Source: an uncultured Holophagaceae bacterium (GTDB lineage Bacteria > Acidobacteriota > Holophagae > Holophagales > Holophagaceae). Taken from it: a DNA stretch of 64,000 nucleotides. The stretch covers positions 389,078 through 453,077 of the forward strand of contig CAIZZF010000026.1 in the NCBI GenBank assembly GCA_903937385.1, written 5' to 3'. Positions within the stretch are counted from its first letter, which is position 1. Every line of letters starts with the position of its first letter. Shown one piece after another: positions 1 to 64,000 of the stretch. Below the pieces are notes generated by a model. It was not told the origin of the DNA. It ran no database searches and saw nothing but the letters and a program-made list of their open reading frames with translations. Position numbers and translations under genes: made by a program.

Positions 1-1
1 C

Positions 2-1021
2 TTCATCGAGCGCCTGACGCAGCCGGGAGAACGGGTCTACGACCCCTTCAGTGGACGCGGCACCACCATCCTTGAGGCCGCCCTGCTGGGGCGCCGGGTG
101 GCGGCCAACGACGTCAATCCCCTGTCGCGAATGCTGGCGGAGCCGCGCCTCCAGCCCCCGGCCTTCGCCGCCGTGGCCCGGCGCCTGGAGGAGATCCCCC
201 GCACGGGCCGCGCGGACGGGCTGGATCTGGCCATGTTCTTTCACCCGGACACGGAAGCTGAGATCCGCGGCCTCCGGGACTGGTGCCTGGACCGCGCCGC
301 CGCAGGCACCCTCGACGCCCTCGACACCTGGATCCGCATGGTGGCCACCAACCGCCTGACGGGCCACAGCCCCGGCTTCTTCTCGGTCTACACGCTGCCC
401 CCCAACCAGGCCCTCACCGCCGAGAAGCAGCGGCAGATCAACGCCCAGCGCCACCAGAGCCCCACCTACCGGGACACCCACACGCTGATCCTGAAGAAGA
501 CGAAGCAGCTGCTCTCGGGCCTGGAGCCCGAGCAGGGACAAAACCTGGCCCAGGCCAGCCGGGACGCGGTGTTTCTCTCGGGGGACGCCCGGCGGACGCC
601 GGGGCTGGCGGATGCCAGCGTGGCTCTCACCGTCACCTCACCGCCTTTCCTGGACGTGGTGGACTACGCGGGCGACAACTGGCTGCGCTGCTGGTTCGCG
701 GGCCTGGATGCCGCCGCCATCGGCCGTGGCATCAGCACGCCCCGCACCGTGGCCGCCTGGTCCGAGACCATGGCGGAGGTCTTCGCGGAGCTGCACCGCG
801 TCACCCGGCCCGGCGGCTTCGTGGCCTTCGAGGTGGGCGAGGTGCGCCGCGGCAAGCTCCGGCTGGACGAGGTGGTGCTGCCCCTGGGCCTGGCCGCGGG
901 CTTCCGGGCCCACGGCGTGCTGGTGAACACCCAGACCTTCACCAAGACCGCCCACATCTGGGGCGTCGGCAACAACGACAAGGGCACCAACAGCAATCGC
1001 GTGGTGCTGTTCGAGCGCTAG
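2..1021 (+). CDS. Site-specific DNA methyltransferase, 5' end truncated by window edge
   Basis: Reading frame is open from base 2 (FIERLTQPGERVYDPFSGRGTTILEAALLGRRVAANDVNP); DPFSGRGTT SAM-binding motif and TSPPF catalytic-type motif. Confidence 0.8.
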   Translation, partial: FIERLTQPGERVYDPFSGRGTTILEAALLGRRVAANDVNPLSRMLAEPRLQPPAFAAVARRLEEIPRTGRADGLDLAMFFHPDTEAEIRGLRDWCLDRAAAGTLDALDTWIRMVATNRLTGHSPGFFSVYTLPPNQALTAEKQRQINAQRHQSPTYRDTHTLILKKTKQLLSGLEPEQGQNLAQASRDAVFLSGDARRTPGLADASVALTVTSPPFLDVVDYAGDNWLRCWFAGLDAAAIGRGISTPRTVAAWSETMAEVFAELHRVTRPGGFVAFEVGEVRRGKLRLDEVVLPLGLAAGFRAHGVLVNTQTFTKTAHIWGVGNNDKGTNSNRVVLFER

Positions 1022-1515
1022 ACCAGGGCGTCTTTCGGCACGGCACACCGCTGCGCGCCCCGCACGCGGCCGGTGGCCTGGATGCGGAGGTGGGCAGGCT
1101 GGTGGCCTTCGCTGCGCAGAGCCAGGGTGTCGAAGCGAACGGAGGCGAGGAAGTCGCTCAGCACCTGGGTGGCGTCCACCCATACGGACTGCACGGGACA
1201 GCCGGCCGCCAGGGGACAGACGCGCCGGTCGCTCACGCAGTGGTTGAGCGCCATGCTGCCTTCCGTGGCCTGCACCACCTCGCCCAGGGAGATGTCACTT
1301 GCGGCCCGGGCCAGGCTCACGCCGCCCCCGGAGCCCCGGGAGGTCATGAGAATGCCCGCCTTCACCAGGTCGCCCACGATACGCCGCACGAAGTCCAGGG
1401 GCAGCATCCGGTGCTTGGCGATATCGGCGAGCGGCACCCGGGCACCGGGGGCCAGGCAGGCCAAGTGCAGCACCACACGAGCAGCGTAATCGGTCTGGCG
1501 GGAGATGCCGAGCAT
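1018..1515 (-). CDS. Rrf2 family transcriptional regulator
   Basis: N-terminal wHTH (SRQTDYAARVVLHLA..LADIAKHRMLPLDFVRRIVGDLVKAGILMTSRGSGGGVSLA) and C-terminal Cys-containing region, typical of Rrf2. Confidence 0.88.
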   Translation of the reverse strand: MLGISRQTDYAARVVLHLACLAPGARVPLADIAKHRMLPLDFVRRIVGDLVKAGILMTSRGSGGGVSLARAASDISLGEVVQATEGSMALNHCVSDRRVCPLAAGCPVQSVWVDATQVLSDFLASVRFDTLALRSEGHQPAHLRIQATGRVRGAQRCAVPKDALV

Positions 1516-1536
1516 GGGGGACCACCTGGAAGCCCA

Positions 1537-1565
1537 AATATGAGTTCTTCCGTGCTATTGGTCAA
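1537..1565 (-). promoter_or_regulatory. Sigma70-type promoter for the Rrf2 gene
   Basis: On the minus strand TTGACC (1565..1560), 17-nt spacer, CATATT (1542..1537), about 25 nt upstream of the start codon. Confidence 0.5.
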
Positions 1566-1587
1566 CTAGGTGGCAACCCAAAGGTCA

Positions 1588-2028
1588 TCAATGGACCTCC
1601 GGAGCCACCCGCTGGTAGAGGGCCGCGTCCTCGCCATCCGGGTAGTAGCCGGGGCGCAGGCCGACAGGTTTCCAGCCGCAGGCCCAGTAGAGGCGGATGG
1701 CCTTGGCATTGGCGGCCCGCACTTCCAGGAACAGCTGGGGCATGCCCGCTTCCGCCAGCTCGTGCTGGCAGGCCTCCAGCAGCTTCCGACCGAGGCCCTG
1801 CCCCCGGGCCTCGGGGGACACGGCAATGCGCAGCAGCTCGGCCTCTCCGGCGGCCTGGATGCAGGCCCAGCGGGCGAAGGCCAGCTCCGGGATCAGCCAC
1901 AGCACCTCATGGTCAGCCGGCGCCTTCCAGGGCGCACCGAAGGCCGTGCGGTCCAGCCGGGTCACCCAGGCCGGCAGCGGCTCACCTGCTTCCAGGCGCC
2001 AGACGCCGGGGGTGAGGCTCTCCTTCAT
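1588..2028 (-). CDS. rimI: RimI-like GNAT N-acetyltransferase (ribosomal protein S18 alanine acetyltransferase family)
   Basis: GNAT motif LLRIAVSPEARGQGLGRKLLEACQHELAEAGMPQLFLEVRAANAKAIRLYWACGWKPVGLRPGYY; overlaps tsaB stop (ATGA). ATG at 2028. Confidence 0.82.
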   Translation of the reverse strand: MKESLTPGVWRLEAGEPLPAWVTRLDRTAFGAPWKAPADHEVLWLIPELAFARWACIQAAGEAELLRIAVSPEARGQGLGRKLLEACQHELAEAGMPQLFLEVRAANAKAIRLYWACGWKPVGLRPGYYPDGEDAALYQRVAPEVH

Positions 2029-2720
2029 CGGGCCACGCCGCGGCGCAGGGCCTCGGGCAGCGAGGCGGCAGCCAGGGGAAAGTTCAGCTCCGCGTCTGTC
2101 TCCCGCAGGTAGAAGGGCACCAGGGGCGCTTCTGGCGGCCCCAGAGCCACGCGGCGCGCCAGGGCCACCAGCCCCGCCAGGGTGGCCTCGCCCTCGTCGG
2201 GCAGGAGCACCCGGCTGCCCGGCAGGACCGCATCGACCCGGGGCGCGAAGGCCTCCGGAGCCCACCAGGCCTCGGCGCCCACCCAGGCGGGCAGCTCGGC
2301 CAGGGGATGCTTGGCGGCGGGGGTCGTCGGCGCCACTTCCCAGCGCTGGTGGAAGGCTTCGCCCCGCTGGCCGTCCAGCAGGATCCAGGCGGGTCCGGTC
2401 ACCCCGGCCTGGCGCAGCGCCTCGGCCCTCAGGGCGAAGGCTGAGAAACCCCAGGTGGGCAGGCCTGTGACGCCAAAGCCCTCGGCCGTGGCGACCCCGA
2501 TGCGCAGGCTGGTGAAGCCGCCGGGCCCCAGGCAGGCCGCCACGCCGGAGAGCTCCGCCGGGACCGCGCCGGCTTCGGCCATGAGGCCGTCCAGGGCAGG
2601 CAGCAGGCGCTCGCTGTGCCCCCGCCCCACGCCCGACACCACCCGCTTCGCCCAGACCCGGTCCTCCCGGATCAGCGCCAGGTGCAGGATCTCCGTGGTG
2701 GTATCGAGGGCAAGCAGCAT
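2025..2720 (-). CDS. tsaB: tRNA threonylcarbamoyladenosine biosynthesis protein TsaB
   Basis: LALDTTTEILHLAL...HSERLLPALDGLMAEAG...CLGPGGFTSLRIGVATAEG; adjacent to rimI. Confidence 0.88.
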   Translation of the reverse strand: MLLALDTTTEILHLALIREDRVWAKRVVSGVGRGHSERLLPALDGLMAEAGAVPAELSGVAACLGPGGFTSLRIGVATAEGFGVTGLPTWGFSAFALRAEALRQAGVTGPAWILLDGQRGEAFHQRWEVAPTTPAAKHPLAELPAWVGAEAWWAPEAFAPRVDAVLPGSRVLLPDEGEATLAGLVALARRVALGPPEAPLVPFYLRETDAELNFPLAAASLPEALRRGVAR

Positions 2721-2742
2721 GGGATCAGTGTGGCAGGGGGCC

Positions 2743-2904
2743 CTCAGCTGTCAGCTGTCGGCTCTCAGCTGTCGGCCAAGAAGGCCCTGGATGGCCGAAG
2801 CGGCAGGCTTTGAACCTTGGCGATCGGCACTCAGCCGTAGCGCATCCCGAAAAGCCCCAGCGCTGGGATGGGTGCTTTTACTGACAGCTGACAGCCGAGA
2901 GCTA
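2743..2904. repeat. Intergenic GCTGTC/GACAGC repeat pair in inverted orientation
   Basis: Left block TCAGCTGTCAGCTGTCGGCTCTCAGCTGTCGGC (from 2744), right block CTGACAGCTGACAGCCGAGAGCTA (2881-2904); perfect 12-bp arms CTGTCAGCTGTC (2748-2759) and GACAGCTGACAG (2883-2894). Confidence 0.7.
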
Positions 2905-2906
2905 AC

Positions 2907-2952
2907 CCCAAACGCAGCGCGGCGGCCCAATGGCCGCCGCGCTGCGTTTGGG
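2907..2952 (-). terminator. Strong hairpin just downstream of rpmB (terminator-like)
   Basis: Perfect 21-bp stem CCCAAACGCAGCGCGGCGGCC / GGCCGCCGCGCTGCGTTTGGG with CAAT loop; begins a few nt after the rpmB stop; weak U-tract. Confidence 0.6.
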
Positions 2953-2958
2953 AAGAAC

Positions 2959-3150
2959 CTAGCAGGCCTTGATGACCTTGCCGGCCTGGATGCAGGAGGT
3001 GCAGACCCGCAGGCGCTTGGGGGCGCCGCTCACCAGGGCGCGGACGCGCTGGATGTTCGGGTTCCACCGGCGCTTGGTGACGTTGTTGGAGTGGGAGACA
3101 TTGTTCCCGAACTGGGGCTTCTTGCCACAGATTTCGCACTGACGGGACAT
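2959..3150 (-). CDS. rpmB: 50S ribosomal protein L28
   Basis: [63 protein letters not shown]; zinc-ribbon (C+) form. Confidence 0.95.
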
Positions 3151-3230
3151 GGGAACCTCATGAACAAAATGGTCAAACGGCCAAGAGAACCAGTTTAGCC
3201 AAGGAAGGTCGAAAAGCAAGGGGAAAGGGC

Positions 3231-4118
3231 TTGCGTGGCGCCCCTTCCCCGACCCAGGATAACCTCGCCTCCCCTGGATTCCCCTTGGATCTCCGCGTCT
3301 GGGCCCTCGCCTTCACCGTGCTCGACTGGCCGGAACGCCAGAAGGCGGACCTCTGGGAGGCCCTGCAGGCCAGTGGGGAGCCGTCTCTGCCACCGGCCAT
3401 GGCGACGGCCCTGGCCCAGGTGGCCGCGAGCCTGCCCCGACGCCAGCGGGAGGCCGAGGACCGCGGCGCCCACCTCTGCCTGCCCGGGGACCCCGGCGTC
3501 GAGGCCCTGCTCGCGCCCCTGCCCTACCCCGTGGCCCTGTGGGTACGAGGCACCCTGCCGCCCCAGGGGCCCCGGGTGGCCATCGTCGGCAGCCGTCAGG
3601 CCAGCACCCGGGGCCGGGCCCGCACCCGCGCCTGGGCCAAGGCCCTCACCCAGGCCGGCGTGGCGGTGGTCTCGGGCCTGGCCCGGGGCATCGACGGCGC
3701 CGCCCACGCGGGCGCCCTGGAGGCCGGCGCGACCTGGGGCATCCTCGGCTCCGGCCTGGACCATCCCTATCCGCCCGAGCACCGGCCCCTGATGGACCAG
3801 ATCGTGGCGGCCGGGGGCGGGGTGATCACGCCCTTCCCCCCCGAGGCGCCGCCCCTCAAGTGGCACTTCCCCCGCCGGAACTGGCTGCTGGCGGCCTGGA
3901 CCGACGGGGTGCTGGTCACGGAGGCCCGTCTCCGGTCCGGTTCCCTGGTCACCGCCCGCCTGGCCCTGGACCTGGGCAAGGAGCTCTGGGTCTGCCCGGG
4001 CTCCCCCGAAGATCCTTCTGCAGAAGGCCCAAATGAGTTGCTAAGAGAAGGCGCAGCAAGAATTTGTCTACGACCCGATGACCTCCTGGAGGACCTGGGT
4101 TCAAGGATGGTCACTTGA
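3231..4118 (+). CDS. dprA: DNA-processing protein DprA
   Basis: [94 protein letters not shown] start. Confidence 0.9.
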
Positions 4119-4166
4119 CAAACCTCTGCCCTTCGGTCCCATCCTTAGCCCCCAGGGGAGTTCTCA

Positions 4167-6605
4167 GTGACCAAGCTCGTGATCGTGGAAAGCCCGTCCA
4201 AGGCCAAGACCATCACCAAGTACCTCGGCAAGGGGTACAAGGTCATGGCGTCCGTGGGCCATATCCGGGACCTGCCGCGCAAGCTGGGCGTCGATGTGGA
4301 GAACGGGTTCCAGGAGGAATACGAGATCAGCCCCACCAAAGAGAAGGTGGTGCGGGAGCTGCGAGCCGCTGCCAAGACCGCCGACGAGCTGATCCTCGCC
4401 ACTGACCCTGACCGCGAGGGGGAGGCCATCAGCTGGCACCTGCTGGAGGCCATCAAGCCGCCCAAGAGCCTGCCCGTGAGCCGCGTCCTGTTCAACGAGA
4501 TCACGCCCAATGGCATCGCGAAGGCCATGGCTGCCCCCACCACCATCAACAAGAAGCTGGTGGACGCCCAGCGGGCCCGGCGGGTGCTGGACCGGCTGGT
4601 GGGCTACAAGGTCAGCCAGGTGCTCTGGGAGAAGGTGCGCCGGGGCCTCAGCGCGGGCCGCGTGCAGAGCGTCGCCGTGCGCATCATCGTAGACCGCGAG
4701 CGGGAGATCCTCGCCTTCAACCCCGTCGAGTACTGGGTCCTCAAGGGGAAGTTCGGCGCCAAGCTGCCGCCTTCCTTCTGGATGAAGCTGGTGAAGGTGG
4801 GCGGACAGGCCTTGCAGCTCGGCAACAAGGAGACCAAGCGGCGCATCGCGGACGCCAAGCAGGCCAAGGACCTCAAGGCCAAGCTGGAGAAGGCGGACTA
4901 CAAGGTCACCAGCCTCGAGACCAAGGAGAAGAAGCGGAACCCCTCCGCGCCCTTCACCACGGCCAAGCTGCAGCAGGAGTCAGCCCAGAAGCTCAAGATG
5001 AGCGTCAGCCGCACCATGCAGAACGCGCAGCGGCTCTACGAGGGCGTGGACTTCGGCGAGGGGCTCGCGGGCCTCATCACCTACATGCGCACCGACTCGC
5101 CCCGCATGGCCCCCGAGGCTGTGGAGGCCGCCCGGGAGTTCATCGCCCAGAAGTACGGCAAGGAGTATCTGCCCGCCAAGGCCCGGGTTTACACCGGGAA
5201 GGCCGGCGCCCAGGACGCCCACGAGGCCATCCGGCCCACGGACATCACCCGCACGCCGGAGAGCCTGCGGGGCCACCTGGAGCCGGACCAGTTCCGCCTC
5301 TACGCCCTCATCTGGCGGCGCACCATGGCCTCCCAGATGGAGGCCGCGCGCTTCGACGAGACGGTGGTCCAGACCGAAGCCGACCTCGGCAAGGAGACGG
5401 CCCTGTTCGAGGCCAAGGGCGAGATCGAGCGCTTCCCCGGCTGGCTGGCGGTCTATCGCGCCGACAAGACCGAGGCAGACGCCGAAGCCATCGCCGACGC
5501 CACCAAGGTGGACGAGGAAGAGGATGCCGACGACATCCAGCTGCCGGCCCTGAAGACGGGCGAGGCGCTGAAGCTTGAGCAGCTCGACGCAGACCAGCAG
5601 CACACCAAGCCCCCGGCGCGGTTCAACGAGGCCACCTTGGTGAAAGAGCTGGAAGAGGACGGCATCGGCCGACCCAGCACCTACGCCAGCATCATCTCCA
5701 CCATCCAGGACCGGGACTACGTCAAGAAGCACGAGGGCCGCTTCAAGCCCACGGAGCTGGGCATGGTTGTCACGGACCTGCTGCTGCAGGGTTTCCAGGA
5801 GCTGCTGGATCCCAAATACACCTCGGGCATGGAGGGCAACCTCGACCGCATCGAGGAGGGCAAGCTCACCTTCAAGAAGGCCATGACGGATTTCTACGTG
5901 CCCTTCGAGCAGTCCCTGCAGGCCGCGGGCGCGGACATGCAGAACCTCAAGGCCGGCGTGGCCACGGACAAGGTCTGCCCCAAGTGCGGCGGCGCCATCC
6001 TCAAGCGCATCGGCAAGAACGGGCTCTTCTTCGGCTGCTCCAAGTACCCCGAGTGCAGCCACACCGAGGAAGTGGAAAAGATGGAGGAGCCGGAGGATGC
6101 GCCGGAGTGCCCCCTCTGCGGCACCACCCCCATGAACCTGCGCAAGGGCCAGTGGGGTCCCTTCTGGGCCTGCCCCACCTATCCCAAGTGCAAGGGCATC
6201 GTGAAGGCCGATCCCAAGGGCATCCCTGTCCCCGCGGACGAGCCCACCGGTGAGATCTGCCCCAACTGCGGCAAGGGCTTCGTCAAGCGCCACGGCCGCT
6301 ACGGCGAGTTCGTCTGCTGCGTGGACTACCCGGGCTGCAAGACCGTGAAGAAGGAGATCCTGCCGGTGCCCTGCCCCAAGTGCGGCGGCGGCCTGAGCCC
6401 GCGCAAGACCCGCTTCGGCAAGATCTTCTACGGCTGCACCAACTACCCCAAGTGCGACTACACCGCCTGGGACAAGCCCGTGCCGGTCACCTGCCCCGCG
6501 TGCAAGAACCCCACCATGGGCGAGAAGACCCGGAAGCCCCGCGGCAAGGAGCCCATCCAGGTCCTCATCTGCCCCAAGTGCCAGCACGAAGAGCCCATGG
6601 GGTGA
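4167..6605 (+). CDS. topA: DNA topoisomerase I with C-terminal zinc ribbons
   Basis: TKLVIVESPSKAKTITKYLGKGYKVMASVGHIRDLP; LITYMRTDSPRMAPEA; multiple CxxC...C...C zinc ribbons; GTG start. Confidence 0.97.
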   Translation: MTKLVIVESPSKAKTITKYLGKGYKVMASVGHIRDLPRKLGVDVENGFQEEYEISPTKEKVVRELRAAAKTADELILATDPDREGEAISWHLLEAIKPPKSLPVSRVLFNEITPNGIAKAMAAPTTINKKLVDAQRARRVLDRLVGYKVSQVLWEKVRRGLSAGRVQSVAVRIIVDREREILAFNPVEYWVLKGKFGAKLPPSFWMKLVKVGGQALQLGNKETKRRIADAKQAKDLKAKLEKADYKVTSLETKEKKRNPSAPFTTAKLQQESAQKLKMSVSRTMQNAQRLYEGVDFGEGLAGLITYMRTDSPRMAPEAVEAAREFIAQKYGKEYLPAKARVYTGKAGAQDAHEAIRPTDITRTPESLRGHLEPDQFRLYALIWRRTMASQMEAARFDETVVQTEADLGKETALFEAKGEIERFPGWLAVYRADKTEADAEAIADATKVDEEEDADDIQLPALKTGEALKLEQLDADQQHTKPPARFNEATLVKELEEDGIGRPSTYASIISTIQDRDYVKKHEGRFKPTELGMVVTDLLLQGFQELLDPKYTSGMEGNLDRIEEGKLTFKKAMTDFYVPFEQSLQAAGADMQNLKAGVATDKVCPKCGGAILKRIGKNGLFFGCSKYPECSHTEEVEKMEEPEDAPECPLCGTTPMNLRKGQWGPFWACPTYPKCKGIVKADPKGIPVPADEPTGEICPNCGKGFVKRHGRYGEFVCCVDYPGCKTVKKEILPVPCPKCGGGLSPRKTRFGKIFYGCTNYPKCDYTAWDKPVPVTCPACKNPTMGEKTRKPRGKEPIQVLICPKCQHEEPMG

Positions 6606-6625
6606 GGCGTTCTGCCGAACGCCTC
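6604..6625 (+). terminator. Hairpin at the 3' end of topA
   Basis: Perfect 9-bp stem GAGGCGTTC-TGCC-GAACGCCTC overlapping the topA stop; no clear U-tract. Confidence 0.45.
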
Positions 6626-6641
6626 TAAGGTAAAAGCTTGA

Positions 6642-7328
6642 TCAAGAACTGAGCTGCGCAGGCCCTGCCAGCAGGCCCGGCAGCTCGGTCAAGCTGTCGA
6701 TGACTGCGTCCGGCTGGGCTTCGCGGATATCCCGGCCGTGGTTGTAGCCGTAGCTCGTGCAGATGATGGCGAATCCGGCAGCACGGGCGGCCTGAATGTC
6801 GGTGATGGAGTCTCCGACCAGCAGCGAGTCCCCGGGATCGATGTTGAAGTGCGCCGCCGCGTGCAGCAGGGGGGCGGGGTGGGGCTTCATCTCCGGCAGG
6901 GTGTCACCGCTGAGCACGATGCCGAACAGGTCGAGCAGGCCCAGGCCCTGCAGGACCGGCATCGTGAACCGCGCGGCCTTGTTGGTGACGCAGCCCAGGG
7001 GATAGCCCGCCTCCGCCAGGGTGGCCAGGGCTTCGCGCACACCGGGATAGAGGGTCGAACGCACCAGGGTGTTCTCGGCATAGGCCGCCATGAACACCGG
7101 CAGGGCCTCCGCCACCCGGGCCGCCCCAGGATCGCCGTCGAGGCTGCCCGTCAGCGCCCGGCCCAGCAGCCGCGCCGTGCCGTTGCCCACCCAGGCCCGG
7201 ACGTCCGCCTCGCCGCAGGGCGGGAGGCCGAACTTCAGCAGCATGACGTTCACGCTGAAGGCCAGGTCCGGAGCGCTGTCGAGCAGGGTTCCATCCAGGT
7301 CGAAGAGGATCATTTTCGGGCGCCGCAT
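6642..7328 (-). CDS. gph: Phosphoglycolate phosphatase / HAD-IA hydrolase
   Basis: MILFDLDGTLLDSAPDLAFSVN..; GYPLGCVTNKAARFT; MKPHPAPLLHAA; LLVGDSITDIQAARAAG; ATG at 7328. Confidence 0.85.
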   Translation of the reverse strand: MRRPKMILFDLDGTLLDSAPDLAFSVNVMLLKFGLPPCGEADVRAWVGNGTARLLGRALTGSLDGDPGAARVAEALPVFMAAYAENTLVRSTLYPGVREALATLAEAGYPLGCVTNKAARFTMPVLQGLGLLDLFGIVLSGDTLPEMKPHPAPLLHAAAHFNIDPGDSLLVGDSITDIQAARAAGFAIICTSYGYNHGRDIREAQPDAVIDSLTELPGLLAGPAQLSS

Positions 7329-7357
7329 GAGGAAGCATAGCCTGGGATACTTAGCCC

Positions 7358-8062
7358 ATGCCTGACTCCCCGAATCCCCTGCTGGTCCTGCTTCCGGGCA
7401 TGGATGGCACGGGCCTGATGTTCGAGCCGTTTGTGCAGGCGGCGGCGGGCTTCGAGACCCGGGTCGTGCGCTACCCACCGGAGCTGACGAGCTACGAGGA
7501 CTGCATCCGCCTGGCCCGGCGGGCGCTGCCCATGGACCGGCCCTTCCTGCTGCTGGGCGAGTCCTTCTCCGGCCCCGTGGCCATCGCCCTGGCAGCCGAG
7601 CGCCCCGCGGGCTTGGTGGGGCTGGTGCTCTGTGTCACCTTCGCCCGGAACCCCCGCCCGGGCTGGGCCTGGGCGGCTCCGATCCTCCGCGCCCTGCCCC
7701 CGCTGCGCCTGCCCCTGCCGCTGCTGCAGTGGCTGATCCTGGGCCGGAGGAAGCCCCCGCAGGCCCTGGTCGACCTGGTCCAGACCATGCTGCCGCAGGT
7801 CCCCCAGGCCACCCTGAAGGCCCGCCTCCTGGCCGTGGTGGCCGTGGACCACACGCCCCTGCTGGCGCAGATCCAGGTGCCCATCCTGGCCCTCTGCGCC
7901 AGCGGCGACCGCCTGGTGCCCGCAAGTGCCACCCGCTGGCTGCGCGAGCACCTGGCCGCCCTGGACATCCTGACCCTGAAGGGCCCCCACTGGCTCCTGC
8001 AGACCCGCCCCGAAGCCGCCGTCCAGGGCCTCCGCGACTTCCTCAAGCGCATCGGAGCCTGA
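7358..8062 (+). CDS. Alpha/beta-fold hydrolase
   Basis: LLVLLPGMDGTGLMFEPFVQ..; nucleophile elbow GESFSG; late Asp/His (CASGDRLVP.., GPHWLLQTRP). Confidence 0.78.
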   Translation: MPDSPNPLLVLLPGMDGTGLMFEPFVQAAAGFETRVVRYPPELTSYEDCIRLARRALPMDRPFLLLGESFSGPVAIALAAERPAGLVGLVLCVTFARNPRPGWAWAAPILRALPPLRLPLPLLQWLILGRRKPPQALVDLVQTMLPQVPQATLKARLLAVVAVDHTPLLAQIQVPILALCASGDRLVPASATRWLREHLAALDILTLKGPHWLLQTRPEAAVQGLRDFLKRIGA

Positions 8063-8087
8063 ACGGCGGAAACAGGGAAGGCCGCCG

Positions 8088-8912
8088 CTAGTTGGCCTTC
8101 ACGGTCCAGAAGGCGGGGTCGCTGGCGAGCATGCCGGGGCCGGGGAAGCTGAGCTTGGGGTTGAAGGCGTAGAGCTGGTTCTCCACGCTGTTCACGGTGT
8201 CGGCGAAGACCTTCTGCATGGCCTTCCGGCCGTCCTCACCCAGAGCCTCCTGGAAGGCCTTGTCGCTGGCATCCATGCCGTCCATCTCCGCCAGGGACGC
8301 CATGGGCCGCAGCGCGATGAAGCTGGGTGAGCCCATACCTGCGGTGACCTCGTAGTAGGCGAAGGAGCCTGGATACTTGCTCTTCGCGTAGGCGGCCAGC
8401 GCCACCTTCACGCCCTCCTCGAAGGCCTTGTTCTGGCCCTGCTTGATGCGGAAGGTGCGGATGCGGAAGTAGCGCTTCTTGGCGATGTCCACATCGGGGC
8501 CGAAGCTCAGGTCCTTGCGGTGGACGCCCAAGACTGTGCGGATGGCGCTGAGGTGTTCGCCGTCCTGCTGCGAGATTTTCTCCACCTCGGCCCGCATGGC
8601 CGCGTTCTGCTCGAACTCGTTCTGCTTGGCCTCGTAGTCCGCGTAGGAGGCGTAGCCCATGATGAACAGGGCCTCGGAGGCGCCGCTCAGGGAGTTCATG
8701 CCGAAGTAGTAATCCGTGGACTTGCCCTGGGCGAGGATCCGGCCCCAGGCAGACTCCGTGGCCGCGTGGCCCGCCCCATGCCCGGGCTTGACCTCCTCGC
8801 GGACGAACTGCATGAGCGGTGGCGGCGGCATGGGACTGCCCTGGGCGAGCAGGGCCGGCGCCAGCAGGAAGATCAGGGGGGAGCAGAGCAGCGAGAAGGT
8901 CTTCAGGTTCAT
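8088..8912 (-). CDS. Secreted protein of unknown function
   Basis: Signal peptide MNLKTFSLLCSPLIFLLAPALLAQG; two similar halves suggest an alpha/beta-barrel-like fold, unverified. Confidence 0.65.
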   Translation of the reverse strand: MNLKTFSLLCSPLIFLLAPALLAQGSPMPPPPLMQFVREEVKPGHGAGHAATESAWGRILAQGKSTDYYFGMNSLSGASEALFIMGYASYADYEAKQNEFEQNAAMRAEVEKISQQDGEHLSAIRTVLGVHRKDLSFGPDVDIAKKRYFRIRTFRIKQGQNKAFEEGVKVALAAYAKSKYPGSFAYYEVTAGMGSPSFIALRPMASLAEMDGMDASDKAFQEALGEDGRKAMQKVFADTVNSVENQLYAFNPKLSFPGPGMLASDPAFWTVKAN

Positions 8913-8975
8913 GAGGGCCCACCTCCGGAGGGCGGCTCCGAGCCTAGCCGCTTCGCATAGAAATTTAAATGTAAT

Positions 8976-9028
8976 TTAATGCGTGAATATTCATAGCCGA
9001 TCGCATTAATACAAGTTTTTGTATTAAT
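8976..9028. promoter_or_regulatory. AT-rich cluster of palindromes upstream of the 8912(-) gene
   Basis: TTAATGCG (8976-8983)/CGCATTAA (9002-9009) enclosing TGAATATTCA (8984-8993), followed by ATTAATACAA-GTTT-TTGTATTAAT (9005-9028). Confidence 0.5.
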
Positions 9029-10046
9029 TCAGAACGGGATCCCGCGCCGCCACTTGCTCCAGCCGCTCCAGCCAGGGGGCCCGCTCGGCTGTTGTGACGA
9101 AGCTGGCCAGGAGGCTGTTCTTCGCCAGGGTCACCAGCTGGCCCCGGGTGAGGGCCAGGGCCTCGGCGGCGGCCAGGAAGTTCTGGGCGAGATAGCCGCC
9201 GAAGTAGGCGGGATCGTCCGAGTTGAGGGTGATGCGCAGGCCCTGCTCGAGCAGCTGCTTGAGGTTGTGCTGGGCCATGGTCGGGAACACCCGGAGCTTC
9301 ACATTGGAGAGCGGGCAGACCGTGAGCGGCACGCGGTCCCGGGCCAGGCGGGCCACCAGGGCCGGGTCCTCCAGAGCCCGGACGCCGTGGTCGATGCGCT
9401 CGGCGCGGAGGCGGCCGAGGGCCTCCCAGATGTAGGCCGGCGGCCCCTCCTCGCCTGCGTGGGCGACCACGTGGAGGCCCAGGTCTCGGCACACCGAGAA
9501 GACCCGCTCGAACTTGGAAGGCGGATGACCCACCTCCGAGGAATCGAGGCCCACCGCATGGATCCGGTGGAGGTGCGGCCGGGCCTGGTCGAGGGTGGCG
9601 AAGGCGTCATCCTCGGACAGGTGCCTCAGGAAACAGAGGATCAGCCGGGAGCTGAGGCCAAGCTGAACCCGGGCATCCCGGCCCGCCCGCTCGAGTCCGT
9701 TCAGGACGGTCTCGAAGGGGACCCCCCGGGCGGTGTGGGTCTGCGGATCGAAGAAGAGCTCCGCATGCACCACCCCGTCCTCGGCGGCCCGGGCGAAGTA
9801 GGCCATCGCGAGGTCGTAGAAGTCCCGCTCGTGCAGGAGGGCTGTGGCCCCGGCGTAGTAGAGGTCCAGGAAGGACTCCAGGTCCGCGAAGGCATAGGCC
9901 GCCCGCGTCGCCTCGACGCTGGCGTAGGGCAGGGTGATGCCGTTCCGGTGGGCCAGATCGAACATCATCTCGGGCTCAAGCGTGCCCTCGATGTGCAGGT
10001 GCAGCTCGGCCTTGGGTAGGCTGCGGATGTAGGCCATCAGGTCCAT
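9024..10046 (-). CDS. Adenosine deaminase family protein (adenine deaminase-like)
   Basis: [99 protein letters not shown]. Confidence 0.88.
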
Positions 10047-10082
10047 GCCAGTTCCTTCCTGGATACTTCAGCTTGGCAGCGG

Positions 10083-11171
10083 CTACTTGCCCGGCAGCTT
10101 CGAGGCGACGCCCTGCACGTAGTAGTCCATCTTCTCCAGGTCCTGGTCCGAAATGACCTGGCCCGCAGGCACGCGGACCTTACCGTCCTGGTCGATCACG
10201 GGGCCTGTGAAGGGATGGAACTTGCCGGCCACGATCTGGGCCTCCAGCTTCTTGGCCTGGTCCTGGACGTCCTTGGGTACCGCGGGGCTCAGGGGTGCCA
10301 TCTTGATGAAGCCGTCCTTGAGGCCACCCCAGACGCTGCCCGGCTTCCAGGTGCCGGCCAGCACGTCGGTCACGACCTTGGTGTAGTAGTCACCCCAGGT
10401 GAGGATCGTGCCGCCGAGCTGGGCCTTGGGCGCGTACTTGGTCTCATCGCTGTTGTAGCAGAAGACCTTCACGCCCTTCTCCTCCGCGGCCTGGTTGGTG
10501 GCGGCGGAGTCGGTCTCGTGGGTCACCATGTCGGCGCCCTGGGCGATGAGGGTCAGCGCGGCCTCGCGCTCCTTGCCCGGATCGAACCAGGTGTTCACCC
10601 ACACCACGCGCACCTCGGCCTTGGGGTTCACGCTGCGCATGCCGCGAGCGAAGGCGTTGATGCCCATGACCACCTCGGGGATGGGATAGGACGCCACGAC
10701 CCCGGCGATGTTGGATTTCGTGAGCCTGCCCGCCACCACGCCGTTGAGGTAGCGGCCCTCGTAGAACCGGCCGTTGTAGATGCCCAGGTTCGTGGCGGTC
10801 TTGTAGCCCGTGGCGTGCATGAAGACCGTGTTGGGGAACTGCTTGGCGACGTTGAGCGCCGGGTTCATGTAGCCGAAGGAGGTGGCGAAGATGACCTTCG
10901 CGCCACTCTGGGCCATCTCGCGGATGACCCGCTCGGAGTCGGCGCCCTCGGGCACGTTCTCCACGAACTGGGTGGTCACCTTCCCCTTGAGGGCGGCCTC
11001 CAGCTGCTTGCGGCCCAGGTCGTGCTGGAAGGTCCAGCCGGCATCGCCGACGGGTCCCACATAGACGAATCCCACCTTGGCCGGAGCCTGGGGCGGGGCG
11101 GCGGACAGGGTGGCGGCCGCCAGCAGGGCGACGGCACCGACGGCCGTGCGGACGAGATCACGCTTGCTCAT
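10083..11171 (-). CDS. BMP family (PnrA-like) ABC transporter substrate-binding protein
   Basis: KVGFVYVGPVGDAGWTFQHDLGRKQLE..; ADMVTHETDSAATNQAAEEKGVKVFCYNSDE; signal peptide; ATG at 11171. Confidence 0.87.
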   Translation of the reverse strand: MSKRDLVRTAVGAVALLAAATLSAAPPQAPAKVGFVYVGPVGDAGWTFQHDLGRKQLEAALKGKVTTQFVENVPEGADSERVIREMAQSGAKVIFATSFGYMNPALNVAKQFPNTVFMHATGYKTATNLGIYNGRFYEGRYLNGVVAGRLTKSNIAGVVASYPIPEVVMGINAFARGMRSVNPKAEVRVVWVNTWFDPGKEREAALTLIAQGADMVTHETDSAATNQAAEEKGVKVFCYNSDETKYAPKAQLGGTILTWGDYYTKVVTDVLAGTWKPGSVWGGLKDGFIKMAPLSPAVPKDVQDQAKKLEAQIVAGKFHPFTGPVIDQDGKVRVPAGQVISDQDLEKMDYYVQGVASKLPGK

Positions 11172-11220
11172 GGAAGATCCTCCTCCAGGAAAGGGGCTGG
11201 GCCCGCCGGGGCGGGGGCAC

Positions 11221-12465
11221 TCAGGTGGGAGCTTGTTCGGAGTCATGTTCAGAGGCCCGAAAGCTCCGATAGAGTAGCAGGTCATAGACAATCTTCAGGC
11301 CACCCGCGAGTAAGAAGAGAGCACCCGAGAGGGCGGGAACGGCAAGGAGAGGACCAGCCAGCATGGGGGAGATGGCCGCGCCGGTGGTGCGAGCGATGCC
11401 GGTCACACCAGCGGCGGCGGAGCGCTCGTCCGGGGCCACCACGGCCATGGTGTAGGCCTGCCGGGTGGGCACGTCCATCTGGGAGATGCTGAAGCGCAGC
11501 AGCAGCATGGCGATGGCCAGGGGCAGGTTGGGCATCAACGGCACCAGGATCAGCAGCAGGTTCGACGGGATGTGGGTGTAGACCATGGTGCGGAGCAGGC
11601 CGATCCGCTTGGCCAGCCGCACGGCGTAGAGGGCTGAGAGCCCCGCCAGGACGTTCGCCGCGAAGAAGATCGACCCAAGCGTCCCCGGGGCGACCCCATA
11701 GCGCTGCTGGAACCAGTAGGCCACCAGGCTCTGGATGACGAACCCCCCGGCGAACGCATCCAGTGAGAACAGCGCCGACAGCTTGAACACCACCCGCCTG
11801 GAGGCATGGAGCCCCAGCCGCCCCGCCGTGGCAGCCGCCGACGGCGCCTCCACGGCCCGGGACATGCGCAGGAAGAGAGCGGCCAGGAGCAGCCCCACGG
11901 CCGCGTAGGCGATGACCAGGACCCTGTAGCTGGCGGCAGGGGCAACACCGGCACTCTGCAGAGCCTGGGCCGTCCAGCCCCCGGCCAGGGCGCCGCCGGC
12001 GGTGGCGAAGGCGCCGGTCAGGTGATACCAGGCGAAGACGCCGGTGCGGCGGTCCTCGGGCAGCACCTGGGAGAGAGCCGCCTGCTCAATGGCCAGGAAG
12101 GGCCCCACCTCATTGCCTGAGGGGCTGATCACCCCGAAGGTGGCCGCCAGCACCAGCACCGTGAAGTCCCCGCTGAGGGCGAAGGGCACCCCGGCCGCGA
12201 CCATCAGGGCCGCCCCCAGAATGAGCATCCGCTTGCGGCCGATGCGGTCCGCGTGGAGCGTGATGGCCAGCGAGATGAGGGTGTCGCCCACCAGCGTCAG
12301 GGTCAGCAGCAGCCCGATGCGCCCCTCGCTGAAGCCGAGCGCCGCGAGGTAGAGCACCAGCACCACGGAGAGGAAGCCGTAGGAGAACATCCGCGCCGCC
12401 CGGGTCAGGAAGAGGAGGCAACCGTCGGCGCCGAGGGACCGGAGGTGGGCTACCAGCGCCGTCAC
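11221..12465 (-). CDS. MFS transporter
   Basis: About 12 hydrophobic segments; FSEGRIGLLLTLTLVGDTLISLAITLHADRIGRKRMLILGA MFS signature; GTG start. Confidence 0.85.
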   Translation of the reverse strand: MTALVAHLRSLGADGCLLFLTRAARMFSYGFLSVVLVLYLAALGFSEGRIGLLLTLTLVGDTLISLAITLHADRIGRKRMLILGAALMVAAGVPFALSGDFTVLVLAATFGVISPSGNEVGPFLAIEQAALSQVLPEDRRTGVFAWYHLTGAFATAGGALAGGWTAQALQSAGVAPAASYRVLVIAYAAVGLLLAALFLRMSRAVEAPSAAATAGRLGLHASRRVVFKLSALFSLDAFAGGFVIQSLVAYWFQQRYGVAPGTLGSIFFAANVLAGLSALYAVRLAKRIGLLRTMVYTHIPSNLLLILVPLMPNLPLAIAMLLLRFSISQMDVPTRQAYTMAVVAPDERSAAAGVTGIARTTGAAISPMLAGPLLAVPALSGALFLLAGGLKIVYDLLLYRSFRASEHDSEQAPT

Positions 12466-12644
12466 AGGTGCAGCTCTGCCCAGGCGACCCAGCCGAAGCG
12501 GAGCGGCGGTACCGGCGAGATCCCTGGCTGTTCCAGGACCACCATGGAGAGGGGCAAGGCTCGCATGCCCCCAGGGTAGCCGCTCCTGATCGGCAAGGCA
12601 GAACGCCGTGGGCGGCGACCAGCGATTACTGGGATACTCACACC

Positions 12645-13202
12645 ATGCCGTTCCTCTCCCGCCCCGCCTCCCGCTGGACCGCCCTCACCCTGCTCTGGGC
12701 GCTGGTGGGAACGGTGCTCTGGCTGACGGCGGTGCAGGGCTTCCTCGTGGCCCTGAACCCCTTCTGCCACCTGAAGCGGCCAGGCATCGCCCACCTGACC
12801 GTGGTGACCGTGGACCCCAACCCCGACAGCCAGCTCACGGACTACGTGACCGTGAAGGAGGGCGACGACGACCGGACCCTCAGCCTGCCCAAGGCCGAGG
12901 CCCGGAGCCTGCACCCCGAGGACGAGGTCTGGATCCTCGACACCTGGTACAGCGACGGCCTGCGCCCCACGGAGTTCCGCCTCACCCCCCTGCGCCTGCT
13001 GCTGGAATACCCGGCGCTGCTGCTGCTGCCTGCCGCCTTCGGACTCTGGCGGGTGCGCCGGGCCCGGGTGGCGGCCGAGGCCGAACCCCCGCCGCCCATC
13101 CGGCACACCTTCACCGACGACTTCCACCTCCGGGCGCAGCGCTTCGCCAAGCCCGAGGAAGACCAGCCGAAGCCTCCCCCACCCCCGCCCACGAACGGAT
13201 AG
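12645..13202 (+). CDS. Membrane protein of unknown function
   Basis: Two hydrophobic segments; proline-rich C-terminus; GATACT box 6 nt before the ATG. Confidence 0.6.
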   Translation: MPFLSRPASRWTALTLLWALVGTVLWLTAVQGFLVALNPFCHLKRPGIAHLTVVTVDPNPDSQLTDYVTVKEGDDDRTLSLPKAEARSLHPEDEVWILDTWYSDGLRPTEFRLTPLRLLLEYPALLLLPAAFGLWRVRRARVAAEAEPPPPIRHTFTDDFHLRAQRFAKPEEDQPKPPPPPPTNG

Positions 13203-13205
13203 GCC

Positions 13206-13490
13206 ATGGACATCAAGCTCTCCCCCGACACCGAGAAGCAGCTGCGCGGCGCCATCCAGCGCTTCGTGGCGGAGGAATACGGCGAGAGCGTGGGCGAGCT
13301 GGGCGCGGGCACCTTCCTGACCTTCTGCCTCAAGGAGCTGGGCCCGGCCATCTACAACCAGGCCATCGCCGATGCCCAGGCCTGCCTGCAGGAGCGGGTG
13401 ACCGACCTGGAGAACATCTGCTTCGTGGAGCACACGGGCTACTGGGACAAGAAGAAGGGGGTCTCACGCAAGCCGGACTTCCGGCGCTGA
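13206..13490 (+). CDS. DUF2164-like family protein
   Basis: MDIKLSPDTEKQLRGAIQRFVAEEYGESVGELGAGTFLTFCLKELGPAIYNQAIADAQACLQERVTDLE. Confidence 0.75.
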   Translation: MDIKLSPDTEKQLRGAIQRFVAEEYGESVGELGAGTFLTFCLKELGPAIYNQAIADAQACLQERVTDLENICFVEHTGYWDKKKGVSRKPDFRR

Positions 13491-13497
13491 GGTCCCC

Positions 13498-13863
13498 ATG
13501 CCCCACTGCCTCCTCGAGCACTCCAGCAACCTCCTCGACACGCCGGACTGGACCGGCCTGCTGAGGGCGGTCAACCGCACCCTCACGGCCACCGGCCTCT
13601 TCACCGAGGCCGACATCAAGAGCCGCGTACTGGGGCACGAGACCTTCGTCATCGGCGACGGCGCGCCGGACCAGGCCTTCGTCACCCTGGACGTGCAGAT
13701 CATGAGCGGTCGCACGGACGAGGTGAAGGCCCAGCTCAGCGAGGCCCTGCTCGCCACCCTGGCACCCTGCTTCCCGCGCACCCGCGCCGGGATGCGGTTC
13801 AGCCTCACCGTCCAGATCAGTGAGCTCCACCGGCCCAGCTACCGCCGGCAGACCTCCCCCTAG
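13498..13863 (+). CDS. 5-carboxymethyl-2-hydroxymuconate delta-isomerase family protein
   Basis: MPHCLLEHSSNLLD N-terminus with catalytic-type Pro, VTLDVQIMSGRTDEVKAQLSEALL. Confidence 0.8.
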   Translation: MPHCLLEHSSNLLDTPDWTGLLRAVNRTLTATGLFTEADIKSRVLGHETFVIGDGAPDQAFVTLDVQIMSGRTDEVKAQLSEALLATLAPCFPRTRAGMRFSLTVQISELHRPSYRRQTSP

Positions 13864-13875
13864 CCCGGAGTCCCC

Positions 13876-14088
13876 ATGGTCGATGTCATCACTCCCCGCC
13901 AGCTGGCCCTCCTCGCCCTTGTGGCGAAGCACCCGGGCCTGGACCGGGAGAAGCTGCTGACTGTGGGCGGCGCCACCGCGGCCGCGGACCTGGCCTACCT
14001 GGAGCAGCACGACCTCCTGCGCGAGCGGGAGCCCGGCCGCTACCGCGTCTCCCACTTCGGCGAGCGCGCCCTCAAGCGGGGCCTCTGA
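13876..14088 (+). CDS. Small winged-helix-like protein
   Basis: 70 aa; helix-turn-helix-like pattern ending in YRVSHFGERALKRGL. Confidence 0.5.
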   Translation: MVDVITPRQLALLALVAKHPGLDREKLLTVGGATAAADLAYLEQHDLLREREPGRYRVSHFGERALKRGL

Positions 14089-14165
14089 TGCCTGCGACAG
14101 GACGCCGCACCCATCGGTGATGCCGGTCGCTTGCGCCCGTGGCGGCGCTCAGAGGACCATGGGCC

Positions 14166-14924
14166 ATGCTTGAAACCTGGTTGAGCCAACCCCACGCAGC
14201 GCCCTGGCTGCTCGTGATGGGGATCGCAGGTCTGCTCGGCTCCCTGGGCCACTGCGCGGGCATGTGCGGCCCCATCGTGGCGGCCTTCGGCTTGTCCCAG
14301 TCCCGGCAGGCTGGCCCCGCCTGGACGCGCCACCTGCGGTTCCAGCTCGGCCGGGTAACCACCTATGCCATCCTCGGCGGGCTTATCGGCTTCCTGGGCG
14401 GCTTCGCGCGGCTGCAGACCGTCCAGGACTTGCACGCCTGCTGCAAGCCCGAGGGGGCGGCGCTCATCGCGGCCCAGGCCTGGCCCTGGCAGCTCTGGGT
14501 GAAGCTGGGCATCGGGCTGCTGATGCTGCTCATGGGCCTGGTGATGCTGCTCGGGCGACGGGCCGACACCCTCATGGAGTTCCGCCTACCGGCGCCCCTG
14601 CAGCGGCTGCTGGGCCGGGGCCTGGCCCTGGGCAGCCTGCCCTACGCCCTGGGCATGCTCTGGGGCCTGCTGCCCTGTGGGCTGGTCTACATGATGCTGC
14701 TGCGCACCCTGGACGGCGGGGACTGGAAGCTGGGTGCGGCGGGCATGGCCGCCTTTGGCCTGGGCAGCGCCCCCTTGCTCCTGGGCGTGGGTCTGGCCAG
14801 CACCCGCCTCAGCCAGGCCTGGAAGGCCCGCCTGCTGCGCCTGGGCGGCCTCCTGGTGGCCCTGATGGGCGGCTACATCCTCTGGCAGGCCGTGATGCTC
14901 CTGCGACTGCAGGCGCAGGGCTAG
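14166..14924 (+). CDS. Sulfite exporter TauE/SafE family protein (type often linked to cbb3 oxidase assembly genes)
   Basis: MGIAGLLGSLGHCAGMCGPIVAAFGLS; LPYALGMLWGLLPCGLVYMMLL; near ccoI/ccoG. Confidence 0.8.
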   Translation: MLETWLSQPHAAPWLLVMGIAGLLGSLGHCAGMCGPIVAAFGLSQSRQAGPAWTRHLRFQLGRVTTYAILGGLIGFLGGFARLQTVQDLHACCKPEGAALIAAQAWPWQLWVKLGIGLLMLLMGLVMLLGRRADTLMEFRLPAPLQRLLGRGLALGSLPYALGMLWGLLPCGLVYMMLLRTLDGGDWKLGAAGMAAFGLGSAPLLLGVGLASTRLSQAWKARLLRLGGLLVALMGGYILWQAVMLLRLQAQG

Positions 14925-14961
14925 CGAGGCCCTCGCCGGTAGGCACCGTCCACTGGCCGAT

Positions 14962-15012
14962 CCTCAGGCAACCCTCCTGAGGGCGGCCCGTAGCCTGGGC
15001 ACACCTCAGGAG
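14962..15012 (+). promoter_or_regulatory. Possible RBS-sequestering RNA switch upstream of the 15018 gene
   Basis: CCTCAGG (14962-14968), CTCCTGAGG (14974-14982), CCTCAGGAG (15004-15012, the SD); the middle segment can pair with either flank. Confidence 0.35.
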
Positions 15013-15017
15013 GTTCC

Positions 15018-15653
15018 ATGCCCGCCATCGCTGCTCCCCTCACCAGCTACTTCGCCATCCTGGCCTCGCCCCGGGCCTACGCCACCCTCGGCTACCTGCT
15101 CCTTTCCCTGGCGACGGGCATCTTCGCCTTCACCTTCGCGATGACAGGACTATCCCTTAGCCTGGGCCTCGCGGTGCTGATCGTGGGCATCCCCTTCATC
15201 CTGGGCTTCCTGGCCCTGACCCGCGTCCTGGCCGTGGCAGAGGCGGGACTCCTGCGGGCCCTGGTGGACCCCACGGCCCCGGCAGCCGCCCCCCTGCTCC
15301 CCCCGGGCACGGGCTGGACCGCCCGCATCCGGACCCTGGTCGTTGACCGCCGCACCTGGTCCAGCCTCGCCTACTTCCTCCTGCTGCTGCCGCTGGGCAT
15401 TGCCTATGCCAACGTCCTGGCCGCTCTGCTGATCGTGGCCCTCGGCCTGCTGGCGGCCCCCCTGGTAGCGCTGTTCACGGCACCGGGCACGGTATCCCTG
15501 GACGGTCTCCAGGTGCTGGCCAACCACCCCACCGCGTTCCTGGCCCTCTGCGGCCTGGTGGGCGCCCTCCTGCTGCCCCTGACCCTGCACCTGGGCATGG
15601 CCCTGGGCCGCTTCCAGAGCTGGGTGGCGAGGCACCTGCTGGTCCAGGCCTAG
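15018..15653 (+). CDS. Multi-pass membrane protein, putative sensor-domain family
   Basis: YFAILASPRAYATLGYLLLSLATGIFAFTFAMTGLSLSLGLAVLIVGIPFI; four hydrophobic segments. Confidence 0.7.
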   Translation: MPAIAAPLTSYFAILASPRAYATLGYLLLSLATGIFAFTFAMTGLSLSLGLAVLIVGIPFILGFLALTRVLAVAEAGLLRALVDPTAPAAAPLLPPGTGWTARIRTLVVDRRTWSSLAYFLLLLPLGIAYANVLAALLIVALGLLAAPLVALFTAPGTVSLDGLQVLANHPTAFLALCGLVGALLLPLTLHLGMALGRFQSWVARHLLVQA

Positions 15654-15654
15654 C

Positions 15655-18057
15655 TTAGGCCCGGTCCCGCCCCAGCCGCATGGAGTTGCCGATGACCGAC
15701 AGGCTGGAGAGCACCATGGCCCCGGCGGCAAGAATGGGATTCAGCACCCCGGTCATGGCCAGCGAGATGCCCAGGGTGTTGTAGAAGAAGGCCCAGAAGA
15801 GGTTCTGCTTGAGCACCCGGAGGGTGAGGGTGGCCAGCCGGAACACCCCGCTGATGCGTGTCAGGGAGTCCCGCATCAGCACCACCGGCGCCGCGTGGGT
15901 GGCCAGGTCCGCGCCCGACCCCATGGCGATGCCCAGGTCCGCCGCGGCCAGGGCCGGGGCGTCGTTCACGCCGTCGCCCACCATGGCCACCACCTTGCCC
16001 TCGGCCTGGTAGCCGCGCACAGCCTCAGCCTTCTCGGCGGGGGACACGCCACCCACCCAGGCGTCCACGCCCACGACCCGGGCGATGCGCTCGGTGGTGG
16101 CCGGGGCGTCCCCGGAGAGCAGGACGGTCCGGATGCCCCGGGCGCGCAGCTCGGTGATGACGGCGGCGGCCTCGTCGCGGGGGCGATCCCCGAAGGCCAT
16201 GGCCCCGGCAGAGCTCCCGTCCACGGCGGCGAAGGCCACGGTCAGGCCCTCGGCCTCCCAGCCCTCGGCCTGGGCGGCCAGGGAGGCGGGCAGGAGGACG
16301 CCTTCCTCAGCCAGGAGGGTCCGATTGCCCATGATCACGCGCCGCCCCGCCACGGTACCCAAGAGGCCCCGGCCGGCGCGCACCTCGATGTCGGTGGCAT
16401 CCAGGCGCCCCAGGCCCTGCCCTTCCGCGTGCCGCACCAGGGCGTGGGCCAGGGGATGCTCGGAGTAGGACTCCAGGCCCGCCACCAGGTCCAGGTGCTC
16501 CAGGGCCGCGTGCCGCACGCGGAACACGCCCTCCGTGAGGGTCCCGGTCTTGTCCAGGATCAGCAGGTCCACCCGGCGGAAGGTCTCCAGCACCCGGACG
16601 TCCCGGATGATGATGCCCTGGCGCGAGGCCGCGCCGATGGCCGCGGTGGTGGCCAGCGGCGTGGCGATGCCCAGGGCACAGGGGCAGGCGATGACCAGCA
16701 CGGCGATGCCGCGCAGCAGAGCCTCCGTGGCGGAGAGGTCCCGCAACAGGCAGACCGCCACCGTGAGGGCGGCCAGGCCCAGCACCACCGGGATGAAGAC
16801 CCGGGAGACCCGGTCCACCGTGCGCTCCAGGGGGCTTTTGCTGGCCAGGGCCCCCTGCACCGACTTCACGATCTGGGCCAGGGTGGAGTCCTCGCCGCAA
16901 CGCGTGACGCGGATCGCCAGGACCCCCGTGGTGTTGAGGCTGCCGCAGATGACCTCGCCGCCCACGGCCTTGGGCCGGGGGTCCGACTCGCCCGTGACCA
17001 CGGACTCGTCCACGGCGGAAGTCCCCTCCACCACGACCCCGTCGGCGGGGATGCGCTCGCCGGGCTTGACCAGCAGGATCGTGCCCGGTTCAAGCGCCTC
17101 GATGGCCACGAAGTGGTCCTGTCCCTCCAGGCGGAGGCGGGCCTTCCGGGGCAGCAGGCGGTGCAGCATGGCAATGGCGCGGGCACTGCGGTCCTTGGCG
17201 CCCCGCTCCAGGGCCTTGCCCGTGAGCACCAGGGTGACGATGGCGCAGGCGGTGTCGAAGTAGAAGTGGCGCCCGCCCAGGAAGGCCTGGGCGCTGCTGT
17301 AGAGGAAGGCCGCCAGCACGCCCGTGGAGATCAGCGCCTCCATGCGGAGGTGGCCGGTCTTGAGGCCGAACCAGGCGATGCGGTGGATGGGCCAGGCCGA
17401 GTAGAGGACCGCCGGCAGCGCCAGGGCCATGAGGATGAAGGGCACGCCCCGCTGCGCCCAGCCTGCGATGCCCTCCCAGTAGCTGGCGTAGATCACGAGG
17501 CTGAACAGCATCACGTTCATCCACATGGCCCCGGCGATGCCCAGACGCAGCACCATGTCCTGCCACTCGCGGCGGTCGCCCTCCTGCTCCGAGCCGAACT
17601 CCGCAGCCCGGTAGCCCAGGGCCTTCACGCGGTCCGGGACGGTGCCCGGCGGGATCAGCTGGGGGCAGTAGGTGACCTTGAGCAGGTCCGAGGTGAACAG
17701 CACCTCTGCGGACACGATGCCCGCCTCCTGGCGCAGGGCGTGCTCCACCACCCAGCCGCAGGCCGCGCACCACATGCCGGAGATCTGGTAGAGGGCCTCC
17801 TTGGTCTCGGCGCCCTCGGGCACCGCCGGGGCCGGGGCCTCAGCCTGCCCCAGCAGGCCCAGGCGCAGGCTCTCCTGGAAGAGGCTGGTCTCCCGCGGGT
17901 CCTGGCCGGTGTCGAGGGTGCCACTCTCCAGGAGGATGGCGTAGACATTCAGGCAGCCGGTGCAGCAGAACCGCTTGGGGACGTCCCGGAAGCTCTGGAG
18001 CTGGGGGCTCTTCGTGGCGGCGGCGCCGCACAGATCGCAGGCCCCCCCGGTGCTCAT
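15655..18057 (-). CDS. ccoI: CcoI/FixI-type copper-translocating P-type ATPase
   Basis: N-terminal CxxC/CCxGC metal site, HMA GMWCAACGW, VIACPCALGIATPLA, DKTGTLTEG, MVGDGVNDAPAL; in cbb3 island. Confidence 0.9.
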   Translation of the reverse strand: MSTGGACDLCGAAATKSPQLQSFRDVPKRFCCTGCLNVYAILLESGTLDTGQDPRETSLFQESLRLGLLGQAEAPAPAVPEGAETKEALYQISGMWCAACGWVVEHALRQEAGIVSAEVLFTSDLLKVTYCPQLIPPGTVPDRVKALGYRAAEFGSEQEGDRREWQDMVLRLGIAGAMWMNVMLFSLVIYASYWEGIAGWAQRGVPFILMALALPAVLYSAWPIHRIAWFGLKTGHLRMEALISTGVLAAFLYSSAQAFLGGRHFYFDTACAIVTLVLTGKALERGAKDRSARAIAMLHRLLPRKARLRLEGQDHFVAIEALEPGTILLVKPGERIPADGVVVEGTSAVDESVVTGESDPRPKAVGGEVICGSLNTTGVLAIRVTRCGEDSTLAQIVKSVQGALASKSPLERTVDRVSRVFIPVVLGLAALTVAVCLLRDLSATEALLRGIAVLVIACPCALGIATPLATTAAIGAASRQGIIIRDVRVLETFRRVDLLILDKTGTLTEGVFRVRHAALEHLDLVAGLESYSEHPLAHALVRHAEGQGLGRLDATDIEVRAGRGLLGTVAGRRVIMGNRTLLAEEGVLLPASLAAQAEGWEAEGLTVAFAAVDGSSAGAMAFGDRPRDEAAAVITELRARGIRTVLLSGDAPATTERIARVVGVDAWVGGVSPAEKAEAVRGYQAEGKVVAMVGDGVNDAPALAAADLGIAMGSGADLATHAAPVVLMRDSLTRISGVFRLATLTLRVLKQNLFWAFFYNTLGISLAMTGVLNPILAAGAMVLSSLSVIGNSMRLGRDRA

Positions 18058-18215
18058 GAGTGCTGGGACTGGGGAACCCGCCCGTGCTCGTCGAGCATCA
18101 CGGGGTTCGCCTTCTTGGCGTAGTGGTAGGCCACCACAAGGATGGTGATGAAGAGCACGCCGATGACGCCGAACATCGTCAGGTAGGCCCCCCCGCCGCG
18201 TTTGGTCTCACTCAT
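18054..18215 (-). CDS. Small single-TM protein in cbb3 assembly cluster
   Basis: MSETKRGGGAYLTMFGVIGVLFITILVVAYHYAKKANPVMLDEHGRVPQSQHS; stop overlaps ccoI start. Confidence 0.65.
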   Translation of the reverse strand: MSETKRGGGAYLTMFGVIGVLFITILVVAYHYAKKANPVMLDEHGRVPQSQHS

Positions 18216-18220
18216 GGTGG

Positions 18221-19555
18221 CTACCTCTTCAGGGGCATGATGAAGGTCATTTCCTCGGCATCGGCGGAACGGGCTCCATCGGCCTTGGCCAGGATCCGGA
18301 TGTGGTGCACATCCTGTCCATCCTGCACGAAGGGCGCGCGGAGTTCCACCGTCCGCTCGAAGGTCTCGCCAGGTTTGAGGACGACGGGGTTCCCCGGCAG
18401 GGCCAGCTCGGCACCGGCCAGCCCTTCCACCGTGAGCTGCACCTGCGTGATGCGCCCCGTCCGGTTGGCCAGCTTCAGGCGGATCAGGTTCGCGATACGG
18501 CCATCTGGCAGCACCTTGAACATCACGGAACGGTCCGGGTTGATCTCCACCAGCACCGGCCGCCGCAGCGAGAGGGCCAGAGCCAGTCCCCCGAGGTAGA
18601 AGGCCAAGATGACGAGGATGGCCACCCGCTTGGCGTCCCGGAAGCCCCAGCGCATGTACCAGGCCTCCCGCTCGGCGGTCTTGGGCCGCTCGCCCCAGGT
18701 GTAGTGGATCAGGCCGGGCTTGCCGACCTTGCGCAGGATGTCCTCGCAGGCGTCGATGCAGTCGCCGCAGTGGACACACTCGATCTGGAAGGGCGAGTCC
18801 CGAATGTCGATCTCCATCTCACAGACCCGGACGCACTTCTTGCAGTCAATGCAGTCCCGGGCCTCGTCCTTGCCGTCCTGGTAGCTCACCAGCAGCGTGT
18901 GTTTGTCCTGCAGCATCCCCTGGATGTAGCCGTAGGGGCAGACCGAGGTGCAGAACTTCTGACGGACCAGCGTGAGATCCAGGAAGGTCAGGATCGTCAC
19001 CGTGGCGCCGGTGATGCCGCCCACGGTGATCAGGTCCAGGTGCAGCAGGCGACCCAGTAGGTCGCGGGGCTCCAGGAAGTAGGAGGTGAAGACGAAGGCC
19101 AGGAACACGGAGGCCACCGCGAGGAGACCGTAGAACAGCCCGTTCGCAACCAGCTTCCTGGTGCCTGGCGCCGCGGTCTTCAGCCGCTGCTGGGCCTGGG
19201 CCTTCGCCCAGCGCTCCAGGGACTGGCTCCACTCGCTGAAGATCATCTGCGGGCAGGCATAGCTGCAGTAGATCCGGCCATGGATGATGGCCGAGGCCGC
19301 GATGATGAACATCAGCAGCATCAACGCGAAGAAGATGATCGCGAACTCGCTGATCCAGAGCTCGAAGCCGGCGAAATAGAAGCGCTGCCGGGGAATGTCG
19401 AAGCGCATCAGGTTCAAAAAGGGCGCGGCAACGAAGGCCAGGAAGAAGCCCAGGTGGAACCGCTTCCGGATCCGACGGTAGTTGGTCTCCGCGGGAGGGA
19501 GGGGCGGCAGTCGCTCGACCTTGGGTTTAGGGGCGGGTTCTGCCTGAATGCTCAT
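18221..19555 (-). CDS. ccoG: Cytochrome c oxidase accessory protein CcoG/FixG-like
   Basis: Membrane segments, CPYGYIQGMLQDKHTLLVSYQDGKDEARDCIDCKKCVRVCEMEIDIRDSPFQIECVHCGDCIDACEDILRKVGKPGLIHYTW; Ig-like C-terminus. Confidence 0.88.
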   Translation of the reverse strand: MSIQAEPAPKPKVERLPPLPPAETNYRRIRKRFHLGFFLAFVAAPFLNLMRFDIPRQRFYFAGFELWISEFAIIFFALMLLMFIIAASAIIHGRIYCSYACPQMIFSEWSQSLERWAKAQAQQRLKTAAPGTRKLVANGLFYGLLAVASVFLAFVFTSYFLEPRDLLGRLLHLDLITVGGITGATVTILTFLDLTLVRQKFCTSVCPYGYIQGMLQDKHTLLVSYQDGKDEARDCIDCKKCVRVCEMEIDIRDSPFQIECVHCGDCIDACEDILRKVGKPGLIHYTWGERPKTAEREAWYMRWGFRDAKRVAILVILAFYLGGLALALSLRRPVLVEINPDRSVMFKVLPDGRIANLIRLKLANRTGRITQVQLTVEGLAGAELALPGNPVVLKPGETFERTVELRAPFVQDGQDVHHIRILAKADGARSADAEEMTFIMPLKR

Positions 19556-21490
19556 TTAGTTATTGTATAGGATCTTCGGGTTCGGCGAGGGAATGGAAAC
19601 GCACTCCGTGTAGTGCTCGAAGCGCTTCATGAGGATGGCGTGCGTGGGGCACCGGGAGGCGCACATCGCGCAGCGGATGCAGGTGCTCTCATCCTTCAGC
19701 ATGATCCCGCCGAGCTCGTCCTTGTCCTGCTTGCTCATGGCCTGGTACGCCGCCAGGGAGAGGTCGGCCCCGGCGTCCACCAGGCGGGTGTGGGCGTCCT
19801 CGTCGGGCAGGGTGCTGAGGCCCACCAGCTTGATGAGGTCCTCGGGGCAGACGTCCACACAGCCGTTGCAGGCGATGCAGTGGTCGGTGTCGAAGATCGT
19901 GTTGATGTTGCAGCGCAGGCAGCGGGCGCCCTGCTGCCGGGCCGTGGCCTCGGGGTAGCTCAGCTCGACATTCTCCACCGAGGTGGCCCGGAGCTCGCTC
20001 TCCAGCACGGGGGCGTTGCGGCGCTCCTCGCGTTGCCAACCCTCCGCCATGGTGTAGACGGCGGGCAGCCAGCGCTTGCGCACCGCCACGTCGGTGCGGG
20101 TGCCGCGCAGGTAGTCATGCATGGAGCGGGCGGCGGTGTGCGCCGAGGCGATGGCGTCGATGAACAGGCGCGCGCCGTGGGCCACATCGCCGCAGGCGAA
20201 GATGTCCGGGGCGGTGGTCTGGTAGGTGAGCGGATCGACCTTGATGAGACCCCGGTTCACTTCCACACCGTCCTCGGGCTTCAAGAAGGATAGGTCCGAG
20301 GTCTGGCCGATGGCGAAGATGACCGTGTCGGCATGGATGTCGGTGAGGTCGTTCTCGTCGAACTTGGGCTCGAAGCGCCGCTCGTCGTTGAAGACGGACA
20401 GGCACTTCACCACGCGCAGGCCCTTGAGCTTGCCGTTCTCGATGATGATTTCCTTGGGGCCGACGCGGTTGTGGAGGTGGATGCCCTCCTCGGCGCCTTC
20501 CTCGACTTCCACATCGTCGGCGGGCATCTCCTCGCGGGACTCCAGGCAGACCACGTGGATCTCCTTGTCGCCGCTCATGCGCAGGGCGGAGCGCGCCACG
20601 TCGTAGGCCACCTTCTCGCTGTGGCCCATCTCCAGCAGGGCGTCTTCCTTGTTCAGGGCCTCGAAGGGACGCAGGGCGGAGCGCGCCACGTCATAGGCCA
20701 CGTTGCCGCCACCGACCACCACCACGCGGCGGCCCATGGGCAGGGGCGTGCCCTCGTTGAAGGCCTTGAGGAACTCCATGCCGTCGAAGACGCCTTCGGT
20801 CTCGCCGCCGGGCAGGCTGAGCTTGCGACCGTTGGGCAGGCCCACGCCCAGGAAGATGGACTTGTAGCCCTGGGCCCGCAGATCCGCGAGGGTGAAGTCA
20901 CGGCCCAGCTTCATGTTGCACTTGAGCTCCACGCCCATGGACAGGATGCCCTGGATCTCGTGACGCACCAGGTCCCGGGGCAGCCGGAAGACCGGCACGC
21001 CCACGGTCAGCATGCCGCCGGGCTCGTGGTTGGCCTCGAACACCGTGACCTTGTAACCAATCTGGACCAGGTCATGGGCCACGGTCATGCCGCTGACGCC
21101 GGCGCCGATGACGGCGACCTTCTCGTAGTCCCCGTGGTTGGGGGGGAGCATGCGCTGGTTGCTGCCAGCTCGGTAGCTGGCGTAGTCGCCGGTCTCGGGG
21201 CCGTACTGGTCCGTGACGAAGCGCTTGAGGGCGCGGATCGCCACGGGTTCGTCCAGGGAGCCGCGCCGGCAGTTGGCCTCGCAGGGCGCGCCACAGACCC
21301 GTCCGCAGATGGAGGCGAAGGGGTTGGTGGAGCGGGCGATGCGGTAGGCGTCCTCGTACCGACCCTCGGCAATGGCCGTCACATACCCGCAGGCGTCCGT
21401 ATGGACGGGGCAGGCGTGTTGGCACTTGACCATCTCGACCCAGTACTGCGAGTCGTCGGGAACCCTGTACTGCCAGCTGGCGTTATCCAC
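19556..21490 (-). CDS. GltD-like FAD/NAD(P)-dependent oxidoreductase with N- and C-terminal Fe-S motifs
   Basis: CQHACPVHTDACGY..; VAVIGAGVSGMTVAHDL; VVVVGGGNVAYDVA; C-terminal CIACNGCVDVCP and CIRCAMCASRCP. Confidence 0.88.
   Translation of the reverse strand: MDNASWQYRVPDDSQYWVEMVKCQHACPVHTDACGYVTAIAEGRYEDAYRIARSTNPFASICGRVCGAPCEANCRRGSLDEPVAIRALKRFVTDQYGPETGDYASYRAGSNQRMLPPNHGDYEKVAVIGAGVSGMTVAHDLVQIGYKVTVFEANHEPGGMLTVGVPVFRLPRDLVRHEIQGILSMGVELKCNMKLGRDFTLADLRAQGYKSIFLGVGLPNGRKLSLPGGETEGVFDGMEFLKAFNEGTPLPMGRRVVVVGGGNVAYDVARSALRPFEALNKEDALLEMGHSEKVAYDVARSALRMSGDKEIHVVCLESREEMPADDVEVEEGAEEGIHLHNRVGPKEIIIENGKLKGLRVVKCLSVFNDERRFEPKFDENDLTDIHADTVIFAIGQTSDLSFLKPEDGVEVNRGLIKVDPLTYQTTAPDIFACGDVAHGARLFIDAIASAHTAARSMHDYLRGTRTDVAVRKRWLPAVYTMAEGWQREERRNAPVLESELRATSVENVELSYPEATARQQGARCLRCNINTIFDTDHCIACNGCVDVCPEDLIKLVGLSTLPDEDAHTRLVDAGADLSLAAYQAMSKQDKDELGGIMLKDESTCIRCAMCASRCPTHAILMKRFEHYTECVSIPSPNPKILYNN
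20581..20701 (-). repeat. In-frame near-identical repeat within the oxidoreductase gene
   Basis: GCAGGGCGGAGCGCGCCACGTC[G/A]TAGGCCAC at 20581 and 20671, offset exactly 90 bp; encodes VAYDVARSALR twice. Confidence 0.85.
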
Positions 21491-21494
21491 GGTG

Positions 21495-21803
21495 TCAATC
21501 CTGATGGGGTTTGCGGAAGGCGAAGACCACGACGGTGACCACGTAGATCAGGGCCAGGGTGGCCACGGTGTAGCTGAGCATCGGGTTGGTCTTGGCCACC
21601 ATGTTGAACTGCTTGACCAGGGGTCCCCGGGTGGCGTGGTCCACATCACCGTAGATCTGCAGGAACAGGTAGGCCACGCAGCCGAGGCCGATGACCGGGA
21701 AGGCGAGTTTCAGGAACCCAGGGGCGTCGGTGCCCTTGCGCTCCGTCATCCAGCCGCCGGCGTATTCCTTGAGCTCCTCCTGGCCCTTCTTCTCTTCACT
21801 CAT
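21495..21803 (-). CDS. Membrane protein of unknown function in cbb3 cluster
   Basis: Two TM segments; sits between cbb3 subunit genes and the oxidoreductase; overlaps upstream gene. Confidence 0.65.
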   Translation of the reverse strand: MSEEKKGQEELKEYAGGWMTERKGTDAPGFLKLAFPVIGLGCVAYLFLQIYGDVDHATRGPLVKQFNMVAKTNPMLSYTVATLALIYVVTVVVFAFRKPHQD

Positions 21804-21982
21804 GGCGTCCTCCTGATTTTGTCGTCGTCCTGGAATACCTGGAACTTCGCGTCCTCGCCCTGCTCTCCCCAGTAGCCATCCTTCCGCGACCTGACGAAGA
21901 AATAGATGGCCAGCAGGAAGGACAGCGTGAAGAACAGGTAGGCGAAATAGACGCTGGGGTAGGTGTAGTCCGTGGCGGGCAT
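21800..21982 (-). CDS. Small CcoQ/CcoS-like single-TM protein
   Basis: MPATDYTYPSVYFAYLFFTLSFLLAIYFFVRSRKDGYWGEQGEDAKFQVFQDDDKIRRTP; next to ccoO. Confidence 0.6.
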   Translation of the reverse strand: MPATDYTYPSVYFAYLFFTLSFLLAIYFFVRSRKDGYWGEQGEDAKFQVFQDDDKIRRTP

Positions 21983-21986
21983 GGCG

Positions 21987-22556
21987 CTACTTCTCGTAGT
22001 CGTTGGCCGGGCGCCAGTCCTTGCTGCGACCGAGGGTCTGCAGGTAGGCGACCATTGCGCTGAACTCCTCGGGGTTGGCCACGATCCAGGGGTAGGCCGG
22101 CATGATGGAGCCCTTCACGAGGTCGCGGGGATTCCGGAAGTGGGTGCGGTGCCACTGGGTGTCGTACTTGCCGCCGACACGGGCGAGGTCCGGTCCGGTG
22201 CGCTTGGTCCCGAACATGTGGGGATCGTCATAGACGAACTCATCGGGAGTCGAGATGGGGGCATCCACGCCGCGCCAGCCGTAGCGCTTGGTGTCCGCGA
22301 GCAGGGTGCGGATCTGCTGGGTGTGGCAGTACCAGCAGCCTTCCCGGACGTAGATGGCGCGCCCCTTCTTCTGCAGGTCGTTGAGGGGCACCAGCTTGCC
22401 GGTGGGGCCCTTGGCGGCGTCGCGGTTCTCGAAGGGCTTGGACCAGGAGGTGTCCACCAGGGGTGGCACGACCGTGGTGATGATGCCCCCGATGAAGAAC
22501 AGGACAAGGGAAAGTCCGATGGCCCAAAGGGCGTTGTTATCAGCTTTTTTGAACAT
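21987..22556 (-). CDS. ccoO: cbb3-type cytochrome c oxidase subunit II
   Basis: N-terminal TM; CWYCHTQQIRTLLADTKRYG; TKRTGPDLARVGGKYDTQWHRTHFRNPRDLVKGSIMPAYPW. Confidence 0.94.
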   Translation of the reverse strand: MFKKADNNALWAIGLSLVLFFIGGIITTVVPPLVDTSWSKPFENRDAAKGPTGKLVPLNDLQKKGRAIYVREGCWYCHTQQIRTLLADTKRYGWRGVDAPISTPDEFVYDDPHMFGTKRTGPDLARVGGKYDTQWHRTHFRNPRDLVKGSIMPAYPWIVANPEEFSAMVAYLQTLGRSKDWRPANDYEK

Positions 22557-22577
22557 GATCGCTCTCCTTTCCGCGGC

Positions 22578-23972
22578 CTAGACGGCCGCCTCCTCAGGGT
22601 TGCCCAGGGCAGTGGCCAGAATGTTGTAGGCGAAGAGCACGATGCCCGTGAACATCATCAGCCCGGACACGAAGCGGACGATCCAGATGGGCTTGAGGGC
22701 AATGACGGTATCGATGAAGGGGATGCTCACGTTGTTCCACTGCCAGCCCTGCCAGAAGCCGCCCAGCCAGAGGGTGGTGAAGAAGCCCAGGCCGCCGATC
22801 ATCAGCATCCAGTAGCTCCAGTTGGCCAGGGAGTCGGAATGCAGCGCCTTGTTCCAGATCCGGGGCACGGCGTAGTAGGTGCCGGCGATGGCGAAGAAGC
22901 TGAAGCAGCCGAGCACCGCCATGTGGGCATGGCCGGGGATCCAGTCTGTCTTGGAGACGATGGCGTTCACCGTGCGCAGGCTGTGCATGGGGCCCTGGAA
23001 GCAGGTGAGGAGGTAGAAGACCACGCCGGACATGAGGAACTTGAGGGGCACGCTCTCGCGGAGCTGGTGCCACTGGCCCTTCATGGTCGCGAAGAGGTTG
23101 TAGACCACCGCCCAGACGGGGATCAGCAGCATCAGCGAGAAGGCGATGGCGATGGTCTGCAGCCACTGGGAGATGGGCCCGTGCAGCATGTGGTGGGCGC
23201 CGGTCCAGACGTAGACGAAAGCCAGGGACCAGAAGCCGACCATGGACAGCTTGTGGCTGTGCAGGGGCGTGTTCGAGGCGCGGGGAATGAAGTAGTAGGC
23301 GATGGCCAGGCCGATGGGCGTGAAGATGAGGCCCACGGCGTTGTGCACGTACATCCAGTTCAGGTTCGCCTGGTTGGTGCCGGTGGCGAACAGGGTCGCG
23401 AAGTTGCCGGTCAGGTAGACAAAGGCGGTCCAGAGGATGCAGCCCATCGTGTACCAGATGGTCACGTACATGGCCTGGTACTTGCGGTTGGCCACAGTCA
23501 TGAAGATGTTGATGCCGAACATGATCCAGGCGACCACGACCAGGATGTCGAGGTACCAGGGCAGCTCCGCGTATTCCCAGCCCTGGTTCAGGCCGGCGAG
23601 CAGGGTCACGACGGCGCCGAGGATGATGACGTTCCAGAGTGCTGCGGTGGCGAGACCGAGCTTCTCACTCCACAGCTTGACGCCGCAGAGGCGGGGGATC
23701 ACGTAGTAGGCCAGCCCCATGTCGGCGGCCAGCAGCCAGCCGAAAAGCATGCCGTTCACATGCAGGGGGCGCAGACGGCCGTAGGTGAGCCAGGACATGG
23801 TGCCCATGAGGTCGGGCCACACGAACTTGGCGGCGATGATCACCGCGATGATGCCCACGATGAAGAAGTAGGCCACCGAGCTGATCAGGAACCACTTGGC
23901 CGTGGCGTCATCGTGGATGATGGCCCCTTCCGGCGCGTTGGCCGCTTCGGCCTTACTGAATTGCGGCTGCAT
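22578..23972 (-). CDS. ccoN: cbb3-type cytochrome c oxidase subunit I
   Basis: [23 protein letters not shown]...[14 protein letters not shown]; helix VI His to helix VII Tyr spacing conserved; ATG at 23972. Confidence 0.94.
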
Positions 23973-25767
23973 GCTGCCCTCCCTTGGACTTGGGGTTGAT
24001 GCTGCGGATGAAGTTGACGAGGTCGCCCACATCGTTGTTCGTGAGTCCGTAGTCGATCCAGGGGGGCATCGCCGTGCCCTGGACGCCGTACTGGATGGAC
24101 TCGAAGAGCCGCTTGTCGTCGACGCTGTTCACGAAGAACGAGTTCCGGAGGTTCCGGGGCTTGGGCTGGATGTCGAGGGAGTTGGGTCCCTTGCCATCGC
24201 CCTTGCGGCCGTGGCAGCCGGCGCAGCGGTTCACAAAGAGGGCCTCACCACGGACGATGGACTCGGGGCTCGTGGCCACGGGGTTCGTCTCGGGGATGGC
24301 CTTGGCCTTGAGCTCGCGGCGGGGTTCCTTGGTGAAGGTGGTCTGGATGTAGCCCAGGACCGCCTTGGCCTGCTCCTCGGTGACCGCCTTGCCCCAGGCC
24401 GGCATGGAGGTGCCGTTGACGCCGTTTCGGACGGAGTTGACCAGCCGGGCTTCGGTCTTGGAGTTCATGAAGCCCGCCTTGGTCAGGTCGCGGGGGTAGG
24501 GATCCAGGTGCTCGGCGATGGGACCGTGGCCGTCGCCCTTCTCGCCGTGGCAGCGGAGGCAGAGGTTCTTGTAGATGGCCTCGCCGCTGGTGGGGGTCGC
24601 CTGGCCCCTGAGGGTCATGAGGTAGGCGGTCATGGCCTTGAACTCGTCATCGGTGAACCGGAAGGCCGGCATGATCGAGTCGGACATGGTGGACTTGGGG
24701 TTCTTGAAGTGGGCATAGACCCACTCGCTGTCCCGGAGGGAGCCTTCGAAGCTGAGGTCGGGCGCGATGCCGCCGTCACGGTCGCCCAGCTTGTGGCAGG
24801 CCGTGCAGGCCCGGTCGAGGACCAGCTTCTCGCCCTGCTTCACCATCTCGGACGGATTGATCTTGACCGGCTTGATGGTGGCCTGGACCAGCTCGGCGCC
24901 GCCCGTGAGCTTGACCTTGAAGCGCTGGATCTCCGTCTCGGCGAAGTTGCGGCCCTTGCGGCTCTTGAGGAAGGCCACCAGTGCCTTGACGTCCTCTTCC
25001 TTGAGGTTGAACCTCGGCATGATCGAGGTGGCCAGGATGGACTTGGGATCGGTGACGCGGCCCCAGAGGTAGTCCAGCTTCCACTTGCGGCCCACATCGG
25101 AGAGATCGGGACCGATGGTGCCGTCGGAGAGGCCTTCGATGCGGTGGCAGCCGTAGCAGTTGGAGGCGAAGAAGATCTGGCGGCCACGGGTGACCAGGGC
25201 CGTGCCGGGGAAGGCCGTGTCCGTGTGGCACTGGGCGCAGTTGGCCTGCATGTATTCCTTGCCCTTGAGCTTGGGGGCGTGGTCCTTGCGCCAGTTGTCC
25301 TGGGTGGTGTAGCCCAGCAGCGGATCCGGCCAGTATTCGTCCTTGCCGTGACTGTATTCGGCGTCGAGGCCCCGGCCCTGACCGTCATGGCAGACCGTGC
25401 AGCCGAACTCGGAGAACTTGTGCCGCCGCTCCCACTTGCCGTCCTTCTGGTAGTCGCCCAGGGTCGGGGAATAGGGGTGGGTCTTCACGGGCTCCGCATG
25501 GGAGGAGAAGCGCGGGTCGTCCGTGGCGATATGGCAGGTGGTGCAGCGGTCCACGCGGGTCTCGCCGAAGTTGCTGACCACGATCTGTTCGATGCGCGGC
25601 TTCCGGGCAGCCAGGGCGGCCTTCTCCGTTTCGGTCTTGGCCAGCACCTTCGCCTGGTCGAAGTAGGTGTTCTGGTTCCGCTCCCACGGGTGACCGAACT
25701 GGTTGTAGAACACGATCCCGTGGATGACCAGGATCAGGAAGGTACCGATGGCGAGTGCCGTTCTCAT
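23953..25767 (-). CDS. Seven-heme membrane-anchored c-type cytochrome
   Basis: CXXCH motifs CTTCH, CTVCH, CAQCH, CYGCH, CTACH, CLRCH, CAGCH; N-terminal signal anchor; between cytochrome b and ccoN. Confidence 0.92.
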
Positions 25768-25777
25768 GTCGCGCTCC

Positions 25778-27061
25778 TCACCAAGGGGTCACGAAGGCCC
25801 AGTTGGCCCCGCGGAAGAAGGTGCCGATGATCACGAAGATGATGTTCGCCACCACGAAGGTGATGAAGATCGTGTTCGCGAGGAGCCGGTCCCGGGAGAA
25901 CCACTTGCCCACCCCCTTGGTGGAGCGGTCCATGTAGGGGGTTCCCAGCAACAGCAGCACGAAGATGCCAGGCACCCCGATACCGCCCCAGAAGGCCGAG
26001 TAGCTGACCATCTCCTGCAGGCCCAGGAAGTACCAGGGCGCCTTGGCAGGATTGGGGGGATGCAGGGCGTTGACCGGCTCTTCCAGCGGCGCGTTGAAGA
26101 GCAGCGAGAGCACCAGGATTGCCGAGAGGGTCACCACGAAGGTGAAGAGCTCGGCCAGGAAGAGGTTGGGCCAGGAGAAGACGGTGTTGTCGGGGATCTG
26201 GCCGACCTTGGGCAGGGGGCCGCGCACCAGGCCCTGGAAGCCATAGAGCTTCTTGGGCTCAAGCACAGAGGCCTTGTCCGCGGGGACCGCTTCCAGCGAG
26301 ACGACCGGATCGGCGTCCTCGGCGCGGGAGAGACCGCCGTCCTTGCGGATGCGCCAGAAGTGGATGGCGATGGCGAGGGTGAGGACCGCAGGCAGCACGG
26401 CGACGTGGAGCACGTAGAAGCGCAGCAGCGCCTCCTGGCCCACGCTGGTGCCGCCCATGAGCAGGAACTGGATGTCCTTGCCGATGACCGGGGCATAGCC
26501 GGCGATGGCGGTGCCCACGGTGATGGCCCAGAAGGCCAGCTGATCCCAGGGCAGCAGGTAGCCCGTGAAGCTCATGAACAGGGTCAGCAGGAAGAGGATG
26601 ACGCCCACCACCCAGTTGAACTCGCGGGGCTTCTTGTAGGAGCCCGTGAAGAACACCCGGCACAGGTGCATGAACACCACCGCGACCATGCCGTGGGCGC
26701 CCCAGCGGTGCATGTTCCGCAGCAGGGTGCCGAAGGCCACGGAGCCGCGGAGGTCGAGCATCCGGTCGTAGGCCTGGGTCGTGGAGGGCACGTAGTAGAA
26801 CATCAGCAGGATGCCCGTCACGATCAGGATCACGAACAGGAAGAACGAGATGAGACCGAGGCCTAAGGTGTAGCCCGGCCGCAGCGAGTTCTTGTGCACC
26901 TTCACCGGGTGGATGTGCAGGAAGAAGTTCGTGAAGCTGGTCGAGGACCGCTCCAGGTCGTTGGACGGGAGGGGATTGCGGAAGATGGACTTCCAGACGT
27001 TCTTCGGAAGATCCGTCAGCGCGGTGAGGAAAGAGGCTTTGGGCGGGGTGGCGGGGCTCAT
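25778..27061 (-). CDS. Cytochrome b of a bc-type complex
   Basis: [68 protein letters not shown]-terminal [17 protein letters not shown]. Confidence 0.94.
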
Positions 27062-27549
27062 AGGCTCAGGTAGCTCCCAGGAACGATTTCAATGTCCTTG
27101 TCCACTTCGATCTCGCCGTTGGGGGCGAGGGTGATCTGGAACCAGGGCAGCGGCCGGGGCGCGGGGCCGCCGGTGACGTTGCCATCCTGGTCGAAGCGGG
27201 ATCCATGGCAGGGGCAGGCGAAACCCGTGTCCGCCGCGCCCACGGTGCAACCCAGGTGGGTGCAGGTGATCGAGATGGCCGCCAGCTTCGTGCCCTCGCG
27301 GACGATGCAGATGCCCCGCGCGGCGAGGATGGCGCGCGTGCCCGAGGGGAAGTCTTCGGGCTTGCCCACGCTGAAGCGCTGGGGCTGGCCGTAGGTGGCC
27401 CTCGGCTTGATGAAGACGAAGTTGGATACGGCGCTGAGACCCGCGGAGCCGGCCAGGCCCGCGCCGGTCAGCCAACCGAGCATCCGCCGGCGGGAGGTCT
27501 TGCCCCCGTCGGAATCCTCCCCGCTACTTCGCTTTAGATTGACTGCCAT
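27058..27549 (-). CDS. Rieske (2Fe-2S) protein
   Basis: [14 protein letters not shown] Tat-like signal; [42 protein letters not shown]. Confidence 0.94.
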
Positions 27550-27727
27550 CGGCCGTCTCCTGAGTGGGCTTCACCCGTGGTTTGTCCTGCTCGTCAGACC
27601 AAAAAACCTGGTATTTCGCGTCCTCGATGTTGCGCATCCAATCCCGCTTGACCGCATAGATGAAGAGGAAGGCGGCCCCCGAACCCATCGCCAGACTGGC
27701 TGCGATCGAGATCCAGGTCAGTTCCAT
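27524..27727 (-). CDS. CcoS-like small cbb3 assembly protein
   Basis: [53 protein letters not shown] followed by acidic 'YQVFW.DE' tail. Confidence 0.6.
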
Positions 27728-28082
27728 GGAAGGTTCCTTAAAGAGGCAGAGGTGTCGAACCATGGTCCGGGATGAACGCTGCAGATCATCCTAAAGGATC
27801 TTAAGGTCAGATTTCAATGAATCCGATTTACCAGTAGGACGGCTGTGACGAGGGACACAATATGGAAATTATGTTATTAAAGACTTTAACACGATTCTGT
27901 TGAACCACATTTACCATTAATTGAATTTTATAGAGTAATTTTATTATCTTTAACATCTATTATTTGTTTAATTAAAGATGCAACCTAGGATCATTTCATG
28001 TTAACCACCCTCTCAATGTATCAAAAATTGACATTTTTCTAATTATTGTCGTTACATTAATTATTATTAAAGAAATAAATGC

Positions 28083-28101
28083 ATTTGAATTGTATTCAAA
28101 T
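28083..28101. promoter_or_regulatory. Perfect 19-bp palindromic operator candidate in AT-rich island
   Basis: ATTTGAAT-TGT-ATTCAAAT; between divergent respiratory operon and FadH-like gene. Confidence 0.5.
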
Positions 28102-28103
28102 AG

Positions 28104-30221
<2,118 letters not shown>

Positions 30222-30226
30222 CCTCC

Positions 30227-31423
30227 GTGCCCCACCCACTTCCGACCCTCTCGGCCGCCGCGGCCCGGCGCCTCTTCCTGGGCGCGCAGGGGCTGCTGGA
30301 GGATCCCACCCGTCGGGCCACCGTCACTTCGCTGCAGGCCCTCATCGAGCGCCTGGGCTTCGTGCAGGTGGACACCATCAACGTGGTGGCCCGAGCCCAC
30401 GACCTCACCCTCTTCAGCCGCCTGGACGGCTACCGCCCCGAGCAGCTCCGCCGGCTCGTGGAAGACAAGCAGACCCTCTTCGAGCACTGGACCCACGACG
30501 CCTCGCTCATCCCCACGACCTGGTTCCCCCACTGGCAGCCACGCTTCGACCGGGACCGGGCCCGGCTGCAGGCGCACGCCTGGTGGCAGCACCACTTCCG
30601 CGGCACCGAGGGTGCCCAGGTGGTGCAGACCGTGAAGGCCCGAATCGCGGCGGAAGGCCCCCTGAAGTCCTCGGACTTCGAGCACCCGGAGAAGCGCGGC
30701 CCCTGGTGGGGCTGGAAGCCCCAGAAGGCCGCCCTGGACTTCCTCTGGCGCAGCGGGGAGCTGATGATCCCCCGGCGGGAGGGCTTCCAGAAAGTCTACG
30801 ACCTGACCGAGCGGGTGCTCCCGGACGCCCACGCCCTGCCCTGCCCGGCCCCGGAGGTCCACCTGGACTGGGCCTGTACCACCGCCGCCGAGCGGCTCCA
30901 GGTCTTCACCGCGAAGGAGCTGGCCGACTACTGGTGCGCCGTGGAGGCGCCGGCTGCCCGGACCTGGTGCGCCACCGCGGCCCGGAGCGGCCGCATTGTC
31001 CCCGTGCAGGTGGAGGAGGCCTCCGGCGCACGGCAGCCGGCCTTCGCGCTGGTGGACTGGGAGGACCGCCTGGCCCGGCTCCCCGCGCCACCGGAGGGCC
31101 TGCGCCTGCTCTGCCCCTTCGACCCGGTCCTCCGCGACCGCGCCCGGGCCCTGCGCCGCTTCGGCTTCGACTACCGCTTCGAGGCCTTCGTGCCCGAGGC
31201 GAAGCGGCAGTTCGGCTACTTCGTGCTGCCGCTGCTCGAGGGGGACCGCCTCGTGGGGCGCCTGGATCCCAAGCTGCACCGGGACCAGGGCCTGCTGGTG
31301 ATCAAGGGGCTCTGGTGGGAACCGGGGATCAAGCCCACCCAGGCCCGCCGCCGCAGCCTGGAAGCAGCGCTGGAGCGGCTCGCCGCCTTCACCGGGGCCG
31401 ACCAGATCCGCGTTTCTGGCTGA
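30227..31423 (+). CDS. Winged helix DNA-binding protein, YcaQ/AlkX-type crosslink-repair glycosylase family
   Basis: AARRLFLGAQGL..LGFVQVDTINVVARAHDLTLFSRL; EHWTHDASLIP. Confidence 0.82.
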   Translation: MPHPLPTLSAAAARRLFLGAQGLLEDPTRRATVTSLQALIERLGFVQVDTINVVARAHDLTLFSRLDGYRPEQLRRLVEDKQTLFEHWTHDASLIPTTWFPHWQPRFDRDRARLQAHAWWQHHFRGTEGAQVVQTVKARIAAEGPLKSSDFEHPEKRGPWWGWKPQKAALDFLWRSGELMIPRREGFQKVYDLTERVLPDAHALPCPAPEVHLDWACTTAAERLQVFTAKELADYWCAVEAPAARTWCATAARSGRIVPVQVEEASGARQPAFALVDWEDRLARLPAPPEGLRLLCPFDPVLRDRARALRRFGFDYRFEAFVPEAKRQFGYFVLPLLEGDRLVGRLDPKLHRDQGLLVIKGLWWEPGIKPTQARRRSLEAALERLAAFTGADQIRVSG

Positions 31424-31442
31424 ACAGGCTATCCTTGGCCCC

Positions 31443-32285
31443 ATGTCAGCCCCCAAGACCCCCCTGCTGAACCGAATCCACAGCGCCCGCGGCCTCTCCC
31501 CCAGCCAGCGGCAGATCGCGGACTGCCTGATCGCCAACATGAACGAGGCCGCCCTCTGGGGCGTGGAGGACCTGGCCGCGAAGTCCCAGACCTGCGTGGC
31601 CACCGTGGTCCGCTTCGCCAAGAAGCTGGACTACAGCGGCTACCTGGAGATGCGGAAGGCCCTGGTCGGGGCCGCCAAGAAGCACTACGGGCGCGGTGAG
31701 CAGCTCCTGCAGGCGCCCATGCAGGCCTCGGCCACCCTCCTGGAGGTGGTCCGCCGGGATCTCCGCAACCTTGAGACCCTGGTGCAGGCCGTGGACGAGA
31801 GCCTGCTCCAGCGCGTGGTGAAGCAGGTGCGGGACAGTCGGATCCGGCTGATCATCGGGGACGGCGTGTCCGCCCTGATGGCCCGTCAGTTCGCCTACCT
31901 GCTGATCAATGCAGGCCTGCCGGTCATGGAGGGCAACCCCGCCGACTTCGCCACCCAGGTGGGCCTGCTGGACACCAAGGACCTGCTCGTGGCCATCAGC
32001 ATCACGCCCTACACCCAGGAGACCCTGGACGCCGCCGCCTATGCCCGGAAGCGGGGCATCCCCGTGCTGGCCTTCACGGACAGCCTGAACTCCCCCCTGG
32101 CCAAGTCCGCCACCCTGGCCCTGCCCATTCCCGGGGAGAACCTGCTCTTCTCCCACAGCGTCACGGCCTTCGGCGTCCTGGCCCATGCCATCGTCACCTC
32201 CATCGCCAGCCAGACCCCTCAGCAGACCCTCAGCAAGCTGCGCGAAGTCGAGCGGGTGGCCCGGCAGAAATTCGCCAAGGACTGA
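31443..32285 (+). CDS. MurR/RpiR family transcriptional regulator (HTH + SIS)
   Basis: LSPSQRQIADCLIANMNEAALWGVEDLAAKSQTCVATVVRFAKKLDYSGYLEMRKAL; SIS domain ISITPYTQETLDAAAYARKRGIPVLAFTDS. Confidence 0.88.
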   Translation: MSAPKTPLLNRIHSARGLSPSQRQIADCLIANMNEAALWGVEDLAAKSQTCVATVVRFAKKLDYSGYLEMRKALVGAAKKHYGRGEQLLQAPMQASATLLEVVRRDLRNLETLVQAVDESLLQRVVKQVRDSRIRLIIGDGVSALMARQFAYLLINAGLPVMEGNPADFATQVGLLDTKDLLVAISITPYTQETLDAAAYARKRGIPVLAFTDSLNSPLAKSATLALPIPGENLLFSHSVTAFGVLAHAIVTSIASQTPQQTLSKLREVERVARQKFAKD

Positions 32286-32355
32286 CGACTCGGGGCCAGG
32301 CAAAGCTCGCCCTGTCAGGCGGGGGAACGACGTCATGGGACGGATGAAAATAAAC

Positions 32356-32384
32356 TTGACTCGATAATCCCAAAAGCTTTACTT
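32356..32384 (+). promoter_or_regulatory. Sigma70-like promoter for TonB receptor
   Basis: TTGACT (32356-32361), 17-nt spacer, TTACTT (32379-32384). Confidence 0.4.
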
Positions 32385-32418
32385 TTTTGTCACCAACCCT
32401 TTTCTCCCTGGAGGAGCG

Positions 32419-35235
32419 ATGACTCGAAATGCGAGCAGTCCCTGGCTCAGTGCACTCGTTCTAGCCCTCGTGGCAGCCCCGGCGGCACTGGTCGCTCAGA
32501 CCAGCACCACCGCCGCGCTGGCGGGCGTCGTTCGCGATGCCGCGGGCAACCCCGTGGCCGGCGCCAAGGTCCGCATCAGCTCCGACGCCATGATCGGCGG
32601 GGAGAGGGTCACGGTCAGCGCCGCCAACGGCGCCTACCGTTTCTCGGCGCTGGCACCCGGCCGCTACAAGATCGTTGTCACCGCCCCCGGCCAGCAGACG
32701 CTTTCCATGACCGAGAACCTTGCCCTGGGCCAGACCACTTCCGGCAACTGGAAGTTCCCGGCCGTTGCCGGCGCGACCGTGGAGATCGTGGCCGCCTCGA
32801 CCAATGCCGAATCCAGCTCGGTCACCATCACCCAGAACTACAGCACCGAGGCCCTGGCCACCATCCCCGTCGAGCGCTCCATCGCCGGCATCATGGACCT
32901 CACCCCGGGCGTCAATGGAAACCGGGCCTGGGGCGGCTACTCCGGTGAGAACGCCTACATGATGGATGGCGTGAACATCAGCGATCCCTCGGGCGGCACC
33001 GTCTGGATCTACCCGAACATCGACTGGTTCTCTGAGATCCAGGTCGCGGGTCTGGGCGCCAATGCCGAGTTCGGCGGCTACATGGGCGGCTTCGTCAATG
33101 GGCTCGTTAAGCGCGGCGGCAACACCGTGGAAGGCAGCCTCACGGCCTACTACGCGGATTCCAAGTGGCAGGCCAAGATCAACGCGAACCACCCCGACCT
33201 GCCGAGCTCGGAAAAGAACATCCTCCCCTCCAAGAACTGGGATCTGGCCATAAGCGTCGGCGGCCCCATCATCAAGGACAAGCTCTGGTATTTCGTCTCC
33301 GCCGAGCGCATCGAGCAGGACGACACCCCGCCAGGCGCCGAGCTGCCCCAGCGCAACCAGAAGGTCATGGCCTTGGCCAAGATCACCTGGGCCCCCAGTG
33401 TCTCCTCCACCTTGGAGTTCCTGGCTGAGCACGACTATGTGGGTCGGGACCGGCGCTACATCGACAAGTGGACCATGCCCGTCGCCACGCAGAAGGAGAT
33501 GGCTCCCAACAAGTCCGTGAGCGTCACCTGGACCCAGACCATCGACCAGGACAAGGTCCTCACCTTGAAAGCCTTCGGCTACTCGGGACGCTATGACATG
33601 CCGGGCTACGGCGGCAACGCCCTGTCCCTGGACACTGCGGACCTCTACCAGTACGACCCCAAGAAGCCGGCGCGGGAGTACTTCAACAACTCCACCTACG
33701 AGGACTTCAACTACCGCTCCCGGGCCACGATCCAGGCCACTTTCGACTGGTTCAAGACCGGCCTGTTCAGCGCCAACGACAGCCACGCCTTCCGCTTCGG
33801 CATCGAGCGGGAGCAGGCTTCCGACGAAGAGCTGGAACGCTTCCCCGGCAACCTGAACCTCAACGCGACCTACGACAACTTCGATGGGCCGCTCTATGGT
33901 GACTACATCATCGAGGGTGGTGGTTGGAATGTCCGCCAGCGCGTGGACCGCCTGGCGGCCTTCGCCCAGGACACCTGGCATGTCAACAGCCGGCTCACGC
34001 TCACACCCGGCGTCCGGTTCGAGCAGTTCAAGGCCCGCTTCTACGGCGGCGAGAACCTCTGGAACAAGAACACCTATGCCCCCCGCTTCGGCATCAGCTA
34101 CGCCCTCACCGAGAGCCAGTCGACCATGCTGAAAGCCCACTGGGGCAAGTACTACGCCGGCTACTCCACCTACTTCATCGACCGCGCCATCCAGAGCGCG
34201 ATCCCCGTCAAGAACTACTACAGCTGGGGCGATTACCCCATCATCCCGAATGTCCTGGACCCCTCCACCTGGCCCGATCACACCCCAGGCACCGCGGACA
34301 ACTACGCCTACCGGCGCGTCAACGACATCACGGCCGTGGATCCCAATGCCCGGCAGCCCTATGTTGTGGAGACCACCCTCTCCCTGGACCACCAGTTCAA
34401 TGCCACCTGGGGCGGCAGCGTCTCCTACATCTCCCGCGACTGGAAGGACAGCCTGGCCCGGGTGGACACGGCCGCAGATCCAAGGGGTGCCTGGTCCGAC
34501 TACGTGGACCCTCTGCACAACCGGCCCATCAGCCTCTACGAGCCAGGAATCTACAGTGATGCCGGGGTTTCTTTCCGCGTCCCGCATAACAGCTACGTGA
34601 CCACCAACCCGAGCGATGCCAAGCGCAAGTACGAGGCGGTTTCCGTTTCCCTCGACCGGAAGCTGGCCAACAACTGGAGCCTGAACGCCAGCTACACCCA
34701 CGCCACGCTCAAGGGCAACATCCAGCGCGCGGACAGCTACGACAAGGTCTACTACAACAAGAATCTGATGATCAATTCCTACGGGAATCTGCCCGGGGTC
34801 AATGATCACGAGATCAAGGCCCGGGGCACCTACGAGTTCCCCTGGCACATGCGCCTCTCTGGGACCTTCACCTACCTGAGTGGCACCCATTGGACGCCCA
34901 CCTACCGGACACCCAACGGCTGGGGGAATAGCGACTGGGGCAATTTCAACGGCCAGCGCTACTTTGTGAACACGGAAGCCCTGGGCAGCGAGACCTACCC
35001 CAGCCGAACCCTCCTGGACCTCCGCGTGACCCAGCAGATCGCCCTCAACAAGAGCTCCCACCTGGAGATCTTCGGAGAAGTGCTCAACGTACTGAACCGT
35101 CAGGCCCCCTTGTCCTACAACACCAGGGTGAACGCGAGCAACTCTGACACCTCGGGCATGTATGTCGACTACAAGTATCCGACTGCTCTGGATGCCGGTC
35201 GCCGCATCCAGCTGGGCCTTCGCCTGACGTTCTAG
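32419..35235 (+). CDS. TonB-dependent receptor with N-terminal carboxypeptidase-regulatory-like domain
   Basis: Signal peptide; LAGVVRDAAGNPVAGAKVRIS; plug-like region; C-terminal GRRIQLGLRLTF beta-signal. Confidence 0.9.
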   Translation: MTRNASSPWLSALVLALVAAPAALVAQTSTTAALAGVVRDAAGNPVAGAKVRISSDAMIGGERVTVSAANGAYRFSALAPGRYKIVVTAPGQQTLSMTENLALGQTTSGNWKFPAVAGATVEIVAASTNAESSSVTITQNYSTEALATIPVERSIAGIMDLTPGVNGNRAWGGYSGENAYMMDGVNISDPSGGTVWIYPNIDWFSEIQVAGLGANAEFGGYMGGFVNGLVKRGGNTVEGSLTAYYADSKWQAKINANHPDLPSSEKNILPSKNWDLAISVGGPIIKDKLWYFVSAERIEQDDTPPGAELPQRNQKVMALAKITWAPSVSSTLEFLAEHDYVGRDRRYIDKWTMPVATQKEMAPNKSVSVTWTQTIDQDKVLTLKAFGYSGRYDMPGYGGNALSLDTADLYQYDPKKPAREYFNNSTYEDFNYRSRATIQATFDWFKTGLFSANDSHAFRFGIEREQASDEELERFPGNLNLNATYDNFDGPLYGDYIIEGGGWNVRQRVDRLAAFAQDTWHVNSRLTLTPGVRFEQFKARFYGGENLWNKNTYAPRFGISYALTESQSTMLKAHWGKYYAGYSTYFIDRAIQSAIPVKNYYSWGDYPIIPNVLDPSTWPDHTPGTADNYAYRRVNDITAVDPNARQPYVVETTLSLDHQFNATWGGSVSYISRDWKDSLARVDTAADPRGAWSDYVDPLHNRPISLYEPGIYSDAGVSFRVPHNSYVTTNPSDAKRKYEAVSVSLDRKLANNWSLNASYTHATLKGNIQRADSYDKVYYNKNLMINSYGNLPGVNDHEIKARGTYEFPWHMRLSGTFTYLSGTHWTPTYRTPNGWGNSDWGNFNGQRYFVNTEALGSETYPSRTLLDLRVTQQIALNKSSHLEIFGEVLNVLNRQAPLSYNTRVNASNSDTSGMYVDYKYPTALDAGRRIQLGLRLTF

Positions 35236-35257
35236 GCTCCGTCGCCTGACAAACGGC

Positions 35258-35283
35258 AGTGCCGGGCCTTCGGGCCCGGTACT
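35258..35283 (+). terminator. UUCG-capped hairpin terminator after TonB receptor
   Basis: AGTGCCGGGCC-TTCG-GGCCCGGTACT (11-bp stem, one G-T), short T-rich run after. Confidence 0.55.
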
Positions 35284-35309
35284 TGTCTTCCGCCTTCTCA
35301 AGGAGTCCC

Positions 35310-36170
35310 ATGCCCCGGTTGGTTGCCCTCCTGTGCTGCGCCTGCCTCCTGGGGGCAAGCACACCCAAAGGCACCCTGGTCATCGTGGGCGGCGGGGGCA
35401 TGCCCCAGCCGATCCTCGATGCGTTCCTCCTCGCCTCCGGCGGGAAGGGCGGCGCCGTGGGCATCATCCCCACCTCCACCAGCGACCCCGATGGCGCGCT
35501 CAAGGAGTGGAAGGAGGACCTCGAGAAGGCGGGCCTCACCATGGTCTCCCTGGACGTCCGCAGCCGGGAGCAGGCCTCCGACCCCGAGCTGTTGGCCCGC
35601 GCCCGAACCTGCACGGGCTTCTGGTTCTCAGGAGGCGACCAGAACCGCGTGGGTGACAAGATCGTCGGCACCCCGCTGCAGAAGGTTGTCCGCGACCGTT
35701 ACGAGGCCGGCGCCTGCATCGGCGGCACCAGCGCCGGAGCCGCCATCATGTCCAAGGTCATGCTCACGGGCGATGACCGCCACGGCAAGGAGGCCCTCTC
35801 CGAGTTCGGACCCGGCGCCTACCAGACCCGCGAAGGCATGGGCTTCCTGCCGGAAGGCGTCATCGTGGACCAGCACTTCCTCCGGCGCAGTCGCGAGAAC
35901 CGCCTCTTCAGCGTGGTCATGGGGCGACCCGACCTGCTGGGCCTCGGCATCGACGAGGCCACGGCCCTGGTGGTCAAGGATGGCCAGGCCAAGGTCCTCG
36001 GGAACCGCTCGGTCATGGTCTTCGACCCTTCAGGCATGACCGTCCAGGGCGAGTCCTTCCGCGACCTCCGCATCCACGTGCTGCGCCCCGGTCAGTCCAT
36101 CGATCTGGCCACCCGCAAGGTGAGTCAGCCACCAGAGGCGATAAACCTCAACCGCAAGGAGAAGAATTGA
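35310..36170 (+). CDS. Cyanophycinase-like S51 peptidase with signal peptide
   Basis: GTLVIVGGGGMPQPILDAFLLASGGKGGAVGIIPTST; GFWFSGGDQNRV; ACIGGTSAGAAIMSKVMLTGD; GFLPEGVIVDQHFLRRSRENRL. Confidence 0.9.
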   Translation: MPRLVALLCCACLLGASTPKGTLVIVGGGGMPQPILDAFLLASGGKGGAVGIIPTSTSDPDGALKEWKEDLEKAGLTMVSLDVRSREQASDPELLARARTCTGFWFSGGDQNRVGDKIVGTPLQKVVRDRYEAGACIGGTSAGAAIMSKVMLTGDDRHGKEALSEFGPGAYQTREGMGFLPEGVIVDQHFLRRSRENRLFSVVMGRPDLLGLGIDEATALVVKDGQAKVLGNRSVMVFDPSGMTVQGESFRDLRIHVLRPGQSIDLATRKVSQPPEAINLNRKEKN

Positions 36171-37651
36171 CCACAAAGGGGCGGATGATCCTCGTCTTCC
36201 TGCTTGCGGTAGTCAGTCTCACTGCGGCCGCGCCGGCACCCTTCCCAGCCGATCACCGCACCATGACCAAGACTGTCTCCTACGCGGAGATGACCGCCTT
36301 CCTGACAGCGGTCGCTCGACCGGGCTTGATCACGGTCACCGAGGAGGGCCGCACGCACCAGGGCCGCCAGGTGCTGCTGGTGCGCCTGAATCGGGGTGGC
36401 ACCAAGGCCCGCTTCCGGGTGCTGTACTACGCCCAGCAGCACGGCAACGAGGTGGCGGGCAAGGACGCGCTCCTGACCCTGATCCGGGACATCGCCCAGC
36501 ATCCGGAGCTGCTGCCGGAGGACGTGGACCTCTACCTCATGCCCATGCTGAATCCTGATGGCGCGGAGGCCCACCGCCGCCTGAACGGCGCGGGCGAGGA
36601 CCTGAACCGGGACCACCTCCTGCTGGCCCAGCCCGAGACCCAGGCCCTGCACCGCGTGGCCCGGCGCATCCGGCCCCACCTGGCGGTGGACAGCCACGAG
36701 TTCGGGCGGGATGGGAAGGACTACACCGACCGGGGCTGGGAGGCCTGGCCCCTCATCACCATGGACGCCGCCAACCATCCCCTCATTCCTGACTATCTCA
36801 AGACCGCGGGGCTGGAGGCCGTAGCCGCCGCCGCGCCCCTGCAGAAGAAGGCCGGCCACACCTACGCTCGCTACAGCGTGGGCGGTCCGCCGCCGGACGA
36901 GGAAATTCGGCCCTCCACACCTGAAGTCGATGACGGGCGCAACGGCATGGGCACCCTGGGCGCCCTGTCCTTCATCATCGAGGCCGGCGTCCGGCACCAG
37001 GCCAAGGAGCCCCAGGCGGACCTGGGCGCGCGGGTGGACGGCTACCGCATCCTCTACCGCCACCTGCTCGGCGACCGCGTCTGGCGCGACCGGGTCTACA
37101 AGCTTGCCGAGCGGGCCCGCCGCGAGCCCCTGCCGCCCTTCATCGCCACCAACGTCTTCTGGGCCAATCTAGGCGGCAAGGTCACCTCGGTGAAGGTGCT
37201 GGAGACCGCCACGGGCCGGGTACTCGAGGTACCCACCGCCAACGCCATGACCGACCTGGTGGTGAAGGGCAGCGTCCCCACCCCCCGGGCCTATGCCATC
37301 GAGCCCGCCCTCGCCGCGCGCTTCCTGCCCGTCCTGGAAGCCCAGGGCCTGCGCTTCGAGGCCCTCAGCGCCCCCCGGCGGGCGCGGGTCGAGCGGGTCC
37401 GCCTGCTCCGCCTCGAAGAGCCCTACGACGAGCTCTACCAGCGCTACAAGGACCGGCAGATCGTCGAGCGCCAGGCCCCGGCCGACCTGGACCTGCCCGT
37501 GGGTACCCTCGTCGTGCCTCTTGACCAGGACCTGGCCCGCCGGGCCATCCAGGTGCTGGAACCCTGCCTGCTCTATGGCCTCTACGGCTACCCTGGCTTC
37601 CGTGAGTCGGCGAAGCCCGGCGCCTTCCTGCCTGTGTCCCGTCTCTTCTGA
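36167..37651 (+). CDS. Secreted M14 family zinc carboxypeptidase
   Basis: QQHGNEVAGKDALL (HxxE), PMLNPDGAEAHRRLNGAGEDLNRDH, AVDSHEFGRDG; N-terminal signal peptide. Confidence 0.86.
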   Translation: MTTKGRMILVFLLAVVSLTAAAPAPFPADHRTMTKTVSYAEMTAFLTAVARPGLITVTEEGRTHQGRQVLLVRLNRGGTKARFRVLYYAQQHGNEVAGKDALLTLIRDIAQHPELLPEDVDLYLMPMLNPDGAEAHRRLNGAGEDLNRDHLLLAQPETQALHRVARRIRPHLAVDSHEFGRDGKDYTDRGWEAWPLITMDAANHPLIPDYLKTAGLEAVAAAAPLQKKAGHTYARYSVGGPPPDEEIRPSTPEVDDGRNGMGTLGALSFIIEAGVRHQAKEPQADLGARVDGYRILYRHLLGDRVWRDRVYKLAERARREPLPPFIATNVFWANLGGKVTSVKVLETATGRVLEVPTANAMTDLVVKGSVPTPRAYAIEPALAARFLPVLEAQGLRFEALSAPRRARVERVRLLRLEEPYDELYQRYKDRQIVERQAPADLDLPVGTLVVPLDQDLARRAIQVLEPCLLYGLYGYPGFRESAKPGAFLPVSRLF

Positions 37652-37684
37652 ACCCGCTCCGGATCGCATCCGGCTGGAGTTCCC

Positions 37685-38848
37685 ATGCTGCTGCTCATCA
37701 AAAACGTGGAAGTCTACGCACCCGACCCCGGAGGCACCTGCGACCTGCTGATCGGCGGCGGGAAGATCCTGCGCATGGAAGCGGACATCCGCATCCCCCG
37801 CAAGTACTGCGAGGTCATCGACGGCCGGAACCACAAGGCCGTGCCGGGCTTCATCGACGGTCACGTACACATCATGGGCGGCGGCGGCGAGGGCGGCTTT
37901 GCCACCCGCACGCCGGGCCTGCCCCTCACGGATGCCATCCTGGGCGGCGTGACCACCGTGGTGGGCTGCCTGGGCACCGACGGCTACACGCGGCACATGG
38001 CCGGCCTCCTCGCCAAGGCCAAGGGCCTCGAGGAAGAAGGCCTCAGCACCTTCATCTACTCCGGCTCCTACGGGCTGCCCCTGCGCACCCTCATGCCCAG
38101 CCTCGAGGAGGATCTCCTCTTCATCGATAAGGTGATCGGAGCTGGGGAAGTGGCGCTCTCGGACCACCGCTCCAGCCAGCCCACTTTCGAGGCCTTCGCC
38201 CAGCTGGTGGCCATGGCCCGGCGCGGCGGGATGCTCTCGGGCAAGGCCGGCATCGTCAACGTCCACCTGGGCGACGGCGCCCGGGGCCTGGACTTCCTGC
38301 GGCGCATCGCCGCCGAGACGGAGCTGCCCCTCACCCAGATGTGGCCCACGCATATCAACCGCAACCCGCACCTCTTCGAGGAGGGTATCGCCCACGCGAA
38401 GGCTGGCGGCTTCGTGGACTTCACCACCTCGACCCTGGCCTCCTACCTCGAGGATGGCGAGATCCCCTGCGCCAAGGCCCTGCGCCGCATGCTGGAAGCG
38501 GGCGTGGATCCTGGCCAGATCACCTTCACCTCCGATGGCCAGGGCAGCCTGCCGGACTGGGACCGGAACGGCCGCCTGCAGGACATCTCCGTAGGCCGGG
38601 TCACCTCGCTGTTCCCGGCGGTGCGCGAGGCGGTGCAGGCCGAGGGTCTCGCCCTTGAGACCGCCCTCCGGGTGATCACCGCCAACCCTGCCCGCATCTT
38701 GAAGCTGCGCAGCAAGGGCCAGCTGGCTCCCGGCATGGACGCGGACGTGGTACTGCTCAGCAAGGACCTGGAGGTCCGCAGCGTCGTGGCCAAGGGCCAG
38801 CTGCTCATGAAGGCCGGGCGTCCCCTGACCAAGGGGAGGTTCGAGTGA
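37685..38848 (+). CDS. iadA: Isoaspartyl dipeptidase (beta-aspartyl peptidase)
   Basis: AVPGFIDGHVHIMGGGGEGGFATRTPGLPLTDAILGGVTTVVGCLGTDG; SDHRSSQPTFE; VNVHLGDGARGL; TSDGQGSLP. Confidence 0.92.
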   Translation: MLLLIKNVEVYAPDPGGTCDLLIGGGKILRMEADIRIPRKYCEVIDGRNHKAVPGFIDGHVHIMGGGGEGGFATRTPGLPLTDAILGGVTTVVGCLGTDGYTRHMAGLLAKAKGLEEEGLSTFIYSGSYGLPLRTLMPSLEEDLLFIDKVIGAGEVALSDHRSSQPTFEAFAQLVAMARRGGMLSGKAGIVNVHLGDGARGLDFLRRIAAETELPLTQMWPTHINRNPHLFEEGIAHAKAGGFVDFTTSTLASYLEDGEIPCAKALRRMLEAGVDPGQITFTSDGQGSLPDWDRNGRLQDISVGRVTSLFPAVREAVQAEGLALETALRVITANPARILKLRSKGQLAPGMDADVVLLSKDLEVRSVVAKGQLLMKAGRPLTKGRFE

Positions 38849-40281
38849 GTGCACCGGAAACCACGACGCCGGCGGCGCCCCCCGCCCGGCAGATGCCCCA
38901 CACCCTGGTGATCGTCGGGGCCCTGATCGTCCTGGTGCTGGTGCTGTCCTGGCTCATCCCCTCGGGCGAGTACCAGCGCACCGCCGTGGAGACCAGCGAG
39001 GGCATCCGGAAGGTCACCATCCCCGGCACCTTCCACCTGGTGCCCAAGGTCCTCCTGGGCCTGCAGGCCCTGCTGCTGGCCCCCATCAAGGGCTTCCTGG
39101 ACGGGTCCCTGCTCATCTGCTTCCTGCTGGTGATCGGCGGAACCTTCGCCGTGTTCCAGGAGACCGGCGCCGTGGAGTCCGGCATCTGTGGGCTGACGGA
39201 CGTCCTGGCCCGGCGGCCCGCCCTGAAAGGTCTGGTGATCCCGGTCCTGATGACGGTGTTCTCCCTGGCTGGCGGCATCTTCGGCATGGCCGAGGAGATC
39301 ATCCCCTTCGTCATCATCTTCATCCCCCTGGCCCGGCGCCTGGGCTACGACTCCATCGTGGGGATCTGCATCCCGTTCCTGGGAGCGGCGGCCGGCTTCG
39401 CGGCGGCCTTCTTCAACCCCTTCACCGTCGGCATCGCCCAGAGCATCGCCGGCCTGCCCCTCTACTCCGGCCTGGCCTACCGGCTGGTCACCTGGGTGAT
39501 CGGCACCACCGTGGTGATCACCTACGTGATGCTCTATGCCCACCGTGTGAAGCGGGACCCGACCCTCAGCCCGGTCTATGACCTGGACCTCGAGCGGGGC
39601 AGCCTCTCCGAGACTTCCGCTGGCCCCGCCTGGGATGCCCGCAAAGTCGCCGCGCTGGTCCTCTTCGCCGGCTGCATGCTGCTGTTGGTGGTGGGCGTGC
39701 TGCGCTGGAAGTGGTACATGGAGGAGATCGCCGTGCTGTTCTTCGGCATGGGCATCGCCCTCGGCGTGGTGGGCGGCCTCAGCCCCAGCCGCATCGCCGC
39801 GGTCTTCGTGGTCGGGGCCAAGGACATGGTGAGCGTGGTCTTCATCGTGGCCTGCGCCCGGGCATTGCTGATCATCGCCCAGGACGCCCGCATCATGGAT
39901 ACGATGCTCTTCGCCGCCTCCAAGGCCATGGCCATGCTGCCCCGGGTGGTCGTGGCCCAGGTGATGTTCCTCATCCAGTCGGGGATCAACTTCCTCATCC
40001 ACTCGGGCACGGCCCAGGCCGCCCTGACCATGCCAATCATGGCGCCGCTCTCCGACCTGGTCGGCGTCACGCGCCAGACGGCGGTCTACGCGTTTCAGCT
40101 CTGCGAGTTCGTGAATCCCATCCTGCCCACCTCCGCCGTCACCATGGGTGTGCTCGGGGCCGCGAAGATCCCCTGGGACAAGTGGGCCCGCTGGTTCCTG
40201 CCCCTCCTGGTGATCCTGGTGCTGCTCAGCTTCCTGCTGCTCATCCCGCCCGTGCTGTTCTTCCACTGGGGCCCCGCGTGA
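38845..40281 (+). CDS. YfcC-family membrane transporter
   Basis: SWLIPSGEYQR; GGIFGMAEEIIPFVIIFIPLARRLGYDSIVGICIPFLGAAAGFAAAFFNPFTVGIAQ. Confidence 0.85.
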   Translation: MSAPETTTPAAPPARQMPHTLVIVGALIVLVLVLSWLIPSGEYQRTAVETSEGIRKVTIPGTFHLVPKVLLGLQALLLAPIKGFLDGSLLICFLLVIGGTFAVFQETGAVESGICGLTDVLARRPALKGLVIPVLMTVFSLAGGIFGMAEEIIPFVIIFIPLARRLGYDSIVGICIPFLGAAAGFAAAFFNPFTVGIAQSIAGLPLYSGLAYRLVTWVIGTTVVITYVMLYAHRVKRDPTLSPVYDLDLERGSLSETSAGPAWDARKVAALVLFAGCMLLLVVGVLRWKWYMEEIAVLFFGMGIALGVVGGLSPSRIAAVFVVGAKDMVSVVFIVACARALLIIAQDARIMDTMLFAASKAMAMLPRVVVAQVMFLIQSGINFLIHSGTAQAALTMPIMAPLSDLVGVTRQTAVYAFQLCEFVNPILPTSAVTMGVLGAAKIPWDKWARWFLPLLVILVLLSFLLLIPPVLFFHWGPA

Positions 40282-41840
40282 GCCTGCGTTCCCTCGCCCT
40301 CCTGGCGCTGCTGGCCAGCGGGGCGCTGGCCCAGGGCACTGCGCCTGATGCCACTGCGGACTTCATCCGGGTCACCGGGACCGAGCCCCTGCCCGCGCCC
40401 CTGCCTGCCCTCGTGGACGGCCTGGAAGCCTCACGGCTCAGAGCGCACATCGCCTTCCTCAGCGACCCGAAGCGCGAGGGCCGGGGCCTGGGTAGCCGCG
40501 GACTCGAGGCCACGGTGCGCTACCTCCAAGAGCAGGTGAAAGCCGCGGGCCTGCCGCCCCTGGGACCAGGCTATTTCCAGACCGTGCCGCTGCGAGAGGT
40601 GCGGCCCGGCCAGGGCACCGTCCGGCTAACGCTTGGATCTGCCAGCCTCACCTTCCGCGCGGGCCGGGACGCCGTCCTCCCCACGGTGGCCCCGAGCAGA
40701 CTCGAAGGTCCCTGCGTGTTCGTCGGATTCGGCATCCAGGAGCCCGGCCTGGGCCACGATGACTTCCGGGGCCTGGACGTCCGCGGCAAGGTGGTGATCT
40801 TCCGCGATGGCATCCCCTCCGGCGCCGCCTGGCAGAAGCCCGAGCTGCTCGAAAAATACCTCTCCAGCCGCCCCGCAGATCGCTACGATGCCCGCCTGGC
40901 CCTGCTCGAAAAGCTCGGCGCCCGGGCGGCCATCGCCCTGGAAGAGGGCCTGGACCAGCGCATCAGGGTGGGCAAGGAACCGGCCCTGCCCTACTTTCTG
41001 GCAGCACCCGGCGTACCCAGCTCTGGCGAGCCGCCGCTGGCGCGGCTGGCACTCACGCCGGGGCTGCGCACCCTGCTGCAAGGGCCCCGGGAAGGCACGG
41101 CCAACCTCGTCATCCGAGGCCGGGTGCGGGCGCTCCAGGGCCAGAACCTGCTCGCCCGCCTGGAAGGCTCGGATCCTGCCCTGCGCCGGGAGGCCATCCT
41201 GCTCGGCGCCCACATGGACCACCTCGGCATGCCCGCGGGTGTCCTGCATCCCGGCGCCGATGACAACGCCTCGGGCGTGGCGGCGCTGCTGGAGATCCTG
41301 CGATCCCTGGCCGCCAGTCCCATCCATCCCCGCCGCACGGTGCTCTTCGCCTTCTGGACCGGCGAGGAAGAGGGCAAGTTCGGTTCCGGCCACTACACCC
41401 GCCAGCCCCGCTGGCCCCTGGCCACCACGAGTGCCTACCTGAACCTCGACATGATCGGCCATCCCTGGCCCCAAGAGGCACTCCGGACCCTGGTGGCGGA
41501 AGCGGGCCTGAAGCAGCCGGAGGCCTTCCTCGACGGACTTGCGCCCGCCCACTTCGCGGAGCCGGGCCTCAGCACCAGTCACCGCGAGCTCGGCCCCGTC
41601 CTCGCGCTGGCCGGTCGTGGCACCGGCATGTCCCTGCACCTGGACTGGACCGACGGCAAGAACGGCGGCAGCGACTACCGGGACTTCGCCCGGCGCGAGG
41701 TGCCCTTCGTGCGCTTCTTTGGCGACTACTTCCCGGGCTACCACAAGCCCGGGGACACCCTCGACCAGCTGGACCCCGAACAGGTGCGCCGCATGGCCCG
41801 CCTCGCCCTCGCCACCGCCTGGCTGCTGGCCGATCGGTAA
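40278..41840 (+). CDS. Secreted M28 family metallopeptidase
   Basis: Signal peptide SLRSLALLALLASGALAQG; LGAHMDHLG, GADDNASGVAALLE, FWTGEEEGKFGSGHY; GTG at 40278. Confidence 0.88.
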   Translation: MSLRSLALLALLASGALAQGTAPDATADFIRVTGTEPLPAPLPALVDGLEASRLRAHIAFLSDPKREGRGLGSRGLEATVRYLQEQVKAAGLPPLGPGYFQTVPLREVRPGQGTVRLTLGSASLTFRAGRDAVLPTVAPSRLEGPCVFVGFGIQEPGLGHDDFRGLDVRGKVVIFRDGIPSGAAWQKPELLEKYLSSRPADRYDARLALLEKLGARAAIALEEGLDQRIRVGKEPALPYFLAAPGVPSSGEPPLARLALTPGLRTLLQGPREGTANLVIRGRVRALQGQNLLARLEGSDPALRREAILLGAHMDHLGMPAGVLHPGADDNASGVAALLEILRSLAASPIHPRRTVLFAFWTGEEEGKFGSGHYTRQPRWPLATTSAYLNLDMIGHPWPQEALRTLVAEAGLKQPEAFLDGLAPAHFAEPGLSTSHRELGPVLALAGRGTGMSLHLDWTDGKNGGSDYRDFARREVPFVRFFGDYFPGYHKPGDTLDQLDPEQVRRMARLALATAWLLADR

Positions 41841-41877
41841 GCCCGGATCTGCAGGATGAGCCCAGCCCCAGAAACGG

Positions 41878-42690
41878 TCAGCGTCCCAGGCCTGCCTCGA
41901 AGGTCCGCAGGGCCTTGAGGAGCGCGGCTGGTGCATCCCACATCACCCAGTGCCGGGTGCCGGGGACGTGGATGACCTGGAACTTGGACAGGTCCTTGAA
42001 CCCGTGCTGGGCCAGGAAGGCGGCCTTCTGGGCCGGATCGGGGTCCTCAGGCGCCGAGGACAGGTCCAGCACCGGCAGCCGCAGCTGGGCGTGGCGACCA
42101 CCCAGGGGATCCAGACACAGGCCCCGCAGGTAGGCCTGCAGCGCCTTCGGCGGCACCCGCAGGGCCTCGGCCACCACCCGCTTGGTCTGCTCCTGGGAGC
42201 TGGTCATCAGGCCCAGGAAGATCCCCAGGGCCATGCCTGGATCCTGGCCCATGCTCACGGCGGTGGGCTCCATGTAGGCCGTCGGCAGGGCACTCAGGAA
42301 GCTGTCCACCAGGAGCAGCCCCCGAAAGGCCGTGGGATCTTCCAGGATGGCCCTGGCGCCGAGGGGGCCACCCATGGAGTGGCCGACCACCAGGCAGGGA
42401 GCCAGCCCTTCCTGGCGCACCAACCCGGCGAGGCCCTTGGCCACGGCGCCGAATTCCGCCCGCCCATCCACTTCAGCGGGCCCAGGGCTCCCGCCACTGC
42501 CGGGCAGGTCCACGCTCAGGACCATGTGGTCCCGCGCGAGTTCGGCAGCCACCTCAGCCCAGACCTCCTTGTTGCCACCGAACCCGTGGATCAGCAGGAT
42601 GCCAGGCCCCTTGCCAACCTTGGTGAAGGGCGGCGGGGTCGCCTGGAGGCACAGGGCCGCAAGGCAGATCATCAGGATGCGGCAGCCCAT
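41878..42690 (-). CDS. Secreted alpha/beta hydrolase
   Basis: GPGILLIHGFGGNKEVWAEVA; GHSMGG nucleophile elbow; signal peptide. Confidence 0.85.
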   Translation of the reverse strand: MGCRILMICLAALCLQATPPPFTKVGKGPGILLIHGFGGNKEVWAEVAAELARDHMVLSVDLPGSGGSPGPAEVDGRAEFGAVAKGLAGLVRQEGLAPCLVVGHSMGGPLGARAILEDPTAFRGLLLVDSFLSALPTAYMEPTAVSMGQDPGMALGIFLGLMTSSQEQTKRVVAEALRVPPKALQAYLRGLCLDPLGGRHAQLRLPVLDLSSAPEDPDPAQKAAFLAQHGFKDLSKFQVIHVPGTRHWVMWDAPAALLKALRTFEAGLGR

Positions 42691-42725
42691 GGGGACCTCG
42701 AGAAAGATCCTTCAGCATCGCAGGA

Positions 42726-44054
42726 TCAGGGAAGCTGGACCTCGCCGTACCAACCCTTGAGGCTGATCTTGGTGCCGTAGGGGGCGGACAGCCTCTGCAG
42801 GAGGGCGATGATCTCGCCGCCCCGCTTGGTGCTGGCCAGGCGGGGCACGCCGTAGAGGGGGCCTTCGTCGTCGATGGTCACAGGCAACAGCTGGATCCGC
42901 TTCAGCTTTCCCTGGTTCATCGTCATGCGGACCATCACGGTCTCCAGCACTTCGCGGGACTCGCGGCGGTCGAACACCGAGACGTTGGCGGGGCGGGGCA
43001 TCTCGATGTCGCGCTGGTGGATGACATCCGCGGGGATCCGCTCCGGGGTGCGGTACTGGTAGATGAAGTCGCCGAGGCTGTAGAAGATGGGCCGCCCCTG
43101 GTAGAGCTCGATGCCGCGCAGGACGTGGGGGCCGGTGCCGATCACCATGTCCGCCCCGGCCTCGATGGCCCGGCGGAACATGATCTGGTCGTTGGGCGGG
43201 GTGGTGTCCTGGATGCCGTACGCGCGGTGGTGGGTCACGTCGTGGTTGTGCAGGGTGACCAGCAGCAGGTCCGCATGGCGCCGAGCCAGGACGATGTCAT
43301 CCTCCATCGCCTTCACGTCGGACTCCAGGGGGCCTTCCACCTTCTCCACCTTGCCGTCCCGCACCGCGAGGATGACGGCGGGGTCGATGGTCGCCAGGGA
43401 CGGTGCGGAGGGGTCCTTGCTGCGGTACTTGGCGGTCCAGTAGCGCATGTAAGAGAGCAGGGAGACCCGGGTCTTGAAACCGGCCAGCTCCAGGGTGCCC
43501 GGGGCTCGCGCCTCGGCCAGGGTGGCGCCGGCGCCGGCATAGGTGATGTTCGAATGATCCAGGGCCTTCAGGCACTCCTTGAGCCCCTCGGGGCCGAAGT
43601 CCAGGGCATGGTTGTTGGCCAGGCTCACCAGGTTGATGCCCGTCCGCGCCAGCTCCCAGCGGAAGTCCCGGGGCGCCCGGAAGTTGTAGAAGGGCCGCTG
43701 GAGGTCCGGCCGGTCGTTCAGCGAGAACTCCATGTTGCCATAGGCGATGTCGGCCTCCTGCATGAGGCGCAACAGGCCCGCTCGCTCGGGGGCTTCCAGG
43801 TGGCTGATTTTCTCGTTGAAGATCATGTCGCCCACCGCCGTGATGACGAGGTCGCCCGACTCCTCCTTGAGCAGCTCGCCGAGGCGGCCCGCCCAGTCGA
43901 TGCGCTCGGGCTTCTCCGGGGGCTGGACAAGGTGCCGGTAGACCGAGCGGGGATCGTCCTTGGCGGACTCCGGCTTGGCCTGGGCGAGGGCGGGCAGTCC
44001 GCACAGCAGCGCTGCCATGGCCAGGACTCGATGGACTCGGGGCGTCCCGGGCAT
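42726..44054 (-). CDS. CapA family protein (PGA_cap metallophosphatase-like)
   Basis: DLVITAVGDMIFNEKI; LVSLANNHALDFGPEGLKE; LLVTLHNHDVTH; GADMVIGTGPHVLRGIELYQGRPIFYSLGDFIYQ; RBS AGGAGG before ATG 44054. Confidence 0.88.
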   Translation of the reverse strand: MPGTPRVHRVLAMAALLCGLPALAQAKPESAKDDPRSVYRHLVQPPEKPERIDWAGRLGELLKEESGDLVITAVGDMIFNEKISHLEAPERAGLLRLMQEADIAYGNMEFSLNDRPDLQRPFYNFRAPRDFRWELARTGINLVSLANNHALDFGPEGLKECLKALDHSNITYAGAGATLAEARAPGTLELAGFKTRVSLLSYMRYWTAKYRSKDPSAPSLATIDPAVILAVRDGKVEKVEGPLESDVKAMEDDIVLARRHADLLLVTLHNHDVTHHRAYGIQDTTPPNDQIMFRRAIEAGADMVIGTGPHVLRGIELYQGRPIFYSLGDFIYQYRTPERIPADVIHQRDIEMPRPANVSVFDRRESREVLETVMVRMTMNQGKLKRIQLLPVTIDDEGPLYGVPRLASTKRGGEIIALLQRLSAPYGTKISLKGWYGEVQLP

Positions 44055-44166
44055 GGTGACCTCCTGCAAGAAAGGTGGTGCTGCGCAATTTTGTTTCATC
44101 CAGCGCCATCCTGCAAAGTATTTCAATCAGCTCACCGGGGTGGCCCCGGGGCCTTATCCTGGAGCC

Positions 44167-44775
44167 ATGACCACCGATCCGGACTACTGGAACCGCATCT
44201 ACGAGGACGAGGCCCGACCCGTCTGGGACATGGCCCGGGCCACGCCGCTGGTGTCCGAGGTCCTGGAGCTGGCCCTGCCCCTGGGCCTCCGCCCGGGCTG
44301 CGAGTTGGTGGTGCCCGGCTGCGGGTACGGCCATGACGCCGTCGAGCTGGAGGCGCGGGGCTTCTCGGTCACGGGCCTGGACTTCGCCCCCCTCGCCATC
44401 CAGGGCGCCATGCACCGCTACGGGGACCGCGTCATCTGGTCCCAGGCGGACTGGTTCACCACCCACCTGGGGCCCTGGGACGGCATCTTCGACCACACCT
44501 GCTTCGTGGCCATGGACCCGGCCCTGCGCTCGGCCTACGTGGACGCCTGCGCGGAGCATCTCCGCCCCGGGGGGTTCTGGCTGGTGGCGGCGTTCCATGA
44601 TGTCCAGGGCCGCCCGGCGCCGCCCCACGAGATCCCCATGCTGGAGATGCGCCACCTGGCGGAGGCCCGGTTCGAGGTGCTGCACCTGGCCGAGGCCCAG
44701 CAGAGCCACCCCCGCCGCGCGGGCCGCGAGTACCTGCTGGTGGCCCGCCGCCGCGAAGGCTCTGTCCAGCCTTAA
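44167..44775 (+). CDS. SAM-dependent methyltransferase, thiopurine methyltransferase-like
   Basis: YWNRIYEDEARPVWDMA; ELVVPGCGYGHDAVELEARGFSVTGLDFAPLAI. Confidence 0.85.
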   Translation: MTTDPDYWNRIYEDEARPVWDMARATPLVSEVLELALPLGLRPGCELVVPGCGYGHDAVELEARGFSVTGLDFAPLAIQGAMHRYGDRVIWSQADWFTTHLGPWDGIFDHTCFVAMDPALRSAYVDACAEHLRPGGFWLVAAFHDVQGRPAPPHEIPMLEMRHLAEARFEVLHLAEAQQSHPRRAGREYLLVARRREGSVQP

Positions 44776-44901
44776 GGTTGTCTATGTTGTTTTTCAACGG
44801 ACCCTAGGCCGGATGCCGGAAGGAGGGCGGCACGCTTTCCGACCCCTCGGGCCGGGGCCGTGGCCTAGAATGGATGCAACCGTCCCCATCCTGGAGTCCC
44901 C

Positions 44902-45918
44902 ATGCGTCTGAAGGCCCTGCTCTCCGCGCTCCTGCTGACGTCCCTCAGCCTGTCGGCCCAGGACCTTGTCCGCCTGGGGAACCTGAAGTTCGCCCACTAC
45001 GGCGCCGTGTCCTACATGAAGGAGCTCGCCCCCAAGTACAAGCTCAAGATCGAAGAGCGGGTCTTCCCCAAGGGCATCGACATCAACCCGGCCATCGTGG
45101 CGGGCGAGATCGACGCCAGCGCCGCGGCCCTGGACGCCGCCATCGCGGGCCGGGCGGCGGGCGTGCCGATCTACGTGGTGGCAGGCTTCGCCAAGGGCGG
45201 CGCCCGGATCGTGGTGGGCGTGAACTCCGGCATCAAGTCCCTCAAGGACCTGAAGGGCAAGAAGGTGGGCGTGGCCCGGGGCGGCGCCCAGGAGCTGCTG
45301 CTGCTGGCCGAGCTGGGCAAGGCCGGCCTGACCTGGGGCGACAAGCCCGGCAAGGACGTGCTGGTGCTCTACCTCCCCTTCGCGGACCTCAACCAGACCC
45401 TGATGGCGAAGAACATCGACGCCATGTGCCAGAGCGAGCCCTACAGCTCCCAGGCCATCAACAAGAAGTTCGGCGTGGAGCTGATGAAGCCTTACGACAC
45501 ACCTCTGGGCGAGCCCATCCGGGCCCTGGTCATCACCGAGAAGCTGTACAAGGAGCGCCGTGATGTGGCCCAGCGCTTCCTGCTCTGCTTCGTGGAGGCC
45601 ACCAAGAAGTTCATCGACGACCCCAAGACCGCTGAGAAGTTCGTGCGGGAGTCCATGTTCAAGAACCAGATCAGCACCGAGGACTACCAGGACGCCATCG
45701 GCAACTCCCCCTTCTGCTACGACATCTCCCTGGACCACGTGCAGGTGACCACGGACCTCATGGTCCAGTACGGCGTGGGCAAGATGGCCAACCCGCCCAA
45801 GGCCGGTGACTGGGTCAGGCTGGACCTCCTGGCCGAGGCCAAGAAGCAGCTGAAGATCGAAGCCCCCAAGGCCGCTCCCGCCAAGCCGGCCAAGCCCGCG
45901 AAGGCGAAGAAGGGATGA
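44902..45918 (+). CDS. NitT/TauT-type ABC transporter substrate-binding protein
   Basis: Signal peptide, GEIDASAAALDAAIAGRAAGVPIYVVAG, followed by permease and ATPase genes; Lys/Ala/Pro-rich C-terminus. Confidence 0.85.
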   Translation: MRLKALLSALLLTSLSLSAQDLVRLGNLKFAHYGAVSYMKELAPKYKLKIEERVFPKGIDINPAIVAGEIDASAAALDAAIAGRAAGVPIYVVAGFAKGGARIVVGVNSGIKSLKDLKGKKVGVARGGAQELLLLAELGKAGLTWGDKPGKDVLVLYLPFADLNQTLMAKNIDAMCQSEPYSSQAINKKFGVELMKPYDTPLGEPIRALVITEKLYKERRDVAQRFLLCFVEATKKFIDDPKTAEKFVRESMFKNQISTEDYQDAIGNSPFCYDISLDHVQVTTDLMVQYGVGKMANPPKAGDWVRLDLLAEAKKQLKIEAPKAAPAKPAKPAKAKKG

Positions 45919-46733
45919 AGCGCTACCGCCACGCAGCTTCCGGCGTCCTCGTCCCCCTGGCGGCCATCGGCTTTTGGCAGCTGCTCTCCAGCATGGGCTG
46001 GGTGAACGCCACCATCCTGCCCTCGCCCCTGGCCGTGCTGGTGAAGTGGTGGGCCTACCTGCGGCCCCTGGAGGTCTTCGATCCGGCCCAGGGCTCCTAC
46101 CTCCAGTGGTGTTTCTCGGGCGAGCTCATCCATGACGCCATGGGGAGCCTCTACCGGGTGCTCCTCGGCTTCGCCATCGGCAGCGGCCTGGCCCTGCCCC
46201 TGGGGCTGATCATGGGCTACAGCAAGGTGGCCTACGCACTGTTCAATCCCCTGGTCCAGGTACTCCGCCCCATCCCGCCCATCGCCTACATTCCCCTGTC
46301 GATCCTCTGGTTCGGCCTGGGCAATCCGCCCGCCGTGTTCCTCATCAGCATCGGCGCCTTCTTCCCGATGCTCATGAACACCGTCACGGGTGTCCAGAAC
46401 GTGGACAGCATCTACCTCCGCGTGGGCCGCAACCTGGGCGCCAGCCGGCTCACCCAGTTCACCCGCATCATCCTGCCCGCCGCCACGCCCTACATCTTCA
46501 CCGGCGCGCGCATCGGCATGGGGACCGCCTTCATCGTGGTCATCGTGTCCGAGATGATCGCCGTGAACAACGGCCTGGGCTACCGCATCCTGGAGGCCCG
46601 CGAGTATCTCTGGTCGGACAAGATCATCGCCGGCATGTTCACCATTGGCCTGTTGGGCCTGGGCATCGACACCCTCATGAGCCGCCTCAGCTCGCACCTG
46701 CTGAAGTGGCACCGCGGCCTGGAGCAGGGATGA
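45915..46733 (+). CDS. ABC transporter permease (NitT/TauT type)
   Basis: PIPPIAYIPLSILWFGLGNPPAVFLISIGAFFPMLMNTVTGVQNVDSIYLRVGRNLGASRLTQFTRIILPAATPYIFTGARIGMGTAF. Confidence 0.92.
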   Translation: MKRYRHAASGVLVPLAAIGFWQLLSSMGWVNATILPSPLAVLVKWWAYLRPLEVFDPAQGSYLQWCFSGELIHDAMGSLYRVLLGFAIGSGLALPLGLIMGYSKVAYALFNPLVQVLRPIPPIAYIPLSILWFGLGNPPAVFLISIGAFFPMLMNTVTGVQNVDSIYLRVGRNLGASRLTQFTRIILPAATPYIFTGARIGMGTAFIVVIVSEMIAVNNGLGYRILEAREYLWSDKIIAGMFTIGLLGLGIDTLMSRLSSHLLKWHRGLEQG

Positions 46734-47530
46734 CCGAGACCTCCCACATCTCCGTCCAGGACGTCTCCAAGGTCTTCGAAAGCGGTGGCCAGGAAGTGCA
46801 CGCCCTGAAGGCCATCAACCTGGAGATCCCCCAGGGCCAGTTCGTCTGCCTGCTGGGCCCCTCGGGCTGTGGCAAGTCCACACTGCTGAACGCCGTGGCC
46901 GGCTTCAGCCTGCCCACCGCTGGCGTCATCACCGTCGAGGGTGCCGTCATCACCGAGCCCGGCCCCGACCGCGGCATGGTGTTCCAGGAGTACGCGCTGT
47001 TCCCCTGGATGACCGTGGAGCAGAACGTGGCCTTCGGACTGGAGATCAAGGGAGTGGACAAGGCCGCCATCGAGGCCAAGGTGGCCGAGCTGCTGGCCAT
47101 GCTCAACCTCACGGACTTCAGGAAGCGCTTCCCCAAGGACCTGAGCGGCGGCATGCGGCAGCGCGTGGCCATCGCCCGGGTGCTGGCCCTGGACTCGCCG
47201 ATCATGCTCATGGACGAGCCCTTCGGCGCCCTGGACGCCCTCACCCGCCGCAACCTGCAGGACGAGCTGCTGCGGATCTGGACTGAGCTGAAGAAGACCA
47301 TTCTCTTCGTCACCCACAGCATCGAGGAGGCCCTCTACCTGGCGGACCGCACCGTGGTGATGACCTACCGCCCGGGCACCGTCAAGTGCGACATCGCCGT
47401 GGACCTCCCCCGGCCCCGGGACGTGGCCAGCCCCGCCTTCAACACCCTGAAAAAGGACTTGAGCCAGCTGCTCATGGAAGAGCAGAGCCGGCACAACCAG
47501 GCCGAGTTCCGCGGTGCGGCGGTGGACTGA
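46730..47530 (+). CDS. ABC transporter ATP-binding protein (NitT/TauT type)
   Basis: LLGPSGCGKSTLL, FPKDLSGGMRQRVAIARVLAL, MLMDEPFGALDA. Confidence 0.94.
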   Translation: MTETSHISVQDVSKVFESGGQEVHALKAINLEIPQGQFVCLLGPSGCGKSTLLNAVAGFSLPTAGVITVEGAVITEPGPDRGMVFQEYALFPWMTVEQNVAFGLEIKGVDKAAIEAKVAELLAMLNLTDFRKRFPKDLSGGMRQRVAIARVLALDSPIMLMDEPFGALDALTRRNLQDELLRIWTELKKTILFVTHSIEEALYLADRTVVMTYRPGTVKCDIAVDLPRPRDVASPAFNTLKKDLSQLLMEEQSRHNQAEFRGAAVD

Positions 47531-47593
47531 GGCCGTCCGTCTCAGGCGTCTCTGGCTCCAGCCCCACGACCTTCAAAGCACCGGAAGAACCCC

Positions 47594-48079
47594 ATGCCTG
47601 GAAACCTCACCCTGAGTGCAGCCCTGCTGGTCGTCCTCATGGCCTGCACCCCCGCCCCTACCGTGCCCATCGCTTCGGTGGACTGCGGCCCCCAGCCCAG
47701 CCTCGAAGAGGCGAAACGCCGGGTGAGGGTGGTGGCTGAGAGGACCCTTTGGGGGCCCAACACCGAGATCAAGGACGTGACCGTCGGGGCCAAGACCCGC
47801 TGGTATCGCCACCTGACGGACCAGTGGCCGCGGTCCAGGCCTGCGGGCGCAACCCTGGAAGGGTGGCTGATCACCTTCCAGGCCAAGCCCACGAACACCC
47901 TGAATCCTTACCTACCCTTCCGAACCGTGGAAGCCCTGGTGGATAGGGACGGGGCTGTCCACTGGCGGACCGGGGAAGCGTGGGGTCGGCAGCAGGACAG
48001 ATGGCCCGGCCATCCCCCGTCGCAGCCCACGGCGCCACCCCCGCCCCCGGCACCGATGCCTCTGCCTTCGCGCATCTAG
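47594..48079 (+). CDS. Putative lipoprotein of unknown function
   Basis: Lipobox VLMAC; proline-rich C-terminus. Confidence 0.5.
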   Translation: MPGNLTLSAALLVVLMACTPAPTVPIASVDCGPQPSLEEAKRRVRVVAERTLWGPNTEIKDVTVGAKTRWYRHLTDQWPRSRPAGATLEGWLITFQAKPTNTLNPYLPFRTVEALVDRDGAVHWRTGEAWGRQQDRWPGHPPSQPTAPPPPPAPMPLPSRI

Positions 48080-48084
48080 CTGGC

Positions 48085-48399
48085 TCAGGCCACCGGCCCC
48101 GGCGGCAAGGCCGGGTCGGGCTCGCCGCGGCCCTTGGTGGCCAGAGCCACAGCCAGGGTCCAGAGGGGCGCCATGTTGAGGTAGGGAATCCACTCCGTCA
48201 GGAAGGAGGGCAGGAAGGCCCAGTGGAAGCCCACCAACGCCCAGAGCGCACCCATGGCGACGCAGTCCAGCCCGGCCCCCACGAACCATCCCACGGGACC
48301 CGCGGCCTCGGCGGGAATCTGGATGGCGTCGACACTGAGCGCGATGGCCCAGGCCAGGCGGATGCGGGCCCGGCTGAGGGGCGGCTTGGCGTTCGACAT
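48085..48399 (-). CDS. Small membrane protein of unknown function
   Basis: 104 aa, hydrophobic segments; TAGACT box 6 nt before ATG. Confidence 0.55.
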   Translation of the reverse strand: MSNAKPPLSRARIRLAWAIALSVDAIQIPAEAAGPVGWFVGAGLDCVAMGALWALVGFHWAFLPSFLTEWIPYLNMAPLWTLAVALATKGRGEPDPALPPGPVA

Positions 48400-48464
48400 G
48401 ACGGCAGTCTACAGGATTTACTCGCCAGTCCGGCTCCTCCGGTGGACACTCCATCCACGGGAAC

Positions 48465-49481
48465 GTGATGATCCAGATCAAATGGAAAGACCGCTACAAC
48501 ATCGGCTACGGCGAGATCGATGCTCAGCACCGGAGCCTGCTGGACCTGCTCAACGAACTGAGCGGCCTCATCGGCGAGCGCCAGGATCCAGCGGTGGTCG
48601 GAGCCGTCTTCAGCCGCCTCTGTGACTACGTCCGGCTCCACTTCAGCACCGAGGAGAGACTGCTCGAGGCCTGTGCCTATCCACGACTGGCGGACCACCG
48701 GGACCTGCATGCCCGGTTCGTGGACAAGCTGCTGGAGCTGAACCGCGGCTTCGACCCCACGGATCCCCGCCTGCTCACGGAGACCTCGGACTTCCTCAAG
48801 CACTGGTATCTGGAGCACATCACGAAGGCAGACCAGGACTATGCGCCCTTCCTGCAGCGTCACCCGCCCGAGAGCCCTCTCCAGGCCCTCATCTTCGACT
48901 TCGGCAACGTGCAGTACCGCTTTGACAACAGCCGCTTCCTGGCAGGCCTGTCCCGGCTCTGCGGCCGTTCCACCGAGGAGCTGAAGCGGGCGATCTACGA
49001 TGATTCTTCCCTGAGTCTGGACTACGAAGCCGGGCGCATCGACTCTCCGACTTTTCTCGCCGGCGTGTCCGCCCGGTGTGGCCGGGAGCTGACGGAGGCG
49101 GAGTTCCTCCCGGTCTTCACGGACATCTTTACGCCCATCAACAGCACCCTGGAGCTGATCCGGAAGCTGAAGCCCGCCTACCGCATCGGCCTGCTGTCGA
49201 ACACCAGCCCCTGGCACTTTGAGCATGCCATCCGGACCAGCCCGATCTTCCCTCTCTTTGATGCCGTCACCCTCTCCTACGAGGTGGGGGCCAGCAAGCC
49301 GGATCCCCGCATCTACCAGGACGCCCTGACCAAGCTGGCCCTGCCACCGGAGGCCTGCGTCTACATCGACGACCTGCCGCCCTTCGCCGAGGCGGCCACG
49401 AAGCTGGGGCTGACCGGCCTCACCTACACCACACCCGTGGCCCTCATGGCCCAGCTGCGCCAGCTGAAGGTGGCGTTCTGA
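48465..49481 (+). CDS. Bacteriohemerythrin domain fused to HAD-IA hydrolase domain
   Basis: Hemerythrin ligands IDAQH..RLHFSTEE..DHRDLH..LEHITKADQD; then LQALIFDFGNVQYRFD .. LLSNTSPWHFEH .. SKPDPRIYQDAL .. VYIDDLPPFAEAA. Confidence 0.88.
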   Translation: MMIQIKWKDRYNIGYGEIDAQHRSLLDLLNELSGLIGERQDPAVVGAVFSRLCDYVRLHFSTEERLLEACAYPRLADHRDLHARFVDKLLELNRGFDPTDPRLLTETSDFLKHWYLEHITKADQDYAPFLQRHPPESPLQALIFDFGNVQYRFDNSRFLAGLSRLCGRSTEELKRAIYDDSSLSLDYEAGRIDSPTFLAGVSARCGRELTEAEFLPVFTDIFTPINSTLELIRKLKPAYRIGLLSNTSPWHFEHAIRTSPIFPLFDAVTLSYEVGASKPDPRIYQDALTKLALPPEACVYIDDLPPFAEAATKLGLTGLTYTTPVALMAQLRQLKVAF

Positions 49482-49522
49482 TCCCGGCGCCCCCGCCCCC
49501 TTCGGATGGCCTGCAGGACGGG

Positions 49523-50089
49523 GTGCGGCCCACCCGGGCCGAGCTCTTCCTGGGCTTCTTCAAGATCGGCCTCTCGGGCTTTGGCGGTGTGCTGCCCCAC
49601 GCCCGGCGCCTGCTGGTGGATGACCGCCGCTGGCTCACGGACCGGCAGTTCACGGAGCTCCTGGGGCTCGGCCAGACCCTGCCCGGTCCCAACGTCCTCA
49701 ACATGGCCGTGGTCATCGGCGCCCGCTGCCATGGCTGGCAGGGTTCCGTGCTCGCGGGCCTCGGGCTCATGGCCGCACCCCTGGTCATCGTCCTGTCCCT
49801 GGCCAGCCTCTATGGCCATTTCGCCCACTCGGCCCGCCTCGCCCAGGTGCTGGCCGGGATCGCCGCAGCGGCGGCCGGGCTGGTCCTCGCCACGGGTGGC
49901 CGCCTGGCCACCAAGCTGGACCGCGATGCAGGTTCCCTCCTGATGGTCCTGGCCGCCTTCCTCGCGGTCTTCTGGCTGCGCCTGCCCCTCCTGGGCATGC
50001 TGGTGGTGCTGGCGCCCATCAGCATCGGCCTCGGCTGGCACAGCCTCCGGCGCGAAGGCCTGGCCGGGCAGAACGGAGGGCGCCCGTGA
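49523..50089 (+). CDS. Chromate transporter, short-chain (N-half type)
   Basis: ELFLGFFKIGLSGFGGVLPHARRLLVDDRRWLTDRQFTELLGLGQTLPGPNVLNMAVVIG. Confidence 0.88.
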   Translation: MRPTRAELFLGFFKIGLSGFGGVLPHARRLLVDDRRWLTDRQFTELLGLGQTLPGPNVLNMAVVIGARCHGWQGSVLAGLGLMAAPLVIVLSLASLYGHFAHSARLAQVLAGIAAAAAGLVLATGGRLATKLDRDAGSLLMVLAAFLAVFWLRLPLLGMLVVLAPISIGLGWHSLRREGLAGQNGGRP

Positions 50090-50616
50090 CCACGCCGTCT
50101 CTGACCGCACTCTTCCTGCGCTTCAGCCTGTTCTCGCTCATGGCCGTGGGCGGCGCCACGGCCCTCATCCCCGAGATGCACCGCCAGGTTGTGGACCTCC
50201 ATGGCTGGATGAGCACCGCGGACTTCACGGCCCTCTTCGCCATCGCCCAGGCGGCCCCCGGCCCCAACGTGATCTTCGTGAGCCTCATCGGGTGGAGGCT
50301 GGCCGGCATCCCGGGGGCCCTCGTGTGCACCCTCGGCATGTGCCTCCCCGCCGCCGTCCTCGCCTTCGCCGTGGGCCGGATCTGGGACCGCTTCCAGCAC
50401 TCGCCCTGGCGCAAGGCCATCGAGCGCGGCCTGGCCCCCCTCACCATCGGCCTGGTGCTTGGCAGCGGCTGCCTGCTGGCCAAGGCCACCAGCACCCACT
50501 GGCAGCTTGGCCTCGTCGCCGCCGCCAGCGCCGGGCTCTCCTACCGCTCTGGCCGCAATCCCCTCTGGTGGCTGGCCGGGGCGGCCCTGCTGGGCGGCCT
50601 GGGGCTGCTGGCCTAG
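50086..50616 (+). CDS. Chromate transporter, short-chain (second half type)
   Basis: LFLRFSLFSLMAVGGATALIPEMHRQVVDLHGWMSTADFTALFAIAQAAPGPNVIFVSLIG; ATGA-type overlap. Confidence 0.88.
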   Translation: MTTPSLTALFLRFSLFSLMAVGGATALIPEMHRQVVDLHGWMSTADFTALFAIAQAAPGPNVIFVSLIGWRLAGIPGALVCTLGMCLPAAVLAFAVGRIWDRFQHSPWRKAIERGLAPLTIGLVLGSGCLLAKATSTHWQLGLVAAASAGLSYRSGRNPLWWLAGAALLGGLGLLA

Positions 50617-51089
50617 CGCCGGGCCTTGCCGGTGACGCGCTCGATCTCGATGCGGAAGACCGTGACGCGGGCCAGGTTCTTCTCGATCCCCTCCCGCACC
50701 TGCTCCGGGTGCTGCGCCGCGAAGCGCTGGCCGATGGCCTGGAGGGCGGCGACCCGGGCCGCCGCGTCGTGGACCTGGACCGCCCGGCCGAAGACGATGG
50801 CGCTCTGGTAGCGGGTGGAGAGCTCCGCCGGCAGCACCTCCGCCTGGGTGACCACGCAGTAGGAGACCCGGGCATCGCCCGCCAGGTTGTCGAGCTTGTG
50901 GCCCTCGGTGGCCGAGTGGAGGAACAGCGCGCCGTCCACCAGGACATGGTTCACGGGCACCGCGTAGGGCCAGCCGTCCCAGCCCACGGTGGCGAGCACG
51001 CCGAACTCCGCCTGGGCCAGGAGGGCCCAGGCCTCCGCCGAAGTTAGCTCCCGCTCGCAACGCCGCACGGGGAGGTTGGGCGCGCTCAT
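50613..51089 (-). CDS. Pyridoxamine 5'-phosphate oxidase family (FMN-binding split barrel) protein
   Basis: FGVLATVGWDGWPYAVPVNHVLVDGALFLHSATEGHKLDNLAGDARVSYCVV. Confidence 0.85.
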   Translation of the reverse strand: MSAPNLPVRRCERELTSAEAWALLAQAEFGVLATVGWDGWPYAVPVNHVLVDGALFLHSATEGHKLDNLAGDARVSYCVVTQAEVLPAELSTRYQSAIVFGRAVQVHDAAARVAALQAIGQRFAAQHPEQVREGIEKNLARVTVFRIEIERVTGKARR

Positions 51090-53605
51090 GACCGCTTCCC
51101 GGCAATCCAGTTCAGCGCCTCCAGGGGCGTCATGCGGTTCAGGTCCAGGGCCTCCAGCTCGGTGCGGAGGCTGTCGGGTTCCACCTCGAACATCGGCAGG
51201 GCCGGCTGCGAAGCCATGGGGGGCCGAGGCGGCGCCTCCGGGGCCTGGGCCAGCAGGCGCTGGGCCTTCTGGATGACGGACTTGGGCAGCCCCGCGAGCC
51301 GCGCCACCTGGATGCCGTAGCTGCGGTCCGCGGGCCCCGGCGCCACGCGGTGGAGGAAGTGCAGCTGCTCCTCCCACTCCTGGACCTCCACGTGGAGGTT
51401 CTGGATCCGCGAGTCCTCCGCGAGCTTCGTCATCTCGAAGTAGTGCGTGGCGAACAGGGTGCGCGGCGCACCGCCCTTCAGGTCCCGCAGGAACAGCGCG
51501 ATGGCCTCGGCCAGGGCCAGACCGTCCCGGGTGCTGGTGCCGCGGCCGATCTCGTCGAGGATCACCAGGCTCGCGGCGGTGGCCTGGTTGAGGATCCGAG
51601 CCGTCTCGGTCATCTCGACCATGAAGGTGGACTGCCCCTTGGCGAGCTGGTCCGACGCGCCGATGCGGGTGAAGATGCGGTCCACGAGACCGAACCGCAT
51701 GAGCTCGGCGGGCACGAAGGAGCCACTCTGGGCCAGCACCACCAGCAGGGCCGAGGTCCGCAGGAAGGTGGACTTGCCGCCCATGTTGGGGCCCGTCACC
51801 ACGGCCATGGGCTGGGCGGCGCTGAACTGCAGGTCGTTGGGAATGCACTCGCGCCCCAGGCGGAATTCAAGCATGGGGTGGCGGGCCGAGACCAGGGTCA
51901 GCTCCCGCTCCTCGCCCAGCTCAGGTCGGCTCCAGCCCGAGAGCCGCGCCCGCTCGGCCAGGGCCGCCAGCACATCCAGGGTGGCCACGGCGCGGGCTAG
52001 GCCGGTCAGGTCCGCGCGGTGTTCCAGCACCAGGGCCAGCAGGCGCTGGAACTGGACGGCCTCCAGGCGGGCCTGGTCGCTCTCGGCGCTCAGCAGCCGC
52101 TGCTCGAAGGCCACCAGCTTCTCGGTGGTGAACCGCTCGGCGTTGGCCAGGGTCTGCTTGCGGAGGAAGTGCGCGGGCACCGCGCCCAGGTTCGACTTCG
52201 TGATCTCGAAGTAGTAGCCGAAGACCCGGTTGTACTTGATCTTCAGGCTCTGGATTCCACTCAGCCGGCGCTCTTCCTCCTCCAGCTCGAGCATCACCTG
52301 GCGCGCGTCCCGGGCAAGGCGGCGCACTGCGTCCAGCTCGGGATCGACACCCTCGCGGATGACGCCGCCCTTCTCCAGGTCCAGGGGGGGCGCTTCGGCG
52401 AGGCTGCGCTGAAGGTCCAGGAGCAGCTCTCCACAGAGCGGCGTCTCCCCGGGCCAGAGCCCGAGCTCGGCCACCTCCGAAGCCCAGCCCTCGTCCTGCA
52501 GGCGGGCGGGCAGCTTCTGAAGCACCGCAAGGCCCTCGCGCAGCTGGCCCAGCTCGGGTGGCGAGGCGAGGCCCAGGGCCACGCGGCCCAGCAGGCGATC
52601 CAGGTCCGGCACCTGGGAGAGCAGCGTCTGGATGGGCCCCCGGCGGCGGTCCTCCGTGAGCCAGGCCACCTGGGACCAGCGCCGCTCCAGGGTGCCGCGA
52701 TCCCGCAGCGGTTGTTCGAGCCAGCCCTTGAGCAGACGCGAGCCCATGCGGGTGCGGCACTGGTCCAGCAGCGCCATCAATGACCCGGCGCGGCCGCCAT
52801 CCATGCCGTTGGCCAGCACCTCCAGGTGCCGGGCGCTGGTGGCATCCAGCAGGGGCCCCGCGGCGCCCAGCTCCAGGCTCACGCCCTGCAGGTGCGCAGG
52901 CCTGCCCTTCTGGGTGGCCTCCACGTGGTCGAGCAGCGCCGCCAGCGCGCCCAGGGCCGCGGGATAGGGATCCAGACCCACGCCCTCCAGGTGCTGCCAG
53001 CCGAAGAAGGCGAGCACCTGCTGTTTGGCCCGGGAGGCCTCGAAGCGCCAGGCGGGCAGCCGGGTGCGGGCCGCCTCCAGGTCCGCCAGCTCCGGGGAAC
53101 CCTCGGCCAGGATCAGCTCCTGCGGGGCGAGCCGCTCCAGGGTGGCGTGGAGGGCCTCGTCGCCCTCGCCCGGGATCACCCGCAGGGCCCCCGAGGCCAG
53201 CTGCAGCAGGGCCAGCCCCCAGGCCGGACCCACGCGATGCAGGGCGCAGAGCCACCGGGCGTCGTCGTCCAGCCAGGTTCCGGGGGTGATGATGCGCTTG
53301 ATGGCGCGGGGCAGCAGGCCCTTCACGTCCTCGGCCTTGGCCGTGGGCTCGGCGATGGCGGCGGAGAAGCCTGCGGCCAGCAGCTTGGGCAGGTAGGACT
53401 CCAGAGCGAAGTGGGGCACCCCGCACATGGGGGTCTCGCCCTCGGTGCCCTTGCCGCGCTGGGTGAGGGCGATCTCCATGACCGGCGCGGCCCGCACCGC
53501 GTCCTCCCCGATGAGCTCGTAGAAGTCCCCCATGCGCGTCAGCAGGATGGCGTCGCCCGCCTCGCGCTTGAGGCCCGCGATCTGCTGCATCATCGGGGTG
53601 GACAT
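51086..53605 (-). CDS. mutS: DNA mismatch repair protein MutS
   Basis: [72 protein letters not shown] at 53605. Confidence 0.97.
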
Positions 53606-53680
53606 GGGGAGCCTGGGGAACCGTGGGAACACCGATCTTCCCACATTCGGCGGGAACCCGCTGACGCTAGGATGGTTCCC

Positions 53681-54772
53681 ATGGAACGCGTGGAGTGTGT
53701 CGTCATCGGTGCCGGGGTGGTGGGGCTGGCCCTGGCGCGGGAGCTGGCGCTGCGGGGTCGCGAGGTGGTGGTGCTCGAGGCGGAGGACCACATCGGCACG
53801 GGGATCAGCTCCCGCAACAGCGAGGTCATCCACGCCGGCATCTACTATCCGACGGGTTCACTCAGGGCCCAGCTCTGCGTGGCGGGCAACCGGGCCCTCT
53901 ACGCCTTCTGCGCGGCGCATGGCGTGGCCCACCGGCGCTGCGGCAAGCTGATCGTGGCCGCGGCCGAGAGCGACCTGCCCGCCCTGGCGCGCATTCGCGC
54001 CCAGGCCGAAGCCAACGGCGTGCCCGACCTCCGGTGGCTGAGCGCGGCCGAGGCCCTGGCCTTGGAGCCCCGCCTTCGCTGTGCGGCAGCCCTGCACTCC
54101 GAGGGCACGGGCATCATCGATAGCCACGGCCTCATGCGCGCCCTGCGGCTGGACGCCGAGACCCACGGTGCCGCCGTGGTTCTGAAGAGCCCGGTCCTGG
54201 GTGGCCATCCGACCTCCGACGGGCTCGAGGTCCGTGTCGGTGGAGACGAGCCCATGACGCTCCTGGCGGCTCAGGTCTTCAACGCCGCGGGCCTCGGCGC
54301 CCAGCGCGTGGCGCAGGGCTTCGAGGGCCTCCGCCCCGGCAGCGTCCCGGCCCTGCACCTGGCCAAGGGCAACTACTACAGCCTGGCGGGGGCGGCGCCA
54401 TTCTCCCGGCTGGTCTACCCCATTCCCTCCCAGGGCGGCCTGGGCGTGCACCTTACCCTGGACCTGGGCGGGCAGGCCCGGTTCGGACCCGACGTGGAGT
54501 GGGTCGATCGGGAGGACTACGACGTGGACCCGCGCCGGGCCAACGGCTTCTACGCCGAGATCCGCCGCTACTGGCCCGGCTTGCCGGATGGGGCGCTCCA
54601 GCCCGCCTACGCCGGCATCCGGCCCAAGATTCACGGTCCCGGAGAGCCCACGCCGGACTTTGTCCTCCAGCGGGAGGATGCCCACGGCCTGCCCGGGCTG
54701 GTGAACCTCTTCGGCATCGAGAGCCCGGGCCTCACCGCCTGCCTCGCCCTGGCGGAGGAGGTGGCGGGCTGA
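53681..54772 (+). CDS. FAD-dependent oxidoreductase, L-2-hydroxyglutarate oxidase (LhgO)-like
   Basis: [69 protein letters not shown]. Confidence 0.85.
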
Positions 54773-54789
54773 AGGGGCTACCCTGGGGC

Positions 54790-56025
54790 ATGGATGCCCC
54801 CCAGCCTGCCCCTGCCCAGCCCACCGAGCCTCCGGAGATCGCCCTCTGCCTGGAGCTGGGCCGGGCCTACCAGGCCTACGGCATCCCCGCCCACCGCTTC
54901 GAGGACGCCCTGGGTCGCATCGCGCAGCGCCTGGGCCTGCATGGCCAGTTCCTCGCGCTGCCCACGGCCTTCTTCGCCACGCTTGGGAAGGGCGGGCAGA
55001 GCTGGACCTTCATCCAGCGCAGCCCCTCGGGAGACGTCAACCTGGCCAAGCTCTCGGACCTGCAGGACACCACCGACGCCCTCATCGCCGGCAACCTGTC
55101 CACCAGCGAGGCTCGCGATCGCGTGCGGGAGATCCTCGCCGGACCGGACCGCTGGGGTGCCCTCCTGACGGTGCTCTGTTTTGGCCTGGGCTCGGCGCCC
55201 GCTGCGGTGTTCTTCGGGGGCGGGTGGCGGGAGCTGGTGCTGACGGCCGTGCTCGGCAGCCTGGTAGGCACCGTGGCCGTCCTGCTGGGACGGCGCGCCG
55301 GGCCGACACAGCTGCTCTATCCCCTGGCGGGCACCCTTGTGGGTTTCCTGGCGCTGGCCGCGGCCTACCGGTTCCCCCATGTCTCCCCGCAGGTGCTGAC
55401 CCTGGGTGGCCTCATCGTCCTGATCCCGGGCCTGCGGCTGGTGGTGTCCATGAATGAGCTGGCCACGGGCAACCTGGTGGCGGGCACGGCCCGCCTGGTG
55501 GACGCGGCCATGACCTTCCTCTCGCTGGGCTTTGGCGTGGCCCTGGGTCAGCGCCTGGCGGCGCCCCTGCTGGACCGGGCCCTGCTGGGCGCACCTCTGC
55601 CCCTGCCCGGCTGGATCCTGCTGCCGACCCTGCTGCTCGCGGCCGTGGCCTTCATGGTGATCTTCAAGGCCCGGCCCACGGACCTGCCCTGGATCTTCGC
55701 CGCCTGCGCCCTGGCCTTCTACGGCTCCCGGCTGGGTGCCACCCTGCTGGGGCCCCAGTTCGGCGTGGGGCTGGGCGCCTTCGCCCTGGGCCTGGCCAGC
55801 AACCTCTTCACCCGCATCCGACGCCAGCCTTCCGCGGTGACCCTGCTGCCAGGACTGGTGGTGCTGGTGCCCGGCGGCCTCGGCTTCAAGGGCCTCGAGT
55901 TCATCATCCAGAAGCAGCTGGTGCTGGGGCTCGACACCGCCTTCCAGGCCCTCTTCGTGGCCATCGCCCTGCTCATGGGCCTGCTGCTGGCCCAGGTCGC
56001 CGTGCATCCCCGAACCGCGCTCTGA
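54790..56025 (+). CDS. Threonine/serine exporter ThrE-like, two-domain
   Basis: YGIPAHRFEDALGRIAQRLGL; LYPLAGTLVGFLALAAAYRF; IVLIPGLRLVVSMNELATGNLVAGTARLVDA; LLPGLVVLVPGGLGFKG. Confidence 0.85.
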   Translation: MDAPQPAPAQPTEPPEIALCLELGRAYQAYGIPAHRFEDALGRIAQRLGLHGQFLALPTAFFATLGKGGQSWTFIQRSPSGDVNLAKLSDLQDTTDALIAGNLSTSEARDRVREILAGPDRWGALLTVLCFGLGSAPAAVFFGGGWRELVLTAVLGSLVGTVAVLLGRRAGPTQLLYPLAGTLVGFLALAAAYRFPHVSPQVLTLGGLIVLIPGLRLVVSMNELATGNLVAGTARLVDAAMTFLSLGFGVALGQRLAAPLLDRALLGAPLPLPGWILLPTLLLAAVAFMVIFKARPTDLPWIFAACALAFYGSRLGATLLGPQFGVGLGAFALGLASNLFTRIRRQPSAVTLLPGLVVLVPGGLGFKGLEFIIQKQLVLGLDTAFQALFVAIALLMGLLLAQVAVHPRTAL

Positions 56026-56102
56026 AGCCAGACCCCAGAGTCTGCTAGATCCAGCTCCGTGCATGAGTTGTCAGGCGGGGACCGACTCAAAAAAGGAATA
56101 TG

Positions 56103-56153
56103 ACCACAAAGAGCACCAGGTTCTACCTTTGTGCCCTTTGTGCTCTTTGTGGT
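56103..56153. repeat. Inverted plus 9-nt tandem repeat (CTTTGTGnn) intergenic element
   Basis: ACCACAAAGAGCAC (56103-56116) / GTGCTCTTTGTGGT (56140-56153); right side is three 9-mers CTTTGTGCC-CTTTGTGCT-CTTTGTGGT (56127-56153). Confidence 0.75.
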
Positions 56154-56175
56154 TAACGATATTTGTTTCTTGTGG

Positions 56176-56883
56176 TTACCGGGTAATCGTTGAGGCCTCG
56201 CCGTCTTCGTGCAGGAGCCGGTCGAGGTCCTTCCAGCTGAGAGAGAAGCGCCCCTGGTGGCCCCAGTCCTTACCCCAGGAGTTGATGGCCCAGACGCGCT
56301 TGAGCTCGGCATCCACCCCCAGCAGCTCGAAGGCGTGACCCCCACGAGGCTGGCCGGTCAGTTTCACGAAGCCCATGGCGTCCGGCTTATCAAACCCCTC
56401 GTACCAGTTGACCCCCACTTCCACGGGGCCCAGGGTGGACAGGGTCTTCAGGACATCGTCGAGTCCGAAGCACCAGTGGTAGCCCGTGGCGTAGCCCAGG
56501 TCCCGAAGCGCCTTCATGGCGCCGAGCACCGTGGAGCCCGTGTCCTTGGGTGGCCAGGCCCCCGTGATGACATCATCGCGGGTGGCCTGGCTGTAGACCT
56601 TCCGCGCCATGGCTTCGGTATAGCGGGCTCCCTTCTGCTTGTAGGGGGCGGTGCAGATCACCCCCACGGCGCCGTTGCCGGTGCAGGAGCCGAGCTCGCC
56701 CTGATCGAAGGCCGCCAGGGTGCGCTCCCAGGTCCGGGTCACGATCTTCGCCCCCTTGGCCAAGGGCACGGGAAAGGCCCGGCTGCGCTCGTCAAAGTGC
56801 AGGTGTCGCCCTAGCCGACCCCCGTGCTTGGAGGGATGTTCGGGGATCAGCCCGATGCGATGGGGGTTGGATGAGTCGGGCAT
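56176..56883 (-). CDS. Papain-like C1 family cysteine peptidase
   Basis: DQGELGSCTGNGAVG (Q...C), GGHAFELLGV (H), AINSWGKDWGHQGRF (N). Confidence 0.85.
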   Translation of the reverse strand: MPDSSNPHRIGLIPEHPSKHGGRLGRHLHFDERSRAFPVPLAKGAKIVTRTWERTLAAFDQGELGSCTGNGAVGVICTAPYKQKGARYTEAMARKVYSQATRDDVITGAWPPKDTGSTVLGAMKALRDLGYATGYHWCFGLDDVLKTLSTLGPVEVGVNWYEGFDKPDAMGFVKLTGQPRGGHAFELLGVDAELKRVWAINSWGKDWGHQGRFSLSWKDLDRLLHEDGEASTITR

Positions 56884-56963
56884 GGTTGCCTCCGGGGGCT
56901 CGATCGTCGAGGGGCTGGATCGAATGGCACTAAGCTAGCCTATGCCTTACGAATGTCAATGGA

Positions 56964-57018
56964 TGTCCAACAATTATTTGAAAAAAACGTTTGTTGGACA
57001 ATTATTGGAATCTATAAA
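56964..57018 (+). promoter_or_regulatory. Inverted-repeat operator candidate and promoter upstream of clpB
   Basis: TGTCCAACAA (56964-56973) / TTGTTGGACA (56991-57000) perfect 10-bp arms, 17-nt spacing; candidate -35 TTGTTG (56991) and -10 TATAAA (57013-57018). Confidence 0.5.
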
Positions 57019-57111
57019 TGATTAGCGCTTTGAGTTTGTTAGATCATAAGTTCGAAGAAAATTTTAGTGCATTCAAGTCATATTTGCCCCATCCTGAAGC
57101 CGAGGTGTTCC

Positions 57112-59685
57112 ATGTCCCTCCTTCCCTTCACCCAGAAAGCCAACGACGCGCTGGTGGCGGCGCGGCAGCGGGCCGTCCAGGACCAGCACCCGGAGCTCGT
57201 TCCTCAGCACCTGTTCAACGCCCTGCTCGCCCCTGAGGCAGGCCTGCGGCCGCTGCTGGAGCGGGCTGGCCTGAGCCCGGAGTCCCTCCAGGGCCTGGCG
57301 GACGCGGCCGAGGAGTTGGTCGCCCGGCTGCCCCGGGCGGTCGGGGGCGCCGAGCCCCAGGTGGGTCCCGCCTTCCGGCACTTCCTGGAGGTGGCCAGCG
57401 ATACCGGTCGGGGTCTTGGCGACCGCTTCCTGGCCACGGACGCCCTCCTGCTGGCCCTGGCCAACGCCCACACGGACGCCAAGCAGGCCCTGGAGCGCTT
57501 CGGCCTGGACCGCAAGACGCTGGAGGCCGCCATCCGCGAGGTCCGCAAGGGCTCGCGGGTGGAGGACGAGAAGGCCGAGGAGAAGTTCGCCGCTCTGGAG
57601 AAGTACGCCAAGGATTACTCGGCCCTGGCCGCCTCGGGCAAGCTCGACCCGGTCATCGGCCGGGAAGACGAAGTCCGCCGCATCCTCCAGGTACTCTCCC
57701 GGCGCACCAAGAACAACCCCGTGCTCATCGGCGAGCCCGGGGTCGGCAAGACCGCCATCGTGGAGGGTCTGGCCCAGCGCATCTATAAAAACGACGTCCC
57801 CGAGAGCCTCAAGGGCCTTCGAGTCATGGGCCTGGACATGGGCGCCCTGGTGGCCGGCACCCAGTATCGCGGCCAGTTCGAGGAGCGACTGAAGGGCGTC
57901 ATCCAGGAGATCGAGAAGGCCGCAGGCCAGATCGTGCTCTTCATCGACGAGCTGCACCTGCTGGTGGGCGCCGGCGCGGTCCAGGGCGGCATGGACGCGG
58001 CCAACCTGCTCAAGCCTGCCCTGGCCCGGGGCGAGCTGCGCTGCATCGGCGCCACCACCCTGGACGAGTACCGGAAGTACATCGAGAAGGACGCGGCCCT
58101 GGAGCGCCGCTTCCAGCCCGTGTTCGTGGAGGAGCCGGACGTGGAGGACGCCATCTCCATCCTGCGCGGCCTCAAGGAGCGCTACGAACTGCACCACGGC
58201 GTGCGCATCCAGGACTCGGCCCTGGTGGCCGCCGCCCAGCTGAGCCACCGCTACATCCCGGATCGCTTCCTGCCGGACAAGGCTGTGGACCTCATGGACG
58301 AGGCTGCCAGTGCTGTGCGCATCCAGCTGGACAGCCGCCCCGAGTCCATCGACGCGCGAGAGCGCCGGGAGATGCAGCTGCAGATGGAGCGGCACTCCCT
58401 GACCAAGGAGAAGGACTCGGCCAGCCGTGCCCGCCTCGCGGAGCTCGACAAGGAGCTGGCGGAGCTGAATGAAGAGCTGGGCGGCCTGCGCGCGCAGTGG
58501 GAGAACGAGAAGAAGGACATCGAAGGCGCCCGGAGCCTCCAGAAGAAGCTGGACGACCTGCGCAGCGAGCACGAACAGGCCAAGGCGAAGGGCGACTACG
58601 AGCGCGCCTCGCGGCTGGAATACGGGGAGATCCCCAGCCTGGAGAAGCAGCTGGCAGCGGCCTCCCCACGGGAGAGCGCCATGCTCCGCCTGGAGGTGGG
58701 TGAGGCCGACATCGCCGCCATCGTCAGCCGCTGGACCGGCGTCCCCGTGAGCCGGATTCTCGAGGGCGAGGTGGAGAAGCTGTTGCGCATGGAGACGCGG
58801 CTCCGAGAGCGGGTCGTGGGCCAGGATCCAGCCCTGACGGCCATCTCCGACGCCCTCCGGCGCAACCGGGCGGGCCTCAGCGACCCTAAGCGTCCCATCG
58901 GCAGCTTCCTCTTCCTGGGCCCCACGGGCGTGGGCAAGACCGAGGTGGCCCGGGCCCTGGCAGAGTTCCTCTTCGACGACGAGAACGCCCTGGTCCGCAT
59001 CGACATGAGCGAGTTCACCCATGAGGCCGACGCCACCCGCCTCATCGGCGCCGCGCCTGGCTACATCGGCTATGAGGAGGGCGGCCGCCTCACGGAGGCC
59101 ATCCGCCGCCGCCCCTACGCCGTCATCCTCCTCGACGAGATGGAGAAGGCCCACCCCCGGATCTTCGACCTCTTCCTGCAGGTGCTGGAGGACGGCCGCC
59201 TCACGGATGGCCAGGGCCGCACCGTGAACTTCCGCAACAGCGTGGTGCTCATGACCACCAACCTCGGCAGCCAGGCCATCTTCGACGCCGGCGGCGATCC
59301 CTCCAAGGCCGAAGAGGAGATCCAGGCCGCCCTCCACGGGCACTTCCGCCCGGAGTTCCTCAATCGCCTGGACGAGGTGGTGCTGTTCCGCTCCCTGTCC
59401 AAGCAGGACATGAAGGCCGTGGCCCGGATCCAGCTCCGGCGGGTGGAGGGGCTCCTCCAGGCCCAGCGCCTGGGCCTGGAAGTGCCCGAGGCGGCCCTGG
59501 ACTGGCTGGCGGAGGAGGGCTTCGACCCTCACTTCGGCGCCCGCCCCCTCAAGCGGCTCATCCAGCAGGTGGTGGTGAACCCCCTGTCCCGCCAGGTCCT
59601 CCAGGGTCTCCTCCAACCCGGGGACATCGCCCGGCTCGCGGTCCGCGACGGCCAGCTCTTCGTCGAGGTCGAGGCCGTCCAGTAG
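57112..59685 (+). CDS. clpB: ATP-dependent chaperone ClpB
   Basis: Two AAA+ modules: [19 protein letters not shown] and [19 protein letters not shown]; middle coiled coil; ATG 57112 with GAGG upstream. Confidence 0.95.
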
Positions 59686-59756
59686 GCGGCCTCTCCCCGC
59701 CGAAACTTTCCCACCTCACCCGCCCATCCGATGAGATCGGGGTAGCTGGAGTCGGC

Positions 59757-61190
59757 GTGCCCCTTTCCCCACCCATCCCCATCCTGATCGTGGATGACGA
59801 AGCCGACCTGCGGGACCTCCTGGTGGAGGCCCTCCAGGACCAGGGCTACGCCGCCGTGGGTGCCGAGGGTGGCTCCCAGGCCCTGGCCCTGGTGCAGAAG
59901 CAGCACTTCCCCGTGATCTTCACGGACCTGAACATGCCCGGTGGGCTGTCCGGCCTGGAGCTGCTGCGGGCGGTCCACGAGGTGGACCCGCGCAGCATGG
60001 GCATCCTGATGACGGGCTACGCCACCACGGAATCCGCGATCCAGGCCCTCAAGCGCGGCGCCTACGACTTCATCCAGAAGCCCTTCAAGCTGGCGGAGAT
60101 CGAGGCCGGCCTCGAGCGGGCCCTGGAGCACTACCGGCTCGTCCGCGAAAACGAGGAATACCAGCAGAACCTGGAGCGCATGGTGGAGGCTCGCACCCAG
60201 GAGATCCTGGGGCTGAAGAACGACATCGAGCGGCTCTTCGAGGGCTTCGTGAACGCCTCCGTGACGGCCATCGAGGCCCGAGACCCCAGCACCTCCGGCC
60301 ACTCCAGCCGCGTGGCGGACCTCACCGTGGGCCTGGCCGAGGCCGTGAACAGCACCCCCAACGGACGCTATGGCGCCCTCCACTTCAACCCCCTCCAGAT
60401 CCGCGAGATCCGGTACGCCAGCCTGCTCCACGATTTCGGCAAAGTGGGCGTCCGGGAGCAGGTGCTGGTGAAGGCCAAGAAGATCGAGGGCGAGCGCCTG
60501 GAGAGCATCTACCAGCGGCTGCACCAGCGGACCCTCGAGGCCATGCGGGACGGCCTGCTGGAAGCCTGGAGCAAGGGCAGGACCTTCGACCACGACACGG
60601 TGGGCGCCCTCCTCCGGGGACAGGACGAGGAGGCCCGGCGGCTCATGGAGCTGGTGCGGCGCAGCAACGAGCCGACGGTGCTGCCCCAGGAGGTCCTGCT
60701 GGAGCTGAACCTGCTGGAGGATCTCACCTATCAGCACTGGTCCGGGGACCACCGGACACTCATCGATTCCCACGACATCAGCCTCCTGAGGATCGCCAAG
60801 GGGAGCCTCTCCGACGACGAGCGCGACGAGATCCAGAACCACGTGAGCTATACCTACAAGTTCCTGAGCCAGATTCCGTGGACCTCGGAGCTGGCGGGCG
60901 TTCCCGACATCGCCTGGGCCCACCATGAGCGGCTCAACGGGAAGGGCTACCCCCGGCAGCTCAAGGAACCGGACATCCCCGTGCAGAGCAAGCTCATGGC
61001 TGTCGCGGATGTCTACGACGCCCTGACCGCCGCGGATCGCCCCTACAAGGCCGCCGTGAGCGTGGAGCGCAGCCTGGAGATCCTGGAGCAGGAGGCCAAG
61101 GTGAACCTGCTGGACACCGAGGTGCTCCGCATCTTCCTGGAAGCGCGCATCTACGACCGCACCACGGGTCAGAGCAGGAGCCCCCGATGA
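59757..61190 (+). CDS. Response regulator with HD-GYP-type domain
   Basis: ILIVDDEADLRDLL..FTDLNMPGG..KP receiver; HDFGKVG and HHERLNGKGYPRQL (HHExxNGxGYP); GTG start. Confidence 0.9.
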   Translation: MPLSPPIPILIVDDEADLRDLLVEALQDQGYAAVGAEGGSQALALVQKQHFPVIFTDLNMPGGLSGLELLRAVHEVDPRSMGILMTGYATTESAIQALKRGAYDFIQKPFKLAEIEAGLERALEHYRLVRENEEYQQNLERMVEARTQEILGLKNDIERLFEGFVNASVTAIEARDPSTSGHSSRVADLTVGLAEAVNSTPNGRYGALHFNPLQIREIRYASLLHDFGKVGVREQVLVKAKKIEGERLESIYQRLHQRTLEAMRDGLLEAWSKGRTFDHDTVGALLRGQDEEARRLMELVRRSNEPTVLPQEVLLELNLLEDLTYQHWSGDHRTLIDSHDISLLRIAKGSLSDDERDEIQNHVSYTYKFLSQIPWTSELAGVPDIAWAHHERLNGKGYPRQLKEPDIPVQSKLMAVADVYDALTAADRPYKAAVSVERSLEILEQEAKVNLLDTEVLRIFLEARIYDRTTGQSRSPR

Positions 61191-62017
61191 TCCAGGAGCC
61201 CATCCTCATCGTGGATGACGATGCCGAAGTCCGCATGACCCTGCTGGAAGCCCTGGCCTACCGGGGCTACTCCGTCGAGGCGGTGGCCAGCGGCGAGGCG
61301 GCCCTGGCCCGCATGGCCGAGCGGACGTTTCCCGTGGTACTCACGGACCTCCATATGCCCGGCGGGCAGTCGGGGCTGGAGCTCGTCGGCACCATCCGGC
61401 ACAAGCATCCCGAAACGCTCTGCGTGCTGATGACCGCCTTCGCCTCCCTGGAGACCAGCGTCGCGGCCCTGAAGCGGGGCGTCTACGACCTTGTCCAGAA
61501 GCCCTTCCGCCTCGCCGAGATGGAAGTGGTCCTCAACCGGGCCCTGGACCACGCCAGCCTGCAGCAGAAGCTGCGAGCCTACCAGGGCGAGCTGGAGGAC
61601 CGGGTCCTGAGCCGGGGCCGGGAGGTGCAGGAGGCCCAGAAGGCCGCTCTGGAGCTCTGCGACCTCAGCCTGCTGGCCCTGGATCGTCCCACCCTGGCTG
61701 ATGCGCTCGATGTCCTGCTGGACCGTCTGGCCGCCCGCTGGGCGCCGGACGGCCTGGCCTGCTACCGCCACGACGGCGATGGGTGCCTGCACCTGCTCGC
61801 CGCCCGGGGGAAACGCCCCCTCCCCGCGCAGCTGGAGCGACCCCAGCCCGGGCCCCTCGCGGCGCCAGGGCTCGGCTTCCCCGAGGAGCACCTGCTGCCC
61901 CTGGGCAACGCCGGCTGGCTCTACCTGGGCTACGAGGAGCGCTCCTCCTTCAACGACCTGGATCCCGGCTTCCGGCTGCTGGCCCGGCACCTGGAACTCC
62001 TCCTGCGGGTGAGGTGA
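61187..62017 (+). CDS. Response regulator with C-terminal GAF-like region
   Basis: ILIVDDDAEVRMTLLEAL..LTDLHMPGG..QKPFRLAEME; overlaps upstream gene. Confidence 0.8.
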   Translation: MIQEPILIVDDDAEVRMTLLEALAYRGYSVEAVASGEAALARMAERTFPVVLTDLHMPGGQSGLELVGTIRHKHPETLCVLMTAFASLETSVAALKRGVYDLVQKPFRLAEMEVVLNRALDHASLQQKLRAYQGELEDRVLSRGREVQEAQKAALELCDLSLLALDRPTLADALDVLLDRLAARWAPDGLACYRHDGDGCLHLLAARGKRPLPAQLERPQPGPLAAPGLGFPEEHLLPLGNAGWLYLGYEERSSFNDLDPGFRLLARHLELLLRVR

Positions 62018-62089
62018 GGTCGTGCCCAACCCCTGCCACTGCCTGTTGAGCGAGTCCGGGAACTCCGCCCCCGCCGCGGCGGGGTCCTG

Positions 62090-63010
62090 ATGGGTGGCCG
62101 CATCCTCATCGTGGATGACAACGCCATGATCCGCAGCGAGATCAAGGCAGTCCTCATGAAGGACGGCGCCTTCACGCACTTCCTGGAGGCCGCGGACGGC
62201 CTGACCGCCTTCAAGACCATCATGGACAACCCCCCAGACCTGGTGCTCTGCGACCTGGTCATGCCCGGCTTCGACGGCCTGAAATTCCTGGGCCTCAAGG
62301 CCAGCCGCAAGGAGCTGGAGCAGATCCCCGTCATCATCCTCACCGCCGAGGACGACCTCGACCGCAAGGCCGAGATACTCGAGCGCGGGGCCTCCGACTA
62401 CGTGACCAAGCCCTTTCACGAGAAGGAGCTGCTGGCCCGGGTGCGCATCCACACCAAGCTGAAGCTGCTCCAGGACGAGCTGAGGGAGAAGAACGCCCAG
62501 CTGGAGGACCTCTCCGTGACGGACGCGCTCACGGGTCTGGCCAACCGGCGCCGGCTCATGACCCGGCTGGAGGAGGAGGTCCAGCGGGCGCGTCGCTTCC
62601 GGACGCCACTCTCGGTGGTGATGATCGACATCGACCACTTCAAGCAGGTGAACGACACCCACGGTCACGCCATGGGCGACGAAGTGCTGCGCAACATCGG
62701 CGCCCTGCTCAAGGCCGGCGTCCGGGCCACGGACCTGGCCGCCCGCTACGGCGGCGAGGAGCTGACCCTGATCCTCCCGCACACGGACGCCCCGGGGGCG
62801 TTCCAGGTGGCCGAGGCGCTGCGGCAGAAGTTCGCGGAGCTGGAGCATCACCTGGACGGCATCAGCCTGAGCAAGACCGCCAGCATGGGCGTGGCGACCC
62901 GGGACGGCCAGACCGAGGTTCCCAGCGCGGAGGAACTCCTCAAGCACGCCGACGAGGCCCTCTACCGGGCCAAGCAGAGCGGACGCAACCGGGTGGAAGT
63001 GGCGGGCTGA
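62090..63010 (+). CDS. Response regulator diguanylate cyclase (REC-GGDEF)
   Basis: ILIVDDNAMIRSEIKAVL receiver; DALTGLANRRRLMTRLEEE; RATDLAARYGGEELTLILPHTD. Confidence 0.92.
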   Translation: MGGRILIVDDNAMIRSEIKAVLMKDGAFTHFLEAADGLTAFKTIMDNPPDLVLCDLVMPGFDGLKFLGLKASRKELEQIPVIILTAEDDLDRKAEILERGASDYVTKPFHEKELLARVRIHTKLKLLQDELREKNAQLEDLSVTDALTGLANRRRLMTRLEEEVQRARRFRTPLSVVMIDIDHFKQVNDTHGHAMGDEVLRNIGALLKAGVRATDLAARYGGEELTLILPHTDAPGAFQVAEALRQKFAELEHHLDGISLSKTASMGVATRDGQTEVPSAEELLKHADEALYRAKQSGRNRVEVAG

Positions 63011-63016
63011 CCTGGA

Positions 63017-64000
63017 CTACCGGGCGGCCTTCCGCAGAGCCTCGATCTTGTCGGTCTTCTCCCAGCTGAACTCGGGCCGCCCAAAGTGGCCATACGCCGC
63101 CGTGGCGCGGTAGATGGGCCGGCGCAGGTCCAGGCTCTCGATCATGGCCTTGGGGGTGCAGCTGAAGACCTCCCGCACGGCGCGGACGATGGCCTCGTCA
63201 GAGACCTGGCCGGTGCCGAAGGTGTCCACGGCGATGGACACCGGCTCAGCCACACCGATGGCGTAGGCCAGCTGGATCTCACAGCGGCGCGCCAGACCGG
63301 CGGCCACGATGTTCTTGGCAATGTAGCGGCCCATGTAGGCGGCGCTGCGATCCACCTTGCTGGGGTCCTTGCCGGAGAAGGCGCCGCCGCCGTGGTGGCC
63401 CGTGCCGCCGTAGGTGTCCACAATGATCTTGCGGCCCGTCAGGCCCGTGTCGCCCATGGGACCACCCACCACGAAGCGCCCGGTGGGGTTCACGTGGTAG
63501 ACCGTGTCCGCATCCAGCAGGTCCGCGGGCAGGACCGCCCGGATCACATCCAGGAGGATGCTGTCGCGGATGGCGTTCTGCAGGACATGCTCGTCATGCT
63601 GGGTGGAGATGACCACCGTGTGGATGCGCCTCACCTTGTCGCCATCAAACTCCATGGTGACCTGGCTCTTGCCGTCGGGCCGCAGCCAGGGCAGCTGGCC
63701 ATTCTTGCGAACCTCCGCCAGGCGCCGGGTGAGCAGGTGGGCGTAGTGGATGGGAGCGGGCATCAGCTCCGGCGTGTCGTCGCAGGCATAGCCGAACATC
63801 AGCCCCTGGTCACCGGCGCCGCCGGTGTCCACGCCCATGGCGATGTCCGGGCTCTGCTGGTCGATGGTGACCATGACCGCGCAGGTGTTGTAGTCGAAGC
63901 CCTTGATGTGGTGGTCGTAGCCGATGTCCTTGACCACCTCCCTCACCAGCTGGGCGACGGGGATGTAGGTCTGGGTGGTGATCTCGCCCGCCACCAGCAC
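63017..64000 (-). CDS. metK: S-adenosylmethionine synthetase (5' end beyond window)
   Basis: [93 protein letters not shown]. Confidence 0.96.

Follow-up and report, generated by a model that had tools for sequence, protein, structure and literature searches.

A seven-gene cassette in an uncultured Holophagaceae bacterium is probably a cyanophycin utilization locus, with which an organism that makes no cyanophycin of its own would scavenge the polymer. Cyanophycin is the nitrogen-storage polymer of cyanobacteria—a large store of both nitrogen and carbon—and its capture by non-cyanobacteria is poorly known. A first-pass annotation of the window (the whole 64,000-nucleotide stretch of DNA analyzed) had proposed a cyanophycin/beta-aspartyl-peptide locus with its own TonB receptor, and this proposal is supported by scores above equivalog cut-offs, catalytic residues, the absence of the cyanophycin synthetase gene cphA1, signal peptides, gain and loss as a unit, and neighborhoods that recur elsewhere. 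A cyanophycinase-family gene is clustered with a gene for isoaspartyl dipeptidase (IadA) and with transporter genes (a TonB receptor and a DcuC/YfcC-like carrier), and no cyanophycin synthetase was found in the genome, which is 97.8% complete (the top cphA1 match reached 42 bits; the cut-off is 850).

Architecture, Inheritance, and Recurrence of the Cassette

The seven genes occupy 31443–41840 of the window, all on the + strand, and encode in order an RpiR regulator, a TonB receptor, an S51 peptidase, an M14 carboxypeptidase, IadA, a YfcC/DcuC transporter, and an M28 peptidase (open reading frame positions, with Pfam or other profile assignments). This same-strand order had been read from the letters alone, and every frame and family in it was recovered by profile matching. 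The several 4-nt gene overlaps mentioned there proved to be three: S51/M14 (36167), IadA/YfcC (38845), and YfcC/M28 (40278). No Rfam family was found in the region.

Is the cassette inherited as a unit? Of 37 genomes of the genus, 19 carry it with an unchanged gene order, the RpiR gene standing first in all complete orthologous copies and the M28 gene last in the complete genus copies; the other 18 lack S51, M14, IadA, and the orthologous receptor together. In 10 of these 18 the site is cleanly empty, the upstream flanking gene AlkZ directly adjoining the downstream TPMT-like gene, and in one genome (G017) RpiR and residues 278–477 of YfcC are the sole remnants, a deletion scar. The cassette is a real unit, gained or lost together. 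Within the genus it lies at one conserved site, and we therefore rejected the idea that it moves freely as an island. Two cassette copies in G016 are not claimed as a true duplication, because AlkZ flanks both and this metagenome-assembled genome (MAG) carries 4% contamination. Some cassettes hold a further secreted hydrolase-like gene. Another member of the genus (G004) has a cphA1 match of 1098 bits, and its separate storage operon encodes another S51, 34% identical. The patchy distribution of the cassette in the genus would point to a niche trait.

Comparison of S51, IadA, and TonB receptor neighborhoods, suggested earlier as a check, bore the cassette out in the genus and in other genera, with related loci in other phyla. 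Other genera of the family share the order TonB-S51-M14-IadA, with YfcC next in most, and the neighborhoods TonB-S51, S51-YfcC, RpiR-TonB-S51-YfcC, and S51-M14 recur in other families and phyla. YfcC lies directly 3' of S51 in several Ignavibacteria, Bacteroidota, and Elusimicrobia loci. An orthologous receptor stands 5' of S51 in all 19 cassette-bearing genus genomes (38–96% identity), and the loci L052, L054, and L055, from a different family within the class, likewise have a receptor there. That unrelated metabolic genes were brought together by chance could draw on the commonness of receptors of this type, with about a dozen matches per genome in the genus, but the comparative data refute it: the constant gene order of 19 genus genomes, loss of the genes as a unit, the empty sites and deletion scar, and recurrence outside the genus make chance clustering extremely improbable.

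Outside the family, 69 S51 loci were compared: cphA lies near S51 in 11 of them and TonB, RpiR, YfcC, M14, M28, or IadA in 23, and in no locus do the two settings coincide. Across phyla, the S51 N-terminus is hydrophobic or a signal peptide beside a receptor, YfcC, or M14, and lacks this feature beside cphA. In a set of 396 Acidobacteriota genomes, S51 occurs in 49 of the 58 that bear IadA (co-occurrence by a Fisher test, which ignores shared ancestry).

The S51 Peptidase and IadA

How close is the S51 peptidase (P0003; 35310–36170, + strand) to known cyanophycinases? It passed the cyanophycinase model TIGR02069 (170 bits; cut-off 126.6), and its best PDB match is the cyanophycinase 3en0 (E = 5.6e-31), although it and the closest solved cyanophycinase are only distantly matched. 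Ser141, Gln111, Asp187-Gln188-His189, Arg193/195/198, and Glu216 are invariant in its alignment (A1) and supply the serine within GTSAG, the His and Glu, and the Gln, Asp, and Arg substrate residues of a cyanophycinase; we presume that they correspond to those of CphB, following the 3en0 alignment and general features of that structure. The secreted enzyme with a serine motif foreseen by the annotation is confirmed, the motif reading GGTSAGAA and the signal peptide being conserved across orthologs. Its start is best placed at ATG 35310, since orthologs begin there, with a signal peptide. Cyanophycinases include extracellular CphE and intracellular CphB, both S51 enzymes. P0003 shares the family and the CphB catalytic and binding motifs and is secreted as CphE is, but it is distant from solved CphB and sits within an uptake operon rather than beside cphA1.

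IadA (P0005; 37685–38848, + strand) lies two genes 3' of S51, has no signal peptide, and is cytoplasmic. Its annotated identity is supported: an amidohydrolase, it scored 503 bits against the IadA equivalog model TIGR01975 (cut-off 331), and its closest solved structures are isoaspartyl dipeptidases. Compared with LmIadA and EcIadA, it retains the HxH motif, the bridging Glu (LmIadA E159), and two further His, together with equivalents of the LmIadA substrate residues E73, T102, and R230. The secreted M28 protein (P0007; 40278–41840, + strand) is an aminopeptidase-type metallopeptidase (PF04389, 139 bits). As had been predicted, both it and the M14 protein carry conserved signal peptides.

Might the locus instead scavenge beta-aspartyl (isoaspartyl) and protein peptides in general? 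The receptor would then take up peptides, M14 and M28 would trim them, S51 would cut Asp/isoAsp peptides, and IadA would clear isoAsp dipeptides of aged protein, with cyanophycin at most one substrate. M14 and M28 would suit such use too: the M14 fold matches ordinary carboxypeptidases, M28 is a generic aminopeptidase family, and the additional hydrolase-like gene of some cassettes would fit too. The S51 family is promiscuous or diverse, as is the IadA family, which counts against a cyanophycin-specific reading; IadA proteins adjoining cyanophycin genes were promiscuous by assay and not specific for beta-Asp-Arg, according to PMC10206079. However, S51 clears the cyanophycinase equivalog cut-off and reaches only 30.5 bits with the dipeptidase PepE model, the Arg, Asp, and Gln residues expected to bind cyanophycin are invariant, and its partners in other phyla are the receptor, RpiR, and YfcC, with M14 or M28 only sometimes present. 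We consider general peptide scavenging unlikely.

A Secreted M14 Carboxypeptidase That Tracks S51

The M14 metallocarboxypeptidase (P0004) occupies 36167–37651 on the + strand, from a TTG start, or begins at ATG 36185 (Pfam M14, 58.4 bits). HxxE, LNR, DxHE, and E272 are invariant, as are H86/E89/H171, N141-R142, and E266 in A3 numbering; HxxE and the His are zinc ligands, Asn-Arg is the carboxylate clamp, and the Glu is catalytic. An AlphaFold model built with nine close sequences had a pLDDT of 49, which rose to 93 when distant relatives were added, and its PDB fold matches are carboxypeptidases. CphZ, a cyanophycin dipeptide hydrolase annotated as M14/aspartoacylase-like (cited in PMC10206079), is likewise an M14/aspartoacylase-group metallo-hydrolase tied to cyanophycin genes; P0004 differs in being secreted, in belonging to the carboxypeptidase branch, and in having a C-terminal extension. 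We dropped an identification with CphZ because sequence and fold point to carboxypeptidases: profile and fold comparisons with the PDB both rank M14 carboxypeptidases first, the name CphZ does not occur among the matches listed, and P0004 scores only 25.8 bits against AstE_AspA.

Within the phylum Acidobacteriota, M14 orthologs track S51. Outside the family, 9 of 10 M14-bearing genomes lack IadA; an Asparaginase_2/IaaA-type protein is present in seven of these nine, which weakens the idea of M14 as a plain substitute for IadA. More speculatively, and with the odds against it, the secreted M14 subfamily may be an unrecognised dedicated cyanophycin enzyme that strips side-chain arginine or splits beta-Asp-Arg outside the inner membrane. 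RpiR, the TonB receptor, S51, YfcC, and this enzyme would then make up a system for cyanophycin uptake that spans phyla, and the enzyme would fill the hydrolase gap where S51 occurs without IadA, as in some Acidobacteriota and Bacteroidota. In Firmicutes and Bacteroidota, isoaspartyl dipeptidases are said to await discovery (PMC10206079), and the subfamily is a concrete candidate in this field.

Transport and Control

The outer-membrane receptor (P0002; 32419–35235, + strand) combines CarboxypepD_reg with an OMP_b-brl_4 barrel (Pfam) and has a signal peptide. A strong hairpin without a T-tract (35255–35288, + strand) occupies the gap between the receptor and S51 genes. Its folding z is −3.2 (−1.9 to −5.1 in orthologs), and ortholog folding places a hairpin in this gap in nearly all orthologs, with differing stem sequences and the weakest in L051; it is a candidate mRNA-processing or differential-expression element. 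The inner-membrane transporter (P0006; 38845–40281, + strand) was annotated as YfcC, and this stood in part: DcuC family membership is clear (PF03606, 313.8 bits), but the YfcC equivalog model NF008611 gave 351.7 bits, below its curated cut-off of 500, so we call the carrier YfcC-like only; this shortfall counts against the cyanophycin reading.

The regulator (P0001; 31443–32285, + strand) belongs to the RpiR/MurR family (HTH_6, 47.9 bits; SIS, 63 bits). Phosphosugars are the usual ligands of RpiR regulators, a further point against the cyanophycin reading, and the SIS phosphosugar loop has the pattern S-x-S-G-x-T; here the family loop reads S-I-x-P-Y-[ST]-x-E-T instead, and RpiR genes adjoining S51 elsewhere have P-[YF]-S in the SIS loop. 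Upstream of the receptor, a block at 32343–32394 (+ strand; GATGAAAAnAAACTTGACTC ... AAGCnTTACTTTTTnGTCA) is kept in 15 orthologous intergenic regions that are otherwise not conserved. It contains a −35-like TTGACT (32356–32361) and a weak −10-like TACTTT (32380–32385), flanked by an imperfect A-run/T-run dyad. Judged from these elements, the block is a candidate promoter and candidate RpiR operator; both roles are inferential because a generic promoter scan made no + strand call there.

A convergent gene beyond the cassette (42726–44126, − strand) encodes a CapA-type PGA_cap protein (PF09587, 170.7 bits). Every cassette locus read that far contains it and every empty site lacks it; it is possibly accessory because it lies inside the block that cassette-less genomes lack. 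It has no obvious part in cyanophycin use, which counts against the cyanophycin reading. Together with the unusual SIS loop and the existence of S51 enzymes with other specificities, this gene, whose family is named for poly-gamma-glutamate capsule synthesis, speaks for a re-purposed S51 that serves growth on a different branched or unusual polyamide, such as a cyanophycin-like polymer, poly-gamma-glutamate, or an amide-linked natural product. However, PGA_cap is convergent and outside the operon, no poly-glutamate synthetase or hydrolase is found among the cassette genes, IadA enzymes act on beta-aspartyl and not gamma-glutamyl dipeptides, and S51 has the cyanophycinase motif set. Another polyamide is very unlikely.

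A Putative Cyanophycin Route and Its Known Relatives

How would cyanophycin scavenging proceed? The TonB receptor would bring cyanophycin or soluble fragments across the outer membrane, and secreted S51, periplasmic or surface-held, would cut the poly-Asp backbone to beta-Asp-Arg dipeptides. Secreted M14 and M28 might shorten alpha-linked peptides or the polymer from its ends, with M14 possibly also removing side-chain arginine. The YfcC-like carrier would pass freed amino acids or, at a guess, beta-Asp-Arg inward through the inner membrane, where cytoplasmic IadA would split beta-Asp-Arg into Asp and Arg. RpiR may act on the putative receptor promoter at 32343–32394, responding, again at a guess, to an intracellular product.

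The idea of a polyamide analogue of a polysaccharide utilization locus is not new, because a "cyanophycin utilization locus" has already been named in Bacteroidetes strain L21-Spi-D4 (Ben Hania et al. 2017, as summarized in PMC10206079). There, too, cyanophycinase gene(s), iadA, and a transporter form one cluster for scavenging external cyanophycin; the Holophagaceae cassette, set against that description, has RpiR, an Oar-like TonB receptor, M14, M28, and a fixed order. A TonB receptor beside a cyanophycinase is likewise published: Citromicrobium sp. JLT1363 has the two genes near each other, with predicted cyanophycin uptake, but this is a single genome, and the accessible text does not report IadA, M14, YfcC, or RpiR alongside (PMC3400609). 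In the same phylum, Ca. Sulfomarinibacter has cyanophycinases with Sec signals, no cphA, and IadA in one MAG, but a cassette with receptor or transporter is not described in the portion available (PMC8528874). Loci of this kind are known in outline; the Holophagaceae version has an outer-membrane receptor of its own, one additional carboxypeptidase, and a putative shared control region. What is new is the fixed Holophagaceae architecture, the cross-phylum RpiR-TonB-S51-YfcC association, and the secreted M14 subfamily that tracks S51. If the cyanophycin reading is true, the cassette in Acidobacteriota and the related loci of other phyla would define a TonB-dependent polyamide route, a counterpart of polysaccharide utilization loci.

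Composition of the Cassette and Its Enzymes

The genome containing the window (3.68 Mb, 97.8% complete) carries a cassette of seven plus-strand genes (31443–41840) encoding an RpiR regulator, a TonB receptor, an S51 peptidase, an M14 carboxypeptidase, an isoaspartyl dipeptidase (IadA), a YfcC-like DcuC carrier, and an M28 peptidase, at successive intergenic distances of 133, 74, −4, 33, −4, and −4 nt. Signal peptides are conserved in S51, M14, M28, and the receptor; IadA has none. S51 scored 170 bits against the cyanophycinase equivalog model (cut-off 126.6) and 30.5 bits against that of the dipeptidase PepE, and cyanophycinases were its top matches among solved structures. Ser141, His189, Glu216, Gln111, Asp187, Gln188, Arg193, Arg195, and Arg198 are invariant in an alignment including homologs at 35–39% identity. 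IadA scored 503 bits against its own equivalog model (cut-off 331) and shares the metal-binding and substrate residues listed for LmIadA, among them a bridging Glu. M14 has a complete set of carboxypeptidase residues, and its structure model (29 input sequences, pLDDT 93) resembles M14 carboxypeptidases in fold; CphZ, the cyanophycin dipeptide hydrolase, was not named among the listed structural matches. The specificities of M14 and M28 are putative, and the substrates transported are predicted.

Presence and Loss as a Unit

How is the cassette distributed within the genus? S51, M14, IadA, and an orthologous receptor are jointly present in 19 of 37 genomes and jointly absent from 18. Many compared genomes are draft MAGs, and some copies are interrupted by contig ends; every complete genus copy has the order RpiR-TonB-S51-M14-IadA-YfcC-M28. 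The receptor is the most variable member (38–96% identity; S51 and IadA, 59–99%). The same OYE and AlkZ genes precede the cassette throughout, and we read 12 cassette-less genomes at the AlkZ site. AlkZ directly adjoins a TPMT-like gene, found beyond the cassette in the window (44029–44775), in 10 of the 12; in one, 1.3 kb of other sequence separates them. Genome G017 (L193, G017:C86:14500-27000, 3100–4681) has AlkZ, RpiR, the last 200 residues of YfcC, and the TPMT-like gene, which is a cassette deletion scar. Because only RpiR and the YfcC C-terminal part are retained there, at least one absence represents loss. A convergent, minus-strand PGA_cap (CapA-type) gene (42726–44126) lies within the block missing from cassette-less genomes and, being present or absent together with the cassette, may be an accessory.

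TonB-S51-M14-IadA also occurs in other Holophagaceae genera, mostly with YfcC. Three loci (L042, L043, and L066) encode an additional secreted protein of ~400 aa between IadA and YfcC; the L066 copy had no Pfam match. Following its signal peptide, the protein starts with ...QGAEQC-T and may therefore be an Ntn-type hydrolase. One MAG (G016, 4% contamination) has two full flanked cassettes, on contigs C44 and C56, which could be due to strain mixing.

Storage and Scavenging

Genes for cyanophycin storage and those for its predicted scavenging are separate. Cyanophycin synthetase (cphA1) was not found in the cassette's own genome (best score 42 bits, cut-off 850). G004, of the same genus, has cphA1 (1098 bits) in an operon with its own S51 (34% identity), and its scavenging cassette sits on another contig. 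Outside Holophagaceae, 69 S51 loci were compared: cphA is close to S51 in 11 of them and a receptor, RpiR, YfcC, M14, M28, or IadA in 23, and no locus combines the two. S51 proteins from the latter settings have hydrophobic N-termini, but those near cphA do not. Two Holophagaceae genomes (G371 and G378) have IadA-S51-cphA operons in which no receptor gene immediately flanks S51. Holophagaceae storage operons at L059 (G004:C1:14000-28000), L149, and L150 contain cphA1, a second cphA-like gene, and a different S51.

Neighborhoods across Phyla

S51 is also paired with a TonB receptor in a second family of this class (G038, G046, and G050) and in other Acidobacteriota. Some loci of Ignavibacteria, Bacteroidota, and Elusimicrobia place S51 next to YfcC, and at several of these (L080, L084, L086, and L089) RpiR and a TonB receptor lie further out; a Calditrichia locus (L092) has S51-RpiR-YfcC with the receptor further out. 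Two Bacteroidales loci (L119 and L147), one in a complete genome, have S51-YfcC-M14. In a sample of 396 Acidobacteriota genomes, 117 have S51. Among the 28 that encode a close ortholog of M14, 27 have it, as do 9 of the 10 such genomes outside Holophagaceae (counts that ignore shared ancestry); 4 of these 10 have both genes on one contig within ~10 kb.

Some Ignavibacteria and Bacteroidales loci have an M20-type peptidase gene, a candidate further dipeptidase, immediately 5′ of S51 (L080 8785–9900 and L147 8767–9888, both Pfam-checked; also L093 and L119). M14 is followed by an enolase-superfamily (MR_MLE) gene at L147 (14007–15107, Pfam-checked) and L119 (13839–14945).

Control Elements

Across 15 orthologs, one block upstream of the receptor (32343–32394) is conserved and the remainder of the region is not. 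Within this block TTGACT resembles a −35 element and TACTTT, more weakly, a −10 element, so that it may serve as promoter and as operator for RpiR. The phosphosugar motif of the RpiR SIS loop usually contains Gly. The cassette RpiR departs from it, lacking this Gly and reading P-Y-[ST] in Holophagaceae, so its effector may not be a phosphosugar; any ligand assignment is conjectural. RpiR genes adjoining S51 in other phyla encode P-[YF]-S. The receptor-S51 gap (35236–35312) holds a strong hairpin (35255–35288) that recurs, with differing stem sequences, in nearly all genus orthologs (L032–L050 and L065). It has no T-tract, and processing or differential expression therefore appears likelier than termination.

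Relation to Known Systems

The locus type is already known from three precedents. The published "cyanophycin utilization locus," as quoted in PMC10206079, shares with the cassette a cyanophycinase-family gene, iadA, and a transporter, and that paper finds that S51 and iadA typically cluster in genomes lacking cphA1. In Citromicrobium, PMC3400609 reports a cyanophycinase gene with a TonB receptor as its neighbor, much as here, and PMC8528874 describes Acidobacteriota with secreted cyanophycinases and without cphA, the combination seen in our genome. What is new is the fixed seven-gene Holophagaceae architecture and its loss as a unit, along with the cross-phylum association of RpiR, TonB, and YfcC and the subfamily to which M14 belongs.
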